NCBI RefSeq assembly: GCF_004801305.1
Contig: NZ_SSOD01000003.1
Location: 1 to 64,000, forward strand
DNA from: Pseudothauera rhizosphaerae
Lineage (GTDB): Bacteria; Pseudomonadota; Gammaproteobacteria; Burkholderiales; Rhodocyclaceae
DNA length: 64,000 bases
Direction of reading: 5' to 3'
In this document: positions 1 through 64,000 of the stretch, piece after piece
Position numbering within the stretch: position 1 is the first letter of the stretch
How the letters are laid out: every line of letters begins with the position of its first letter
Program-made: the position numbers and the translations under genes
The notes under the pieces: model-generated
The model's input: the letters and a program-made list of their open reading frames with translations, nothing else
Told to the model about the DNA's origin: nothing
Database searches by the model: none

Positions 1-800
1 CGGACCAGGTGACGGTGACGCAGTTCTTCGACAGCGGCGACAATCCGTCGCACGTCTCGAACCCGATCCAGGCGGTGCGCTTTGCGGACGGCACGGTGTG
101 GAGCCCTGCCCAGATCGTGGCTCTGGCGCTGGCGGGCACGGCCGGGTCGGACTCGATCCGGGGCACGAGCGGAGCGGACGTGCTCGAAGGCGGAGCCGGC
201 AACGACAAGCTGGAAGGGGCCGTGGGCCACGACACCCTGTACGGTGGCGAAGGCAACGACACGCTGTACGGGGAAGCTGGCGACGACGTGCTCGACGGCG
301 GGGCCGGCAACGACCATTTGTACGGGGCCGCGGGCAACGACACCTATTTGTTCGGGCATGGCGACGGCCAGGACACGATCGGTTCGGACCGCGACACGTC
401 CTCGACCAAGCACAACGTGCTGCAGTTCAAGGCGGGGGTGACGGTCGATGAGGTGAGCGTGCGGCGCTCGGGCGGCAGCCTGGTGTTCACACTGGCTGGC
501 GGCACGGACCAGGTGACGGTGACGCAGTTCTTCGACAGCGGCGACAATCCGTCGCACGTCTCGAACCCGATCCAGGCGGTGCGCTTTGCGGACGGCACGG
601 TGTGGAGCCCTGCCCAGATCGTGGCTCTGGCGCTGGCGGGCACGGCCGGGTCGGACTCGATCCGGGGCACGAGCGGAGCGGACGTGCTCGAAGGCGGAGC
701 CGGCAACGACAAGCTGGAAGGGGCCGCCGGCCACGACACCCTGTACGGCGGCGAAGGCAACGACACACTGTACGGGGAGGACGGCAACGATGTGCTCGAC
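1..800 (+). repeat. 504-bp tandem duplication inside the RTX gene
   Basis: Positions 1-225 recur at 505-729 with almost no base changes. Beyond that the copies drift (for example GAVGHD against GAAGHD, then EAGDD against EDGND). The period of 504 bp is 168 codons, so the frame is kept. Near-identity at the DNA level suggests a recent duplication or gene conversion. More copies may lie left of the window. Confidence 0.9.
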
Positions 801-1271
801 GGTGGTGTGGGCAATGATCGCCTATACGGCAGCGGGGGCAACGACACGCTGTACGGTGGGGCAGGCAATGACTTCCTGGAGGGGGGCAAGGGTAGTGATA
901 CCTACAGCTTTCACCGTGGTGATGGGCAGGACACGATATCCGACTACGACACGACCTCGGGCAACACCGACCGCCTTGTCTTCGCCGACGGCATCGCCGC
1001 CGACCAGCTCTGGTTCAGCCGCAACGGCAACCACCTGCAGGTGGGCGTGATCGGCTCCGACGACAAGGTGACCATCAACAACTGGTACTCCGGCGCGGCC
1101 TACCGGGTGGAGCAGTTCCATGCCGGCGACGGATCGATCCTGCTGCAAAACCAGGTGGATGCGCTGGTGTCGGCGATGGCGGCGTTTTCGCCGCCGGCTG
1201 CCGGGGAGACCAGCCTGCCGGGCAGTTACCGCGAGACGCTCGATGCGGTGATCGCGGCCAATTGGCAATAG
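3..1271 (+). CDS. RTX-repeat secreted protein, C-terminal part (5' end outside window)
   Basis: The reading frame is open to the left edge, so this is only the C-terminal ~420 residues of a larger protein. It carries blocks of the calcium-binding nonapeptide GGxGxDxLx (for example GGAGNDKLEG, GGEGNDTLYG), each followed by a beta-rich haemolysin-related segment. A 168-residue module is duplicated almost exactly. The last ~100 residues lack RTX repeats and end in a short hydrophobic/polar tail, as expected for an uncleaved type I secretion signal. The ABC transporter and adaptor genes follow on the same strand, which supports export by a type I system. The N-terminal effector domain is not visible, so the activity (adhesin, protease, lipase or S-layer) cannot be told. 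Confidence 0.9.
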   Translation, partial: DQVTVTQFFDSGDNPSHVSNPIQAVRFADGTVWSPAQIVALALAGTAGSDSIRGTSGADVLEGGAGNDKLEGAVGHDTLYGGEGNDTLYGEAGDDVLDGGAGNDHLYGAAGNDTYLFGHGDGQDTIGSDRDTSSTKHNVLQFKAGVTVDEVSVRRSGGSLVFTLAGGTDQVTVTQFFDSGDNPSHVSNPIQAVRFADGTVWSPAQIVALALAGTAGSDSIRGTSGADVLEGGAGNDKLEGAAGHDTLYGGEGNDTLYGEDGNDVLDGGVGNDRLYGSGGNDTLYGGAGNDFLEGGKGSDTYSFHRGDGQDTISDYDTTSGNTDRLVFADGIAADQLWFSRNGNHLQVGVIGSDDKVTINNWYSGAAYRVEQFHAGDGSILLQNQVDALVSAMAAFSPPAAGETSLPGSYRETLDAVIAANWQ

Positions 1272-1371
1272 CGCCGACGCCCCGGCGGGCCGGGTGGTCC
1301 GCCGGGGCGGTTTCATCCCCTCTGCTTTGCGCGCGGGGCGGCTTGGCCGGCCGCGTGCGCTTTGGTACCCA

Positions 1372-3531
1372 ATGACAGAAGAAATTCTTGCAGCCCCCCG
1401 CGGTGCGGAGCCGTCGCCCGCGCCCGATAGCGGCCTGGCCTGCCTGGTGATGCTGGCGCGCTTCCACGGCGTGGCGGCGGACCCGGACCAACTGGCGCAC
1501 GAGCATGCCATAGACGGCGCCCCCTTCGGCGTGGCCGAGATCCTGCTGGCGGCGAAGAGGCTCGGCCTGCAGGCCAAGCGCGTGAGGACCACGCTGGCGC
1601 GCCTGGCGCGCACGCCGTTGCCGGCCATGGCATTCACCCGCGAAGGTGGCTTCGTGGTGCTGGCGCGCGCGGACGAGGACAAGGTGCTGATCCACGACCC
1701 CGCCGCCGGTCGTCCGCAGGTGCTGGCACGGGCGGATTTCGCGGCCGGCTGGACGGGGGAGGTGATCCTGTTCACCTCCCGCGCCTCGCTCGCGGGGGAG
1801 ATGGCGCGCTTCGACTTTTCCTGGTTCGTGCCCGCGCTGGTCAAGCACCGGCGGCTGATCGGCGAGGTGCTGGCAGTGTCTTTCGCGCTGCAGCTCTTCG
1901 CGCTGGTCACGCCGCTGTTCTTCCAGGTGGTGATGGACAAGGTGCTGGTGCACCGGGGGCTGACCACGCTGGACGTGATCGCCATCGGGCTGCTGGCGGT
2001 GTCGGTGTTCGAGGTGCTGCTCTCCGGCCTGCGCAGCTACGTGTTCGCCCACACCACCAGCCGCATCGACGTGGAACTGGGCGCGCGCCTGTTCCGCCAC
2101 CTGCTGGCGCTGCCGCTGGCCTATTTCCAGGCGCGCCGGGTGGGTGATTCGGTGGCGCGCGTGCGCGAGCTGGAGAACATCCGCGCCTTTCTCACCGGCA
2201 ACGCCATCACGGTGGTGCTGGACGTGTTCTTTTCGGTGGTGTTCATCGGCGTGATGCTGCTCTACAGCGGCTGGCTCACGCTGGTGGTGCTGGCATCGCT
2301 GCCGCTGTACGCGGCGATTTCGCTCAGCATCACGCCGCTGCTGCGCGCGCGCCTGCACGAGAAGTTCAACCGCGGTGCGGAGAACCAGGCCTTTCTGGTG
2401 GAGGCGGTATCCGGCGTGGATACGGTGAAGAGCATGGCGGTGGAGCCGCAGATGACCCGCCGCTGGGACAACCAGCTCGCGGCCTACGTGTCGGCGAGCT
2501 TCCGCGCCAACACTTTGTCCACGATCGCGCACGAAGGCGTGAACCTGGTGGGCAAGCTGGTCACCGTGGGCACGCTGTGGCTGGGCGCGCGGCTGGTGAT
2601 CGACGGCGACCTGACGGTGGGGCAGTTGATCGCCTTCAACATGCTGGCCGGGCGGGTGGCGCAGCCCATCATGCGGCTGGCGCAGTTGTGGACGGACTTC
2701 CAGCAGGTGGGCATTTCGGTGCAGCGCCTGGGGGATATCCTCAACACGCGCACGGAACTGGCCGCCGGCAATCGTTCCACGCTGCCGCCGATCTCGGGGG
2801 GCATCGAATTCGACCAGGTGCGCTTCCGCTACCGGCCGGACGGCCCGGAGGCGCTGCGTGGGGTGAGCCTGACGATAGCGGCCGGGGAGGTGATCGGCAT
2901 CGTCGGCCGCTCCGGCTCGGGCAAGAGCACGCTCACGCGGCTGGTGCAGCGCCTGTTCGTGCCCGAGCGCGGGCGGGTGCTGGTGGACGGCATCGACCTG
3001 GCCCAGGCCGACGCCGCTTCGCTGCGCCGCCAGATCGGCGTGGTGCTGCAGGAGAACCTGCTGTTCAACCGCACGATCCGCGAGAACATCGCGCTGGTGG
3101 ACCCCGGCGCGCCCATCGAGGCGGTGATGGAGGCGGCGAAGCTGGCCGGCGCGCACGACTTCATCCTGGAACTGCCCGAAGGCTACGACACGGTGGTGGG
3201 CGAGCACGGCGCCACGCTCTCGGGCGGGCAGCGCCAGCGCATCGCCATTGCGCGCGCGCTGATGGGCGACCCGCGCATCCTGATCTTCGACGAGGCCACC
3301 AGCGCGCTCGACTACGAGTCCGAGCGCATCATCCAGACCAACATGCGCGCCATCTGCCGGGGGCGCACGGTGATCATCATCGCCCACCGGCTTTCCGCCG
3401 TGCGCGGGGCCGACCGCATCGTGGTGATGGAAAAGGGGGAGATCGTCGAGGCCGGCCCCCATGCCGATCTGGCGCAACGCGAGGGCGGGCGCTACGCGCA
3501 TCTGCTCGCCCTGCAGGGAGGTGCCGGATGA
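1372..3531 (+). CDS. Type I secretion ABC transporter (HlyB/RtxB type)
   Basis: Inner-membrane ATPase/permease of a type I secretion system, about 720 aa. Order: C39 peptidase-like domain (~15-135), six-helix transmembrane domain (~155-430), ABC ATPase (~480-715). Ser20 (PDSGLACL) stands where active C39 proteases have the catalytic Cys, so this is the non-proteolytic HlyB-type domain that binds the substrate. The ATPase has Walker A GRSGSGKST near 512, signature LSGGQ near 616, Walker B ILIFDEATSALD and H-loop IIAHRL. The ATG at 1372 gives the usual N-terminus; an upstream in-frame start at 1294 would add 26 unlikely residues. It overlaps the adaptor gene by 4 bp. The RTX protein upstream is the obvious substrate; no TolC-like partner is in the window. 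Confidence 0.95.
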   Translation: MTEEILAAPRGAEPSPAPDSGLACLVMLARFHGVAADPDQLAHEHAIDGAPFGVAEILLAAKRLGLQAKRVRTTLARLARTPLPAMAFTREGGFVVLARADEDKVLIHDPAAGRPQVLARADFAAGWTGEVILFTSRASLAGEMARFDFSWFVPALVKHRRLIGEVLAVSFALQLFALVTPLFFQVVMDKVLVHRGLTTLDVIAIGLLAVSVFEVLLSGLRSYVFAHTTSRIDVELGARLFRHLLALPLAYFQARRVGDSVARVRELENIRAFLTGNAITVVLDVFFSVVFIGVMLLYSGWLTLVVLASLPLYAAISLSITPLLRARLHEKFNRGAENQAFLVEAVSGVDTVKSMAVEPQMTRRWDNQLAAYVSASFRANTLSTIAHEGVNLVGKLVTVGTLWLGARLVIDGDLTVGQLIAFNMLAGRVAQPIMRLAQLWTDFQQVGISVQRLGDILNTRTELAAGNRSTLPPISGGIEFDQVRFRYRPDGPEALRGVSLTIAAGEVIGIVGRSGSGKSTLTRLVQRLFVPERGRVLVDGIDLAQADAASLRRQIGVVLQENLLFNRTIRENIALVDPGAPIEAVMEAAKLAGAHDFILELPEGYDTVVGEHGATLSGGQRQRIAIARALMGDPRILIFDEATSALDYESERIIQTNMRAICRGRTVIIIAHRLSAVRGADRIVVMEKGEIVEAGPHADLAQREGGRYAHLLALQGGAG

Positions 3532-4964
3532 GGCCGCGCCTGCAGGCCCTGCGCGATCTGTTCGCGCGTTACCGGGCGGTGTTCGCCCACGCCTGGCGCC
3601 ACCGGCGCGAGATGGACCCGCCCGTGCGCCTGCCCCACGAGGCGCGCTTTCTGCCGGCCACCCTCGCCCTGCAGGAGACGCCGGTGCATCCGGCTCCACG
3701 CGTGGCGATGGGGCTGATCCTGCTGTTCGCGCTGCTGGCCCTGCTGTGGGCGGTGTTCGGCCACGTGGATGTGGTGGCCACCGCCGCCGGCAAGATCGTG
3801 CCCGACAGCCGCAGCAAGGTGGTGCAGCCGCAGGAAACCGGCACCATCCACGCCATCCACGTGCGCGACGGGCAGGTGGTGCGCAGCGGGGAGCCGCTGA
3901 TCGAACTGGATGCCACCGTGGCGCGGGCGGACGTGGAGCGGCTGCGCAGCGAGTTCAACGCCGCCGTGCTGGACGCGGGGCGCAGCCGTGCGCTGCTGGC
4001 CGCACTGGAAGCCGGCCAGCCGCCCGGACTCGCCGCGCTGCGGGACGTGCTGCCGCCGGACCTGGAGCCGCCGCGCCTGGAGGCGGAGCAACGCCTGGTG
4101 GGTGGGACTTATGCGGCGTATGCGTCGGCGCTCGACCAACTGGATGCCGAGGTGGCCCGGCGCGAGGCGGAACGGCGCGCCACGCTGGCGGTGGTGGAAA
4201 AACTGCGCCAGACACTGCCCATCGTCGAGCAGCGGGCACGGGATTACCGCGACCTGATGGAAAGGCGCTTCGTCTCGCGCCACGGTTACCTGGAACTGGA
4301 GCAGGCGCGCATCGAGCAGGAGCGCGACCTGGCCGCCCAGCGCGAGAAGCTGGCGGAGATCGCCGCCTCGCGGCTGGAGGCGGAACACCAGAAAGCCCGC
4401 CTGGTGGCCGAGACACGGCGGGAATGGCTGGACCGCCAGCAGGCGGCGCAGGAGCGCGCGGCCTCCCTGGCCCAGGAACTGCTCAAGGCGGAGAGCCGCG
4501 ACCGCCTGATGCTGCTGGCGGCGCCGGTCGATGGCCGCGTGCAGCAACTGGCGGTGCATACGCAGGGCGGGGTGGTGACCCCGGCGCAGCCCTTGATGGT
4601 GATCGTGCCGCTGGACAATCCGCTGGAGGTGGAGGCGCTGGTGCCGAACAAGGACATCGGCTTCGTGCATGCGGGCCAGGCCGTGGAGATCAAGGTGGAG
4701 ACCTTCCCCTTCACCAAGTACGGCACCCTTGCGGGCGAGGTGGTGGACGTGTCCTCGGATGCGATCCAGGACGAGAAGCTGGGGCTGGTGTTCGCCGCGC
4801 GGGTGCGCCTGGCGCGCGACACGCTGCTGGTGGAAGGACGCACGGTGCGCCTGTCTCCGGGCATGGCGGTGACGGTGGAGGTGAAGACCGGCAAGCGGCG
4901 GCTGATCGAATACTTCCTCGGGCCGCTCCTGCGCTATGCGGACGAGAGCCTGCGGGAGCGGTGA
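3528..4964 (+). CDS. Type I secretion membrane fusion protein (HlyD type)
   Basis: Periplasmic adaptor of 478 aa that joins the ABC transporter to an outer-membrane channel. It has a cytoplasmic N-terminus, one membrane segment (~59-83, VAMGLILLFALLALL), a biotinyl-lipoyl-like beta domain (KVVQPQETGTIHAIHVRDG), a long alpha hairpin with coiled-coil character (~130-350), and the HlyD C-terminal signature VKTGKRRLIEYFLGPL. The start overlaps the transporter stop (ATGA), a sign of translational coupling. It ends 16 bp before the convergent HAD gene. Confidence 0.95.
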   Translation: MRPRLQALRDLFARYRAVFAHAWRHRREMDPPVRLPHEARFLPATLALQETPVHPAPRVAMGLILLFALLALLWAVFGHVDVVATAAGKIVPDSRSKVVQPQETGTIHAIHVRDGQVVRSGEPLIELDATVARADVERLRSEFNAAVLDAGRSRALLAALEAGQPPGLAALRDVLPPDLEPPRLEAEQRLVGGTYAAYASALDQLDAEVARREAERRATLAVVEKLRQTLPIVEQRARDYRDLMERRFVSRHGYLELEQARIEQERDLAAQREKLAEIAASRLEAEHQKARLVAETRREWLDRQQAAQERAASLAQELLKAESRDRLMLLAAPVDGRVQQLAVHTQGGVVTPAQPLMVIVPLDNPLEVEALVPNKDIGFVHAGQAVEIKVETFPFTKYGTLAGEVVDVSSDAIQDEKLGLVFAARVRLARDTLLVEGRTVRLSPGMAVTVEVKTGKRRLIEYFLGPLLRYADESLRER

Positions 4965-4980
4965 ACCTCTGCCTGCCGGG

Positions 4981-5649
4981 TCATTCGCCCCGCAGCGAGA
5001 TCACCGGCCAGCCGTTGTCCTGCGCGTGGGCGAGCAGGGTGTCGTCCGGGTCCACCGCCACCGGGCGGTCCACGCGCTTCATCAGTGGCAGGTCGTTGTG
5101 GGAATCGCTGTAGAACCAGGTCCGCTCGAAGCTGCCCAGGTAGAGGCCGAGGGATTCCAGCCAGGCCTCCACGCGCTCGATCTTGCCGGCCTTGAAGGCC
5201 GGCGTGCCGCGCGGCTTGCCGGTGAAGGCGCCGTTTTCCACCGCGGGGATGGTGGCTACCAGGTGGTCGATGCCGAATTCCCGCGCGATGGGGCCGGTGA
5301 CGAAGGCGTTGGTGGCGGTGACCACGGCCACCAGGGCGCCGCGGTCCAGGTGCTGGCGCGCCAGTGCGCGGGCCTTCGGGCCGATCATGGGCTGGATCGA
5401 GGTTTCCATGAACTCCCGGTGCCAGGCGTCGAGCTGGGCGCGCGGATGGCGGGCGAGGGGGGCGAGCTGGAAGTCGAGGAATTCGAAGATGTCCAGGGTG
5501 CCGGCCTTGTACTGTTCGTAGAAGGCGACGTTCCTCGCCTCCTGCACTTCCCGGTCGAGCACGCCCTTGGCGATGAGGAACTGCGCCCAGGCGAAGTCCG
5601 AGTCGCCGCTGAGCAGGGTGTTGTCGAGATCGAAGAGAACCAGGTCCAC
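4981..5649 (-). CDS. HAD-IB family phosphatase (SerB-like)
   Basis: A 222-aa haloacid dehalogenase hydrolase. Motif I is FDLDNTLLSGDSD, with nucleophile and acid/base Asp in DxDxT form. Motif II lies in VVTATNAF, and motif IV is SDSHNDLPLM. Length and motifs fit the HAD-IB group (TIGR01490-like) that includes phosphoserine phosphatase and actinobacterial HisN-type histidinol phosphatases; the substrate cannot be fixed from sequence. The start is GTG. Genes of this group often sit by hda in betaproteobacteria, and here hda lies upstream across a repeat-filled gap. Confidence 0.85.
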   Translation of the reverse strand: MDLVLFDLDNTLLSGDSDFAWAQFLIAKGVLDREVQEARNVAFYEQYKAGTLDIFEFLDFQLAPLARHPRAQLDAWHREFMETSIQPMIGPKARALARQHLDRGALVAVVTATNAFVTGPIAREFGIDHLVATIPAVENGAFTGKPRGTPAFKAGKIERVEAWLESLGLYLGSFERTWFYSDSHNDLPLMKRVDRPVAVDPDDTLLAHAQDNGWPVISLRGE

Positions 5650-5752
5650 GGGGTGTTTCCGTCCAGGGTTGGGGAGATTTCAGTACGCGCCGAGCCGCCT
5701 CAAGCGTACTGCAGCCCCCTCGGGGGCAGCGAACGAAGTGAGCGTGGGGAGC

Positions 5753-5855
5753 GTTTCATTTCAGTTGCTCCACCGCGCGTTGCGCGTCCCACGACGCATG
5801 AAACGTGGTGGTTTTGCTCCCTCTCCCCTCGTGGGAGAGGGTTGGGGAGAGGGGG
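5753..5855 (+). repeat. Composite repeat, copy 1
   Basis: Starts with GTTTCATTTCAGTT (5753-5766), closes a ~50-bp inner unit with the inverse GCATGAAAC, and then has a REP-like core of CTCCCTCTCCCCTCGTGGGA type at 5817-5855. The same arrangement recurs at 6015-6110. Both sub-elements can fold. Confidence 0.8.
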
Positions 5856-5915
5856 CGGGCGGACGAGGGACGCGGGCCGGGTCGGCACGACGGCCGCTTA
5901 CGTCCCTGCGGGACG

Positions 5916-5955
5916 CCCCCTCTCCCCGGCCCTCCCCCGCAAGGGGGGAGGGAGA
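5916..5955 (-). repeat. REP-like element, inverted copy
   Basis: CCCCCTCTCCCCGGCCCTCC followed by a CCCCGCAAGGGG-type hairpin. It is inverted relative to the element at 5817-5855, so the two could form a long stem. Confidence 0.75.
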
Positions 5956-6014
5956 AAGGCGGCAAGCTCCCCGTCCCCCGTCAGGGGGCCCGGACTTTCG
6001 GCGGATGTCGTCCA

Positions 6015-6110
6015 GTTTCATTTCAGTTATCCATTGCGCTGCGCGCCACCCGCAGCCGATGAAACGGGAGCGCCACTCCCTCTCCCCTCGTGGGAGAGGG
6101 CCGGGGAGAC
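6015..6110 (+). repeat. Composite repeat, copy 2
   Basis: GTTTCATTTCAGTT at 6015-6028, inverse GATGAAACG at about 6058-6066, then the REP-like core at 6076-6110. It matches the order seen at 5753-5855, with a diverged middle segment (CATTGCGCTGCGCGCCAC against CACCGCGCGTTGCGCGTC). Confidence 0.8.
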
Positions 6111-6141
6111 GTGTCGAGGAAGATGCTCGACAGGGCATGCA

Positions 6142-6255
6142 CTCCCTCTCCCCTCGTGGGAGAGGGCCGGGGAGAGGGGGCTGCGGCAGGTACAGGTGGC
6201 GTGGCGCCGCCGCACTCCCCCTCTCCCCAACCCCTCCCCCGCAAGGGGGGAGGGG
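6142..6255. repeat. Pair of REP-like elements in inverted orientation
   Basis: A forward copy at 6142-6180, nearly identical to 6076-6110, is followed by an inverted copy at 6215-6255 with the CCCCGCAAGGGG turn. A third GTTTCACTTCAG motif at about 6282-6293 runs into the hda stop codon. Confidence 0.8.
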
Positions 6256-6289
6256 CTCGGGCACTTGGCGAACGTCGTGCAGTTTCACT

Positions 6290-6961
6290 TCAGATTTCCA
6301 GCCCGCCCTGCATCAGTTCGCGCAGCAAGGGCAGGGTGACCGGGCGCTTGCGTTCCAGCGAAGCCTGGTCCAGCGCGTCGAACGTCGCCAGCAGGCTGGG
6401 CAGGTCGCGCCGGCCGTGGCGCAGCAGGAAGTCCACCACGTCGTCGCCGATGCGCAGTCCGCGGCGCTGCGCCTGGCCGGCCAGGATGGCGGTGCGGGAG
6501 GCGTCGTCCAGGGGCTGCACTTCATAGATCAGGCACTGGCCGACGCGGGTGCGCAGGTCTTCCCGCAGGGCGAGTTCCCGCGGCGCGCTGGGGCCGGTGA
6601 GGAGCAGGGTCTGGCGCAGCGCGCCGGCGCGGTTGAAGGCGTTGAAGAGGGCGATCTGGGCGGGTTCGGCGAGGCGGTCGATGTCATCCACCGCGAGCAG
6701 GGCGTCCGGTGTGTCGGGCAGGGCGTCCGCGGCTTCGGCGCCCGCCAGGTGGAGCGCGGGCCGGCCGGCGGCCTGGGCTTCGGCCACGCTGGCGCGCAGC
6801 AGATGGCTGCGTCCGCAGCCGGGCGCGCCCCACAGGTAGAGGTGGGATTCGCCCACGATGGTAGCGCGCAGGGCGGCGACGAGTTCCCCGTTGGCGCCGG
6901 CCACGAAGTTGTCGAAGGAGGGCGGGGCGTCGCGGCGGATGTCCAGCACCAACTGCTTCAC
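6290..6961 (-). CDS. hda: DnaA regulatory inactivator Hda
   Basis: A 223-aa DnaA-like AAA+ protein without the DNA-binding domain IV. With the beta clamp, Hda drives hydrolysis of DnaA-bound ATP to prevent over-initiation of replication. The N-terminal KQLVLDI is the clamp-binding motif. The P-loop GAPGCGRSHLL has Arg where Walker A usually has Lys, as in other Hda proteins. LLAVDDIDRL is Walker B. The GTG start overlaps the permease stop (GTGA), so the two genes are coupled. The order purM / permease / hda is common in betaproteobacteria. Confidence 0.92.
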   Translation of the reverse strand: MKQLVLDIRRDAPPSFDNFVAGANGELVAALRATIVGESHLYLWGAPGCGRSHLLRASVAEAQAAGRPALHLAGAEAADALPDTPDALLAVDDIDRLAEPAQIALFNAFNRAGALRQTLLLTGPSAPRELALREDLRTRVGQCLIYEVQPLDDASRTAILAGQAQRRGLRIGDDVVDFLLRHGRRDLPSLLATFDALDQASLERKRPVTLPLLRELMQGGLEI

Positions 6962-8049
6962 GCCTGGCCCTCGTCGGGGGTGTCGCCGCGGTAGAGCCGG
7001 CTGGCGAGCCAGGCGCCCCTGAGTTCGCGCAGGCCCACCAGCAGCGCGGCGCTCACCGGCAGGGCCACCAGCATGCCGACGAAGCCGAAGAGCTGGCCGA
7101 AGGCCATCAGCGCGAAGATGACCGCCAGCGGGTGCAGGCCGATGCGGTCGCCGACGATGTAGGGCGTGAGGATGAAGCTTTCGATGAGCTGGCCCAGGCT
7201 GTAGACCACCGCCACGCCGATCAGCGGCGTCCAGCCTTCGCCCTGCAGCAGGGCGGCCATGATCGCCAGCACCAGCCCGCCGCCGAAGCCCACGTAGGGG
7301 ATGAACACCAGCAGGCCGGTGATCACGCCCACCGGCAGCGCGAAGCGCAGCCCGGCCAGCCACAGCCCCACACTGTAGAACACCGCCAGCAGCAGCATCA
7401 CCGAGAGCTGCCCGCGCAGGAATTCGGACAGCACCGAATCGATGTCGCGGACGATGCGCATGCCGCGTTCCAGCCACGGGCGCGGCACGATGTTGCGCAG
7501 TTCGGCGAGCAGGCGCGGCCATTCCTGCAGCAGGTAGAACATGACGATGGGAATCAGGAACAGGTTGGCGGCGAGTCCGATCAGCGCCATGCCGCCGCTG
7601 CGGGCGTGGGCGAACAGCACCCGCAGCGCATCCTGGGCGTTGGTACCGTGTTCGCGCACCAGTTCGCGCAGGAAGGCCGCGTCGAGCTGGATTTCGACGT
7701 TGAAGCGTTCGGCGAGCCACGGGGCGGTGCGCTGGTTGAAGATATCCACCAGGTCGGGCAGGCGGCGCACCAGGGCGCTGGTCTCGGACACCACCATGGG
7801 CACCAGGATGCCCACCAGCAGCACCAGCAGCAGGCCGATGCCGGCGATCACCAGCAGCACCGCGAGGGGGCGCGGCAGGCGGCGCGCCACCAGCCAGTTC
7901 ACCGCCGGGTCGCAGATGTAGGCCAGCACCGCGGCGATGGCGAACGGGGCGAGGATGGGGGAGAGCAGGTAGAACAGGCCCAGCAGGGCCAGGCCGACGC
8001 CGGCCCAGACCAGGGTTTGCCAGGATTCCGACGCGCGGGCAGGGGTCAT
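6958..8049 (-). CDS. AI-2E/PerM family permease
   Basis: A 363-aa membrane protein of the AI-2E transporter (YdgG/PerM) family. It has about eight hydrophobic segments, two at the N-terminus (WAGVGLALLGLFYLLSPIL and following) and a cluster from ~150 to 340 (GVITGLLVFIPYVGFGGGL is typical of the family). Some members export autoinducer-2, others are Na+/H+ antiporters; the substrate here is unknown. It diverges from purM across 142 bp and overlaps hda by 4 bp. Confidence 0.88.
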   Translation of the reverse strand: MTPARASESWQTLVWAGVGLALLGLFYLLSPILAPFAIAAVLAYICDPAVNWLVARRLPRPLAVLLVIAGIGLLLVLLVGILVPMVVSETSALVRRLPDLVDIFNQRTAPWLAERFNVEIQLDAAFLRELVREHGTNAQDALRVLFAHARSGGMALIGLAANLFLIPIVMFYLLQEWPRLLAELRNIVPRPWLERGMRIVRDIDSVLSEFLRGQLSVMLLLAVFYSVGLWLAGLRFALPVGVITGLLVFIPYVGFGGGLVLAIMAALLQGEGWTPLIGVAVVYSLGQLIESFILTPYIVGDRIGLHPLAVIFALMAFGQLFGFVGMLVALPVSAALLVGLRELRGAWLASRLYRGDTPDEGQA

Positions 8050-8191
8050 TTCGAGTAAAATCGCGGACTTGGCGCGGGGCCGGCGGCCCCGCAGAATCCG
8101 TAAATGTAGCCATTCGGCGTGACGCCCTCAAGCTTGCGGGCGACGCGCCGGCTGGACAGGCTTTCGCACACTGCTCCTCCGAGGACCGATC

Positions 8192-9238
<1,047 letters not shown>

Positions 9239-9351
9239 CTGCGGCGCGCGGTGCAACTTGCTTCCCCCGCGCCGGTCTCTTGAATCCAGCGCTGCCTGAA
9301 CCGACCTGGCCGCATCCCGCGGCCGGGCGCTCCGAACGGAACCGAATCCGT

Positions 9352-10449
9352 ATGGCGGGAAAACCGAAGCTGATCGTCGCTGCGAGCCTGGCGGGCATCG
9401 TCCTGCTGGGCGGTGTGGCCTGGTACATCAACCGCGCGCCGTCGTCGGCACCGCCACCGGCCGAGGCCGCGTCCAACGGCAGCGAGGCGGTCGTCGAAAC
9501 CGCCGCGGTGCGCATCGTGGCGATGGCCGACGAGGCCGCGGCGGTCGGCACGCTGCGCTCCAACGAATCGGTGGTGTTGCGCCCGGAAGTCTCGGGGCGC
9601 ATCAGCGCGATCCTGTTCCGCGAAGGCACGCCGGTGAAACGCGGCGCGGTGCTGGTGGAACTGGACGCCGCCGTGCAGCGCGCCGAACTGCAGCAGACGC
9701 GTGCCGAACTGGCGCTGGCCGAATCCAACTCCCGCCGCACCGAAGACCTCTTCGAGCGCCGCTTCGTCAGCCAGAGCGCGCGCGACGAGTCCGCCAGCCG
9801 GCTGGAGGTGGCGCGGGCGGCGGTGGAACTGGCCGACGCGCGCTACCGGCGCATGATCCTGGTGGCGCCCTTCGACGGCATCGTCGGCATCCGCCAGGTG
9901 AGCGTGGGCGACTTCGTCAAGGACGGCGACCCGCTGGTGAATCTGGAGGACATCTCGGTGCTGAAGGTGGACTTCCGCCTGCCCGAGACCCTGCTGCCGC
10001 GCCTGCGCGTGGGGCAGGCCCTGGAAGTGGGCAGCGATTCCCTGCCCGGCGAGCGCTTCGCCGCGCGCGTGGACGCCATCGATCCGCTGGTGGATGCCCA
10101 GGGCCGTGCCGCGGTCATCCGCGCCAGCCTGGCCAATCCGGAAGGCCGCCTGCGCCCCGGCATGTTCGCGCGCGTGCGCCTGATCCTGCAGGAACGCCCC
10201 GCCGTGGCGGCCATACCGGAAGAGGCGCTGGTGCCGGCACCCGGCGACGCGCAGTTTGTCTACCGGGTCGTGGACGGCCGTGCCGAGCGGGTGAACATCC
10301 GCACCGGCGCGCGGCGCGAATCGCTGGTGGAAGTGGTCGAGGGCCTCGCCCCCGGCGACGAGGTGGTGACCGCCGGCCAGCTCAAGCTGCGTGAAGGCGC
10401 AGCGGTCCGCGTGGTGGCGGACGCCGCGGCGGAAGCGGCGGCCGACTGA
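9352..10449 (+). CDS. RND efflux periplasmic adaptor
   Basis: A 365-aa membrane fusion protein of a tripartite RND pump. It has an N-terminal membrane anchor (LIVAASLAGIVLLGGVAWYI), a lipoyl/barrel-sandwich region (VVLRPEVSGRISAILFREG), a short alpha hairpin, and beta-barrel and membrane-proximal domains (VAPFDGIVGIRQVSVGDFV). The simple hairpin resembles MexH/HAE1-type adaptors. The RND permease starts 13 bp downstream. No outer-membrane factor gene follows, so the pump must borrow a TolC-like channel. Confidence 0.92.
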   Translation: MAGKPKLIVAASLAGIVLLGGVAWYINRAPSSAPPPAEAASNGSEAVVETAAVRIVAMADEAAAVGTLRSNESVVLRPEVSGRISAILFREGTPVKRGAVLVELDAAVQRAELQQTRAELALAESNSRRTEDLFERRFVSQSARDESASRLEVARAAVELADARYRRMILVAPFDGIVGIRQVSVGDFVKDGDPLVNLEDISVLKVDFRLPETLLPRLRVGQALEVGSDSLPGERFAARVDAIDPLVDAQGRAAVIRASLANPEGRLRPGMFARVRLILQERPAVAAIPEEALVPAPGDAQFVYRVVDGRAERVNIRTGARRESLVEVVEGLAPGDEVVTAGQLKLREGAAVRVVADAAAEAAAD

Positions 10450-10462
10450 AGGAGGGACGGCC

Positions 10463-13400
10463 ATGGTGATTTCCGATACCTGCATCCGCCGCCCGGTGTT
10501 CGCCACCGTGCTGTCGCTGCTGGTGGTGCTGGTCGGGGTGGTGTCGTGGACCAAGCTCACGGTGCGCGAATACCCCAACATCGACGAGCCGGTGGTCACC
10601 GTGGACACCACCTACCGCGGCGCCAGCGCCGAGATCGTCGAATCCCAGGTCACCAAGCCGCTGGAAGATTCCCTGGCCGGCATCGAAGGGGTGGACGTCA
10701 TCCAGTCCATCAGCCGCCAGGAGCGCAGCCAGATCACCGTGCGCTTCCGCATCGAGCGCGATCCCGACAGCGCCGCGGCCGACGTGCGCGACCGCGTCTC
10801 CCGCGTGCGCCGGCGCCTGCCGGACGACGTGGACGAGCCGGTGATCGCCAAGGTGGAAGCCGACGCCAGCCCCATCATCTGGGTGGCGTTTTCGTCCGAC
10901 CGCCACTCGCCGCTGGAAGTCACCGATTTCGCCACCCGCATCGTCAAGCCCCGTTTCCAGACCCTGCCGGGGGCGGCGGACGCGCGGGTCTACGGCGGGC
11001 GCGACTTTTCCATGCGCATCTGGCTGGACCGGGACCGCCTGGCCGCCTACGGCCTCACCGTGCAGGACGTGGAGGACGCCCTGCGGCGGCAGAACGTGGA
11101 GGTGCCGGCCGGGCGCATCGAGAGTACCCGGCGGGAATTCACCGTGGTGGCCGCCACCGACCTCACCGAACCGGCCCAGTTCGAGGCCGTGGTGGTGCGC
11201 GCCCCGCCCACGCCGGGCGACTACCCGGTGCGCATCCGCGACATCGGCCGGGTGGAGGAGGCCGCCGCCAGCGAACGCAGCCTGGTGCGCTTCATGGGCA
11301 AGCCGGCGGCCTCCATCGGCCTCATCAAGCAGGCCACCGCCAACCCGCTGGATCTCAAGCGCGGCCTGGTGGAAATGATGCCGGCGCTGGAAGCCGAACT
11401 GCCGGAAGGCATGACGATGACCATCGCCAACGACAACACGGTGTTCATCGAGCGCTCCATCTCGGCGGTGTTCTCCACCATCTTCGAGGCCATCCTGCTG
11501 GTGGCGCTGATCTGCCTGTTCTTCCTGCGCAACTGGCGCGCCACGCTGGTGCCGCTGGTCACCATCCCGGTGTCGCTGATCGGCACCTTCGCGCTCATGC
11601 TGGTCTTCGGCTTTTCCATCAACACGCTGACGCTGCTCGCCCTGGTGCTGGCCATCGGCCTGGTGGTGGACGACGCCATCGTGATGCTGGAGAACATCTA
11701 CCGCCACATCGAGGAGGGCGTGCCGCCCCTCAAGGCGGCCTTCCAGGGTTCGCGGGAGATCGCCTTCGCGGTCATCGCCATGACGCTGACGCTGGCCGCC
11801 GTGTACGCCCCGGTGGCCTTCATGAGCGGGCGCACCGGCAAGCTGTTCACCGAGTTCGCGCTGTCGCTGGCGGGCGCGGTGCTGGTGTCGGGTTTCGTCG
11901 CCCTGACCCTGTCGCCGATGATGTGCTCCAAGATGCTGCGCCACGAGCCGAAGCACGGCCGCCTTTACAACACCATCGAGGGCTTCCTCGAATGGATGAC
12001 CGGAGGCTACCGCGGGGTGCTGGGCGCGGCGCTCCGGGCGCGCTGGGTGGTCATGCTGGCCTTCGCCGTGGTGGCCGGCGGCGCGGTGTTCCTGTTCGGC
12101 CAGCTCAAGCAGGAGCTCGCCCCGATCGAAGACCGCGGCCGGGTCATCGGTCTCTTTTCCGGGCCCGAAGGGGCCACCATGGAGTACATGGCGCGCTATG
12201 CGCAGCAGATCGAGCGCATCTACGCCAAGACCGAGGACGTGAACCTCTACATGGTGATCAGCGGCAACCCCACGCTGTCCCAGGGCATTTCCTTCGTCGC
12301 CTTCACCGACTGGAACGAGCGCCCGCGCAAGGCGACCGACATCGCCACCGAGCTGCGTCCGCAGATGCGCGACGTGGCCGGCGTGCAGGCCTATCCCAGC
12401 CTGCCGGCCTCCTTCGGCCAGAGCGCGCGCTCGCGCCCGGTGTCCATGGTCGTCGCGGCCTCGGCGTCCTACGAGGAACTGTCCCACTACACCAACCTGA
12501 TCCTGGACGAGATCGCCGATCACCCCGGCTTCATCTCGCCCGAATCCGACCTCAAGCTCACCCAGCCCGAACTGTCGGTGGAGGTGGACCGCGAGCGCGC
12601 CGCCGACCTCGGCGTGTCGGTGGAAGTCATCGGCCGCACGCTGGAAACCATGCTCGGCGGCCGCCAGGTGACGCGCTACAAGAAAGACTCCGAACAGTAC
12701 GACGTGCTGGTGCAGGTGGAGCAGGCGAGCCGCACCAACCCCGCCGACATCCGCGACCTCTACGTGCGCGCGCGCGACGGCGGCATGGTACCGCTGGCCA
12801 GCGTGGTCAGCGTGCACGAGACGGTGAGCCCGCGCGAGCTGAACCACTTCGGCCAGCGCCGCGCGGTCAAGATCACCGCCAACCTGGCGCCGGACTACGC
12901 GCTGGGCGAAGCGCTCACCCATCTGGAAGAGGTCGCCGCGCGCATCCTGCCGCCCGGCTACGCCATCGACTACGACGGCCAGTCGCGCGAGTTCAGGACC
13001 AGCACCGCCAGCCTGGCGCTCACCTTCGTGCTCGCGCTGGCCTTCATCTACCTGGTGCTGTGCGCGCAGTTCGAGAGCTTCCGCGACCCGCTCATCATCA
13101 TGCTCACCGTGCCCCTGTCCATGGCCGGCGCCCTCGGCGCGCTGTACATGACCGGTGGCACGCTCAACGTGTACAGCCAGATCGGCCTGATCACCCTGGT
13201 CGGCCTGATCACCAAGCACGGCATCCTGATCGTGGAGTTCGCCAACCAGTTGCGCGACGCCGGCAAGGGGCTGTTCGAGGCGGTCATCGAAGCCTCCGTG
13301 CTGCGCCTGCGCCCCATCCTGATGACCACCGGCGCCATGGTGCTGGGCGCGGTGCCGCTCGCGCTCGCCCACGGGGCCGGCGCCGAGAGCCGCCAGCAGA

Positions 13401-13570
13401 TCGGCTGGGTGATCGTCGGCGGCCTGCTGCTGGGCACCTTCTTCACCCTGTTCGTGGTGCCGACGGTGTATACGCTGCTCGCCCGCCGCGAGCGCAACCC
13501 GCTTGCGGCCGACCACCATGCGCCGCCGGCGGGCGGCGAGCCGGAACTCGCCGCCGACCGGGGCGCGTGA
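10463..13570 (+). CDS. RND multidrug efflux permease (HAE1 family)
   Basis: An inner-membrane proton-driven exporter of 1035 aa, the normal length for AcrB/MexF relatives. It begins with ISDTCIRRPVFATVLSLLVV and has the usual plan of TM1, a large periplasmic loop, TM2-6, TM7, a second loop, TM8-12. The TM4 proton-relay motif GLVVDDAIVMLEN is present. The second half ends in the helix pattern GLITLVGLITKHGILIVEF. AGGAGG lies just before the ATG. It forms an operon with the adaptor and ends 18 bp from the convergent DUF1415 gene. Confidence 0.95.
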   Translation: MVISDTCIRRPVFATVLSLLVVLVGVVSWTKLTVREYPNIDEPVVTVDTTYRGASAEIVESQVTKPLEDSLAGIEGVDVIQSISRQERSQITVRFRIERDPDSAAADVRDRVSRVRRRLPDDVDEPVIAKVEADASPIIWVAFSSDRHSPLEVTDFATRIVKPRFQTLPGAADARVYGGRDFSMRIWLDRDRLAAYGLTVQDVEDALRRQNVEVPAGRIESTRREFTVVAATDLTEPAQFEAVVVRAPPTPGDYPVRIRDIGRVEEAAASERSLVRFMGKPAASIGLIKQATANPLDLKRGLVEMMPALEAELPEGMTMTIANDNTVFIERSISAVFSTIFEAILLVALICLFFLRNWRATLVPLVTIPVSLIGTFALMLVFGFSINTLTLLALVLAIGLVVDDAIVMLENIYRHIEEGVPPLKAAFQGSREIAFAVIAMTLTLAAVYAPVAFMSGRTGKLFTEFALSLAGAVLVSGFVALTLSPMMCSKMLRHEPKHGRLYNTIEGFLEWMTGGYRGVLGAALRARWVVMLAFAVVAGGAVFLFGQLKQELAPIEDRGRVIGLFSGPEGATMEYMARYAQQIERIYAKTEDVNLYMVISGNPTLSQGISFVAFTDWNERPRKATDIATELRPQMRDVAGVQAYPSLPASFGQSARSRPVSMVVAASASYEELSHYTNLILDEIADHPGFISPESDLKLTQPELSVEVDRERAADLGVSVEVIGRTLETMLGGRQVTRYKKDSEQYDVLVQVEQASRTNPADIRDLYVRARDGGMVPLASVVSVHETVSPRELNHFGQRRAVKITANLAPDYALGEALTHLEEVAARILPPGYAIDYDGQSREFRTSTASLALTFVLALAFIYLVLCAQFESFRDPLIIMLTVPLSMAGALGALYMTGGTLNVYSQIGLITLVGLITKHGILIVEFANQLRDAGKGLFEAVIEASVLRLRPILMTTGAMVLGAVPLALAHGAGAESRQQIGWVIVGGLLLGTFFTLFVVPTVYTLLARRERNPLAADHHAPPAGGEPELAADRGA

Positions 13571-13588
13571 GGACGGTCCGGCGCGGGG

Positions 13589-14143
13589 TCAGCCGCCGAA
13601 GAGATAGGGGAAGAGCCGCCGCCGTTCGTCCGCGCCGAGCGCCTTCACGCGCTCGATGTTGCGCGCGGGGATGCCGTCCACGTCCGGGTGGCTCGCCAGC
13701 GCCCGGTCTATGCTGGACTCGCGGATCAGGTGGAAGACCGGCCACGGCGAGCGGTTGGTGAGGTTGCCCGGGTCGTCCGGGTCGGTATCGGCGAAGCGGT
13801 AGTCCGGGTGGAAGCTCGCCACCTGGTAGTCGCCTTCCCAGCCGAACTCCTGCAGCCAGACGTCCACCAGGTCGAAGAACTGGTTGTACTGCTCGAAGTC
13901 GTCGAGCATGTACGGCGTGACCAGCAGCGTGGTCTCGATCTCCGTTTCCTCGGCGGCGTCGAGCAGGCTCATCTCCTCCTGCAGCGCTTCCAGCAGGCTT
14001 TCCTCGTCGGCGGCCTCGGTGACCGTGATGCGGATGCGCCCGTGCTGGTGGGGCTGGTGGGCGAAGGGGCACAGGTTGAGCCCGATCACCACGTCCTCCA
14101 GCCAGCGGCGGGTCTGCTGTTCGATTTCGGCCTTGTCGTCCAT
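13589..14143 (-). CDS. DUF1415 family protein
   Basis: A 184-aa cytosolic protein of the DUF1415 family, recognised by the N-terminal TRRWLEDVVIGLNLCPFA and the conserved LLVTPYMLDDFEQYNQFFDL and FHPDYRF segments. The biochemical role is unknown. It is read from the same strand just downstream of miaA, 14 bp away, and may share its transcript. The ATG at 14143 is preceded by GAAAGGAAAA. Confidence 0.85.
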   Translation of the reverse strand: MDDKAEIEQQTRRWLEDVVIGLNLCPFAHQPHQHGRIRITVTEAADEESLLEALQEEMSLLDAAEETEIETTLLVTPYMLDDFEQYNQFFDLVDVWLQEFGWEGDYQVASFHPDYRFADTDPDDPGNLTNRSPWPVFHLIRESSIDRALASHPDVDGIPARNIERVKALGADERRRLFPYLFGG

Positions 14144-14157
14144 GGGGTGTTTTCCTT

Positions 14158-15114
14158 TCAGGTCTGATCCAGCAGCCGGCGGGCGGCATCCAGCACCGCG
14201 CCGGCGAGATTGGGTTGCAGGCAGTCGATTTCCGTCAGTCCGGGCCAGGTTTCGCGGAACTGGCGCTGCCAGGTGAGCTGGCGCTTGGCGAGCTGGCGCG
14301 TGGCGGCCACGCCCTTGAAGCGCAGGGTGTCGAGATCGTACAGGCCGTCCAGGTGCTCCCAGGCCTGGCGGTAGCCCACGCAGCGCATCGAGGGCATGGA
14401 GAGGTCCAGGCGGTATTTCGTGCGCAGCCGGCGCACTTCGTCCACCAGGCCGGCGGCGAGCATGTGTTCGAAGCGCTGCGCGATGCGCTCGTGCAGCACG
14501 CTGCGGTCCGAGGGCGCGAGCGCGATCGGCAGCAGGCGCCAGGGCGGGGCGGGCATCCCGCGGCGGGCGTAGCTTTCCGCGACGGGCCGGCCGGTGAGTT
14601 TCACGATCTCCAGCGCGCGCTGGATGCGCTGGGCGTCGGTGGGTTCCAGGCGGGCGGCGGCTTCCGGGTCGAGGGCGGCCAGATCCCCGTGCAGCGCCGG
14701 CCAGCCGCGGATGGCGGCGGCGCGGTCGATTTCCGCGCGTAGTCCGGCGTCCGCCGGAGGCAGGTCGGAGAGGCCCTCGCGCAGCGCCTTGAAGTACAGC
14801 ATGGTGCCGCCGGCGAGCAGGGGAATGCGCCCGCGGGCGGCGATTTCGTCCATGACCCGCAGGGCGTCGGCGCGGAAGCGTGCGGCGGAGTAGGCTTCCT
14901 CCGGCGACACGATGTCGATCAGGTGGTGCGGACAGGCCGCCAGTTCCGCGGGCGTGGGCTTGGCGGTGCCGATGTCCATGCCGCGATACACCAGCGCGGA
15001 GTCCACGCTGACGATCTCCACCGGCAGCGCCGCGGCGAGCGCCAGCGCGCAGGCGGTCTTGCCGCTGGCCGTGGGGCCGAGCAGGAGCAGGGCGGGGGGA
15101 TGGACGGCGGTCAC
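14158..15114 (-). CDS. miaA: tRNA dimethylallyltransferase
   Basis: A 318-aa enzyme that adds a dimethylallyl group to N6 of A37 in tRNAs reading UNN codons. The P-loop GPTASGKT lies at 13-20. [18 protein letters not shown] is the substrate-contacting region and [13 protein letters not shown] the DMAPP/tRNA-binding segment. The C-terminal [12 protein letters not shown] motif is typical. It sits 15 bp downstream of mutL, in the widespread mutL-miaA order. Confidence 0.95.
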
Positions 15115-15129
15115 GGCGTGCCGTGCGGG

Positions 15130-16938
15130 CTACTGCCCGCGCATGAAGAAGCGGTCCAGCTCCTGCATCCCGAGCTGGGTCCAGGTCGGGCGGCCGTGGT
15201 TGCACTGGTCGGCGCGCTCGGTGGCTTCCATCTCCCGCAGCAGGGCGTTCATCTCCGGCACCGTGAGTTGGCGGTTGGCACGCACGGCGCCGTGGCAGGC
15301 CATGGTGGCGAGGAGTTCGTTGCGCCGGGCGCTCACCACCTCGGTGGCCGGGTATTCCCGCAATTCTTCCAGCAAATTGCGCACCAGTTCCGCCACCGGC
15401 GCGTTGGCGAGCAGGGCCGGCACGCTGCGCACGGCGAGTTCCTGCGGGCCGGCCGGGGCGATCTCGAAACCCATGCGGGCGAGCACGTCCTGGTGCTCCT
15501 CGGCCGCGGCCATGTCCCGCGCGCCGACGCCGAACACGGCCGGGATCAGCAGGCGCTGCACCGCGGGGCGGCCGTCCAGCACGGTCTTGAGCTTTTCGTA
15601 GAGGATGCGCTCGTGGGCGGCGTGCATGTCCACCAGCACCAGGCCCTGTTCGTTCTGCGCCAGGATGTAGACGCCATGCAGTTGCGCCAGTGCGAAACCG
15701 AGGGGGGGCGCGTACTCGCTGGCCGGCAGGGGCTGTGCCGGTACGGCGGCGGACGGTAGCGGCGCGGGGGCGGGGCGCTCGGCCAGAGTGGCGGGCGCTT
15801 CATCCGGCCGGGCGCCGGCGACGAAGTCGAAGTAGGCGCGGCTGGCCGGCTCCATCGCCAGCCGGCCCTGCACGGGAGCGGGGGCCGGGTAGGCCGGGCG
15901 GGGGGCTGCGGCCGGTGCGTTCTCCGCGCGGATTTCCGCCGCCATGCCGGCCTGGGCCGCACCCGATTCGGCCAGCGCGCGCGTCAGCGCATGGAAGACG
16001 AACTGGTGCACCGCCCGCGCGTCGCGGAAGCGCACCTCGATCTTGGCCGGATGCACGTTCACGTCCACGCCCGCCGGGTCCAGGGTCAGGAACAGCACGT
16101 AAGCGGGGTGGCGCGCGCCGTGCAGGATGTCGGCGTAGGCCTGACGCACCGCGTGGGTGAGGAGCTTGTCGCGCACGAAGCGGCCGTTGACGAAGAAGTA
16201 CTGCGCATCGCGGCTGGCGCGCGAGTAGGCCGGCAGCGAGGCCAAGCCGGTGAGGCGCAGCGCGCCGGATTCGGCCTCCACCTCGCGGGCGTGGGCGACG
16301 AAGTCGTCGCCCATCAGCGCCGCCACGCGGGCCAGCGGTGCGGCCACGGCCAGGCGATGACTGATGCGGCCGTTATGGGCGAGCTGCAGCGCGATGTCCG
16401 GCCGGGCCAGCGCCACGCGGCGGAACATCTCGTCGCAGTGGGCGAACTCGGTGCCCTCGGACTTGAGGAATTTCCGCCGCGCCGGGGTGTTGTAATAGAG
16501 GTCCGCGACTTCCACCACGGTGCCGTGGTTGAGGGCGGCCGGCGCCGTGCCGCGGTCGTCGCCGGCGATGCGCCAGGCGTGCGGGCTTCCCGCGGCGCGG
16601 CTGGTGATGGTGGTGCGGGCCACGGCGGCGATGGCCGCCAGCGCCTCGCCGCGGAAACCCATGGTGCCGACCCGCTCCAGGTCGTCCAGGCTGGCGATCT
16701 TGCTGGTGGCGTGGCGCTCCAGGGCGAGTTCCAGGTCGTCGCGGGCGATGCCGCAGCCATCGTCGGCCACGCGGATGCGGCGTACGCCGCCCTGTTCGAG
16801 CTGCACCTCGATGGCGCGCGCGCCGGCATCCACGGCGTTTTCCAGCACTTCCTTGAGCACCGAGGCGGGACGCTCCACCACCTCGCCGGCGGCGATCTGG
16901 TTGACCAGCAGGTCGGGCAGGCGATGGATGACGGACAT
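15130..16938 (-). CDS. mutL: DNA mismatch repair protein MutL
   Basis: A 602-aa GHKL ATPase that links MutS mismatch recognition to strand incision. N-terminal motifs are VNQIAAGEVVERPASVLKE, DDGCGIARDD and TMGFRGEALAAIAAV. A proline/alanine-rich linker spans ~340-420. The C-terminal dimerisation domain contains LVLVDMHAAHERILYEKLK and ends in CNHGRPTWTQL. The ATG at 16938 gives the standard start SVIHRLPDLLVNQIAAGE; an upstream in-frame start would add 13 proline-rich residues. Confidence 0.95.
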   Translation of the reverse strand: MSVIHRLPDLLVNQIAAGEVVERPASVLKEVLENAVDAGARAIEVQLEQGGVRRIRVADDGCGIARDDLELALERHATSKIASLDDLERVGTMGFRGEALAAIAAVARTTITSRAAGSPHAWRIAGDDRGTAPAALNHGTVVEVADLYYNTPARRKFLKSEGTEFAHCDEMFRRVALARPDIALQLAHNGRISHRLAVAAPLARVAALMGDDFVAHAREVEAESGALRLTGLASLPAYSRASRDAQYFFVNGRFVRDKLLTHAVRQAYADILHGARHPAYVLFLTLDPAGVDVNVHPAKIEVRFRDARAVHQFVFHALTRALAESGAAQAGMAAEIRAENAPAAAPRPAYPAPAPVQGRLAMEPASRAYFDFVAGARPDEAPATLAERPAPAPLPSAAVPAQPLPASEYAPPLGFALAQLHGVYILAQNEQGLVLVDMHAAHERILYEKLKTVLDGRPAVQRLLIPAVFGVGARDMAAAEEHQDVLARMGFEIAPAGPQELAVRSVPALLANAPVAELVRNLLEELREYPATEVVSARRNELLATMACHGAVRANRQLTVPEMNALLREMEATERADQCNHGRPTWTQLGMQELDRFFMRGQ

Positions 16939-17019
16939 GGGTGGTGAAGGTGGGAACAAGGGAGGAATTATACGCACCGCGGCGGGGCGGGCCTTCCGGT
17001 ATCATGCGGCGTTATCCAT

Positions 17020-17790
17020 TTGGCGCAACAGATCTTGCAAAGCTCGCCGCCCCGTTCCCTGCCGCCGTCCGGCCGCCCCGCAGGCCGGCGCGGGCTGCCG
17101 GCGTTGCTCGCGGCGGGGATGGTGCTGGTCGCCTGCTCGTCGCCTGGCACCGCACCGCGGGACGGGCGCCTGCCGTCCTTCGCGCCCCAGCATCTGGCCA
17201 AGACCGACATCGACCGCTTCGCGGAGGCCCACCAGCGCCGCGTGTTCATCAGCCTGCGCCGGCTGGCGGAGAAGCTCTACCGGCGCAATCCGCGCGAGTG
17301 GCGCAAGAGCGGGGCGGCGGGGCCGGAGGAGGCGGTCGCCCGCCTGTTCGACGGCAGGCACGGCTGGCGGCTGGAGGAACTGGGCTACCGGCGCGACATC
17401 GAGGCGCTGCAGATCGCCTTTCATCCCGAATACCGCGGCGACCGCGTCGCCGCCTTCACCGTCGGGCTGGCCAGCATGGTGCAGGGCGCCTTCGGCGACA
17501 AGGTGGAGTTCTATCTTCTTGATGAATTGAACGCCCAGCGCATCTACAATGCGGCCCGCAACGTGGAGATCGCGGCCTGGAAACTGTCCACCGCGCGCGA
17601 CGAGCGGGGCGCGCCGCTGCTGCTCTCGAACGAGATCGGCGAGGTCGCCAACCTCAGTTTCGAGCGCGAGTTCGGCCGCATCATCGGCCAGCTCGAAGTG
17701 CTCTCCGACGTCGTCGAGGAAAAGACCGAACGTACCGTCACCCGGGTGGTCCAGAACATGGCCACCGCCGTCTTCCTGCCCGTGCGCTGA
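17020..17790 (+). CDS. Putative lipoprotein, unknown function
   Basis: About 256 aa. A hydrophobic stretch (GLPALLAAGMVLVAC) ends in a lipobox-like LVAC followed by SS, so the mature protein is probably lipid-anchored. The remainder is charged and predicted soluble, with no domain that I recognise. It diverges from mutL and is followed 28 bp later by purN. The start is uncertain: TTG at 17020 gives a complete signal peptide, while the first in-frame ATG (17119) lies inside it. Confidence 0.65.
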   Translation: MAQQILQSSPPRSLPPSGRPAGRRGLPALLAAGMVLVACSSPGTAPRDGRLPSFAPQHLAKTDIDRFAEAHQRRVFISLRRLAEKLYRRNPREWRKSGAAGPEEAVARLFDGRHGWRLEELGYRRDIEALQIAFHPEYRGDRVAAFTVGLASMVQGAFGDKVEFYLLDELNAQRIYNAARNVEIAAWKLSTARDERGAPLLLSNEIGEVANLSFEREFGRIIGQLEVLSDVVEEKTERTVTRVVQNMATAVFLPVR

Positions 17791-17818
17791 ACGTGCGGGC
17801 GCTTCACGCCACAGGATC

Positions 17819-18472
17819 ATGAAGTCCATCGTCATTCTCGTTTCCGGCCGCGGCAGCAACATGGAGGCCATCGTGCGCGCGGCCATTCCCGGCGCGCGGA
17901 TCGCCGCGGTGATCAGCAACCGGCCCGATGCCCAGGGCCTGCAGTTCGCCGCGGGCCGAGGCATCCCGACCGCCGTGGTGGACCACAGGCACTACCCGGA
18001 TCGTGCCGCCTTCGACGCCGCGCTGGCCGAGGTCATCGAAGGCCACGGCGCGGACCTGGTGGTGCTGGCGGGCTTCATGCGCGTGCTCACGGACGACTTC
18101 GTACGCCGCTTCGAAGGGCGGCTGCTCAACATCCATCCCTCCCTGCTGCCGTCCTTCCCCGGCCTGCACACGCACCGCCGCGCGCTGGAAGCCGGCGTGC
18201 GGGTGCATGGCGCCACGGTGCATTTCGTCACCCCGGCGCTGGACTGCGGGCCGGTGGTGATCCAGGCCGTGGTGCCGGTGCTGCCGGACGACGACGAGGA
18301 GCGCCTGGCCGCGCGCGTGCTGGCCGAAGAACACCGCATCTACCCCCAGGCCGTGCGCTGGTTCGTGGAGGGCCGCCTGCAACTGGAAGGCGGCCACCGC
18401 ATGCGCGTGCGCGGCGAAGGCCCGGCCGCCCCGGCGCTGATCGTGCCCTGCCTGGACGGCGGCGGGTGCTGA
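17819..18472 (+). CDS. purN: Phosphoribosylglycinamide formyltransferase
   Basis: A 217-aa GAR transformylase, third step of purine synthesis, using 10-formyl-THF. The N-terminal ILVSGRGSNMEAIV binds the GAR phosphate. NIHPSLLPSFPGLHTH holds the catalytic Asn and His, and VTPALDCGPV supplies the catalytic Asp. Length matches E. coli PurN. The ATG at 17819 is preceded by ACAGGA. The DUF3108 gene follows after 13 bp. Confidence 0.95.
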   Translation: MKSIVILVSGRGSNMEAIVRAAIPGARIAAVISNRPDAQGLQFAAGRGIPTAVVDHRHYPDRAAFDAALAEVIEGHGADLVVLAGFMRVLTDDFVRRFEGRLLNIHPSLLPSFPGLHTHRRALEAGVRVHGATVHFVTPALDCGPVVIQAVVPVLPDDDEERLAARVLAEEHRIYPQAVRWFVEGRLQLEGGHRMRVRGEGPAAPALIVPCLDGGGC

Positions 18473-18485
18473 GCGGACCGCGTCC

Positions 18486-19637
18486 ATGAGCATCCGCAAC
18501 ACACTGCTCGCTCTCGGCCTGTCGGTGGGCATGCACGCCTGGCTGCTCGGCGGCGGGCTGCCCCTGCCCACGGCCGACCGGCCCGAGTTGCCCGAACCCT
18601 TCGTCGTGCGCGCGGCGCTGATCGACCCGCCTCCGCCGCCCGCGCCCGAGCCGGTGCAGGTAGCCGCGCTGAAGCCCGTGCCGGTGGTGCCGGCCCCGCG
18701 GCGGGCGAAGCCGGCGCCCCCGCCGCCGGCCGCCATCACCGCAGAGCCGGCGCCGGTGGAGGAGGCCGCGCCGCCGGCCGAGGTGGCGGCGCTGGCCCAC
18801 GAACTGCCGGCCGTGGAAGCGCCGCCGCCCGAGCCTGCGCCGCTGGCGGAGGCCGTGCCGGTGGCCGCGGCCGAGGTGCTGGACGTGGAAGGCTGGCCGG
18901 CGCAGGGCTCCATCGTGTTCCGGGTCTTCCTCGGCAAGGGCGGGATGCAGGTGGGTGAATCGCGCCACGAGTGGTCCCACGACGAACGCCGCTACCGCAT
19001 GAGCGTGCTGGTGCAGACCACCGGCGTGGCGGCGCTGCTGAGCGGCCTGCGCTACGTCCAGCGCAGCGAGGGCGAGGTGGGCAGGCGCGGGCTGAAGCCG
19101 GAGCGCTTCACCGTGGAGCAGCAGGGACGGCCGACCCAACTCGCCGCCTTCGACTGGACGGCCGGACGGGTCAGCCTGCAGCGCGGCGGCAAGGAACGCC
19201 GGGCAGCGTCGGTACGGCCCGGCGACCAGGACGTGCTCAGCCTGTGGCACCAGATCGGCATCATCGGCACCGCCGGCCTGCCGGCCGAACTCACCGTGGT
19301 CAGCGGCAGGAGCGCCAAGCCGGCGCGCCTGGAGCGGGTGGGCGAGGAGACGGTGCAACTGCCCATCGGCCGGCTGGACACGCTGCGCCTGCGCGCCCAG
19401 GCGGCCGACGGTTCCATGACCATAGACATCTGGCTCGCTCGCAACTACGGCATGCTGCCGGTGCGCATCCGCATGACGGACGACGACGGCGAGGTGCTCG
19501 ACCAGCAGGCCATCCAACTGCGTCTGTCGCCGCCCGGTGCGGCCGCCGCCGCGGCTGATGCCGGAGAGCCCGAGGCGATGATCGAACTCGAGGAGGAAGT
19601 GGACCCGCTCGCCCACATCTTCCAGCAGAACAACTGA
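18486..19637 (+). CDS. DUF3108 domain protein with Pro/Ala-rich linker
   Basis: A 383-aa envelope protein. A short N-terminal hydrophobic helix (TLLALGLSVGMHAWLLGGGL) is followed by ~110 residues rich in Pro, Ala and Glu, a TonB-like spacer, and then a DUF3108 domain (~140-340) predicted as beta-rich and periplasmic. The function is unknown. The order purN / DUF3108 / RsmB-like gene, with spacings of 13 and 8 bp, suggests one operon. Confidence 0.8.
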   Translation: MSIRNTLLALGLSVGMHAWLLGGGLPLPTADRPELPEPFVVRAALIDPPPPPAPEPVQVAALKPVPVVPAPRRAKPAPPPPAAITAEPAPVEEAAPPAEVAALAHELPAVEAPPPEPAPLAEAVPVAAAEVLDVEGWPAQGSIVFRVFLGKGGMQVGESRHEWSHDERRYRMSVLVQTTGVAALLSGLRYVQRSEGEVGRRGLKPERFTVEQQGRPTQLAAFDWTAGRVSLQRGGKERRAASVRPGDQDVLSLWHQIGIIGTAGLPAELTVVSGRSAKPARLERVGEETVQLPIGRLDTLRLRAQAADGSMTIDIWLARNYGMLPVRIRMTDDDGEVLDQQAIQLRLSPPGAAAAAADAGEPEAMIELEEEVDPLAHIFQQNN

Positions 19638-19645
19638 AGGAAGAC

Positions 19646-20929
19646 ATGAAGAATCCGCAATTCGCCGTCACCCGCCCGCTGCTGGTGCAGACCGTCCAGG
19701 TGTTGGGGCTGGTGCTCGGCTTCGAACATCCCGCCGACGCCGTGCTGTCGCGCCATTTCCGCGACCACAAGGCCCTTGGCCACCGCGACCGCGGCTTCGT
19801 CGCAGAGACCGTGTACGCCGTGCTGCGCCGCCTGCGCTGGCTGCGCCGCCTGGTCGGCGAGGCGGCCAGCCCGCGCGAACTGGTGCTGGCCTGGCTGGCC
19901 CGCGGCGAAAACTGGCCGCTGCGCAATTTCGAGGGGCTGGCCAACGCCACCGAGCGGGAATGGCTGGCGGAGCTGAAGGGCGCCGCGGTGGACGAGGGCA
20001 GCCTCGCCGACCGTGCCGACCTGCCCGACTGGCTGGCCGAGCGCCTGCTCGCCGGCACCGACGAGGCCGGCCTGCTGGCCCTGGCCCGGAGTCTCAACCG
20101 CCCCGCGCCGCTGGACCTGCGCGCCAACCTCGTCAAGACCGACCGGGATGCGCTCATCGCCCGCCTGCGCGCCGACGGCATCGCCGCCGAGCCGGGCGTG
20201 CTCTCGCCCCAGGCCGTGCGCCTGGCCGGCAAGCCCGCGTTGCAGAAGCATCCGGCCTTCCTGGACGGCAGCTTCGAGGTGCAGGACCAGGGCTCGCAAC
20301 TGCTGGGCTTCCTGGTGCAGCCCAAGCGGGGCGAACTGGTGGTGGATTTCTGCGCCGGCGCCGGCGGCAAGACCCTGCAACTGGGCGCGATGATGCGCTC
20401 TACCGGGCGCCTGTACGCCTTCGACGTGTCCGAGCGGCGGCTCGCCAAGCTCAAGCCGCGCATGGCGCGGGCAGGGCTGTCCAACGTGCATCCCACGGTG
20501 ATCGCCCACGAGAACGACGCCAAGGTCAAGCGCCTGGCCGGCAAGGCCGACCGGGTGCTGGTGGATGCCCCCTGCAGCGGCCTGGGCACGCTGCGCCGCA
20601 ACCCGGACCTGAAATGGCGCCAGAGCCCGGAGTCCGTGGCCGAGATGGTGGCCAAGCAGGGCAGCATCCTCGCCGCCGCGGCCCGTCTGGTGCGCCCCGG
20701 CGGGCGCCTCGTATACGCCACCTGCAGCCTGCTCGCCGAGGAGAACGACGGCGTGGTGGATGCCTTCCTGGCCGCCCATCCCGAATTCCGCGAAGGGGAC
20801 GCCCAGGACGTGCTGGCGAAGCAGGGCATAACACTCGCCACCGGCAGGCGCCTGCACCTGTCCCCGGCCGAGCACGACACCGACGGCTTCTTCGCCGCGG
20901 TGCTGGAGCGCGCGGCGCCGGATGCGTAA
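19646..20929 (+). CDS. RsmB/NOP2-family RNA m5C methyltransferase
   Basis: A 427-aa SAM-dependent RNA cytosine-C5 methyltransferase. The SAM motif is VDFCAGAGGKTLQL. The two catalytic cysteines lie in DAPCSGLG (Cys310) and ATCSLL (Cys360). The N-terminal ~140 residues are a helical, NusB-like region, shorter than in E. coli RsmB. Modification of 16S rRNA C967 or another site is possible; the target is inferred only. The 3' end overlaps the next gene by 8 bp. Confidence 0.88.
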   Translation: MKNPQFAVTRPLLVQTVQVLGLVLGFEHPADAVLSRHFRDHKALGHRDRGFVAETVYAVLRRLRWLRRLVGEAASPRELVLAWLARGENWPLRNFEGLANATEREWLAELKGAAVDEGSLADRADLPDWLAERLLAGTDEAGLLALARSLNRPAPLDLRANLVKTDRDALIARLRADGIAAEPGVLSPQAVRLAGKPALQKHPAFLDGSFEVQDQGSQLLGFLVQPKRGELVVDFCAGAGGKTLQLGAMMRSTGRLYAFDVSERRLAKLKPRMARAGLSNVHPTVIAHENDAKVKRLAGKADRVLVDAPCSGLGTLRRNPDLKWRQSPESVAEMVAKQGSILAAAARLVRPGGRLVYATCSLLAEENDGVVDAFLAAHPEFREGDAQDVLAKQGITLATGRRLHLSPAEHDTDGFFAAVLERAAPDA

Positions 20930-21476
20930 ACGCGCTGGCGTGCTGCTGCTGGCCCTTGCCGCGCTGCCGGCCGTGGCCGGGCAAGTGCTGCCCGCCCAGG
21001 GCAGCGTGGAAGTGGCCTTTTCTCCTGCTGACGACCCGGAGAGCGTGCTGCTGGGCGTGATCGGCGCGGCACGCCGTACGCTGCACGTGCAGGCCTACAT
21101 CTTCACCAGCCGCAAGCTGGCTGCTGCGCTCATCGAAGCCCACCGCCGCGGTGTGAAGGTGGAGGTGCTGGCCGATGCGGAGATGCACAAGCGCGGGCGC
21201 AACGCCTTGCCGCAACTGTTGGAGGCGGGCATTCCCGTGGCCTTCGAGACCGGCTACGCCGCCGCCCACAACAAGGTGCTGATCGCCGACGCGGCCGGTC
21301 CCGGCTGCGCGGTGGCGACCGGTTCGTACAACTACACCTGGTCGGCCCGCGAGCGCAACGCGGAGAATCTCCTCGTGCTGCGCAATCACTGCCCGCTGGC
21401 CCAGACCTATCTGCGCAACTGGCAACGCCACCGGGAGGCCGCCACCCTGGTGCGCAGCCTGCCGTGGAAGCCCTGA
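20922..21476 (+). CDS. Exported phospholipase D-like protein, single HKD motif
   Basis: A 184-aa protein with an N-terminal signal peptide (AGVLLLALAALPAVAG). One HKD motif is complete: HNKVLIAD, then GSYNYTWSARERNAENLL. Single-HKD proteins such as the Nuc endonuclease dimerise to form one active site, and size and motif spacing match that group. It is probably a periplasmic nuclease or phosphodiesterase; the substrate is unknown. It overlaps the methyltransferase gene by 8 bp. Confidence 0.85.
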   Translation: MRKRAGVLLLALAALPAVAGQVLPAQGSVEVAFSPADDPESVLLGVIGAARRTLHVQAYIFTSRKLAAALIEAHRRGVKVEVLADAEMHKRGRNALPQLLEAGIPVAFETGYAAAHNKVLIADAAGPGCAVATGSYNYTWSARERNAENLLVLRNHCPLAQTYLRNWQRHREAATLVRSLPWKP

Positions 21477-21616
21477 GCCTGAACCAAAGCGCAGCCGCAC
21501 GGTCTCTGTTGAGTCTCCGCCCATGGCGGCGCCCCCTACGGGCGAACCCCACTTGTCCGCCGCAAGGCGCCGCGTAGAATCGCCGGCGCGCATCCATCCG
21601 AAGGAAACCCGCACGC

Positions 21617-22786
21617 ATGTATCACGGCCTGATCGAACTCCCCTGGTGGGGCTACGTCCTCGCCACGCTGGCGCTGACCCACGTCACCATCGCCTCGGTG
21701 ACCATCTTCCTGCATCGCCATCAGGCCCACCGGGCGCTGGAGTTGCACGCCATCCCCAGCCACTTCTTCCGCTTCTGGCTGTGGCTGACCACCGGCATGG
21801 TGACCAAGGAGTGGGCCGCCATCCACCGCAAGCACCACGCCAAGTGCGAAACCCCCGAAGACCCCCACAGCCCCCAGACCCGCGGCCTGCTCAAGGTGCT
21901 GCTGGAAGGGGCGGAACTCTACCGGGCCGAGGCGAAGAACGCCGAGACGCTCGCCCGCTACGGCCACGGCACGCCGGACGACTGGCTGGAGCGCAAGGTC
22001 TATCGCCACTCCATCCTGGGCATCTCCCTCATGCTGGGCATCGACCTGCTGCTGTTCGGCCCCATCGGCCTGACCATGTGGGCGGTGCAGATGGTGTGGA
22101 TCCCGTTCTGGGCGGCCGGCGTGGTCAATGGCGTGGGCCATTACTGGGGCTACCGCAACTACGACTGCGCGGACGCCTCCACCAACCTGGTGCCCTGGGG
22201 CATCCTGATCGGCGGCGAGGAACTGCACAACAACCACCACAGCTTCGCCACCTCGGCCAAGCTGTCGGCCAAGTGGTACGAGTTCGACATCGGCTGGCTC
22301 TACATCCGCACCCTGGCCCTGCTGGGCCTGGCCACCCCGCGCAAGGTGATCCCGCGGCCGAAGTTCGGTGCGGCCAAGCACGTGCCCGATTTCGACACCC
22401 TGCAGGCGGTCATCACCCACCGCTACGACGTCATGACGCGCTACGTGGATTCGCTCAAGCGCATCTGCCGGGACGAGATCGCCCAGCTCAAGACCCGCCA
22501 CGCCGGTAAATTCGACCCCAAGGCCCTCACCCGCTGGGTGCTCTCCGGCGAGGACCGCCACCTGGCCGAGCACGAGAAGCGCCAGTTGTCCGAAGTGCTG
22601 CGCGACAGCAAGGCGCTGGCCACGGTGATGGCCATGCGGGAGGAACTGGCAGCCATCTGGGCGCGCTCCAACGCCACCCGCGAACAGTTGCTGGCCCAAC
22701 TGCGCGACTGGATCGAGCGTGCCGAACAGAGCGGCATCGCGCAACTGCAGGAATTCTCGCTGCGCCTGCGCCGCTACGCGGTCTGA
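21617..22786 (+). CDS. Acyl-CoA/fatty acid desaturase
   Basis: A 389-aa membrane di-iron desaturase. The three histidine boxes are intact: HRHQAH (33-38), HRKHH (70-74) and HNNHH (204-208). Hydrophobic segments lie at ~12-32, 48-62 and 133-172. The N-terminal ~260 residues are the catalytic desaturase (delta-9 type by similarity). The C-terminal ~120 residues form a charged helical extension seen in DesA-like bacterial enzymes. It adjusts membrane unsaturation. A strong hairpin follows the stop. Confidence 0.9.
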   Translation: MYHGLIELPWWGYVLATLALTHVTIASVTIFLHRHQAHRALELHAIPSHFFRFWLWLTTGMVTKEWAAIHRKHHAKCETPEDPHSPQTRGLLKVLLEGAELYRAEAKNAETLARYGHGTPDDWLERKVYRHSILGISLMLGIDLLLFGPIGLTMWAVQMVWIPFWAAGVVNGVGHYWGYRNYDCADASTNLVPWGILIGGEELHNNHHSFATSAKLSAKWYEFDIGWLYIRTLALLGLATPRKVIPRPKFGAAKHVPDFDTLQAVITHRYDVMTRYVDSLKRICRDEIAQLKTRHAGKFDPKALTRWVLSGEDRHLAEHEKRQLSEVLRDSKALATVMAMREELAAIWARSNATREQLLAQLRDWIERAEQSGIAQLQEFSLRLRRYAV

Positions 22787-22804
22787 GCCGGCAGGCTCGG
22801 ACGG

Positions 22805-22833
22805 AAGGGGCGGGGCGTGGTCCCCGCCCCTTT
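22805..22833 (+). terminator. Terminator hairpin after the desaturase
   Basis: Stem AAGGGGCGGGG / CCCCGCCCCTTT with a 6-nt loop, followed by a moderately T-rich tail. Confidence 0.7.
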
Positions 22834-22979
22834 CATTTCACCATGGCTCCAGCACCGAACTTCTCTGGACTACGCAGAGGCACGATATCCCCGAGTCCGC
22901 AGTCGATGCGGCACAACCCCAGGCGCAGGCCGTCTGCCTTCGCGCCTGCGGCGCTGCGAGAAGTGCAGCCAGGGGCGAA

Positions 22980-23612
22980 TTAACGTTCTGCCGTTGCCAG
23001 CTTGGCGGCAAGTCCCAGGAAAACGACCCCCGCGAGCCTGTTCATGTTTTTTTGCACACGGGGCGATTGCCCGAACCTCGCGCCGAAGCTCGCCGCCACG
23101 ACCGTCATCACGCTAAAGGCCAAGAGGGCAGCCAGAATGAAGATACCGCCTAACGCGAACATTTGCAGGCTGACGTGCCCAGCTTGCCGATCGACGAACT
23201 GCGGGAGGAAGGCCAGGAAAAAGATGGAAACCTTCGGGTTCGTGATGTTCATCAGGATGCCGCGCAAATACAGCTTGGCACCATCCACGGCTGGATTTGT
23301 CGGGTTTTCACTTTCCTCGTCATTCATGGGTTTGGCCCGAAACGCCTGCCAAGCCAAATACACCAGATAGACCGATCCGGCGTATTTCAACAGGCTGAAC
23401 GCGAGCTGCGACTTCTGAAATATGACGGCGACACCCAAGGCCACTGCCGTGGTGTGAACGATCAACCCCGTGCACAGGCCGAGAACAACGAGAAGACCTG
23501 CGTTGCGCCCTCGTAGAGCAGCTTGAATCATGACGAATACGTTGTCTGGCCCAGGCACAAAGGCGAGAAGCAAAGCTACTGCAAAGAAGGCAAGCATGGT
23601 TTCAATGGACAC
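22980..23612 (-). CDS. LysE/RhtB family amino acid exporter
   Basis: A 210-aa inner-membrane exporter with six predicted helices. Family marks are the N-terminal AFVPGPDNVFVMIQAALRGR and the central GILMNITNPKVSIFFLAFLPQF. It probably exports an amino acid (homoserine, threonine or lysine type); the substrate is unknown. The start is GTG. The region is less GC-rich than its neighbours and the gene is isolated, so recent acquisition is possible. Confidence 0.9.
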   Translation of the reverse strand: MSIETMLAFFAVALLLAFVPGPDNVFVMIQAALRGRNAGLLVVLGLCTGLIVHTTAVALGVAVIFQKSQLAFSLLKYAGSVYLVYLAWQAFRAKPMNDEESENPTNPAVDGAKLYLRGILMNITNPKVSIFFLAFLPQFVDRQAGHVSLQMFALGGIFILAALLAFSVMTVVAASFGARFGQSPRVQKNMNRLAGVVFLGLAAKLATAER

Positions 23613-23878
23613 AGCGAATCACCAGTCACGTTAATCCGGGTAGATTCAAGCGTATCACTAGCGTCTCCCGGCGTAGCCAGGGCGCGCTGTCGTCCTCCGC
23701 ATCAAGCCGCCTGCGGCGTCTCTCCCCCTTTCGGGCTTCCATCGCTGACGCCTATGGCCCGGATTCCTAGATTCGGGCATGCGCGCTTCGCTTGCGTGCG
23801 GTTCGGCACACAGGGGCGCGCGCACCGTTCTCGGCGATGTGCTGGATCGGTTGCTGGACGGACTCAGAGCCGCTTGAT

Positions 23879-24328
23879 CTAGACCTTGGGCGGATGCGTG
23901 CGGTGGCTTGCGGCTTGCCTGATACGGGGAAGATTGATTTCAAGCCAATCCGCAAGTGCGGCGACATGCGCAGCCGCTTCCTCCCCCAGGGTGGTCAGGT
24001 CGTACTCGACGTGCGGCGGGACAACCGGATAGGAGGTCCGGCGGACCAATCCGTCCGCTTCCAGGCGCTGCAGCGTCTGCGCCAGCATTTTCTCGCTGAC
24101 TCCGCCGGCCTTTCGACGCAACTCGCTGAAGCGCAAGGTGCCATCACGCAATGCGATCAGGCACAGAACGCCCCACAGGCTGGTGATGTGGGAAAAAACT
24201 TCACGCGATTCACAGTTTCCGGGGCCGATGAAGAGATCCCCGCGCCGGACGCGCGAGGTCAATGTCCCTTCATCCAGGGTTTGGGCTGAAGCGTCGGAAA
24301 GCGAGTTGGCACCAGGGTGGCCTTTCAT
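23879..24328 (-). CDS. HxlR-family transcriptional regulator
   Basis: A 149-aa winged-helix regulator. The HxlR core is clear: CESREVFSHITSLWGVLCLIAL, then LRFSELRRKAGGVSEKMLAQTL and LEADGLVRRTSYPVVPPHVEY. A Cys near the start of the domain is typical of redox- or electrophile-sensing members. It diverges from the oxidoreductase at 24432 across 103 bp, so it likely controls that gene and itself. The intergenic stretch has a direct repeat CACAAGT-CACAAGT at about 24382-24396. Confidence 0.88.
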   Translation of the reverse strand: MKGHPGANSLSDASAQTLDEGTLTSRVRRGDLFIGPGNCESREVFSHITSLWGVLCLIALRDGTLRFSELRRKAGGVSEKMLAQTLQRLEADGLVRRTSYPVVPPHVEYDLTTLGEEAAAHVAALADWLEINLPRIRQAASHRTHPPKV

Positions 24329-24431
24329 ACTAACTCTGAGGTGCGTACTTACTGAATGGAATGAACCGGATTAGAGTGCAGCACAAGTCACAAGTCAACT
24401 TTACGGATCTTAGAAAGAGAGGTTCCCAGGC

Positions 24432-25445
24432 ATGAAATCCATTCGTTTGCGCAGCCCCTTTGGCCTGGAGCACTTCGAGCAGGTCGAACTGGCCGATCCC
24501 GGCGTGCCCGGACCCGGCGAAATCCGCGTGCGCTTGCACGCCAGTTCGCTCAACGCCCATGACTTGGCGGTGGTGCTGGGGCAGCTTCCGGTCGCCGACG
24601 GCCGCATTCCGCTGTCCGACGGCGCCGGCGTGGTCGAGGCCATCGGTGCCGGGGTCAGCGAGTTCGCCGTGGGCGACCGGGTGGTTTCCACCTTCTTCCC
24701 GCCCTGGCTGGCCGGCGAACCACAGTTTGCCGGGTTCGCGCACACGCCCGGTGATGGCATCGACGGCTATGCCGCCGAAGTGACAGTGCGCCCTGCTACC
24801 GCCTTCACGCATGCGCCCAAGGGCTACAGCCATGTCGAGGCGGCCACGTTGACCACCGCCGGTCTGACCGCCTGGCGGGCGCTGGTGGTCGAAGGCGGCA
24901 TCAAACCCGGCGACACCGTGCTGCTGTTGGGCACCGGCGGTGTTTCCATATTCGCCCTGCAACTCGCCAAAACGGCGGGCGCGACGGTGCTGCTGGCCTC
25001 GTCCTCGGACGAAAAACTCGAACGCGCCCGCCAACTGGGCGCAGATCACCTCATCAATTACCGCAGGCAGCCGGAATGGGCTGAACGGGTGCTGGAGATC
25101 ACCGCCGGGCGCGGTGTCGATCTGGCCGTTGAGGTCGGTGGTCCCGGCACCTTGGCGCAGTCGATCAACGCAACCCGCATCGGTGGTCGCATCGCGCTGA
25201 TCGGCATGCTCACCGGCTTTGCCGGCGTGGTGCCCACCATCGAATTGATGGCGCGCCAGCAGCGCGTCACCGGCATCGGTGTAGGCAGTCGCCAGCACCA
25301 GATCGAACTGGTGCGCGCCCTCGACGCGACCGGTATCCGCCCGGTGATCGACCGCATCTTCGCCCTGCGCGACATCGCCGATGCTTTCCGTCTGCAACAG
25401 GCGGGGGGGCACTTCGGCAAGATCGGACTGGATTACACACTTTGA
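24432..25445 (+). CDS. NAD(P)-dependent alcohol dehydrogenase/quinone reductase (MDR)
   Basis: A 337-aa medium-chain dehydrogenase/reductase. It has the N-terminal GroES-like fold (PGPGEIRVRLHASSLNAHD) and a Rossmann domain with VLLLGTGGVSIFALQLAK. The catalytic-zinc Cys-His ligand set is absent, so a zinc-free quinone reductase-like activity is likely. Many divergent HxlR-oxidoreductase pairs respond to electrophiles or quinones; that role is inferred from context. Confidence 0.85.
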   Translation: MKSIRLRSPFGLEHFEQVELADPGVPGPGEIRVRLHASSLNAHDLAVVLGQLPVADGRIPLSDGAGVVEAIGAGVSEFAVGDRVVSTFFPPWLAGEPQFAGFAHTPGDGIDGYAAEVTVRPATAFTHAPKGYSHVEAATLTTAGLTAWRALVVEGGIKPGDTVLLLGTGGVSIFALQLAKTAGATVLLASSSDEKLERARQLGADHLINYRRQPEWAERVLEITAGRGVDLAVEVGGPGTLAQSINATRIGGRIALIGMLTGFAGVVPTIELMARQQRVTGIGVGSRQHQIELVRALDATGIRPVIDRIFALRDIADAFRLQQAGGHFGKIGLDYTL

Positions 25446-25590
25446 CCTGCTTTCAACGGTGGCCGCCTGATCCAGCGAGACGGCCCCTGCCTTCAACCAA
25501 CGCGGTGCGCGGCAACATCGACGTGGCACTGAACGTGACCGCGGAATGAGCCGGCAAACATCAGCAGCAATGACCCAAGGAGCAATGAAC

Positions 25591-26241
25591 ATGGCAAAGA
25601 TCATCGTGATTGGCGGCAACGGCTATGCCGGCTCGCACATCGTGCGTGAGGCCGCTGCCCGCCGCCACGAGGTGGTGTCGCTGGGCCGTTCGCAGCCGGC
25701 CGAGCCGGTACCGGGCGTGCGCCACGAGACCGGCTCGGCGGCTGACCTGGAAACGCTCGAACGCGTCATCGCGGGCGCGGACGTGGTGGTGGGCGCGCTG
25801 TCGCCGTTCCAGCCCGACTTGGCCGCGCAATTCATATCGATCTACCGCGCAGCGTTGGCACCGATCGCCCGGGCCGGGGCGCGCTTCGTCGTCATAGGTG
25901 GCTTCAGCGGGCTGCGTCCGGCCCCCGGTGCGCCGCGCTTCATCGACAGCGGCGACGTGCCGCCCGAGTTCCTCGACGGCGCGCGTGCGACCCATGATGC
26001 GTTCGACCTGCTGCAGGCCGAGGCGCCGCAGGCACTGGACTGGCTGTTCGTCAGCCCAGGCGCGCAGTTCGGTGCCTTCGCGCCGGGCGAGCGGCGCGGC
26101 GTCTACCGCAAATCGGGCGATGTCGCGCTGTTCGACGCCGAAGGCAAGTCCGCGATCGGCGGGGCGGATTTCGCGCTGGCGGTCGTCGACGAGATCGAGT
26201 CGCCGACGCTGCGGCGCGACCAGATCCATTTCGCCTACTGA
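25591..26241 (+). CDS. NAD(P)-binding atypical SDR (NmrA/YwnB-like)
   Basis: A 216-aa Rossmann-fold protein with the cofactor motif IIVIGGNGYAGSHIVREA. It lacks the Tyr-x3-Lys active site of classical SDRs and ends in SAIGGADFALAVVDEIE, typical of the NAD(P)H-binding YwnB/NmrA-like group. It is probably a redox sensor or reductase. The ATG at 25591 has AAGGAG at about 8 bp; an in-frame ATG two codons upstream is too close to that site. Confidence 0.85.
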   Translation: MAKIIVIGGNGYAGSHIVREAAARRHEVVSLGRSQPAEPVPGVRHETGSAADLETLERVIAGADVVVGALSPFQPDLAAQFISIYRAALAPIARAGARFVVIGGFSGLRPAPGAPRFIDSGDVPPEFLDGARATHDAFDLLQAEAPQALDWLFVSPGAQFGAFAPGERRGVYRKSGDVALFDAEGKSAIGGADFALAVVDEIESPTLRRDQIHFAY

Positions 26242-26260
26242 TCGGCAAGGAGGACGCGCC

Positions 26261-26749
26261 ATGACAGGCGGCGCTATGCTCCAGTCCCAGCATTTCAACG
26301 TGACGGCGCGCCTGCTGCACTGGCTGCTGTATGTGCTGATGCTGGCGTTGGCGCTGCTCGGCTGGGCCACGCTGTCGGCGGCCGGCTACCCGGTGACGAT
26401 GCTCAAGGGCTTCGAGCTGCCACCCATCGCGCCGGTCGGCCCGGTATGGTACGCGCTGCTGCGCGATGCCCACAGCCTGCTGGCCTGGCTGCTGTTCACC
26501 ACCGTGCTGGTGCATCTGGCGGTGGCGCTGCTGTCGGCGCTGTTCGCGCGCGCGGCCTGGGGGGCGAGCTCCAGTCCCGAAATCTGTCGCGCCGTACATG
26601 TGGCCGACATCTGGACCCTGGGCAGCGTGACCCGGTTCTGGGCCGTGCTGCTCACGGTGGGCATCTTCTGTTTCGTCGTGCTGGTGATGAAGGGGCCGGC
26701 CTACATCGCCGACCGCTACGACCTGCCGGACAGCGACCGCCCGGACTGA
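26261..26749 (+). CDS. Half-size cytochrome b561-like membrane protein
   Basis: A 162-aa membrane protein. Residues ~8-90 match the second half of bacterial cytochrome b561: RLLHWLLYVLMLALALLGW, AAGYPV, then RDAHSLLAWLLFTTVLVHLAVAL. The first b561 helix pair is missing. The C-terminal part (~120-150) has a third hydrophobic segment (RFWAVLLTVGIFCFVVLVM) not normal for the family. His residues in both b561 helices remain, so a haem could bind in a dimer. GGAGG precedes the ATG, and the gene follows the SDR by 19 bp. Confidence 0.7.
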   Translation: MTGGAMLQSQHFNVTARLLHWLLYVLMLALALLGWATLSAAGYPVTMLKGFELPPIAPVGPVWYALLRDAHSLLAWLLFTTVLVHLAVALLSALFARAAWGASSSPEICRAVHVADIWTLGSVTRFWAVLLTVGIFCFVVLVMKGPAYIADRYDLPDSDRPD

Positions 26750-26771
26750 GCCGGCCGCGAATGTGCTGCCC

Positions 26772-27233
26772 TCAAGTCCTGCCGCTTGCTTCGGCCAGCA
26801 GTTCCTGCAGCCTGGCCACGTGCTCCGCTTCCTCGGCGGCGAACTCCTGGGCCATGGCCTGCACGCGGGGGTCGGCCGAACCGAGTGCCACCGAGCGATA
26901 GAAGTCCAGCCCGCCCTGTTCGCTTTCCAAGGCGAGGCGCAGCGCCGCTTCCACGTCCATCAGTCCGTCGACGCCCCACCAGGGTGCCGCTTCGGGCGAT
27001 TCCCCGTGCGGCCATTCGTAGCCGTCCCGGGGCAGGTCCTCGATGTACCTGAATCCGGCCCGGGACATCGCCGTCTGGAGGTGCAGCCGGGAGAAATCCG
27101 CGAACTGGCGGAACACCGACTCCACCGCCGCGTTGCCGTGGGTGGCCATGTGCTCGGCCAGTTCGTCGAAACGCCGGGCGGCCTCGGCCTCCAGGCGCAC
27201 GGCATGGGCGAGGAACTTGCGGATGCTGTCCAT
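26772..27233 (-). CDS. Ferritin-like/rubrerythrin-type protein next to fix genes
   Basis: A 153-aa all-helical protein. Glu/His patterns (LEAEAARRFDELAEHM near the start, ESEQGGLDFY and AAEEAEHVARL near the end) suit a four-helix di-iron ferritin-like fold, but no rubredoxin domain follows. It lies 8 bp after fixX on the same strand and is probably part of the fix operon. A peroxide or oxygen-protecting role for the electron-transfer branch is plausible but inferred. Confidence 0.75.
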   Translation of the reverse strand: MDSIRKFLAHAVRLEAEAARRFDELAEHMATHGNAAVESVFRQFADFSRLHLQTAMSRAGFRYIEDLPRDGYEWPHGESPEAAPWWGVDGLMDVEAALRLALESEQGGLDFYRSVALGSADPRVQAMAQEFAAEEAEHVARLQELLAEASGRT

Positions 27234-27241
27234 GGCTGCGA

Positions 27242-27553
27242 TCACCCGAACTTGAAAAGGATGCCGAAGCCGCCGCGGGGATAGTTCCAGTCCACGTTGC
27301 CCTCGTCGCACACCAGCCGGCAGGTGCCGCATTCGAGGCAGCCGTCGACCATGAGGTCGATGCCGCCGTCCTCGTCAATGCTCCAGCAGCCCGCCGGGCA
27401 GCACACGGTACAGGGTTTCGCCGCGCAGGACGCGCAGACCCCGGCGTCGCGGACCTTGATGTGGGGCTTTCCCACATCGACGCGGTATCTGTCCTGGAAC
27501 AGCTTCTCTTCCACATTGACCTTGGGCAGCGCGAATTCAGCGGGTGCGTTCAT
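27242..27553 (-). CDS. fixX: Ferredoxin-like protein FixX
   Basis: A 103-aa ferredoxin-like subunit. Cysteines occur in CASCAAKPCTVCCPAGC (~40-56) and CLECGTCRLVC (~72-82), enough for a [4Fe-4S] cluster. FixX passes electrons between the FixAB flavoprotein, FixC and the quinone or ferredoxin pool. The start overlaps the fixC stop by 4 bp (ATGA). Confidence 0.92.
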   Translation of the reverse strand: MNAPAEFALPKVNVEEKLFQDRYRVDVGKPHIKVRDAGVCASCAAKPCTVCCPAGCWSIDEDGGIDLMVDGCLECGTCRLVCDEGNVDWNYPRGGFGILFKFG

Positions 27554-28851
27554 CGAAAAGCCCTCCAGAATCTGTAGGCATCGCCGAGGAGGCCGAGCAC
27601 GGAACGCTTCCGGGTCAACTCGCCGAGAATCCTCTTCTGCTTGTCGCGCTTCGGCTCGCCATCGACCGTGAGGGCTTCCCGCGCGGCGTCGCCGAGGAAA
27701 CGCGGATAGGTGCCGAGGATGTGGGGGTGGTCGTGGAGCAGTTCGGGCACGCCCTGGTATTTCTTCAGGTCGGCCATGACGAAGCTGTCGTCCAGGCGCC
27801 GCTTGTAGGCCGCCAGATTGGCGGCCGTGAACGGCTTGCCGGCCTGGCGCAATCCAATCAGCGTTTCCGCCGCGAAACGCCCCGAAGTCATGGCCAGATT
27901 CGACCCTTCGCGATGCACGGCGTTCACGAACCCGGCGGAATCGCCGACCACGAGCCAGCCTTCGCCATACAACTGCGGCAGGGCTCTGTAGCCCCCTTCG
28001 GGGATGAGGTGGGCGGAATACTCCTTCATCTCCGCGCCTTCGATGAGCGGCTGCACGGCGGGGTGCCGCTTCAGCCCTTCCAGGAGCTGGCAGGGCGTGA
28101 GGCTCTGCCGCTTCATGTCGGCCAGCATGCAGCCGATGCCGATCGCCAGCGAATCCCTGTTGGTGTAGAGGAAGCCCGTGCCCACCATGCCGTGCGTGAT
28201 GTTGCCGGCGATCTCGATGACCACGCCCTGCGTGTCGGCGATGTTGAAGCGTGATTCGATCGTTTCCCGCGGCAGGAAGATGACCTCTTTCACCGCGAGG
28301 GCCATGTCCTCGGCCTTCACGCGGGGGCGCAGGCCGGCGCGTTCCCCGAGCAGCGCGTTGGCACCGTCGGCCAGGATGACGCAATCGGCCAGGATGTCGC
28401 CCTGGGCACGCTCTGTGCGCACGCCGATGACTTTTCCGGCCGGGTCCCGGAGCAGTTCCGTCACCGTCGTTTCGCAGATGACCAGCGCGCCGGCGTCCTT
28501 CACCTTCCCGGAAAACCAGCGGTCGAAGCGGGCGCGGATGATGGTGTAGCGGTTGTGCGGCTCCTGCGAGAAGCGCGCGTCCCGGTAGGTCGCCCCGGTG
28601 CAGGACTGGTTCTCGTCCAGCAGCCACATCCTCTGCTCGGCCACGTGCCGTTCCAGCGGCGCCGAATCGCGGAAGTCGGGGATGATCTTCTCCAGCGCGT
28701 CCGCGTAGAGAATGGCCCCCTGCACGTTCTTCGTGCCCGGCGATTCGCCCCGTTCGAGCTGGAGCACGGAGAGACCGGCCCTGGCGAGCGTGTAGGCCGC
28801 GGCGTTGCCGGAAGGTCCGGCGCCCACGACGATGACGTCGAACTTCTCCAT
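27550..28851 (-). CDS. fixC: FAD-dependent oxidoreductase FixC
   Basis: A 433-aa flavoprotein related to ETF:quinone oxidoreductase. The FAD motif is VVGAGPSGNAAAYTLARAG. VILADGANALLGERAGL and GWLVVGDSAGFVNAVHREG are further FAD-contacting segments. In Fix complexes FixC takes part in flavin-based electron bifurcation from NADH to quinone and a low-potential ferredoxin or flavodoxin. It overlaps fixB by one base (TGATG) and fixX by four. Confidence 0.95.
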   Translation of the reverse strand: MEKFDVIVVGAGPSGNAAAYTLARAGLSVLQLERGESPGTKNVQGAILYADALEKIIPDFRDSAPLERHVAEQRMWLLDENQSCTGATYRDARFSQEPHNRYTIIRARFDRWFSGKVKDAGALVICETTVTELLRDPAGKVIGVRTERAQGDILADCVILADGANALLGERAGLRPRVKAEDMALAVKEVIFLPRETIESRFNIADTQGVVIEIAGNITHGMVGTGFLYTNRDSLAIGIGCMLADMKRQSLTPCQLLEGLKRHPAVQPLIEGAEMKEYSAHLIPEGGYRALPQLYGEGWLVVGDSAGFVNAVHREGSNLAMTSGRFAAETLIGLRQAGKPFTAANLAAYKRRLDDSFVMADLKKYQGVPELLHDHPHILGTYPRFLGDAAREALTVDGEPKRDKQKRILGELTRKRSVLGLLGDAYRFWRAFR

Positions 28852-29969
28852 CAGACCGTCTCCTCGGCCGGGTTTGCGCGCCTCGTCCGTGCCGCGGCCA
28901 GGCGCCGCGCGAAGGCCTGTTCCAGGGCGGGCAGCAGTTCGGTCACGTTGCCGATCAGGGCGTAATTGGCGAAATCGAAGATCGGTGCCTCCGGGTCCAG
29001 GTTGATCCCCGCGATGACGTCCGCGCCCTCCATGCCGACCCGGTGCTGGACGGCGCCGGAGATGCCGGCGGCGATGTACAGCTTGGGCCGTACCGTCTTG
29101 CCGGACTGGCCCACCTGGCGTTCCACCTCGGCCCAGCCCGCATGCACCGCGGGGCGGGAGGCACCCACTTCGGCGCCGATGGTCCTCGCCAGGCTCTCGA
29201 CGAGGGCGAAGTTTTCCGGCTTGCCCAGGCCGCGGCCGCCGGAGACGATGAAATCGGCGAACGGCAGTTGGGGCTTGTCGGCCCGGGCGTCCGGGATGAA
29301 ATCGACCACCTTGGTGACGATGGCGGACTCGTCCAGTTGCAGGGCGTGCTCGACGACCCGCAGCGGGCGGTCGGGCACCCGGGCGGGCATGGGCATGACG
29401 CGCGGGCGCACCGTGGCCATCTGCGGGCGTGTGGCCAGGTTGACGATGGTGCACATCAGGCTGCCGCCGAAGGTCGGGCGGCTCGACAGCAGCGAGCGGT
29501 CGCCGGGGTCGATGTCCAGTCCGGTGCAGTCCGCGGTCAGTCCCGTGAGGAGGGTCGTAGCAACCGACCCGGCCAGATCCCGCCCTTGGGTGGTGGCGCC
29601 GAGGAGCAGGATTTCCGGCTGATAGGTGTTGACCAGTTCGGTCATCCCCAGCGTGTAGGGTTGGTTGCGGTAGTCGTCCAGAACGGGATGCCGGGCGACA
29701 TAGCAGAGGTCTGCGCCGTAAGCGCCGACGTCCTTGACGAGCGCCGCTACCTCGCCACCGGTGCCTCCCAGCAGGACGCCCGCCAGTTCAACCCCCAGTT
29801 TGTCCGCAAGCTCGCGCCCCTTGCCGAGCAGTTCCCACGAGACGGGATGCGGGTGCCCGTGTTCGTGTTCGATGAAGACCCAGACGCCCTTGTAGGACTT
29901 GAAGTGCTCGGGCAGGACGCGCTTCGGTTTCTTGATCGGCTTCGCCGCGGTGTCGAGTGCGTCGCTCAT
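28851..29969 (-). CDS. fixB: Electron transfer flavoprotein alpha subunit FixB
   Basis: A 372-aa ETF alpha-type subunit with the C-terminal FAD domain: [35 protein letters not shown] and [17 protein letters not shown]. An N-terminal ~25-residue Lys/Pro-rich extension precedes the ETF fold. It overlaps fixA by 4 bp and forms the heterodimer that takes electrons from NADH. Confidence 0.95.
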
Positions 29970-30829
29970 TCTTTCGCCCCCTGGCGGTCTACCTGTTCGA
30001 GATGCTCGAGCATCGCCTCTTCAAGGTGGGGATAATCGGCGAACAGCCTGTCGACGAACGCCTCCGCCATCGCGGCGGGTGTGTCCCCGGCGACACGGAA
30101 GGCCTTGACCGCCTTCGGCTTGGGGCCGAAGACCTGGGCGACGACCGTAGGCGAGCCCTTCAATCCGACCTTCGCGAGGTCCACGCCGATTGCATCGCGA
30201 TTCCAGCGCTCCACTTCCTGACGTGCCGCCCTGAACATGCCCGGCATGTCCGCGAAGCGGATTTCATTCGTGCCTTCGAGCATCGTCACCACGGCGGGAA
30301 GCGCCGATTCCAGCACCTGCACGCCGCCTTCGGCCCTGCGTTCGACGAGGATGCGCCTTGAATCGGCGTCCAGTTCGCGGATCTTCGAGACGTAGGTGAG
30401 GAGCTGGTAGCCGAGCCGGGTCGCGATACCGGGCCCGACCTGGGCCGTGTCGCCGTCGATGGTCTGCTTGCCCGTGAAAACCAGGTCGACCGGTTCCCGC
30501 GCATCGAGCGTCTTCAGCGCGGCCGCCAGCACATAGGACGTGGCAAGGGTGTCCGCGCCGGAGAACACCTTGTCCGTGATCAGGACGGCTTCGTCCGCAC
30601 CGAAGGCGAGACACTTGCGCAGCGCGTCGTCGGCCTGGGGAGGCCCCATGGTCAGCACGGTGACCTTGGCCGCCGTCCGGTCCTTGATGCGCAGCGCCTC
30701 TTCGAGGGCAAACAGATCGTAGGGGTTGATGATGGTTGGAACACCTTGCCGCATGATGGTGTTCGTGACCGGATGCACCCGGATCTGTGCGCTGTCCGGG
30801 ACCTGCTTGATACAGACGGCAATATGCAT
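29966..30829 (-). CDS. fixA: Electron transfer flavoprotein beta subunit FixA
   Basis: A 287-aa ETF beta-type subunit, starting [18 protein letters not shown], with [15 protein letters not shown] and the [20 protein letters not shown] segment that binds nucleotide or flavin. First gene of fixABCX; in diazotrophs the complex supplies low-potential electrons to nitrogenase. No nif gene is visible here. On its strand the region just upstream has a TACAAT hexamer near 30945-30950 that could be a -10 element, but no good -35. Confidence 0.95.
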
Positions 30830-30980
30830 GGAATTCCGCTATGGCTACGGGAGAAAGCGCTGCCGGCCCGATGGTTCGGTATGCCGGCGAGAAGGCTGAG
30901 GCTTCGCGATTACCAGCACTGGAACTACGGCTGCAGAGAAATTGTAGCGAACACTAATATACACCCCCTGTCGGTTGCTC

Positions 30981-31009
30981 AAAAAAAACCGGGCATCGTC
31001 GATGCCCGG
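30981..31009 (-). terminator. Rho-independent terminator, minus strand
   Basis: Perfect 9-bp stem CCGGGCATC / GATGCCCGG with a 3-nt loop, followed on the minus strand by eight T (A-run 30981-30988 on the plus strand). It would end transcripts coming from the activator gene or from an intergenic promoter before fixA. Confidence 0.9.
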
Positions 31010-31135
31010 CCATGAAAGCGAAGCGGGAGCCTGGAGGATGGAGACTCGGTCTGCGGTGCTGCTTGGGGCTGAGGGATGTCGAGGTGACATTGCAGTGACC
31101 GTAGGGCAAGTGTTCCCACTTCCGGTATAGGTGCA

Positions 31136-31152
31136 CTCAAGGAATGTGCCAG
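31136..31152 (-). promoter_or_regulatory. Possible sigma54 -24/-12 promoter
   Basis: On the minus strand the sequence is CTGGCACATTCCTTGAG. The -24 part (CTGGCAC) is perfect. The -12 part reads TTGA instead of TTGC, so the match is incomplete. Confidence 0.3.
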
Positions 31153-31294
31153 GAACGGCTGCCGTTTCCTTGGCGTCCGGAAAGTGTCTGGAAACAGCAT
31201 GATAGGCGGCATCTCGGGCGCCCGCCCGGCCGGTTCCGTACTGCCATTGATGGCTGTCATGGCAGCAATTGGCAGTGATCTGGCGGTTCGCCGG

Positions 31295-32614
<1,320 letters not shown>

Positions 32615-32627
32615 CGTCCTGTCCAGG

Positions 32628-32644
32628 TTGGCAGCGGGCCGGCA
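32628..32644 (+). promoter_or_regulatory. Candidate sigma54 promoter for sqr
   Basis: TTGGCAGCGGGCCGGCA has a full TTGGCA -24 element and GC at -12, 10 bp after the GG, but lacks the TT before GC. It is oriented toward sqr, 135 bp before its ATG. An AT-rich tract at 32688-32740 lies between and could hold a sigma70 promoter or a bending site. Confidence 0.4.
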
Positions 32645-32778
32645 GTCCAGGCCGGCAAACGATTCGGATGGGGGAATACGCTCAACAATATAAACGTATA
32701 GTGATATTCTAAAATTAATTATCTTGTTACACAGCCGGGCGGCAATCCAGCCGTAACCGGCCTGCGGAGGAGGTAAGT

Positions 32779-34134
32779 ATGAGTGCGCAAGGAGACGAAA
32801 GGAAATTGCTCGAAAGCATAGGCGGCAGGCCGCTGGACCGGCGGACCTTCCTCATGCTGGGCGCAGCGGGGGCCGGTGCCCTGATGCTGAGGGCGCCGCC
32901 CGCCGGGGCGGCCGAACGGGTCAGGACCTCGGCCCGCATCGTGATCGCCGGTGCCGGTGCGGCCGGCCTGGCCACGGCCTCGCGCCTGGCCGAGCGGCTC
33001 GACGGCGCCAAGATCACGCTGATCGACGCGCGCAAGGAGCACTACTACCAGCCCGGCTTCACGCTGGTGGGGGCGGGGGTCAAGCCGGCCTCCTACGTGG
33101 TATCCACCACGGCGGAATACGTGCCGGGCGGTGTGGAGCTGATCGAGGAGCGCGTCGCCGAATTCGACCCCGAAGGCAAGCGCGTGGTCACCGAAAGCGG
33201 CCGCGCGGTGGCCTACGACTACCTGGTGGTGGCCACCGGGCTGAAGCTGGACTACGAGGCGATCCCCGGCATGGACGTGGCGCGGATCGGCAGGAACGGC
33301 CTGGGCAGCATCTACCACAGCCCGGCCGCCGCGTCGGCCACCTGGGGAGCACTGCAGGAGTTCGCGGACAAGGGCGGGGTGGGCGTGTTCTGCCGTCCGG
33401 CCACCGAGATGAAGTGCGCGGGCGCGCCCCTAAAATACACTTTCATCACCGACGACCACCTGCGCCGGCGCGGCAACCGGGGCAAGGCGGAGCTGATCTA
33501 CAACGCCAACAACAAGGTGCTATTCAGCGTGCCCATCGTCCACGAGAAGGTGCGCATGCTGTTCCGCGACCGGGGCATCAAGACCCATTACGACCGCGTG
33601 CTGCAGGCCATCGACCCGGGCCGCCGCATCGCCACCTTCCGCAGCCCCGAGGGCACGGTGGAGCAGCCCTACGACTTCATCAACGTGATTCCGCCCATGC
33701 GCGCGCCGGACGCGGTGCGCAACAGCGCCCTGCGCTGGCAGGAAGGCCCCTGGGCGGCCGAGGGCTGGATGGACGTGGAGAAGGGCAACCTGCGCCACAA
33801 GCGCTTCCCCGAGGTGTTCGGCGTGGGCGACATCGCCGGCGTGCCCAAGGGCAAGACCGCGGCGAGCGTCAAATGGCAGGTGCCTGTGGCCGTGGACCAC
33901 CTGGTGGCGGACATCGCCGGCCGCAAGAGCGATGCGGTGTACAACGGCTACACGTCCTGCCCGCTGATCACCCGGCTGGGCCGCGCCATGCTGGTGGAGT
34001 TCGACTACGAGAACAACCTCGTCCCGTCCTTCCCCGGCGTCGTCGCGCCGCTGGAGGAACTGTGGGTGAGCTGGGTGATGAAGACCATGGCGCTCAAGCC
34101 CACCTACGTCAGCATGCTGCGCGGGCGCGCCTGA
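32779..34134 (+). CDS. sqr: Sulfide:quinone oxidoreductase with Tat signal
   Basis: A 451-aa flavoprotein that oxidises sulfide to sulfane sulfur and reduces quinone. The N-terminus has a twin-arginine signal ([18 protein letters not shown], Arg21-Arg22), so it should be folded and exported. FAD binding: [12 protein letters not shown]. Cys213 in MKCAGAPLK and Cys394 in YTSCPLIT match the two redox cysteines of type II (human SQOR-like) enzymes; GYTSCPLIT followed by VEFDYEN is diagnostic. GGAGGAGG precedes the ATG. It diverges from the FisR-like activator and is followed by a DUF5368 gene. A flavocytochrome-type role is less likely. Confidence 0.85.
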
Positions 34135-34149
34135 GAGGAGGAAAGGACC

Positions 34150-34503
34150 ATGAAAGAACTCGATGCGATGGTGTTCCTGGCGGTGTTCCAGGAGATGCTG
34201 GGGCCGCTGCTGTGGGTGCTGGTGCTGCTCGCCGTGGGCGGCATCGTGGCCTTCCTCGCCGTGCTGGCGAAGGAGCGGAAGATCGTCAGCCGCCGCCTGG
34301 TGCGGTCGGAACTGCTCGGCCTGGTGGGCGGTGCGCTGGCGCTGGTGCTGATGGCCAGGGTGTCCTCGTCCGGTTTCACGGACGCGGGCGGGCCGGCGGA
34401 CTGGTTCCTGATCGCGCTGGTGTTCGGCCTGGGCCTGGCCGGCACCACCGTCCTGGTCTATGCGCTGGCGGGCTGGAAGGATGCGCTGAGCGGTTCGCGC
34501 TGA
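34150..34503 (+). CDS. DUF5368 membrane protein
   Basis: A 117-aa protein with three predicted helices (GPLLWVLVLLAVGGIVAFLAV, LLGLVGGALALVLMA, WFLIALVFGLGLAGTTVLVY). It resembles the DUF5368 family. It follows sqr by 15 bp with a strong ribosome-binding site, so it is probably co-transcribed. A role as membrane anchor or quinone-side partner of SQR is a guess from position only. Confidence 0.7.
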   Translation: MKELDAMVFLAVFQEMLGPLLWVLVLLAVGGIVAFLAVLAKERKIVSRRLVRSELLGLVGGALALVLMARVSSSGFTDAGGPADWFLIALVFGLGLAGTTVLVYALAGWKDALSGSR

Positions 34504-34521
34504 GCCATCCCTGGGTAGAAA

Positions 34522-34552
34522 ACGCCCCGCACGGCCAGGCCGTGCGGGGCGT
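34522..34552. terminator. Bidirectional terminator between DUF5368 and queD
   Basis: A near-perfect inverted repeat: ACGCCCCGCACGGCC and its complement around one base (13-bp stem with a 5-nt loop in practice). It lies between convergent genes; an A-run on the left supplies a T-tract for the minus strand. Confidence 0.85.
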
Positions 34553-34569
34553 CAGTGTGTCCTGTCCGC

Positions 34570-35019
34570 TTACTCGGCGCCGCGGATCGCGTCGGCCCAG
34601 CAGTTGGGGGTTTCGTACAGGCGCACCTGCTCCAGGCGCAGATCGTTGCCGTAGGTGTCCCGGTACAGCGGGTCGAGGATGCGGAACGCGAGATGGGCCA
34701 GGTTCTCCGCGGTGGGGATGACGTCGAGCACCACCGTCTTGTGCCCGGGAATGCGCGCCAGCAGTTCCACCACCACGGTATCGCCGCGATATACCAGGAA
34801 GGCGTGGTCCCACAGGTCCACCAGATGGTGCTTGGCGATGGCCTTGACGTCGGCGAAGTCCATCACCATGCCGTTGACCGGCTGGCCGGCCGCGTCGATG
34901 ATGCGGCCTGAGAGCGTCACCTCGATCGCGTAGCGGTGGCCGTGGATATGGCGGCACTGGCTGGCGTGATCGGGAATCCGGTGTCCGGCGTCGAATTCCA
35001 GTCGACGGGTGATGCGCAT
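34570..35019 (-). CDS. queD: 6-carboxytetrahydropterin synthase QueD
   Basis: A 149-aa PTPS-family enzyme that makes 6-carboxy-tetrahydropterin for queuosine synthesis. Zinc-binding His13 (FDAGHRIP), His26 and His28 (HIHGH) and the catalytic Cys22 are in place, with the later ENLA segment. Some PTPS members act in other pterin pathways, but the motif spacing suits QueD. The ATG at 35019 begins RITRRLEFDAGHRI. Confidence 0.88.
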   Translation of the reverse strand: MRITRRLEFDAGHRIPDHASQCRHIHGHRYAIEVTLSGRIIDAAGQPVNGMVMDFADVKAIAKHHLVDLWDHAFLVYRGDTVVVELLARIPGHKTVVLDVIPTAENLAHLAFRILDPLYRDTYGNDLRLEQVRLYETPNCWADAIRGAE

Positions 35020-35097
35020 GTTCGATCTCGGCGGTAAAGGGCGCGGATTATAGCACCGCCCGGCCTCCCGCCGCCGGCCGTTTTCCCTTCCGCCACA

Positions 35098-35949
35098 ATG
35101 ACTTCCAGCAGCGTCCGACTCACCGTCCGCAACCACGACCGCGACCTGGCGGGGATGACCTACGTGTACCCCGTGCTGTCGCGCCGTGCGGGGGGCGTGT
35201 CGGTGGGGGTGAACCTGAACCCTAACAACGCCTGCAACTGGCACTGCGTGTATTGCCAGGTGCCGAACCTGGTGCGCGGTGCGGCGCCGAAGATCGATCT
35301 GGCGCAGCTCGAAGCCGAGCTGGACGGTTTCCTGACGGCCCTGGTGGAAGGCGATTGGCTGGCCCGCCACGCGCCGGCCGGCGGGCGGGAAATCCGTGAC
35401 ATCGCCCTGTCGGGCAATGGCGAACCCACCAGCGCGGCGGAGTTTCCCGACGTGGTCGAACTGATCCATCGCCTACGGGTGAAACACGGCCTGGAGCGCG
35501 TGCCGCTGCGCCTCATCACCAACGGCAGCCTGCTCGGCCGCCCCCGCGTGCGGGCGGGCATCGCGCGCATGGGGGAAATCGGCGGCGAGGTGTGGTTCAA
35601 GGTGGATGCCGGGCGCGGCGAGGACATCGCCCGCATCAACGGCGTGAAGCTGCCGGTGGAGCGCGTGGTGCGCAACCTGGCGGCCTGTGCGGCGCTGTGC
35701 CCGACCTGGGTGCAGACCTGCATGTTCCGCTGGGACGGGCAGGGGCCGGATGCGGAGGTGCTGGCGGCCTACCTGGACGTGCTGGAGCGCGCCGGCACGG
35801 CCCGTCTGCGCGGCGTGCTGCTCTATGGCGTGGCGCGCCCGTCCATGCAGTCCGAGGCGCCGCGGGTGTCGCAACTGCCCCTCGACGAGCTGGAGGCGAT
35901 CGCCGAGGCCATAAAGGAAAAAGGGCTGACCGTTACGGTCAGCCCCTGA
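35098..35949 (+). CDS. Radical SAM protein
   Basis: A 283-aa radical SAM enzyme with the [4Fe-4S] motif CNWHCVYC (Cys46, 50, 53), then the SAM-binding GNGEPT and a SPASM-free C-terminal region. The substrate is unknown. It diverges from queD across 78 bp; a queuosine link is possible, but this is not QueE by sequence. Its last codons lie inside a terminator hairpin of the convergent gene. Confidence 0.85.
   Translation: MTSSSVRLTVRNHDRDLAGMTYVYPVLSRRAGGVSVGVNLNPNNACNWHCVYCQVPNLVRGAAPKIDLAQLEAELDGFLTALVEGDWLARHAPAGGREIRDIALSGNGEPTSAAEFPDVVELIHRLRVKHGLERVPLRLITNGSLLGRPRVRAGIARMGEIGGEVWFKVDAGRGEDIARINGVKLPVERVVRNLAACAALCPTWVQTCMFRWDGQGPDAEVLAAYLDVLERAGTARLRGVLLYGVARPSMQSEAPRVSQLPLDELEAIAEAIKEKGLTVTVSP
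35923..35945 (-). terminator. Terminator of the XRE regulator, inside the radical SAM 3' end
   Basis: Stem GGGCTGACC / GGTCAGCCC with a 5-nt loop, followed on the minus strand by TTTTTCCTTT. It overlaps the last codons of the plus-strand gene. Confidence 0.8.
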
Positions 35950-35980
35950 ACCGGCAGCCCGTTACAGGCCGTCGGGATGT

Positions 35981-36277
35981 TCAGTTGCGCTCCTTGCGCT
36001 TGGCGCGCGCTTCCTTCTTGAGGGTCTTGTACAGTTCGGGGTTGCTGGCCTTGAGGTACTCGGCCACTTCCACGTCTTCCTTCTTGACCTTGTTGATGTC
36101 GATCTGCTCGATGTGCACCAGGCGCAGCAAGGCCTGCACCGGGCGGGGGATGTTGCGGCCGCTCTCATAGCGCGAACCACCACTTTGAGTCACGCCGATC
36201 TTGGACCAGAACTGGGACTGGTTCATGCCCAGCTTGCGGCGGATCTCACGAACGTCGATGTTTTCAAGATTCTTCAT
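35981..36277 (-). CDS. XRE-family helix-turn-helix regulator
   Basis: A 98-aa DNA-binding protein. The HTH is REIRRKLGMNQSQFWSKIGV followed by TQSGGSRYESGRNIPRPVQ; the C-terminus is Lys/Arg-rich. Similar small regulators are common in betaproteobacteria, and no partner gene is seen. The ATG at 36277 has AGGAAGAGG upstream. A perfect 20-bp palindrome 62 bp upstream is the likely operator. Confidence 0.85.
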   Translation of the reverse strand: MKNLENIDVREIRRKLGMNQSQFWSKIGVTQSGGSRYESGRNIPRPVQALLRLVHIEQIDINKVKKEDVEVAEYLKASNPELYKTLKKEARAKRKERN

Positions 36278-36729
36278 TGCCTCTTCCTGTTGAGTAATGT
36301 CAGGCGAGTTATGAGACACGGCTGACCGTTGAGGGTTCCATACAACTTAAGTTGTATGTTGGCTGCAGTATAGATCAGCATGTCCGGAACATACAAGCAC
36401 GATATGAACATAATTGCGGTTAACCACAGGTCAAAGCCGTAAGACCATGTAACTAGACGGGTAATCGGATGCCATCGACCTGTTCCGGGTTGTCGCCGGT
36501 GCCCGACGCTTCGAGCCCCCGGAAGGGCATGCGCGAGAGCCTAATGCGAAGGCCAGAGGAGGTACTGGGAAGTAGTGCACGCTTCCCTGCACGCCGACCT
36601 GGCCCGGGCCGGTTCCCGGCAGCGGAGCGGACAGGGCGTGGATGCCGCGCTGCGCGCTACGTCGGACACGCAAAAAGGGCCCACATTCGTTAAAATCACG
36701 CCTTTTATCCACAGGCACTGGATACGACG
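36278..36729. other. Intergenic region before lysC
   Basis: About 450 bp between divergent genes. The left part (36330-36430) is AT-rich and holds the 20-bp palindrome. The middle (36430-36660) shows no supported gene. Near lysC, TAAAAT at 36691-36696 could be a -10 element. Confidence 0.7.
36339..36358. promoter_or_regulatory. Perfect 20-bp palindrome, probable operator
   Basis: CATACAACTTAAGTTGTATG equals its own reverse complement. It lies in an AT-rich stretch 62 bp upstream of the XRE regulator start, a normal place for an autorepressor site. Confidence 0.7.
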
Positions 36730-37953
36730 ATGGCACTGATAGTTCAGAAGTATGGCGGCACCTCGGTGGGCAGCCCGGAGCGGATCAAGAACGTCGCCAA
36801 GCGGGTGGCGAAGTTCCAGGCTCAGGGCCACCAGGTGGTGGTCGTGGTGTCGGCGATGAGCGGCGAGACCAACCGCCTGATCGCGCTGACCAAGGAGGTG
36901 GCCGCCAGCCCCGATCCGCGCGAACTGGACGTGGTGGTGTCCACCGGCGAGCAGGTCACCATCGGCCTGCTGTCCATGGCGCTGCAGGACATCGGCCTGC
37001 GGGCCAAGAGCTACACCGGCGCCCAGGTACGCATCCTGACCGACTCGGCGCACACCAAGGCGCGCATCCTGAACATCGACGAAGCGCCTATCCGCCGCGA
37101 CCTGCAAGAAGGCAAGGTGGTCGTGGTGGCTGGCTTCCAGGGCGTGGATGAGAAGGGCAGCATCACGACCCTGGGCCGCGGCGGCTCCGACACCACCGGC
37201 GTGGCGCTGGCCGCCGCGCTGAAGGCCGACGAGTGCCAGATCTACACCGACGTGGACGGCGTCTATACCACCGACCCGCGCATCGTCCCGGAAGCGCGCA
37301 AGCTCGACACCATCACCTTCGAGGAAATGCTGGAAATGGCCAGCCTGGGCTCCAAGGTGCTGCAGATCCGCTCGGTCGAGTTCGCCGGCAAGTACAAGGT
37401 CAAGCTGCGCGTCCTGTCCAGCTTCCAGGAGGAAGGCGAGGGCACGCTCATCACTGTTGAGGAAGACACGAACATGGAACAACCCGTCATCTCCGGCATC
37501 GCGTTCAACCGCGACGAGGCCAAGATCACCGTGCTGGGCGTGCCCGACAAGCCCGGCATCGCCTACCAGATCCTCGGTCCGGTGGCCGATGCCAACATCG
37601 ACGTGGACATGATCATCCAGAACGTCGGCCACGACGGCACCACCGACTTCTCCTTCACCGTGTCGCGCGGCGATCTGGACAAGACTGTCCGCATCCTCGA
37701 CGGCGTCAAGGCCCATATCGGCGCCCGTGCCATCGAAAGCGACAAGGCCGCGGCCAAGGTGTCGGTGGTCGGCGTGGGCATGCGCTCCCACCCGGGCGTG
37801 GCCTCCAGGATGTTCCGCACCCTGGCCGAGGAAGGCATCAACATCCAGATGATCTCCACCTCCGAGATCAAGATCTCGGTGGTCATCGACGAGAAGTACC
37901 TGGAGCTGGCGGTGCGCGTGCTGCACAAGGCCTTCGGCCTGGAAACCGCCTGA
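36730..37953 (+). CDS. lysC: Aspartate kinase
   Basis: A 407-aa aspartokinase, first step of the lysine, threonine and methionine pathway. N-terminal [12 protein letters not shown], then [29 protein letters not shown] and [13 protein letters not shown] form the kinase core. Two ACT domains follow (~265-400). Length suits the monofunctional, lysine/threonine-feedback type. An in-frame ATG at 37474 (residues 249 on, MEQPVISGI) has a GA-rich upstream site and could make a separate regulatory subunit, as in Bacillus or Corynebacterium lysC; this is inferred. Confidence 0.95.
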
Positions 37954-37960
37954 GCGCAAA

Positions 37961-37989
37961 TTGACCGGGGGGCGCCGAGCCGCTATGAT
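37961..37989 (+). promoter_or_regulatory. Sigma70 promoter of tRNA-Ser
   Basis: TTGACC, a 17-bp spacer, then TATGAT at 37984-37989, and a GC-rich discriminator. It lies directly before the tRNA. The arrangement fits a stringently controlled stable-RNA promoter. Confidence 0.85.
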
Positions 37990-38003
37990 CGCGCCTTCCT
38001 GAC

Positions 38004-38096
38004 GGAGACGTGGCCGAGAGGTCGAAGGCACTCCCCTGCTAAGGGAGCATACCGGCAAAACCGGTATCAAGGGTTCGAATCCCTTCGTCTCCGCCA
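38004..38096 (+). tRNA. tRNA-Ser (anticodon GCT)
   Basis: Acceptor GGAGACG pairs with CGTCTCC, followed by encoded GCCA. The anticodon loop CTGCTAA carries GCT at 38038-38040 on stem CTCCC/GGGAG. A long variable arm (ATACCGG/CCGGTAT) and the T-loop GTTCGAATC confirm a class II serine tRNA. Confidence 0.97.
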
Positions 38097-38103
38097 TCGA
38101 ATG

Positions 38104-38133
38104 AAAAAGCCCTTGAGATTCAAGGGCTTTTTT
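38104..38133. terminator. Terminator after tRNA-Ser
   Basis: AAAAAGCCCTTGA / TCAAGGGCTTTTT stem with a 3-nt loop and a T-run on both strands. It also serves the convergent DGC gene. Confidence 0.92.
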
Positions 38134-38150
38134 CTTTGGCACGCTCCGGT

Positions 38151-38558
38151 TCAGCGCGGTTTGGGTTCCGAAGCGGCACCGGCGAGCCGCGCGGCCGTCC
38201 TGGCCAGCGCGGGCAGCAGGGCGGCGGCCTGGGCCGGGTCGAAGCGGGCTTTCCGACGCTTGCGTACCCCGAGCAGGTCCAGGCGCACGTGCGCGGCGGG
38301 GACGAGGCCCTCGGTGGCGAGCGTTTCCCTGACGCAGGCGAGCACGCAGCCGTCCAGCGCCAGGATGGGGCGGCCGGAATGGGCGGTCTTCAGCAGCGCG
38401 GGCACCTTGCCGCCGACGCCGGCGATGCAGGACATCTCGGCCGCTCCCAGGGTGTCGAGTTCGAGCGCCAGGTGGTTGGCGAGCTGGGCGGCGCTGGAAC
38501 AGCCGGAGCAGGAATAGACCAGCGGCGGCCGGATGGTGCGCGGGGTGGGCGGATTCAT
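38151..38558 (-). CDS. DGC-domain putative zinc-binding protein
   Basis: A 135-aa protein of the DGC family, named for the DGCVLACVRETL segment (~68-79). Further cysteines in YSCSGCSSAAQ (~15-25) and MSCIAG complete a likely metal site. The C-terminal ~45 residues are Ala/Arg-rich. The function is unknown. It follows narL by 15 bp and closes the nitrate respiration cluster, so a link to nitrate or nitric oxide stress can be asked. Confidence 0.8.
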   Translation of the reverse strand: MNPPTPRTIRPPLVYSCSGCSSAAQLANHLALELDTLGAAEMSCIAGVGGKVPALLKTAHSGRPILALDGCVLACVRETLATEGLVPAAHVRLDLLGVRKRRKARFDPAQAAALLPALARTAARLAGAASEPKPR

Positions 38559-38573
38559 GGCGGTGCTCTCCGG

Positions 38574-39260
38574 TCAGGGTGGCGGTGCGATGCCGTGCTC
38601 CACGGCGTACACCGCGGCCTGCACGCGGCTCGCCAGCCCCAGCTTGCGCAGGGTGTTCTGTACGTGGATCTTGACCGTGCTCTCGGCCAGGTCCAGTTCG
38701 CGGGCGATCTCCTTGTTGCTCGCGCCGCGGGCGATGAAGCCGAGGATTTCCCGCTCGCGTGGGGTGAGCCGCTCGGGGCCCTCGCCGCGCAGGGAGGGCG
38801 CCGCCGGGCGTTCGGCGGGCGCTCCGCGCAGGCCGCCGAGCAGTTTGCCCATCATGCGCGGGGAAACCACCGATTCGCCGTGCGCTGCGGCGTGGATGGC
38901 GGCCACCAGGGTGTCGGTCTCGATGTTCTTCAGCAGGTAGCCGCAGGCGCCGGCGCGCAGGGTTTCGAGCAGGTCTTCGGCCTCTTCCGACACGGTCAGC
39001 ATCAGCACGTGCGACTCCGGCGTCTCCCGGCTGATCAGTTGCGCGGCCTCGCGCCCGGACAGGCCGGGCATGTGCAGGTCGAGCAGCACCACGTCGGGCC
39101 TGAGCTGGGCGGCGCGCTTGACGCCTTCCATGCCGTCGCCGGCCTCGCCGGCGATCTCGAATTCCGGGTGGCGCTGCAGCAGCGAGCGGATGCCGCTGCG
39201 GAACAGGCTGTGGTCGTCCACCAGCAGGATGCGGATGGGTGTTTCGGCGGACGGGTCCAT
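38574..39260 (-). CDS. narL: Nitrate/nitrite response regulator NarL
   Basis: A 228-aa two-component regulator. The receiver domain has DD in VDDHSLF, phospho-acceptor Asp61 (LLDLHMPG) and a Lys in YLLKN. The C-terminal LuxR-type HTH is LTPREREILGFIARGASNKEIARELD and so on. Start and narX stop share one base (TGATG). It should activate nar genes when NarX senses nitrate. Confidence 0.93.
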   Translation of the reverse strand: MDPSAETPIRILLVDDHSLFRSGIRSLLQRHPEFEIAGEAGDGMEGVKRAAQLRPDVVLLDLHMPGLSGREAAQLISRETPESHVLMLTVSEEAEDLLETLRAGACGYLLKNIETDTLVAAIHAAAHGESVVSPRMMGKLLGGLRGAPAERPAAPSLRGEGPERLTPREREILGFIARGASNKEIARELDLAESTVKIHVQNTLRKLGLASRVQAAVYAVEHGIAPPP

Positions 39261-41365
39261 CAGGCGGCCTCCTCTTGCTTGCGGTGCAGTTCCAGGCGGA
39301 TTTCAGTGCCCTTGCCGCGCGAGGAGCGGACGAAGAACCGGGCGCCGATGCCGGCGGCGCGCTCCTTCATGATCTGCAAGCCGATGTGGGCCTGGCCGTC
39401 GTCGGCGCGGCGTTCGGCGTCGAAGCCCACGCCGTCGTCGCGCACGGTGACGGACAGGCCTTCCAGCCCGCGGCGCAGCAGCACGGTAGCGGTGCGCGCG
39501 TCGGCGTGCTTGCGCACGTTGGAGAGCGCTTCCTGGACGATGTAGAGCACCTGGGTTTCGGTCTGCGGGTCGAGGGGTGCGCCGTCGCCCTGGATGTCCA
39601 GGTCGGTGGCGATGCCGGTCTGTTCGGCGAGCCGCCGCAGCGCCGCGTCCACGGCGGCGTCCAGGTCCTGCTGGACGCCCACGCCGGTGCGGAAATGCAC
39701 CAGCAGTTCGCGCACGTCCTCGTAGCTCTGCTGCACGCCCTGGCGGATCATTGCCAGAATGCCGCGCATCTCGGCCTCGTCGCCGCCGCCGATGCTCTCT
39801 TCGAGCAACTGCGCCTGCAGGTTGAGAAAGGCCAGCGACTGGGCGATGGAGTCGTGCAGTTCGAGCGCCAGCAGGTTGCGCTCCTCGGACACCGCCATCT
39901 CCCGCTCGCGCGCCTGCAGGCGCAGGTTGTCGATGGCGGTGCCGAGCTGCTGGCCCAGCGTGGCAAGCAACTGGCGTTCGGACTCGTCGGCGGGGCGCAA
40001 CTCGTCGAAATACAGGTTGAACACGCCGATGGGGCGCCGGTTGGCGCTGACGGTGGCCGCGGCCACGGTGCGGAAGCCCGCGCGCCGGCAGGTGTCCAGG
40101 GGCAGCAGCGCCGGGTTGCGGGCCACGTCGGTGATGAAGGCGACGTTGTGCTCCACGGCCGCACCGCACACGCACTGGCCACAGGCCAGTACCGCCTCGT
40201 CGTCGAGGAAGTGTTCGTCCAGGCCCTCGCACACGGTGATGCACAGCTTCTGCGAATCCCGGTCGAGCAGGCGCACGGAACTGGCGCGCGCGCCCAGGGT
40301 GTCCTGCACGCGCTGCAGGAAGCCGCGGCACAGGCCGTCGATGTCGTTCGGTTCGTGCAGGAAGCCGCTGGTGGTGTAGAGGATCTCCAGTTCCCGGTTC
40401 TTCTCGGTGAGCCGGCGGGTCTTGTCCTCGACGCGCTGTTCCAGTGTGGCGTGCAGGTCCTGCACGTGGCAGGCCATGGTGTTGAAGCCTTCGGACAGTT
40501 CGCCCAGTTCGTCGCGCGCGAATACCGGCACGCGCACGGAAAAGTCCTCGGCGGCCATGCGGCGTACGCCTTCGGTCAGTTCGGACACCGGGCGGATCAC
40601 CAGCACGAAGAAGAAGCGGACCAGTGCCAGCGTGCCGATCACGGCCAGCCCGATTAGCACCACCTGCGAGGTGCGCAGGATGTTGGTGCTGCGCGCGTAG
40701 CTGTGCTCCATCTTCAGCACCACGTCGTTGATGCCGGTGACGAAGGCGCCGACCGTGGCGTCGAAGCCGTTCATGTCCAGACGCAGGGCGAAAGGTTCCG
40801 GCGTGGCGGCCAGGCGTTCGAGCAGCGGGCGGATGTCGAGCGTCCATATCCGGACCAGGTGGCCGAGGTCGGCGGGGATCTCGTCGTCGCGGGGGATGAA
40901 CAGCGGGCGGGTGGGGTCGCCGCGGCCCAGCTTGGCCAGCGTGTCTTCGAAGCCGCGGATTTCGGTGTGGATGAGGGCGGCGAAGGCGCTGCGGTCGCCC
41001 GGCTCGGCGTCGGCCCGTGCCAGGTGGTAGGCGATGTGGTAGGCGCGCATGCGCAGGCTGCCGGCATCGTTGATCGCGGCCGCCGCGCCTTCGAGCTGCC
41101 AGGAGATGAACAGGGTGAGCGCGATGGCGGCGAGCGCCACCACGAAGAAACCGAGCAGGATGCCGACGATCTTGCCCGACAGGCGCTGGCCGAACCAGGC
41201 GGACGGCGGCGGCACCGGTTTCACGGCCGTCTGCTCCGCGCCCGGGGCGGATCGGGAGGGGGCGGCACGCATGGGGGGCGGATCATGGGGCGCTGCGGCC
41301 TGGGGGAGCGATTCGATGCGCGGATTCTGGAGCGCCGCCGGCCGGGGTGCCTTGACCGCAGTCAA
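39260..41365 (-). CDS. narX: Nitrate/nitrite sensor kinase NarX
   Basis: A 701-aa membrane sensor. Helix (GKIVGILLGFFVVALAAIALTL), then a periplasmic four-helix domain with the nitrate-binding P-box version DAGSLRMRAYHIAYHL, second helix, HAMP, a Cys-rich GAF-like module (LCITVCEG, ACGQCVCG, DTCRR), HisKA_3 motif ELHDSIAQSLAFLNLQ, and HATPase (DDGVGFD, HIGLQIMKERA). The first start is TTG at 41365, close to narI; ATG at 41272 would remove 31 residues and is also possible. Confidence 0.92.
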   Translation of the reverse strand: MTAVKAPRPAALQNPRIESLPQAAAPHDPPPMRAAPSRSAPGAEQTAVKPVPPPSAWFGQRLSGKIVGILLGFFVVALAAIALTLFISWQLEGAAAAINDAGSLRMRAYHIAYHLARADAEPGDRSAFAALIHTEIRGFEDTLAKLGRGDPTRPLFIPRDDEIPADLGHLVRIWTLDIRPLLERLAATPEPFALRLDMNGFDATVGAFVTGINDVVLKMEHSYARSTNILRTSQVVLIGLAVIGTLALVRFFFVLVIRPVSELTEGVRRMAAEDFSVRVPVFARDELGELSEGFNTMACHVQDLHATLEQRVEDKTRRLTEKNRELEILYTTSGFLHEPNDIDGLCRGFLQRVQDTLGARASSVRLLDRDSQKLCITVCEGLDEHFLDDEAVLACGQCVCGAAVEHNVAFITDVARNPALLPLDTCRRAGFRTVAAATVSANRRPIGVFNLYFDELRPADESERQLLATLGQQLGTAIDNLRLQAREREMAVSEERNLLALELHDSIAQSLAFLNLQAQLLEESIGGGDEAEMRGILAMIRQGVQQSYEDVRELLVHFRTGVGVQQDLDAAVDAALRRLAEQTGIATDLDIQGDGAPLDPQTETQVLYIVQEALSNVRKHADARTATVLLRRGLEGLSVTVRDDGVGFDAERRADDGQAHIGLQIMKERAAGIGARFFVRSSRGKGTEIRLELHRKQEEAA

Positions 41366-41385
41366 TCACCCCGGGCCGGCCGGCT

Positions 41386-42087
41386 TCAGGCCGAGGCCCG
41401 CGCGCGGCGCTTGCTGCGCACGATCTGGTAGGCGCGCCCGAGGTAGGTGAAGGGCGCGGTCCATACGTGCACCAGGCGGGAGAAGGGGAAGAGCAGGAAC
41501 ACCGTCATGCCGAGGAACATGTGCAGGCGGAACACCGGTTCGACGTCCGCCAGCAGTTCGGGCTGCGGGTTCAGCGTGACGACGCTGTTCACCCAGGCCG
41601 CCAGCGCCAGCATCACCGAGGCGTCGCCGTGGCCGGCGTGGCCGATGGACACCGGCAGGGTCGAGAGCCCCAGCAGCAGCGTGACCAGGATCAGCGACAG
41701 GATGGCGTTGTCCATGTAGCGGCTGGCGGCGCGCACCCGGGGGTTGAACACCCGGCGCAGCCACAGGATCGTCGCGCCGACCAGGCACAGGGTGCCGAAC
41801 ACGCTGCCGGCCGCGATGGCCAGCCACTGGTGGGCCATGTCCGAGACCCCGAGCGCGATCCACAGGGCGTGGGGCAGCACCAGGCCGGCGAAGTGGCCGA
41901 GGAAGATGGAGATGATGCCCACGTGGAACAGGTTGCTCGCCAGCACCATGTGGCGCCTGGAGAGCAGCATGGAGGAATCGGTCTTCCAGGTGTATTGCTC
42001 GTGGTCGTAGCGAATCCAGCTACCGACGAAGAACACCGTCAGCACGATGTAGGGATAGACCCCGAAGACGAGTTTGAGCAGGTTCAT
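41386..42087 (-). CDS. narI: Respiratory nitrate reductase gamma subunit NarI
   Basis: A 233-aa di-haem cytochrome b with five helices. It oxidises quinol on the periplasmic side and passes electrons to NarH. It begins NLLKLVFGVYPYIVLTVFFVGSWIRY and holds conserved His residues in LFHVGIISIFLGHFAGL and VFRLHMFLGMTVFLLFPFSRLVHVW. It is 11 bp after narJ with GAAGGAG before the ATG. Confidence 0.95.
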   Translation of the reverse strand: MNLLKLVFGVYPYIVLTVFFVGSWIRYDHEQYTWKTDSSMLLSRRHMVLASNLFHVGIISIFLGHFAGLVLPHALWIALGVSDMAHQWLAIAAGSVFGTLCLVGATILWLRRVFNPRVRAASRYMDNAILSLILVTLLLGLSTLPVSIGHAGHGDASVMLALAAWVNSVVTLNPQPELLADVEPVFRLHMFLGMTVFLLFPFSRLVHVWTAPFTYLGRAYQIVRSKRRARASA

Positions 42088-42098
42088 GGGGTGCTCCT

Positions 42099-42656
42099 TC
42101 AGACGGGGAGGCGGGCGAGGCTGCCCTGTTGTTCGACGATGCGCACCAGCGGCGCGTAGCGGCTGGCGGACTTTTCCAGGTTGGCGGCGAGCACGGCGAG
42201 CACCTTGGCCACGTCGGCCAGGAACACGTGCGCCTCGTCCAGCCCCAGCGTGGAGGCGAACTCCAGCATCAGCGGCAGGAAGTCCGGCAGTTCGCGCGGG
42301 TCGGCCTGGAGCCCGTAGCCGCGGTAGAACTCGCCCAGGTCCACCAGCGCCGGGCCGCGGGTCTTCTCCTCGCCGAAGAGGTGATGGGTGAGGTGCAGGC
42401 TGTGCTCGGCGGTGAGGTCGAAGGTCTGCACGTATTCGGCCTGGCGCCCGGCCGGATCGGCGGCGAGCAGATCGGCGACGAAGGCCGCCAGCGTGGCGTG
42501 TTCCCCGGTGCCGAGCACGCCGGCACCGTCTTCGGCGGCCACGAAGCCTGCGGGGTCGGACCCGGCCGCCTCGCGCAGGGCAGCGAGGAAGGCGTCGGTC
42601 GGGTAGTCGAGCAGGGCGGAAAGCAGGCGGAAGATTTTCATCGTGGTCGTCTCCAT
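42099..42656 (-). CDS. narJ: Nitrate reductase chaperone NarJ
   Basis: A 185-aa TorD/DmsD-like chaperone needed for cofactor insertion and membrane docking of NarGH. The family core YVQTFDLTAEHSLHLTHHLFGEEKTRGPALVDL is present. The start at 42656 overlaps the narH stop (TGATG); an internal ATG five codons later is possible. Confidence 0.93.
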   Translation of the reverse strand: METTTMKIFRLLSALLDYPTDAFLAALREAAGSDPAGFVAAEDGAGVLGTGEHATLAAFVADLLAADPAGRQAEYVQTFDLTAEHSLHLTHHLFGEEKTRGPALVDLGEFYRGYGLQADPRELPDFLPLMLEFASTLGLDEAHVFLADVAKVLAVLAANLEKSASRYAPLVRIVEQQGSLARLPV

Positions 42657-44203
42657 CAGTCGCGCGGTGCGAGGGGGGCCGGTTCGCGGGATTCCACGGT
42701 CTCGCGGCGGCGCTCGGGGAACAGGGAGTTGGGCGACACGCCCGGCGAGGAGTCATTGCCGAAGGTGAAGCCGTTCTGGCCCTGGAAGCCGTAGTAGTCG
42801 TCCAGGCGGATTTCCTCGTGGGAGGTCGGAATGACGAAGCGGTCCTCGTAGTTGGCGATCGCGAGGTAGCGGTACATCTGCTTCGCGGTGTGCTCGTCGA
42901 TGCCGGCGGCCGCGAGCGCCCGGGTGTCCGGCCTGCCGTCCACGTGCACCGAGCGCATGTAGGAGCGCATGGCGATCAGCCGGTTGAGGGCCGAGGTGAC
43001 GTATGCGGTCCGGCCGGCGGTGAAGAGGTTGGCCAGGTACTGCACGGGCAGGCGCATGGCCTCGGCCTTGGGGATCACCCCGTCGGCCTCGGTGGGCAGG
43101 TTCTTCTGGTCGATCTGGGACTGCACCGGGGAGAGCGGCGGCACGTACCAGATCATCGGCAGGGTGCGGAACTCCGGGTGCAGCGGGAAGGCGATCTTCC
43201 ACTCCACGGCCATCTTGTAGATGGGCGACTTCTGCGCGGCGTCGATCCAGGCCTGCGGCACGCCGTCGGCCAGGGCCTGGGCGATGATGGCCGGGTCGTT
43301 CGGGTCGACGAAGAGGTCCAGGTGGGCCTGGTAGAGATCCTGCGGATCGTCGGTGCCGGCGGCGTCCAGCAGCCTGTCGGCGTCGTACAGGATGATGCCG
43401 TTGTAGCGGATGCGGCCGACGCAGGACTCCGAGCACACCGTGGGCAGGCCGGATTCCACGCGCGGGTAGCAGCCGATGCACTTCTCGGCCTTGGAGGATT
43501 CCCAGTTGAAGAACACCTTCTTGTACGGGCAGCCGGAGATGCACATGCGCCAGCCGCGGCAGCGGTCCTGGTCGGCGAGCACGATGCCGTCCTCCTCGCG
43601 CTTGTACATGGCGCCCGACGGGCAGGATGCGACACAGGCCGGGTTGATGCAGTGGTTGCAGATGCGCGGCAGGTAGAGGTGGAAGGTGTTCTGGAACTGC
43701 TTGTAGATCTCCTTTTCCATGCGCGAGAAGTTGGGGTCCTGGGCGCGGGCGGCGAACTCGCCGGCCAGGTCGTCCTCCCAGTTCGGCCCCCAGGTGATCT
43801 TGTCCATCTTCTCGCCGGTGATCTGCGATACCGGGCGCGCGGTGGGCGCGGCCTCCGACAGGGGGGCGTTCTGCAGCCGCGCGTAGTCGTAGGTGAAGGG
43901 CTCGTAGTAGTCGTCGATCTGCGGCATGTTGGGGTTGGCGAAGATCTGCACCAGCTTCTTCACCCGGCCGCCGGCCTTCAGTTCCAGCTTGCCGTTGATC
44001 TTCTCCCAGCCGCCCTTCCACTTCTCCTGGTTCTCCCACTGCTTCGGGTAGCCGATGCCGGGCTTGGATTCCACGTTGTTGAACCAGGCGTACTCGATGC
44101 CCTTGCGGTTGGACCACACGTTCTTGCAGGTCACCGAGCAGGTGTGGCAGCCGATGCACTTGTCCAGGTTGAACACCATCGCGAATTGCGCGCGGATTTT
44201 CAT
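42656..44203 (-). CDS. narH: Nitrate reductase beta subunit NarH
   Basis: A 515-aa iron-sulfur subunit. The N-terminal CIGCHTCSVTCKNVW and later Cys groups (CNHCINPACVASCPSGAM, CRGWRMCISGCPYKKVFFNW, KCIGCYPRVESGLPTVCSESC) bind one [3Fe-4S] and three [4Fe-4S] clusters; Trp in CRGW marks the 3Fe site. It carries electrons from NarI to NarG. It is separated from narG by 244 bp of repeat DNA, which is unusual. Confidence 0.96.
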   Translation of the reverse strand: MKIRAQFAMVFNLDKCIGCHTCSVTCKNVWSNRKGIEYAWFNNVESKPGIGYPKQWENQEKWKGGWEKINGKLELKAGGRVKKLVQIFANPNMPQIDDYYEPFTYDYARLQNAPLSEAAPTARPVSQITGEKMDKITWGPNWEDDLAGEFAARAQDPNFSRMEKEIYKQFQNTFHLYLPRICNHCINPACVASCPSGAMYKREEDGIVLADQDRCRGWRMCISGCPYKKVFFNWESSKAEKCIGCYPRVESGLPTVCSESCVGRIRYNGIILYDADRLLDAAGTDDPQDLYQAHLDLFVDPNDPAIIAQALADGVPQAWIDAAQKSPIYKMAVEWKIAFPLHPEFRTLPMIWYVPPLSPVQSQIDQKNLPTEADGVIPKAEAMRLPVQYLANLFTAGRTAYVTSALNRLIAMRSYMRSVHVDGRPDTRALAAAGIDEHTAKQMYRYLAIANYEDRFVIPTSHEEIRLDDYYGFQGQNGFTFGNDSSPGVSPNSLFPERRRETVESREPAPLAPRD

Positions 44204-44227
44204 GCGTTTTCTCCGTTAGCTGATTCC

Positions 44228-44431
44228 TCCTCCCCCCTTCAAGGGGGGAGGTCGGGAGGGGGGATGGGTTTCGGTCGGGTCGGGCGGTACGGCTTATCGA
44301 AGCCGCCGCTGGAAACCCATCCCCACCCCGGCCCTCCCCTTGAAGGGGAGGGAGCAGACCCCGCCGAGCGTCTCGAACAGGAAGCAGCTCCCCACCCCGG
44401 CCCTCCCCTTGAAGGGGAGGGAGCAGACCCC
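44228..44431. repeat. REP-like repeats between narG and narH
   Basis: A CTCCCCCCTTCAAGGGGGGAG hairpin type element at 44228-44252, and two direct copies of a ~42-bp unit (CCCCACCCCGGCCCTCCCCT, then TGAAGGGGAGGGAGCAGACC) at 44321-44362 and 44389-44431. GGGATGGGTTTC at about 44262 is inverted at 44312, so the first part folds into a long stem. The cores resemble the elements near hda. Confidence 0.85.
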
Positions 44432-44447
44432 CGCTTGTCTCCAGTTC

Positions 44448-47400
44448 TTACTGCGCCCCCACCCCCACCGGATTCCGCTGCGCCTCCCGTTCCGGCGTGA
44501 GCGGCCGTTCCAGCCAGTCGATGTCCCCGTCGGCCACCTTGTGCAGCACCACCACCTCGTCGCGCTGGCAGCCCACCGTGCCGTAGTAGTTGAAGCTGTA
44601 GGCGAGCTGGGCGTAGCCGCCGACCATGTTGGTGGGCTTGACGATGACCCGCGTGACCGAGTTGAGGATGCCGCCGCGCTTGCCCGTGGAGGGCGAGCCG
44701 GGCACGTTAACGTTCTTCTCCTGGGCGTGGTACATCAGCGCCATGCCGCGGGGCACGCGCTGGGACACCACGGCGCGGGCCATGGTGGCGCCGTTGGCGT
44801 TGATCGCCTCCACCCAGTCGTTGTCGGCGAGGCCGATCTCCTTCGCGTCGTCCTCGGACACCCACACGTAGGGGCCGCCGCGGAACAGGGACAGCATGCG
44901 CAGGTTGTCCTGGTAGCTGGAGTGGATGCCCCACTTGGAGTGGGGGGTGATCCAGGACAGGGTCAGGTGCGGCTTGCGGCGCACGCTGTCGGGCACCTTG
45001 TCCTGCGCCTTCAGGTCGATGGGCGGCTTGTAGGTGCACAGGCCCTCGCCGAAGTCCAGGAACCACTCGTGGTCCTGGTAGAACTGGGCGCGGCCGGTGA
45101 GCGTGCGGAAGGGGATGTGCTCGTGGATGTTGGTGTAGCCGGCGGTGTAGGACACGGTCTCCGACTCGATCCCCGACCAGGTGGGCGCGGTGATGATCTT
45201 GCGCGGCTGGGCCTGGATGTCGCGGAAGGTGATCTTGTCCTCGTGGCGTCCGGCGTACAGGTGGTGGTGGTCGAGGCCGGTCTTCCTGGACAGGGCGCTC
45301 CACGACTTGTGGGCCACCTCGCCGTTGGTTTCCGGCGCCATGCGCATGATGGCGTCGCACACCGAGATGTCCTCTTCCAGCGAGGGCATGCCGTGGGAGA
45401 TGCCGGGCAGTTCTACCGTGCGGTTGCCCTTCTTCAGTTCCTCGTATTCCTGCTCGGTGTTCCAGTCGATGCCCTTGACGTTGTTGCCGATCTTCGTCAT
45501 CAGCGGGCCCAGGGCGATGAACTTGCGGTAGGTGTTGGGGAAGTCGCGCTCCACCACCTTGAGCAGCGGCAGGGTCTTGCCCGGCACCGGCTCGCATTCG
45601 CCCTTCTTCCAGTCGCGCACTTCGCCGAAGGGCTGGGCGAGCTCGAAGGGGGAGTCGTGCTGCATGGGCAGGGCCACCACGTCCTTCGCCACGCCCAGGT
45701 GCTTCTCGGCCAGGTCGGAGAACTTCTTCGCGATGGACCTGAAGATCTGCCAGTCGCTCTTCGACTCCCAGCCCGGCGTCACCGCCTCCGACAGGGGGTG
45801 GATGAAGGGGTGCATGTCGGTGGTGTTGAGGTCGTTCTTCTCGTACCAGGTGGCCGTCGGCAGGATGATGTCCGAGTAGGCGCCGGTGGAGTTGAGGCGG
45901 AAGTTGATGTCCACCATCAGGTCCAGCTTGCCGGCCGGCGCCTCCTCGCGCCATTTCACTTCCCGCGTGCCCTTGCCGTCGCCGCCTTCCTGCAGCACGC
46001 CGTTCTGCGCGCCCAGCAGGTGCTTGAGGAAGTATTCGTGGCCCTTGGCCGAAGTGCCGATCAGGTTGGCCCGCCACACGAAGAGATTGCGCGGCCAGTT
46101 CTCCGGCGCGTCCGGGTCGGCGAAGGCCACGTCCAGCTCGCCGTTCTTCAGTTGCTCGACCATGTACCGGGCGATGCCGGCCTCGTCCTTCGCGCCGGCC
46201 TTCTCGGCGTCGGCGACGATCTGCAGCGGGTTGGCGTTGAAGTGCGGCGCTGAGGGCAGCCAGCCCAGGCGGGTGGCGACCACGTTATAGTCCGCCAGGC
46301 GGTAGCCCTTGTACCGGGCCCTGGCCGCCGGGTGCATCAACTGGTCGGCGTCGATGGTCTCGTAGCGCCACTGGTCGGTGTGGAAGTACCAGTAGGAGGT
46401 GGAGTTCTGGTGGCGCGGCGGGCGCTGCCAGTCGGTGGCGAAGGCGATCGGCGCCCAGCCCGCCTGCGGACGCAGCTTCTCCTGGCCCACGTAGTGCGCC
46501 CAGCCGCCGCCGGTCTGGCCCACGCAGCCGCACAGGTGCAGCAGGTTCATGATGGAGCGGTACTGCATGTCGTTGTGGTACCAGTGGTTGATCGCCGCGC
46601 CCATGATCACCATGGACTTGCCGCGCGTCTTGGCGGCGTTGTCGGCGAACTCGCGCCCGGTGCGTTCGATGTCGGCCGCCTTCACGCCGGTCACCCGGGC
46701 CGCCCAGGCCGGGGTGTAGGCCACGTCGGCGTCGTCGTAGCTGCTGGCCACGTTGGGGCCGCCCAGGCCGCGGTCGATGCCGTACTGGGCGACCTGCAGG
46801 TCGAACACCGAGGTCACCAGGGCCTCCTCGCCGGAAGCGAGGCGGATGCGCCGCACCGGCACGTTGCGGTACAGCAGGCCGGGTTCGCCCGGCTGGAAGT
46901 GGGGGAAGCCCACCGGCACCACCTCGTCGCGCTCGGCCAGGCAGGACAGTTCCGCCTCGATCTCCTCCTGGGCCGCGCCGTTCTTCGGCAGCAGGTTCCA
47001 CCTGCCTTCCTCGCCCCAGCGGAAGCCGATCGAGCCGTTGGGCGCGACGAAGGCGTGCGAGCGGGCGTCATAGACCACGGTCTTCCACTCGGGGTTGTTG
47101 GCCTCCCCCAGTGCGCCGTCGAAGTCCGAGGCGCGCAGGTTGCGCCCGGACACGTAGCCGTCCTCGTGGGGGCGCAGGATGACCTGCATCGGCAGGTCGG
47201 TGTACTTGCGCGCGTATTCCTGGAAGTAGGGCTCCTCGCGGTCGATGAAGAACTCCTTCAGCGCCACGTGGCCCATGGCCAGGAAGGCCGCCGCGTCGGT
47301 GCCCTGGCGCACCGGCATCCACAGGTCGGCGAACTTGACGTATTCCGCGTAGTCCGGCGCCATGGAGACGATCTTCGCGCCCTTGTAGCGCACCTCGGTG

Positions 47401-48203
47401 GCGAAGTGGGCGTCCGGCGTGCGGGTCATCGGCAGGTTGGCGCCGGTGATGATGAGATAGGTGGAGTTGTACCAGTCGGCCGCCTCCGGCACGTCGGTCT
47501 GTTCGCCCCAGGTCTGCGGGCTGGCCGCGGGCAGGTCGCAGTACCAGTCGTAGAAGGAGCCACAGGCGCCGCCGATCAGCGAGAGGTAACGGGAACCCGC
47601 GGCGTAGGAGATCATCGACATCGCCGGAATCGGCGAGAAGCCGTAGATGCGGTCCGGGCCCCACTTCTTGATGGTGTAGATGTTGGCCGCAGCGATGATC
47701 TCCAGCACCTCGTCCCAGGTGGTGCGCAGGAAGCCGCCCAGGCCGCGCACCTTGACGTACTTGTCGCGCTTGGCGTCGTCCGCCTGGATGGCTTCCCAGG
47801 CCTGCACCGGGTCCTTGCCGGTTTTCTTCTCGGCGCGGTACAGCTCCAGCAGGCGGCCGCGGATCATCGGGTGCTTGATGCGGTGCGGGCTGTACAGGTA
47901 CCAGGAGAAGGACGCGCCGCGCTGGCAGCCGCGCGGTTCATGGTTGGGCAGGTCCTCGCGGGTGCGCGGGTAGTCGGTCTGCTGCATCTCGAAGGACACC
48001 AGGCCGTTCTTGACGAAGATCTTCCAGGAACAGCCGCCGGTGCAGTTCACGCCGTGGGTGGAGCGCACCACCTTGTCGTGGCGCCAGCGGTTGCGGTAGG
48101 CATCCTCCCAGTTGCGGTCCTCGTTGGTGACGATGCCGTGGCCGTTCGCGAAGGTGTCCTGCACCTTGTCGAAGAACCGCAGGCGGTCGAGAAAATGACT
48201 CAT
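44448..48203 (-). CDS. narG: Respiratory nitrate reductase alpha subunit NarG
   Basis: A 1251-aa molybdopterin (bis-MGD) catalytic subunit that reduces nitrate to nitrite in the cytoplasm. The N-terminal HGVNCTGGCSWKIFVKNGLV holds the FS0 cluster ligands. DWYNSTYLIITGANLPMTRT is the Mo-site region, and INHWYHNDMQYR is typical of the family. Length equals E. coli NarG. The export signal is absent, as normal for Nar. Gene order narK1K2GHJI on one strand suggests an operon. Confidence 0.97.
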   Translation of the reverse strand: MSHFLDRLRFFDKVQDTFANGHGIVTNEDRNWEDAYRNRWRHDKVVRSTHGVNCTGGCSWKIFVKNGLVSFEMQQTDYPRTREDLPNHEPRGCQRGASFSWYLYSPHRIKHPMIRGRLLELYRAEKKTGKDPVQAWEAIQADDAKRDKYVKVRGLGGFLRTTWDEVLEIIAAANIYTIKKWGPDRIYGFSPIPAMSMISYAAGSRYLSLIGGACGSFYDWYCDLPAASPQTWGEQTDVPEAADWYNSTYLIITGANLPMTRTPDAHFATEVRYKGAKIVSMAPDYAEYVKFADLWMPVRQGTDAAAFLAMGHVALKEFFIDREEPYFQEYARKYTDLPMQVILRPHEDGYVSGRNLRASDFDGALGEANNPEWKTVVYDARSHAFVAPNGSIGFRWGEEGRWNLLPKNGAAQEEIEAELSCLAERDEVVPVGFPHFQPGEPGLLYRNVPVRRIRLASGEEALVTSVFDLQVAQYGIDRGLGGPNVASSYDDADVAYTPAWAARVTGVKAADIERTGREFADNAAKTRGKSMVIMGAAINHWYHNDMQYRSIMNLLHLCGCVGQTGGGWAHYVGQEKLRPQAGWAPIAFATDWQRPPRHQNSTSYWYFHTDQWRYETIDADQLMHPAARARYKGYRLADYNVVATRLGWLPSAPHFNANPLQIVADAEKAGAKDEAGIARYMVEQLKNGELDVAFADPDAPENWPRNLFVWRANLIGTSAKGHEYFLKHLLGAQNGVLQEGGDGKGTREVKWREEAPAGKLDLMVDINFRLNSTGAYSDIILPTATWYEKNDLNTTDMHPFIHPLSEAVTPGWESKSDWQIFRSIAKKFSDLAEKHLGVAKDVVALPMQHDSPFELAQPFGEVRDWKKGECEPVPGKTLPLLKVVERDFPNTYRKFIALGPLMTKIGNNVKGIDWNTEQEYEELKKGNRTVELPGISHGMPSLEEDISVCDAIMRMAPETNGEVAHKSWSALSRKTGLDHHHLYAGRHEDKITFRDIQAQPRKIITAPTWSGIESETVSYTAGYTNIHEHIPFRTLTGRAQFYQDHEWFLDFGEGLCTYKPPIDLKAQDKVPDSVRRKPHLTLSWITPHSKWGIHSSYQDNLRMLSLFRGGPYVWVSEDDAKEIGLADNDWVEAINANGATMARAVVSQRVPRGMALMYHAQEKNVNVPGSPSTGKRGGILNSVTRVIVKPTNMVGGYAQLAYSFNYYGTVGCQRDEVVVLHKVADGDIDWLERPLTPEREAQRNPVGVGAQ

Positions 48204-48292
48204 GGTGTGCTCCTTGTTCCAGGGATGCGGCGGTATTTCTTATGGGCTGCGGCGCGGGGGCGCCGCGGTCTTTGTCCGGGGTTTGGGGGGCG

Positions 48293-49957
48293 TCAGGGGT
48301 TGCGGATGCAGGCGTCGCGGCGCAGGTAGAACCACCAGTTGATCAGCACGCACAGGGCGTAGAACACGGCGAAGCCGTACATCGCGTACTCCGGCGTGCC
48401 GGCCTTGATCTGGCCGCCGATCACCACCGGGGCGATGAAGGAGCCGTAGGCCGCCACCGCCGAGGTCCACCCCAGCACCGGGCCGCGCTGGTCCTTGTCG
48501 AACACCACGCCCACGGTGCGGAAGGTGGAGCCGTTGCCGATGCCGGAGGCGGCGAACAGCACCACGAAGAGCACCATGAACGGCAGGAAGTACTGTTCCG
48601 GCGTGGCCGACTGGTAGGCCAGGTGCATCACGTAGCCGGTGATGGCCGACGCGACGACCAGCACGACGGAAATCCACTGGGTGACGATGGAGCCGCCCAG
48701 CTTGTCCGAGATCCAGCCGCCCACCGGGCGGATCAGCGCGCCGACGAAGGGGCCGATCCAGGCGTACATCAGCGCTGACGGAGCGTTGGGATTCCTGGCA
48801 TGCACCCAGGTGCCGGCGGCGGCGTCGAACTCGTGGGTGTTGCCGAAGATCACCGTGATGGATAACGGCAGCGCCATGGAGAAGCCGATGAAGGAGCCGA
48901 AGGTCACCACGTAGAGCGCGGTCATGGACCAGGTGTGGCTGTTGCGGAAGATGCCGAACTGCCTGTCCAGGTTGGCCTTCATGTCGCCCGTGGCGACCGC
49001 CTTGAGCGCGAACAGCGTGCCGAAGATCACCAGCGGCAGCACGATCCACATGCCGGCCCCCGACAGCAGGCCCGAGCCGCTGGGCGCGGGCAGGTAGAGC
49101 CAGAGGCCGATGCCGGCCACCACCAGGGCGACGCCGTAGAAAAGCAGGATGCGGCCGAAGGCGACGCCGGTGGAGCCGATGTTGGGGGAGACGGTCTTGA
49201 GGTTGTTGAGGCCGAACCAGCCCACCACCGCCAGCGGCACCAGCAGCACCAGCCAGACGAAGCCGGCGTTCTGCACCCAGGTCGGCGTGCCGGCGGCAAT
49301 CGAGCCGATCAGCGTGGCCGAATCCTTGGCGAGCGGGATAGGGGCGCCGGCCAGCGCGCCGAACACGCCCACGGTCATCACCGCCGGGATCAGCAGTTGC
49401 GAGGTGGTGACGCCGAAGTTGCCCAGCCCGGCGTTGAGCCCCAGCGCGGTGCCCTGCAGGCGCTTCGGGTAGAAGGTGGAGATGTTGGCCATGGAGCAGG
49501 CGAAGTTGCCGCCGCCGATGCCCGAGAGCAGCGCCATCGACTGGAACACCCACAGCGGCGTGGCGGTGTCGCGCAGCGCCAGCCCCGTGCCGAGCGCGGG
49601 GATCATCAGCAGCGCGGTGGTCAGCCACACCGTGTTGCGCCCGCCGCAGATGCGGATGAAGAAGGAGGCCGGGATGCGCAGCGTGGCGCCCGACAGCCCG
49701 GAGATGGCGGCGATGGTGAACAGCTCTTCCGGTGTGAACGGGAAGCCGGCGTTGGCCATCTGCACGGTGATGATTCCCCACATCAGCCACACGGCGAAGC
49801 CGCACAGCAGGCTGGGAATGGATATCCACAGATTGCGGCTGGCGATGCGGCGGCCGGTGCTGCGCCAGAAGTGCTCGTCTTCGGGGTTCCAGTAGTCGAT
49901 TTCGGCGCCGTCGCCGCCGGGGGGCAGGGGCAGCGTCTGGACCTTGGCAGTGTTCAT
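48293..49957 (-). CDS. narK2: Nitrate/nitrite transporter NarK2
   Basis: A 554-aa MFS transporter with a soluble N-terminal ~45 residues and twelve or more helices. The NarK signatures GLNAGLGNFGVTTSQLLIP and GIGNGSTFRTVGVVF are present. Probably a nitrate/nitrite exchanger. It is the second of two tandem narK genes; in relatives such as Paracoccus the two are fused and cooperate, NarK1 as proton/nitrate symporter and NarK2 as antiporter. Confidence 0.93.
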   Translation of the reverse strand: MNTAKVQTLPLPPGGDGAEIDYWNPEDEHFWRSTGRRIASRNLWISIPSLLCGFAVWLMWGIITVQMANAGFPFTPEELFTIAAISGLSGATLRIPASFFIRICGGRNTVWLTTALLMIPALGTGLALRDTATPLWVFQSMALLSGIGGGNFACSMANISTFYPKRLQGTALGLNAGLGNFGVTTSQLLIPAVMTVGVFGALAGAPIPLAKDSATLIGSIAAGTPTWVQNAGFVWLVLLVPLAVVGWFGLNNLKTVSPNIGSTGVAFGRILLFYGVALVVAGIGLWLYLPAPSGSGLLSGAGMWIVLPLVIFGTLFALKAVATGDMKANLDRQFGIFRNSHTWSMTALYVVTFGSFIGFSMALPLSITVIFGNTHEFDAAAGTWVHARNPNAPSALMYAWIGPFVGALIRPVGGWISDKLGGSIVTQWISVVLVVASAITGYVMHLAYQSATPEQYFLPFMVLFVVLFAASGIGNGSTFRTVGVVFDKDQRGPVLGWTSAVAAYGSFIAPVVIGGQIKAGTPEYAMYGFAVFYALCVLINWWFYLRRDACIRNP

Positions 49958-49985
49958 GAAGTGTCTCCGGGAAGGTCTGGGCGAA

Positions 49986-51245
49986 TCAGCGGGAAGCTGC
50001 GGCCGGTGCGGCGTCGGCGTGCAGCACGTCGGTGCGGCGCACCTCGGTCCAGTACATCCAGATCAGCGACACCCAGGTGACGCCGTAGAGCAGCATGAAG
50101 GCGCTGGAGCGCACCCCGGTGAGGTCGAGCAGGGCGCCGAACATGATCGGCAGCAGGAAGCCGCCCAGCCCGCCGATCAGGCCGACGATGCCGGACACGG
50201 CGCCGATCTCGTGGGGGAATTCGTCCGCGATGTACTTGAACACCGAGGCCTTGCCGAAGGCCCAGGCCACGCCCACGACGAACATCAGCGCGGTGAAGAA
50301 CCACACGTTGTGATGGATCTCGAAGGTGCGCGGCCCATCCACCGTGAGCACGGTGAATTGCGTGTGCGGGTAGGAGAGCAGGAACAGGCAGATCCACGAC
50401 ACCCACATCACCCACCAGGTGACCTTGTGGGCGCCATAGCGGTCGGAAAGCCAGCCGCCCGCCGCGCGCAGCACGCCGCCGGGCAGCGAGAAACAGGCGG
50501 CCAGCAGCGCGGCCGCCTCCAGCCCCAGGCCGAACTCGGCCACGTAATACTTGGTCATCCACAGCGCCAGCCCCACGTAGCCGCCGAACACGATGGAGTA
50601 GTACTGGCAGTACTTCCACACCCGCGGGTTGCGCAGCACGCGCAACTGGTCGGCGAAACCCACGTGCGAACCCACCCGGTGTTCCGGGTCGTCGTAGGTG
50701 AAGAACCAGAAGGCCAGCGCCACGACCAGCATGGCCGCGGCAAAGGCCTGCGGCACGAACTGCCAGCCGAAGCCCACCACCATCGCCGGGGCGACGAACT
50801 TGGTGAGCGCCGCCCCCGAGTTGCCGGCGCCGAACACGCCCATCGCGAAGCCCTGGTTGCGCCGCTCGAACCAGCGCGCACAGTAGGCGATGCCCACCGA
50901 GAACGAGCCGCCGGCCAGGCCCACGAACAGCCCGGCGAGCAGGAACTGCCAGTACTGCGTGGCCTGGGAGATCAGCCAGGTCGGCAGCACCGTGGCCAGC
51001 ATCAGCGCGAAGAACACGACGCGGCCGCCGTACTTGTCGGTGAACATGCCCAGCGGCAGGCGCACCAGCGAACCGGTGAGCACCGGCGTGGCGGCCAGCA
51101 GGCCGAACTGGGTCTCGTTGAGCGCCAGCAGTTCCTTGATCGGGATGCCGATCACCGCGAACAGCATCCACGCGGCAAAGCACATCGTGAATGCCGTGGT
51201 GCTCATGACCAGTACCGAAAGCTGCTGCCGGCGTCGCGTCGCCAT
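49986..51245 (-). CDS. narK1: Nitrate transporter NarK1
   Basis: A 419-aa MFS protein of the NarK1 type with 12 helices. GVFGAGNSGAALTKFVAP and GIVGLIGGLGGFLLPI are the nitrate signatures. The ATG at 51245 (ATRRRQQLSVLVMSTTAFT) is preceded by GAGGTAAGGGAG. It is the first gene of the nar cluster. No consensus FNR box was seen upstream. Confidence 0.93.
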   Translation of the reverse strand: MATRRRQQLSVLVMSTTAFTMCFAAWMLFAVIGIPIKELLALNETQFGLLAATPVLTGSLVRLPLGMFTDKYGGRVVFFALMLATVLPTWLISQATQYWQFLLAGLFVGLAGGSFSVGIAYCARWFERRNQGFAMGVFGAGNSGAALTKFVAPAMVVGFGWQFVPQAFAAAMLVVALAFWFFTYDDPEHRVGSHVGFADQLRVLRNPRVWKYCQYYSIVFGGYVGLALWMTKYYVAEFGLGLEAAALLAACFSLPGGVLRAAGGWLSDRYGAHKVTWWVMWVSWICLFLLSYPHTQFTVLTVDGPRTFEIHHNVWFFTALMFVVGVAWAFGKASVFKYIADEFPHEIGAVSGIVGLIGGLGGFLLPIMFGALLDLTGVRSSAFMLLYGVTWVSLIWMYWTEVRRTDVLHADAAPAAASR

Positions 51246-51481
51246 CTCCCTTACCTCGATCCGTGGATGCCGTGCGGCTCCATGCGGGACCAGAGTCTGG
51301 CGATTCGCGGGTCCGGCGAACATTCGCCGGAAGCAGGGGGCAAGGACTAGTCCTTCGGGTGGGGTATGGCGTGCCGGTACTAGGCCGGGTGGGCGAGATG
51401 GGGAGAACGTGGGCCGTCCGGGCCTGCTTCGGCTACGATGATCGGGAGCAGCACCGATCCAGATAACGGGAGGAAGCAGTG
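51246..51481. other. Divergent region narK1 / cbiX-like gene
   Basis: 236 bp with two perfect palindromes: TCCGGCGAACATTCGCCGGA at 51312-51331 and AAGGACTAGTCCTT at 51342-51355. No TTGAT-N4-ATCAA site was found. The complement of GGGGTATGG contains TACCCCA, one base away from a NarL heptamer. Confidence 0.6.
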
Positions 51482-52405
51482 ATGATCCGGTCTCCAATCC
51501 CCTCGGTCGCGCGGTTTGCCGCGCTGCTGATACTCCTTTGCAGTCCGGTCGCCTGGTCCGCGCAGGGTATGGGAATCCTGCTGCTGGCCCACGGCTCCCA
51601 TGCCCCTGGCGGCCATGGCCACGGCGACCACGCCGGGCATGGGCCGGCCAACGTGTGGAACGCCAACGTGGAGCAGGTGGCGCGCAGCCTGGACGAGCGT
51701 CTGCCCACCGAGGTGGCGTTCGGCATGGCCGATCCGCAGGCCATTCAGGCGGCGGTGGAGCGCCTGGAGCGCCGGGGTGTGCGCGAGATCGCGGCGGTGC
51801 CGCTGTTCGTGTCCTCCCACAGCCCCATCATCGGCAACTTCCGCTACATCCTCGGGCTGCAAGCGGAACTGGCGAAGACCACGCGCGTGCGCCGGCTCGA
51901 CCGGGTGGCGAGCAGCGCGCGCTTCCACTTCGCCGGCGCCATGGACGCTCACCCGCTGGTGAGCGGAATCCTGCTGGAACGCGCCCTGGCCGCCACGGAC
52001 GATGCCGCGGCCACCAGCGTCGTGGTCATCGCCCACGGCCCCAACGACGAGGGCGAGAACGCCCTTTGGCTGCGGGACATGGAGGCCCATGCCCGCTTCC
52101 TGCGCGAACGCGGCGGCTTTCGCCGCGTGGATGTGCTGACCCACCGCAACGACGCTCCGCCGCCGGTCAAGGACGCCGCGCGCGAGGCTTTCCGCCGCAA
52201 CGTGGCCGAGGCGGGGCAGGGCGGCCCCGTGGTGGTGGTGCCGCTACTGCTGTCGGCCGGGGGCATCGAGGCGGAGGTGGAAGGCGACCTGGCCGGGCTC
52301 CCCTACCGCTTCGCCCGGCCGCTGATGCCCCATCCGAACATCGGGCGCTGGGTCGAGACCATGGCGGGATCGCTGCTGGGCCAGGGCAGCATCGGCGCCG
52401 AATAG
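51482..52405 (+). CDS. Exported CbiX/sirohydrochlorin chelatase-like protein
   Basis: A 307-aa protein with a clear signal peptide (ARFAALLILLCSPVAWSA). The mature part is a CbiX-type chelatase: LLLAHGS at the first metal site and VPLFVSSHSP at the second, then a second half with VVVIAHGPNDEGENALW. Right after the first HGS there is a His-rich insert, HGSHAPGGHGHGDHAGHG (six His). Usual CbiX proteins are cytosolic, so an exported metal-binding role is more likely than sirohaem synthesis. A GGGAGG site precedes the ATG. Confidence 0.75.
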   Translation: MIRSPIPSVARFAALLILLCSPVAWSAQGMGILLLAHGSHAPGGHGHGDHAGHGPANVWNANVEQVARSLDERLPTEVAFGMADPQAIQAAVERLERRGVREIAAVPLFVSSHSPIIGNFRYILGLQAELAKTTRVRRLDRVASSARFHFAGAMDAHPLVSGILLERALAATDDAAATSVVVIAHGPNDEGENALWLRDMEAHARFLRERGGFRRVDVLTHRNDAPPPVKDAAREAFRRNVAEAGQGGPVVVVPLLLSAGGIEAEVEGDLAGLPYRFARPLMPHPNIGRWVETMAGSLLGQGSIGAE

Positions 52406-52449
52406 TCCTGTCCCGTGCCGTGGCGGTGGGCGCACAATTGCTTACGCTT

Positions 52450-52468
52450 GGTAATGAGAATTGTTAGC
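52450..52468 (+). promoter_or_regulatory. Fur box
   Basis: GGTAATGAGAATTGTTAGC matches 14 of 19 bases of the Fur consensus. An extended -10-like TGCTAGCAT follows at about 52475, so bound Fur would cover the -35 region of the DUF2325 gene. Confidence 0.7.
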
Positions 52469-52521
52469 AACTGTGCTAGCATCATCGCATCACGCGCCGC
52501 CACCATGCATGGGAGGGGATC

Positions 52522-53196
52522 ATGAGACTGTCCGCCGATTTCCACTTTCTGGCCGAAGAGCACCGGGTGCTGGTCGGCCGCCTCGGCCGCGTCCAGCAGC
52601 GTTGCAGCGATCTGCTGGCCAGCCAGGCGGCTGAGATCGAGCGCCTGCGGGGCGAGGTCATGCGCCTGCGCGCCCATGTGATCACCCGCGACACCGCGCT
52701 CGCCTATGCGCGCGAGGATCTGGCCGCGCTGCGTGCCGCCATTCCGGGGCTGCCGCGGCGGCTTGCGCTGGCGCGGCGGGTGGAAGCGCTGATGCAGCGC
52801 GTGCAGGAACTGATGCGGGAGCGGCGTGCGCTGCGTGCGGCTGCGGGTTCCACGGCGGCGGTACCGCTCATGCGGGCTACCGCGCTCGCCGATCTGCGCG
52901 AAAAAGCGGTGCTGTGCATCGGCCGCGACGAATCCGGCGCCCACGTCGCCCGGCGCATGGTGGAGATGGCCGGTGGCCAGTTCCTCCACCACACGGCCGA
53001 CGAGGCGGACGACCATGCCGCGCTGGAGGCCAGCCTGGTGGCCGCCGACCTGGTGATCTGCCAGTCCGGCTGCGTCGGCCACAACGCCTACTGGCGCGTG
53101 CAGGACCACTGCCGGCGTACCGGCAAGCAGTGCGTGCTGGTGGAGCAGCCGCGCGCGCTGGAGGTTCTGCGGCAGCGGGCGGCGGAGCGCGGCTGA
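52522..53196 (+). CDS. DUF2325 protein, Fur-associated
   Basis: A 224-aa protein. The N-terminal ~110 residues are coiled-coil-like. The C-terminal ~95 form a DUF2325 domain: VLCIGRDESGAHVARRMVE, then LVICQSGCVGHNAYWRVQDHC and GKQCVLVEQP. The Cys residues suggest a metal or redox role. A Fur box upstream and the convergent feo operon tie it to iron. GGGAGGGG precedes the ATG. Confidence 0.8.
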   Translation: MRLSADFHFLAEEHRVLVGRLGRVQQRCSDLLASQAAEIERLRGEVMRLRAHVITRDTALAYAREDLAALRAAIPGLPRRLALARRVEALMQRVQELMRERRALRAAAGSTAAVPLMRATALADLREKAVLCIGRDESGAHVARRMVEMAGGQFLHHTADEADDHAALEASLVAADLVICQSGCVGHNAYWRVQDHCRRTGKQCVLVEQPRALEVLRQRAAERG

Positions 53197-53232
53197 GCGC
53201 TCGGCGCGGCGGATGCCCGTTGTCAGGGGCTT

Positions 53233-53829
53233 TTAGCGCACACAGGCGGTGGCGATGTCGATGAGCTCGTCCGCCAGCAACCAGGCGCGCTCGCTGCCTG
53301 CGCCCGGCGCGGGCAGGTAGATTTCCATGCCCAGGTAGCGGAAGGCGGCGTTTTCCCACACTTCTCCCGGTATCACCGTGACCGCGTGGGGCGGTGCGTG
53401 TCCCGCCTCGTGGGGCGTTTTGGCCGCTGCGGCGAAGGGTACGATCCGCGTGGCGCGCACCGTGTCGTCGGGATGGCGGCCGATGGTGGCGGCGAGACAG
53501 GTGCGCAGGGCCTCGTCCGCGCAGTAGAGCTCGGCACTGGGGCCGTGCCGGTCCTGCCCGGTGTGCAGGTCCACCAGCAGGCGGTAGTGCCCGACCACGT
53601 GGGGCAGGAGCTGGAGGTAGAGCTCCCGGTGCAGCATGGCGTGATGGAAGCGCTGGTCCGGGCGTGGGCGGCGTCCGGTGAGGCCGTCCGGAATGGCCAG
53701 CACGTCGACGGCCCCGCGGTCGACGCGGGCGGCGACGGCTTCGCCGAAAGGCAGTTCCTCGCGGTGGATGCCGACGACGAGCAGGACCGGCGCGGCGGCG
53801 GATACGGCCTGCCGGTTGTCCGCGTTCAT
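53233..53829 (-). CDS. M14/AstE-like putative zinc hydrolase, last gene of feo operon
   Basis: A 198-aa protein. GIHREE (His-x-x-Glu) and LVDLHTG (His) recall the zinc ligands of the M14/succinylglutamate desuccinylase-aspartoacylase group. GEVWENAAF near the C-terminus could hold the catalytic Glu. The start overlaps feoC by 4 bp (ATGA), so it belongs to the operon. No such gene is a standard Feo component; the assignment is a motif-level guess. Confidence 0.55.
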   Translation of the reverse strand: MNADNRQAVSAAAPVLLVVGIHREELPFGEAVAARVDRGAVDVLAIPDGLTGRRPRPDQRFHHAMLHRELYLQLLPHVVGHYRLLVDLHTGQDRHGPSAELYCADEALRTCLAATIGRHPDDTVRATRIVPFAAAAKTPHEAGHAPPHAVTVIPGEVWENAAFRYLGMEIYLPAPGAGSERAWLLADELIDIATACVR

Positions 53830-54047
53830 CTGCCGGCCCACTCGTACAGGGTCAGCGTGGCCGGGTCGCACTTGCAGCACCCGCCGGGGCAGGGGGCGCC
53901 CTCCAGGCGCCGCACCTGACCCTTGCGTTCCAGCAGCTTGAGCATGCCTTCGAGGGCATCCGGCGTGGTGTCCAGCGCGCGGGCGAGATCCGCCAGGCTC
54001 GCCCGTCCGTGGCTACGCAGATGGTCGGTGAGCCGGGACAGGATCAT
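53826..54047 (-). CDS. feoC: FeoC-like winged-helix protein
   Basis: A 73-aa protein with a winged helix (LADLARALDTTPDALEGMLKLLERKGQVRRL) and a Cys cluster CPGGCCKC (Cys53, 57, 58, 60) that may bind an Fe-S cluster. FeoC tunes FeoB stability or expression. It follows feoB by 12 bp. Confidence 0.88.
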   Translation of the reverse strand: MILSRLTDHLRSHGRASLADLARALDTTPDALEGMLKLLERKGQVRRLEGAPCPGGCCKCDPATLTLYEWAGR

Positions 54048-54059
54048 GATCGGTTCTCC

Positions 54060-56384
54060 TCATGCGCCGTGGGGCACCGCCGCTGGCGCGCGTGGATCGC
54101 GGCGGCCGTAGCGGCGCAGCGCCAGCACGGCTGCGGCGAAGGCGACGAGCACGGCGGCGCTCCACGCCAGCGAGCTTGCCGGATGGGCGGCGAAGGTGGC
54201 GAGCTGGTAGTACAGCGTGGCGAAGCCGTAGGCGAGCCCCGTGGTCCAGGCTGCCACGAAGACGGTCCAGCGCAGGCCGGATTCCTGGTAAATGGCGGCG
54301 ACGGCGGCGGCGCAGGGGAAGTACAGCAGGATGAAGAGAAGGTAGGCGAAGGCGCCTACCGCGCCGTCGAAGCGCGCCGCCATGGCGCCGAAGGTGTCGG
54401 CCGAGGCGCCCTGTTCCTCGGACGCGGCCTCCATGTCGGCCGCGTCGCCCACACCGAGGCCGAGCGGATCGGCCCAGGCGCCCAGCGCATCGACCAGGTT
54501 GGCCGGGATGGTGGCGAAGGCTTCCGCGATGCCGGCGGCGAGATCGAAGGGTTCCTCCTCGCCGGCTTCACCCGCGTCGGCCGCGGCCAGCGAGGCGTAG
54601 GTCGCCGCCAGCGTGCCCACCACCGCTTCCTTGGCCAGCACGCCGGTGAAGATGCCCACCGTGGCCGGCCAGTTGTCCTCGGTCAGGCCCATGGGCGCGA
54701 AGGCCGGCGCCGCGCCGCGTCCCACCGCGGCGAGCACGGAGCGGTCGCTGTCCTCGTTGCCGAAGCTGCCGTCGGTGCCGATGGCGTTGAGGAAGTTCAG
54801 TACCAGCACCATGGGCACGATGACCCGTCCGGCGCGGAAGATGAAGCTCTTCAGGCGGTCCCAGGTGTGGATCAGGATGCCCTTGACGGTGGGCAGGTGG
54901 TAGGGCGGCAGCTCCATGATGAAGGGCGTGGCCTCGCCCTGCAGCAGCGTGTTCTTCAGCACCAGCCCGGTGAGCACCGCCACGACGATGCCGATCAGGT
55001 AGAGGCCGAACACCACGTTCTGTCCGCCGAGGGGGAAGAAGGCGGCGGCGAACAGGACGTACACCGGCAGGCGCGCGCCGCAGGACATGAAGGGCGCCAT
55101 GGCGATGGTCATCAGGCGGTCGCGGCGATGTTCCAGGGTGCGCGTGGCCATGATGGCCGGCACGTTGCAGCCGAAGCCGACGATGAGCGGCACGAAGGAC
55201 TTGCCCGGTAGCCCCACCCAGCGCATGAAGCGGTCCATGACGAAGGCGGCGCGCGCCATGTAGCCGGAGTCTTCCAGCACGGAGAGGAAGAGGTAGAGGA
55301 AGCCGATGACCGGGATGAAGGTGGCCACCACCTGCAGCCCGCCGCCGATGCCCTGGGCGAGCATCACGGTGAGCCAGGCGGGAGAACCCAGGCCGTCCAG
55401 CAGTTCGGCGAAGCCGTCCACCAGCAGCACGCCGGAGAACTGGTCGAAGAAGTCGATGAAGGCGCCGCCGATGTTGATGGTGAACATGAACATCAGGTAC
55501 ATCATGGCGAGGAAGATGGGGATGCCGAGCGCCCGGTTGAGCACCACCTGGTCGATGCGGTCGGTGAGGTCGCTGGCAATCCGCCCGGAGTGCTTCACCG
55601 CCGTGCGCGCGACGCGGTTGGCGAGCCCGTAGCGGGCATCGGCGACGAGGATGTCCACGTCCTCACCCAGCGTCTCGCGTTCGCGCCCGGCGGCTTCCGC
55701 CGCCGTCGGGCCGGCCGCGGCGGTGGCGAGGCCGTCGCCTTCCAGCAGGCGCACCGCCAGCCAGCGCGCGGCGGTGCCGTGCCTGGCGGCCGCGTCGACG
55801 AGCAGCGGGGCGAGTGTGGCGACGGCCTTTTCCAGGGCCTCGCCGTAGGCGACGTCGACGCCGGATTGCGGGCGTTCGGCCGCCGCCTTGAGGATCGCAG
55901 CCTTCAGCGCGTCGATGCCGGTGCCCTCGGAGGCGACCACCGGCACCACCGGGCAGCCCAGTTTGCGGGCCAGCGCCTCGGCGTCCACCTGCATGCCCTT
56001 GGACTCGGCCACGTCGGTCATGTTGAGCACCACCAGCAGCGGTACGCGCATTTCGGCGAGCTGGGTGGTGAGGTAGAGGTTGCGTTCCAGGTTGGAGGCA
56101 TCGACGATGTTGACGACGAGATCGGCCTCCGCCGCGTGCACGTAATCGCGGGCGAGCTTTTCGTCGAGGGAGACCTCGGCGTCGGCCACGTCCAGGGAAT
56201 AGGTGCCGGGCAGGTCCACGACCTCGAAGCGTACGTCGCCCGCGCGGTACTCGCCGCTCTTGCGCTCCACGGTGACACCGGGCCAGTTGCCCACGCGCTG
56301 GCGGGCGCCGGTCAGGGCGTTGAACAGGGTGGTCTTGCCGCAGTTGGGGTTGCCGACGAGGCCGAGCGTGTAGTGGGTTTTCAT
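54060..56384 (-). CDS. feoB: Ferrous iron transporter FeoB
   Basis: A 774-aa Fe2+ transporter with an N-terminal G domain: GNPNCGKT (11-18), DLPGTYSL (57-64) and NMTD (121-124), then a GDI-like spacer and two Gate domains with about eight helices ([31 protein letters not shown]). The ATG at 56384 shares a base with the feoA stop (TGATG). It takes up Fe2+ under low oxygen. Confidence 0.95.
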
Positions 56385-56611
56385 CAAAGTTTCTCCACTT
56401 TCAGCGCGTCGGCCTCGTCCTTGCGCAGGGACAGCGCGAAGCCGCGGACGCGGATTTCCACCGGGTCGCCCATGGGCGCGACGCGGGTCACGCTGAGCTC
56501 CGCGCCGGGGGTCAGCCCCATGGCCAGCAGCTTGCGGCGGTAGGCGCCGCCTTCGGCGAGAAAGCCGAGCACCCGCGCCCGGTCTCCCACCGACAGTTCC
56601 TTGAGTGTCAT
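56384..56611 (-). CDS. feoA: FeoA protein (second copy)
   Basis: A 75-aa SH3-like protein ([45 protein letters not shown]) that supports FeoB activity. It overlaps feoB by one base and the first feoA by four. Confidence 0.92.
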
Positions 56612-56885
56612 GACTGCTTACTCCTTTGCGAAGATTCGTCGGCGGCGCCTTCGGCCGCCACCAGGATTCGTTGGGCCATGCCGGCTCCGAGGGCGAAGCG
56701 CGCGGCTCCGCGGGCGACCACCAGCCCGCCGCCTTCGCGCTGGCGCACCGCGAGTTCGCAGCCCACGTTGATGCCCAGCTCCGCCACGCGCAGCACGAAG
56801 GCGCTTCCGCCGCGGATGGCGATCACGCGCACGGTGGCGCCTTCTTCGGCGAGGCTGAGGGGGAAGGTCGGGCGGGAGGGAGCGG

Positions 56886-56889
<4 letters not shown>
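56608..56889 (-). CDS. feoA: FeoA-like protein (first copy)
   Basis: A 93-aa SH3-like protein with an N-terminal extension ([54 protein letters not shown]). It is diverged from the second copy. The start overlaps the stop of the P-type ATPase gene (ATGA), which joins the feo and ferrosome-like genes in one transcript. Confidence 0.88.
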
Positions 56890-59021
<2,132 letters not shown>

Positions 59022-59031
59022 GCACCGTCCG

Positions 59032-59478
59032 TCAGGCGTCGCCGTGGCGTTCCGCCTCCACCTCGGCCTTGATGTCGGCCATCTGTTCCTTCATTTCCTC
59101 GATGCCGCCGGCGAGCCCCGAATAGAGCTTGATCCCGGCCTTGACCAGCTTGCCGCGCAGTTCCTCGTCGGCGAGCACCCAGGCCGCCGCCGCGCCGAGC
59201 AGCGCGCCGAGCAGGAACTGCTCGGTATGGCGCGAGCGCAGCATGGCCGGCAGACCTTGCAGGAAGCCCGCGTCGAGGCCGGCAAGACCCAGGTCTGGCC
59301 CCATGCCTGCGGTCATGCCGGGACCCGTCCCGGCGCCCATGCCCGGCGCCGCACCCATGCCTGCGGCCTGTCCGGCGTCATAGCCGGCACCCGGCCAGCC
59401 GCCGTACTGCTGCGCCATGCCCCAATCGTTCGGCGCGCCGTTGCGGCGGCCGTGCTTCTTATGCTTCTTGCCCATCAT
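59032..59478 (-). CDS. YtxH-like ferrosome-cluster protein
   Basis: A 148-aa protein: a basic start (GKKHKKHGRRN), a long Gly/Met/Ala-rich stretch (~15-65), a membrane segment (EQFLLGALLGAAAAWVLADEE) and a charged helix (LRGKLVKAGIKLYSGLAGGIEEMKEQ) of YtxH type. It is probably a membrane-associated ferrosome component. AGGAG precedes the ATG at 59478; a second ATG follows at once. Confidence 0.7.
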   Translation of the reverse strand: MMGKKHKKHGRRNGAPNDWGMAQQYGGWPGAGYDAGQAAGMGAAPGMGAGTGPGMTAGMGPDLGLAGLDAGFLQGLPAMLRSRHTEQFLLGALLGAAAAWVLADEELRGKLVKAGIKLYSGLAGGIEEMKEQMADIKAEVEAERHGDA

Positions 59479-59797
59479 GCTTCTCCTGAGAACGCTGCGC
59501 CGCGTCGCGCAGCATGCGTTCGATGACGAATACGCCGGCCGCACCCACCGCCGCGGCGACCAGCGCACCGGTGTAGTCGCGCCGTTCGATGGCCGCCGCC
59601 GCTCCGGCTCCGGCGGCCAGCGCCGTGCCGCCCTGCAGGGCGTAGCGCAGGACGCGCCTGACCTCGGCGGAGGAGGGGGAACGCTGCCCGCCTTGGATCG
59701 CGCTGAGGCAGGCCGAGGCGACGAAGCCGCGCACGAAGCTGCGTTCGATGACCGGCGTGCCGGCTACGGCCGGCAGGGTTCTGACGGGATAGTTCAC
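59459..59797 (-). CDS. Small membrane protein of the ferrosome-like cluster
   Basis: A 112-aa protein with two or three hydrophobic, Ala/Gly-rich segments (ALQGGTALAAGAGAAAAIE, ALVAAAVGAAGVFVIERML). The start is GTG after GGAGG and overlaps the previous stop (GTGA); its end overlaps the YtxH-like gene by 20 bp. No known family was recognised; the role is inferred from position. Confidence 0.65.
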   Translation of the reverse strand: MNYPVRTLPAVAGTPVIERSFVRGFVASACLSAIQGGQRSPSSAEVRRVLRYALQGGTALAAGAGAAAAIERRDYTGALVAAAVGAAGVFVIERMLRDAAQRSQEKHDGQEA

Positions 59798-60102
59798 GAT
59801 GCCTCCTTACCGGTCTGCGGCGCGGCGGCGGCAGGCTTGGCCTTCGGCTTGCGTTTGGGCGCAGCCTTGCGGGGCGCGGCAGTGGGCTTGACGGCCGGTG
59901 CGGCTTCCGCCTCGGGTGAGGCTTCGAGCTTGCTGCGCGCCCGCGCGGAGGCGCTTTCGATGGCGGCGAGGCTGGAGGCGGTCGCCTCGCGCAGACGCTG
60001 TTGCGCCTTGTCCAGTCCGGCGCGGGTCTTGTTGGTCTTGAGCAGATTCACGGCGACGAGGCCGGTCAGCAGACCGGCGGCGAAGGGGATGAGCGGCAAC
60101 AT
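59794..60102 (-). CDS. Membrane-anchored Ala/Pro/Lys-rich protein
   Basis: A 102-aa protein: an N-terminal hydrophobic helix (LPLIPFAAGLLTGLVAVNLL), a short charged helix, then a Lys/Pro/Ala tail (PRKAAPKRKPKAKPAAAAP). Such tails can act as linkers or bind polyphosphate or DNA. It overlaps the next gene by 4 bp and has AGGAG before the ATG. Family unknown. Confidence 0.65.
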   Translation of the reverse strand: MLPLIPFAAGLLTGLVAVNLLKTNKTRAGLDKAQQRLREATASSLAAIESASARARSKLEASPEAEAAPAVKPTAAPRKAAPKRKPKAKPAAAAPQTGKEAS

Positions 60103-60103
60103 T

Positions 60104-60790
60104 TCAGTTCTCCTTTCGAGTCCGGCGGAGTTTGCCTTTCAGGGCATAGGCACCTGTGCCCCCGACTGCCATGCCGGCGAGCAGGGCGGGGTGGACGTGG
60201 CGCAGCAGGGTACCGAGCAGTCCGGCCTGCGGCCCCAGTTGCGCGAGCGCCCGTTCGATGAAATCCGACAGCGGCCCGTGGCGCACGTAGGCCTGCTGCG
60301 GCGGTATGCCATGGGCGACGTGATAGCGCTCCTGGGCCCAGGCTTCGGCCGCCGCCTGCTGGAAGGCGGGCAGATGGTTCTCCAGGGTGGCGGCCTGCAA
60401 CTGCTCGAACACCCGGCGCACGTCCGGGTTCGGCACCTGGGCGAGGAGGTAGGTGTAGAGCCGCAGGTTGGCCACTTCGCCCGCCACTGCGCGCTGACAG
60501 TTGGCGAGCCAGCTCGGCGACACCGTCGTTTCCGTCGGGAAGGGGTCCAGCGGACGCGGAATGCCGTAGCGCTCGCACACCCCGCCGAGCGCGGCGATGT
60601 GGCGCTCCTCGGCGTTGGCGATGTTGGCGAACGGCGGCCGCGGCCCGAAAGATTCCACCACGCGCTTGTAGAAGGCGCGCGCGGCGTATTCGTCGAAGAG
60701 GGCGATGCGCACGGCCTGGTGCAGCACCGGGAAGGGCGCGCGCGGATCGACGATGCGCATGCGCAGGATGGATTCATCGTAATTGAGCAT
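60104..60790 (-). CDS. DUF2202-like ferritin-fold protein
   Basis: A 228-aa helical protein. ALFDEYAARAFYKRVVESFG and FANIANAEERHIAALGGVCERYGI are the two halves of a DUF2202/ferritin-like di-iron site (Glu, Glu-x-x-His). A later EVANLRLYTYLL helix completes the bundle. The C-terminal ~30 residues include a hydrophobic segment (HPALLAGMAVGGTGAYAL) and a basic end, so it may be membrane-tethered. It overlaps the HMA-like gene by 17 bp. Confidence 0.7.
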   Translation of the reverse strand: MLNYDESILRMRIVDPRAPFPVLHQAVRIALFDEYAARAFYKRVVESFGPRPPFANIANAEERHIAALGGVCERYGIPRPLDPFPTETTVSPSWLANCQRAVAGEVANLRLYTYLLAQVPNPDVRRVFEQLQAATLENHLPAFQQAAAEAWAQERYHVAHGIPPQQAYVRHGPLSDFIERALAQLGPQAGLLGTLLRHVHPALLAGMAVGGTGAYALKGKLRRTRKEN

Positions 60791-61118
60791 GGACGATCTC
60801 CCGATACTTGGCGCGCAGGATGTCCTCGAGAATGCCCGCCGCCTCGGAGCCGGTGCCGGCCAGGAAGTCCGTCCACGCATCCATCGGAATGACGGCGGGG
60901 TCGTACTCGACCGTGCACGAGCGGGCCAGCAGGTTCAGCCGTATCGACCGGACGCCTTCCGCGGCCTCGATCACCCGGTGCAGGTGGCGGACCTGGGTCT
61001 CGCTCGGGCGGGGCAGTTCCGGCCCGGTCTCGGCGAGCTTGAGGCGGATGCGTCCGCGCAGGTGGTGGACGACTCGCACACAGGTGGCGACGGCGCGCAC
61101 GTGCTCAAAGCCGTCCAT
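60774..61118 (-). CDS. HMA-like protein, first gene of the ferrosome-like operon
   Basis: A 114-aa protein with a ferredoxin-like HMA fold: VVHHLRGRIRLKLAE, IEAAEGVRSIRLNLLARSCTVEYDP. The CxxC copper motif is absent, like the degenerate HMA of the adjacent ATPase. It may pass iron to FezB or anchor the complex. The ATG at 61118 gives DGFEHVRAVATCVRVV as N-terminus. Confidence 0.7.
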   Translation of the reverse strand: MDGFEHVRAVATCVRVVHHLRGRIRLKLAETGPELPRPSETQVRHLHRVIEAAEGVRSIRLNLLARSCTVEYDPAVIPMDAWTDFLAGTGSEAAGILEDILRAKYREIVHAQLR

Positions 61119-61402
61119 GGCCGGACCTCGTACATGGGACGGAATGGCTGTCGCCGCCGGAGGGCGGCAAGGAAGCGCCGCGCCGTACGGACGTGGCGAG
61201 CTGGACTGTCGCGGAAACGGAAAGACGAGCGGCAACCATCGGAACGAACTCCGTGGCGCGGCCCCTGGCTTGCGGGAGCAGGCTGGCTAACGAACCGCTG
61301 TTCAGTGGGAAAACGCATCTCGGCGAACGGGCAGCCGGCGGAGTCCGCCCGCCCTTTCGTCTCGACGTTGCATTAGTGTGAAGAATCCGGCGCCGCGTGT
61401 TG

Positions 61403-61416
61403 TTGATCGGTATCAA
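61403..61416. promoter_or_regulatory. FNR box
   Basis: TTGATCGGTATCAA is a perfect match to TTGAT-N4-ATCAA. It is 285 bp upstream of the HMA-like gene and 115 bp upstream of the NCS1-kinase gene. The downstream -10 candidate is better on the minus strand, so anaerobic activation of the fez-feo unit is favoured. Confidence 0.8.
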
Positions 61417-61481
61417 TACCGCACCACATCGGCGTTTCCGGGCCGCGCCGGCCCGTGCCGTCCACCATGATTAAACATAGT

Positions 61482-61498
61482 CTGGCATGGGGATTGCT
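61482..61498 (+). promoter_or_regulatory. Sigma54 promoter of the NCS1-kinase gene
   Basis: CTGGCATGGGGATTGCT matches the sigma54 consensus (YTGGCACGRNNNTTGCW) in all but one defined base. It lies 33 bp before the ATG, giving a short leader. Confidence 0.85.
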
Positions 61499-61530
61499 GC
61501 AAAGCCGGAGACAACGCCGCCGGAATCCGC

Positions 61531-64000
61531 ATGTCCCTCCCGCCCCCTTCCGTCCTGCCGCCTGCCGCGCACGCCGAACCGGTGCAGCGCGTCATGAAGG
61601 TGCGGCGCGACTACAACGCCTGGGTGGCGCGGGAGACGCTGGAAGATTACGCGCTGCGCTTCACGCCGCGCAGTTCCCGCAAGTGGAGCGAGTTGCGCGT
61701 GGCCAACACGGCCTTCGGCGCGGCGGCCTTCCTGGTGCTGGAGGCGGTGGGCGCCACGCTGCTGGTCAATTACGGCTTCATCAACACCTTCTGGGCCATC
61801 GTGGTGATGAGCCTGATCATCTTCGCCACCGGCCTGCCCATCAGCGTGTATGCGGCGCGCCACGGTGTGGACATGGATCTGCTCACGCGCGGCGCGGGCT
61901 TCGGCTACATCGGCTCCACCATCACTTCGCTGATCTACGCCAGCTTCACCTTCATCCTGTTCGCGCTGGAAGCGGCCATCATGGCCTACGCGCTGGAACT
62001 GGCCTTCGGCCTCGCCCCGGCGTGGGGCTACATGGTGTGCGCGCTGGTGGTGATTCCGCTGGTCACCCACGGCATCACCAACATCAGCCGCTTGCAGACG
62101 CTCTCCCAGCCCCTGTGGCTGGTGCTGCTGGTGCTGCCCTACGTCTTCCTGTTGCAGCAGGAGCCGGAAGTGCTGCAGGGGCTGTTCGCCTATCCGGGGC
62201 AGGACGGGCGGGGCGGCGGCTTCGACATGCACCTGATTGGTGCGGCTGTGACCGTCGGCATCGCGCTGATCACCCAAGTTGGTGAGCAGGTGGACTACCT
62301 GCGCTTCATGCCGGAGCAGACCCGCGCCAACCGCGGGCGCTGGTGGTTCGCGGTGCTGCTGGGCGGGCCGGGCTGGGTGGTGATGGGCGCGGTGAAGATG
62401 CTGGGCGGCGCGTTGCTGGCCTGGCTGGCGCTTTCCGCCGCCGTGCCCGCCGATAAGGCGGTGGACCCCAACCAGATGTATCTGGTGGGCTTCTCCTACG
62501 TGTTCGACAGCCCCAGGGTGGTGCTGGCGGTGACGGCGGTGTTCGTGGTGGTCTCGCAGTTGAAGATCAACGTCACCAATGCCTACGCCGGGTCGCTGGC
62601 CTGGTCCAACTTCTTCGCCCGCGTCACCCACAGCCATCCGGGGCGGGTGGTGTGGATGGTGTTCAATACGCTGATCGCCCTGATGCTGATGGAGCTGGAC
62701 GTGTTCCAGGCCCTCGGCCAGGTGCTGGGGCTGTACTCCAACGTGGCGGTGGCCTGGTTTGCGGCGGTGGCCGCCGACCTGGTCATCAACAAGCCCCTGG
62801 GCCTGTCGCCGAAGGGCATCGAATTCAAGCGCGCCCACCTGTACGACATCAACCCGGTGGGCGTGGGGGCGATGCTGCTGGCCTCCGCATTGTCGGTGGC
62901 GGCCTTTCTCGGCGCCTTCGGCCCGGCGGTGCAGCCCTACGCCACGCTGATCAGCCTGGGCGTGGCCTTCGCCGCGGCGCCGCTGATCGCCTGGGCCACC
63001 GGCGGGCGCTACTACCTGGCCCGCGCGGACCACGCGCCGGCCGGCGGCGGGCTGCGGCGCTGCGTGGTGTGCGAGCGGGAATACGAATCCGACGACATGG
63101 CCCACTGCCCCGCCTACCAGGGCCACATCTGCTCCCTGTGCTGCTCGCTGGACGCCCGCTGCCACGACCTGTGCAAGCCCCAGGCCACGCTGGCCGCCCA
63201 GTGGGCGGCGGTCGTCGAACGCCGCCTGCCGGCCGCGCTGCAGCCCTGGCTGCATTCCGGGCTGGGCCATTTCCTGCTGCTGATGGCGCTGATCGTGCCG
63301 GCGCTGGCCTTGCTGCTCGGCCTCCTTTACCTGCACGAGATCCAGGCGCTCGGATGGGAACACGCCGCGCTGGTGTCGGCGCTGCAGTCGAGCTTCGTCA
63401 AGGCCTATGCGGCCCTGCTGCTGGTGGCGGGCGTGGCGGCCTGGTGGCTGGTGCTGGCCCACAAGAGCCGGCAGGTGGCGCAGGAGGAATCCAACCGCCA
63501 GACCCATCTGCTGACCCGCGAGATCGAACTGCACCGCCGCACCGACGAGCAGTTGCAGCGCGCGCGGGAGCAGGCCGAGCACGCCAACCAGGCCAAGACG
63601 CGCTACATCACCACTATCAGCCACGAGATGCGCACGCCGCTCAACAGCATCCTCGGCTACGCGCAGATGCTGGCCGACGATCCGGCCGTGCCGGCGAACC
63701 GCCGCCAGGCCCTGCGGGTGCTGCGGCGCAGTGGCGAGCACCTGCTGTCCCTGATCGAAGGCACGCTGGACATCGCCCGCATCGAAGGCGGCAAGCTCAA
63801 GCTGGAGGTGGGCACGCTGGATTTTCCCGAGTTCGTGGACGACCTGGTGCGCATGTTCGAACTGCAGGCACGGGACAAGGGCATCGCCTTCCGCTACGAG
63901 CAGCAGGGCGAACTGCCCGCCGCGGTGCGGGCGGACGAAAAGCGCCTGCGCCAGATCCTCATCAACATCGTCGGCAATGCGGTCAAGTTCACCGTGCGCG
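61531..64000 (+). CDS. NCS1 permease / histidine kinase hybrid (3' end outside window)
   Basis: The frame is open to the right edge; 823 residues are visible. Residues ~45-500 are an NCS1-type (purine/cytosine/allantoin) permease with about 12 helices (GYIGSTITSLIYASFTFILF, NVTNAYAGSLAWSNFF). Then comes an eight-Cys module (Cys511, 514, 526, 534, 537, 538, 544, 548), two more helices (~570-640), a short coiled coil, HisKA with His698 in ISHEMRTPLNSILGYAQ, and the start of HATPase (NIVGNAVKFT). The design recalls transporter-sensors such as CbrA, but with an NCS1 transporter. The ATG at 61531 lies 33 bp after a sigma54 promoter. A nucleobase or allantoin-like signal is inferred. Confidence 0.85.
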   Translation, partial: MSLPPPSVLPPAAHAEPVQRVMKVRRDYNAWVARETLEDYALRFTPRSSRKWSELRVANTAFGAAAFLVLEAVGATLLVNYGFINTFWAIVVMSLIIFATGLPISVYAARHGVDMDLLTRGAGFGYIGSTITSLIYASFTFILFALEAAIMAYALELAFGLAPAWGYMVCALVVIPLVTHGITNISRLQTLSQPLWLVLLVLPYVFLLQQEPEVLQGLFAYPGQDGRGGGFDMHLIGAAVTVGIALITQVGEQVDYLRFMPEQTRANRGRWWFAVLLGGPGWVVMGAVKMLGGALLAWLALSAAVPADKAVDPNQMYLVGFSYVFDSPRVVLAVTAVFVVVSQLKINVTNAYAGSLAWSNFFARVTHSHPGRVVWMVFNTLIALMLMELDVFQALGQVLGLYSNVAVAWFAAVAADLVINKPLGLSPKGIEFKRAHLYDINPVGVGAMLLASALSVAAFLGAFGPAVQPYATLISLGVAFAAAPLIAWATGGRYYLARADHAPAGGGLRRCVVCEREYESDDMAHCPAYQGHICSLCCSLDARCHDLCKPQATLAAQWAAVVERRLPAALQPWLHSGLGHFLLLMALIVPALALLLGLLYLHEIQALGWEHAALVSALQSSFVKAYAALLLVAGVAAWWLVLAHKSRQVAQEESNRQTHLLTREIELHRRTDEQLQRAREQAEHANQAKTRYITTISHEMRTPLNSILGYAQMLADDPAVPANRRQALRVLRRSGEHLLSLIEGTLDIARIEGGKLKLEVGTLDFPEFVDDLVRMFELQARDKGIAFRYEQQGELPAAVRADEKRLRQILINIVGNAVKFTVR

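What the first reader, a model, noticed from the sequence alone, without database searches (positions are those of the whole stretch)
53233..61118. Putative ferrosome (fez) operon fused to a feo operon in a nitrate-respiring betaproteobacterium
Six tightly packed genes (HMA-like, DUF2202 ferritin-like, Ala/Pro/Lys-rich anchored, small membrane, YtxH-like, P1B-6 ATPase) match in number and type the six-gene fez operons described in Rhodopseudomonas and Shewanella. The ATPase stop overlaps feoA, so ferrosome and Fe2+ uptake genes appear as one eleven-gene unit. Seen: gene order, overlaps, SCA motif. Known: FezB is P1B-6 and drives iron granule organelles. Inferred: this organism forms ferrosomes.
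Basis: partly seen in the sequence, partly recalled or inferred. Interest (0 to 1): 0.95.

Follow-up and report, generated by a model that had tools for sequence, protein, structure and literature searches.

The report
Iron-organelle gene cluster beside iron-uptake genes
A nitrate-breathing bacterium carries a set of genes that very probably builds membrane-bound iron-storage compartments, placed in line with the genes that import iron, and it includes an extra ferritin-like protein not seen in the two best-known relatives compared.

Summary
In detail: eleven minus-strand genes at 53233-61118, no gap over 12 bp: HMA-like, ferritin-like, anchored protein, small membrane, YtxH/DUF5132-like, P1B ATPase, feoA, feoA, feoB, feoC, one unassigned gene. 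The ATPase is P1B-6-type: DYSCALK and HN motifs, 40% identical over most of its length to homologues of Rhodopseudomonas palustris XCP and a Shewanella, whereas five other P1B ATPases of this genome have CPC. HMA, YtxH and (weakly) membrane proteins also have relatives there, so a fez-type identity is well supported. Ferrosome formation is untested.

Two corrections. The fez-feo junction is not special: in R. palustris XCP the six genes start inside feoC, and feoB lies within 6.5 kb of fezB in 21 of 105 loci, about 0.5 expected. The gene set is not that of R. palustris: ferritin-like and anchor genes stand where R. palustris has a 103-aa gene and a second HMA. The ATPase sits in a 14-row clade sister to the R. 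palustris/Shewanella group. The ferritin-like protein, predicted as a ferritin-type four-helix bundle, is the real news: a possible iron-oxidising or iron-holding subunit.

The parts
60774..61118 (-). HMA-like protein, 114 aa, 'HHLRGRIRLKL' and no CxxC motif
   Evidence: HMA 0.0015, HMA_2 0.0017, below cut-offs; clade profile hits R. palustris XCP 4e-12 and Shewanella 5e-13; reverse search 1.8e-8
60104..60790 (-). ferritin-like (DUF2202-related) protein, 228 aa, with a weakly hydrophobic C-terminal helix that may be a membrane anchor
   Evidence: weak Pfam; AF2 four-helix bundle, pLDDT mostly above 90 over residues 11-160, C-terminal helix low confidence; Foldseek to MJ0754 6.4e-4, ferritins weaker; E34, E61, H64, E105, H139 present; no TM segment over the hydropathy threshold in the window protein, one in the Arcobacter relative
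59794..60102 (-). anchor protein, 102 aa: N-terminal hydrophobic helix, then an Ala/Pro/Lys-rich basic tail
   Evidence: hydropathy; same N-terminal segment in 13 of 13 clade members; tail net basic in 9 of 11 counted, L025 neutral, L044 acidic, L027 and L032 not counted
59459..59797 (-). small glycine/alanine-rich membrane protein, 112 aa
   Evidence: profile hits Shewanella 3e-4, R. palustris 0.002; all 14 hits at E<1e-3 lie near fezB; R. palustris protein finds this ORF first of 725, 4.9e-4
59032..59475 (-). YtxH/DUF5132-like membrane protein, 147 aa
   Evidence: profile hits R. palustris 1e-12, Shewanella 4e-12
56886..59021 (-). FezB-type P1B-6 ATPase, 711 aa
   Evidence: DYSCALK and HNGST motifs; tree; 40% identity to R. 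palustris XCP and Shewanella homologues
56608..56889 (-). feoA, first copy
   Evidence: FeoA 2.5e-13; start overlaps ATPase stop by 4 bp
56384..56611 (-). feoA, second copy
   Evidence: FeoA 4.5e-23
54060..56384 (-). feoB
   Evidence: NF007105 3.3e-260
53826..54047 (-). feoC
   Evidence: FeoC 2.4e-17
53233..53832 (-). unassigned 199-aa protein, recurrent in fez/feo loci (label aspA in my scripts is a guess)
   Evidence: no match; relatives in 8 of 105 loci, the window's own included
61403..61416 (.). perfect FNR-type palindrome TTGATNNNNATCAA, centre about 292 bp before the HMA start and about 120 bp before the likely start (61531) of the divergent gene
   Evidence: (0.01 expected in the window); that the motif is an FNR site is recalled

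Best explanation
A fez-type (ferrosome) cluster of a distinct sub-lineage, in line with a feo operon. FeoB brings Fe2+ into the cytosol under low-oxygen conditions; the small membrane proteins (YtxH-like, glycine-rich, anchor) and the CxxC-free HMA protein shape and mark an internal membrane; FezB pumps Fe2+ from the cytosol across it into a lumen; the ferritin-like protein, perhaps tethered by its C-terminal helix, holds or oxidises iron at that membrane; the basic anchor tail could bind (poly)phosphate. Shown: genes, order, motifs, homology, recurrence of the feo link; ferritin-like fold as a prediction. Inferred: organelle, transport direction, roles of the small proteins, anaerobic control, co-transcription.
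For: P1B-6 traits: D-x-[SA]-C-x-x-K in 103 of 104, HN in 101 of 104 and no CP[CHS] in 103 of 104 locus ATPases, while the five next-best P1B ATPases of this genome all have CPC and no HN; HN as a P1B6 trait is stated in PMC9374683 (passages). Tree: window with R. palustris and Shewanella homologues in a 100-row clade, SH-aLRT 97, apart from the CPC paralogues and a DUF1490-linked ATPase (quick method). Homologues of three small proteins. R. [quoted passage not shown] the XCP cluster has six genes. feoB within 6.5 kb in 21 of 105 loci, about 0.5 expected. FNR-type box: perfect in 4 of 95 upstream stretches, 0.07 expected; at most one mismatch in 11 of 95, 2.1 expected.
Against: I know of no ferrosome shown for any member of this clade (listings name none; most of those papers were not read). 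The clade branches outside the R. palustris/Shewanella group; FezB of Desulfovibrio magneticus and C. difficile were not at hand, so its place relative to the other proven ferrosome makers is open. The anchor has no detectable relative in R. palustris and the membrane-protein match is weak. The genome has three ordinary ferritin-family genes, so fez is not its only iron store. No good Fur-type box stands before the operon: best 7 mismatches of 19, overlapping the FNR-type box.
Confidence: 0.72

Rival explanations
1. A plasma-membrane metal-efflux platform like PacL/CtpC of mycobacteria: small anchored proteins scaffold a P1B ATPase that exports excess Fe2+ (or Zn2+/Mn2+), with no organelle.
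For: Same general plan: P1B6-like ATPase with HN motif plus small proteins with one TM helix, a repeat region rich in Ala and a tail (PMC9374683, abstract in listing and passages); that paper also links DUF6110 proteins to P1B6 ATPases and suggests platforms for them. Rhodococcus and Deinococcus plasmids carry DUF1490 or DUF6110 partners beside related ATPases; the Deinococcus ATPase lacks CPC and has HN like FezB and was too short to enter the tree.
Against: No DUF1490 or DUF6110 match in the cassette; the Rhodococcus ATPase has CPC and falls outside the FezB clade; three partner genes are relatives of R. palustris fez genes; feo import genes in the same run fit storage better than export.
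Confidence: 0.18
2. A decayed or re-purposed fez-like cluster that handles iron at the membrane (detoxification after FeoB influx) but no longer forms granules.
For: Different gene set from the R. palustris six-gene operon, separate clade; three ordinary ferritin-family genes present.
Against: The window's reading frames are intact; the order of five genes is kept in 12 of 13 family loci read and on Azospirillum and Arcobacter plasmids.
Confidence: 0.1

Closest known systems
fez operon of Rhodopseudomonas palustris (RPA2333-2338 in CGA009; strain XCP locus L116 used here)
   Same: HMA, membrane, YtxH-like and FezB genes in the same relative order; feoA-feoB-feoC directly attached; six genes
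   Different: R. palustris XCP has a 103-aa membrane protein and an HMA_2 gene after FezB, no ferritin-like protein, and feo lies upstream; the window has ferritin-like and anchor genes and feo lies downstream
fez-type cluster of an uncultured Shewanella (L127), standing in for S. putrefaciens, which was not retrieved
   Same: HMA, membrane, YtxH-like, FezB; FNR-type site upstream with one mismatch
   Different: a 257-aa YtxH-like protein in place of ferritin-like plus anchor; divergent second HMA; no feo found in the 16.7 kb read
Six-gene cassette on Arcobacter plasmid p133 (L045)
   Same: HMA, DUF2202 ferritin-like with a clear C-terminal hydrophobic helix, N-terminally anchored protein, membrane, YtxH, ATPase, in the same order
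   Different: ATPase 45.5% identical over 701 columns; anchor match weak (E 0.003); no feo in the 10 kb of L045 or the 17.7 kb of its twin L048
PacL1-CtpC metal efflux platform
   Same: P1B6-like ATPase with small TM scaffold protein
   Different: DUF1490 partner and CPC motif; zinc export; a DUF1490-linked relative falls outside the FezB clade

Membership tests
fez (ferrosome) cluster | P1B-6 ATPase FezB | tested here: met
   motifs, tree, 40% identity over 696 and 681 columns
fez (ferrosome) cluster | small partner genes related to those of R. palustris or Shewanella fez clusters | tested here: met
   HMA and YtxH clearly, membrane protein weakly; anchor and ferritin-like not
fez (ferrosome) cluster | iron granules that depend on the genes | not testable with these tools
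   needs microscopy and a deletion
fez (ferrosome) cluster | genes suffice for granules in a foreign host (recalled from Grant et al. 2022, paper not held) | not testable with these tools
   paper not held
R. palustris six-gene fez type | same six gene families | tested here: not met
   no match to the 103-aa protein, no separate HMA_2 gene in the cassette; ferritin-like and anchor instead; a second HMA elsewhere in the genome was not sought
Desulfovibrio-type fez | FezC, a DUF4405-related cytochrome, in the cluster | tested here: not met
   no DUF4405 match among the proteins scanned; four hits elsewhere in the genome, two over cut-off
PacL/CtpC efflux platform | DUF1490/DUF6110 partner and CPC in TM4 | tested here: not met
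ferritin-like superfamily (for the 228-aa protein) | four-helix bundle | tested here: met
   predicted only: AF2 and Foldseek, two matches at E<=0.001, target TM 0.59 and 0.61, rmsd 7.5-8.4; no solved relative by sequence at E below 0.2
ferritin-like superfamily (for the 228-aa protein) | complete diiron site (two ExxH motifs plus two Glu; recalled) | tested here: inconclusive
   E34, E61, H64, E105, H139 present in the window, kept in 10, 13, 11, 13, 13 of 13 sequences; the second ExxH glutamate is missing; site geometry not measured
DUF2202 (Pfam) | score over the curated cut-off | tested here: not met
   16.5 bits against 22

The most novel reading that the evidence does not exclude
A sub-type of ferrosome with its own ferritin-like subunit: an iron organelle in which a membrane-tethered metal-binding four-helix protein, encoded in one run with FezB and FeoB, oxidises or nucleates iron as it is pumped in. 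It occurs in the window's family, on Arcobacter plasmids and, at other positions in the cluster, in Chromatiales and Thiotrichaceae.
Probability: 0.35. Interest if true: 0.75.

Novelty: new variant of a known kind. Interest (0 to 1): 0.55.

Why it matters
How iron is turned into mineral inside ferrosomes is open; the redox part named in the passages I could read is the cytochrome FezC (PMC11334425, passages). A ferritin-like protein inside fez clusters gives a concrete, deletable candidate. The recurrent fez-feo linkage suggests that uptake and storage are regulated together, and plasmid copies suggest that such clusters can move between bacteria.

Tried and rejected
Ferrosome primary papers (Grant 2022, Pi 2023) are not held, so features from them are recalled. 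Paper searches for Rhodopseudomonas + Shewanella + ferrosomes and for DUF2202 + ferritin found nothing. Search of the class at E<=1e-110 found 2 of 369 genomes, the window's own included, too strict to be useful. G531 was taken for an alphaproteobacterium as a new centre; its class (48 genomes) is most likely Magnetococcia, since G654 of that class has a contig identical to one titled Magnetococcales. A greedy gene caller failed on high-GC loci and was replaced by profile searches. Iterated profiles for HMA and anchor drifted into ATPase and YtxH proteins, so homology claims rest on the non-iterated tests. A Fur box before the operon was looked for and not convincing, though better Fur-like sites stand before several gammaproteobacterial clusters in the same call. 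Solo DUF2202 genes: of 12 plasmid records other than Arcobacter I looked at 2, and neither has fez neighbours, so the family as a whole is not fez-specific. Terminator scan: one minus-strand candidate inside feoB at 54360-54341; 5 in all against 3.4 expected, no promoter pattern found; not informative.
Full report
Check of the observation. Eleven minus-strand genes between 61118 and 53233 follow each other with junctions from 17-bp overlaps to a 12-bp gap. The feo part is plain: two FeoA, FeoB, FeoC. The ATPase is a heavy-metal P-type ATPase (TIGR01525, 3.8e-140). The five small proteins match Pfam only below curated cut-offs or not at all, so naming them needs context. No promoter pattern was found and the terminator count is within chance. 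narG, narH, narI and a NarK-like gene support a nitrate respirer.

Is the cassette real? In the window's own family 14 of 150 genomes have an ATPase match at E<=1e-85. I read the surroundings of 13 (the contig of G479 is too short). Twelve, the window included, carry HMA, anchor, membrane, YtxH and ATPase genes in the same order; the thirteenth, G420, has a more distant ATPase behind feoA-feoB. Five of the twelve have the ferritin-like gene in second place, three have feoB within 6.5 kb. Outside the family the order recurs on plasmids: Azospirillum (with a second HMA and without the ferritin-like gene) and Arcobacter (all six, annotated DUF2202 and YtxH).

Comparison with known fez organisms. 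They include R. palustris XCP (L116) and an uncultured Shewanella (L127), not S. putrefaciens itself. In L116 the order is feoA, feoB, feoC, HMA (118 aa), 103-aa protein, membrane (160), YtxH-like (199), FezB (721), HMA_2 (126): six genes after feoC, the first starting inside feoC. [quoted passage not shown] that XCP's six are their orthologues is inferred from number and kind, CGA009 letters were not compared. PMC6879726 (passages) lists rpa2333-2338 among metal-transport genes lowered in low light.

Homology tests. Profiles built only from the window's clade (13 loci; 5 for the ferritin-like protein) were run on all ORFs of the other loci. HMA hits R. palustris at 4e-12 and Shewanella at 5e-13 (it also hits the ATPase N-termini); YtxH 1e-12 and 4e-12; the membrane protein 0.002 and 3e-4, with all 14 of its hits at E<1e-3 lying near fezB; the anchor nothing in R. 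palustris and 0.07 in Shewanella; the ferritin-like protein nothing in either. In reverse, against 725 window ORFs, the R. palustris HMA finds the window HMA at 1.8e-8 and its membrane protein finds the window's first at 4.9e-4; its 103-aa protein finds nothing (best 0.56), its HMA_2 only the window HMA at 0.006, and the Shewanella 257-aa protein the YtxH frame at 0.07. FezB is 40% identical over 696 and 681 aligned columns to the R. palustris and Shewanella ATPases.

P1B-6 test. Of 104 locus ATPases (one of the 105 loci gave none over 500 aa), 103 have D-x-[SA]-C-x-x-K where copper and zinc pumps have CPC, 103 lack CP[CHS] and 101 have HN near the C terminus. The HN misses are three reads broken by a stop or frameshift (L035, and L055 and L109, which are one contig); the motif miss is L064, an over-long frame that probably shifted my search window. 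The five other P1B ATPases of this genome that I read have CPC and no HN. In the tree (quick method, SH-aLRT only, long outgroup branches flagged by the program) the window sits in a 14-row clade of its family, Azospirillum and Arcobacter (99), sister to 86 rows that hold R. palustris, Shewanella, Vibrio, Chromatiales and magnetococci (95); together they form a 100-row clade (97). Three short reads and one short outgroup were left out of the tree. Two pairs of loci are the same contig (L049/L133, L055/L109), so 105 loci are 103 places.

feo linkage. feoB lies within 6.5 kb of fezB in 21 of 105 loci: downstream in 6, upstream on the same strand in 11, upstream on the other strand in 4. With two feoB per 4.5 Mb about 0.53 would be expected (a rough figure, and neighbouring species are not independent). 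Different sides in different clades point to repeated joining.

Ferritin-like protein. Relatives turned up in 14 of 105 loci, the window included. In nine the gene is on the fezB strand and at most 1.2 kb upstream; in two 1.4-2.4 kb downstream; in one 3.9 kb upstream; in two it is on the other strand. AF2 with 8 sequences gives mean pLDDT 81.8, pTM 0.71, with helices 22-48, 54-75, 94-118, 122-159 mostly above 90 and an uncertain C-terminal helix. Foldseek: MJ0754 at 6.4e-4 and 9.4e-4, then bacterioferritins and ferritins at 8e-3 and weaker; only two matches reach 0.001 and rmsd is high. By sequence alone no solved structure comes under E 0.2, the best being MJ0754 too. The window keeps E34, E61, H64, E105, H139; across 13 of the 14 sequences (one fragment dropped) these are kept in 10, 13, 11, 13, 13. 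Against the reading: L025, L026 and L029 of the same family lack E34, and L025 and L029 also lack H64 (read); the second ExxH glutamate of ferritins is missing throughout. The fold is a prediction and the ferroxidase role a proposal.

Regulation. A perfect FNR-type palindrome at 61403-61416 is the only one in the window (0.01 expected). It is nearer to the divergent gene, a protein with a histidine-kinase domain, and may serve that. The same-genus relative L024 has only a 3-mismatch site. Across 95 upstream stretches (105 loci less one duplicate and nine too short) perfect boxes occur in 4 against 0.07 expected, near-perfect in 11 against 2.1 (first-order resampling), so anaerobic control of part of the family is likely even if this box is shared or serves the neighbour.

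Verdict. A fez-type cluster of a separate lineage with an extra ferritin-like protein, joined to feo: a new variant of a known kind. That the organism forms ferrosomes is likely but unshown.

Noticed in passing
L049, L050, L052, L053, L133 (L133, the same contig as L049, is titled Magnetococcales): FezB-type clusters in genomes of a class that is most likely Magnetococcia; L052 has feoA-feoB-feoC directly upstream. Ferrosome-type genes in a magnetosome-forming lineage would be worth a look.
   Followed up: partly
L046 (Cereibacter azotoformans plasmid pORIO2): fez-type genes on a plasmid typed conjugative, between TonB-dependent (siderophore) receptors and near an NnrS gene, with feoA nearby and a perfect FNR-type box upstream.
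   Followed up: partly
window 52522-53196 (+) and L045 5152-5484 (-): DUF2325 protein gene next to the cassette in the window and, by annotation, on the Arcobacter plasmid; the window protein has relatives in 14 of 105 loci, its own included.
   Followed up: no
window 53233-53832 (-): Unassigned 199-aa protein behind feoC; relatives in 8 of 105 loci, no Pfam or NCBIfam match.
   Followed up: no
L034 (G420): A distant P1B-6-like ATPase (39% identical) behind feoA-feoB in the same family, without the small partner genes.
   Followed up: no
L035 (G247): feoA-feoA-feoB-feoC followed by a FezB-type ATPase gene that reads as broken in this assembly.
   Followed up: no
L145 (Deinococcus peraridilitoris plasmid pDEIPE02): ATPase with HN and without CPC beside a DUF6110 gene: a P1B6 ATPase with another kind of partner.
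   Followed up: no
L102: Contig titled Synechococcaceae cyanobacterium carries a Competibacter-like fez/feo region; probably a binning error.
   Followed up: no
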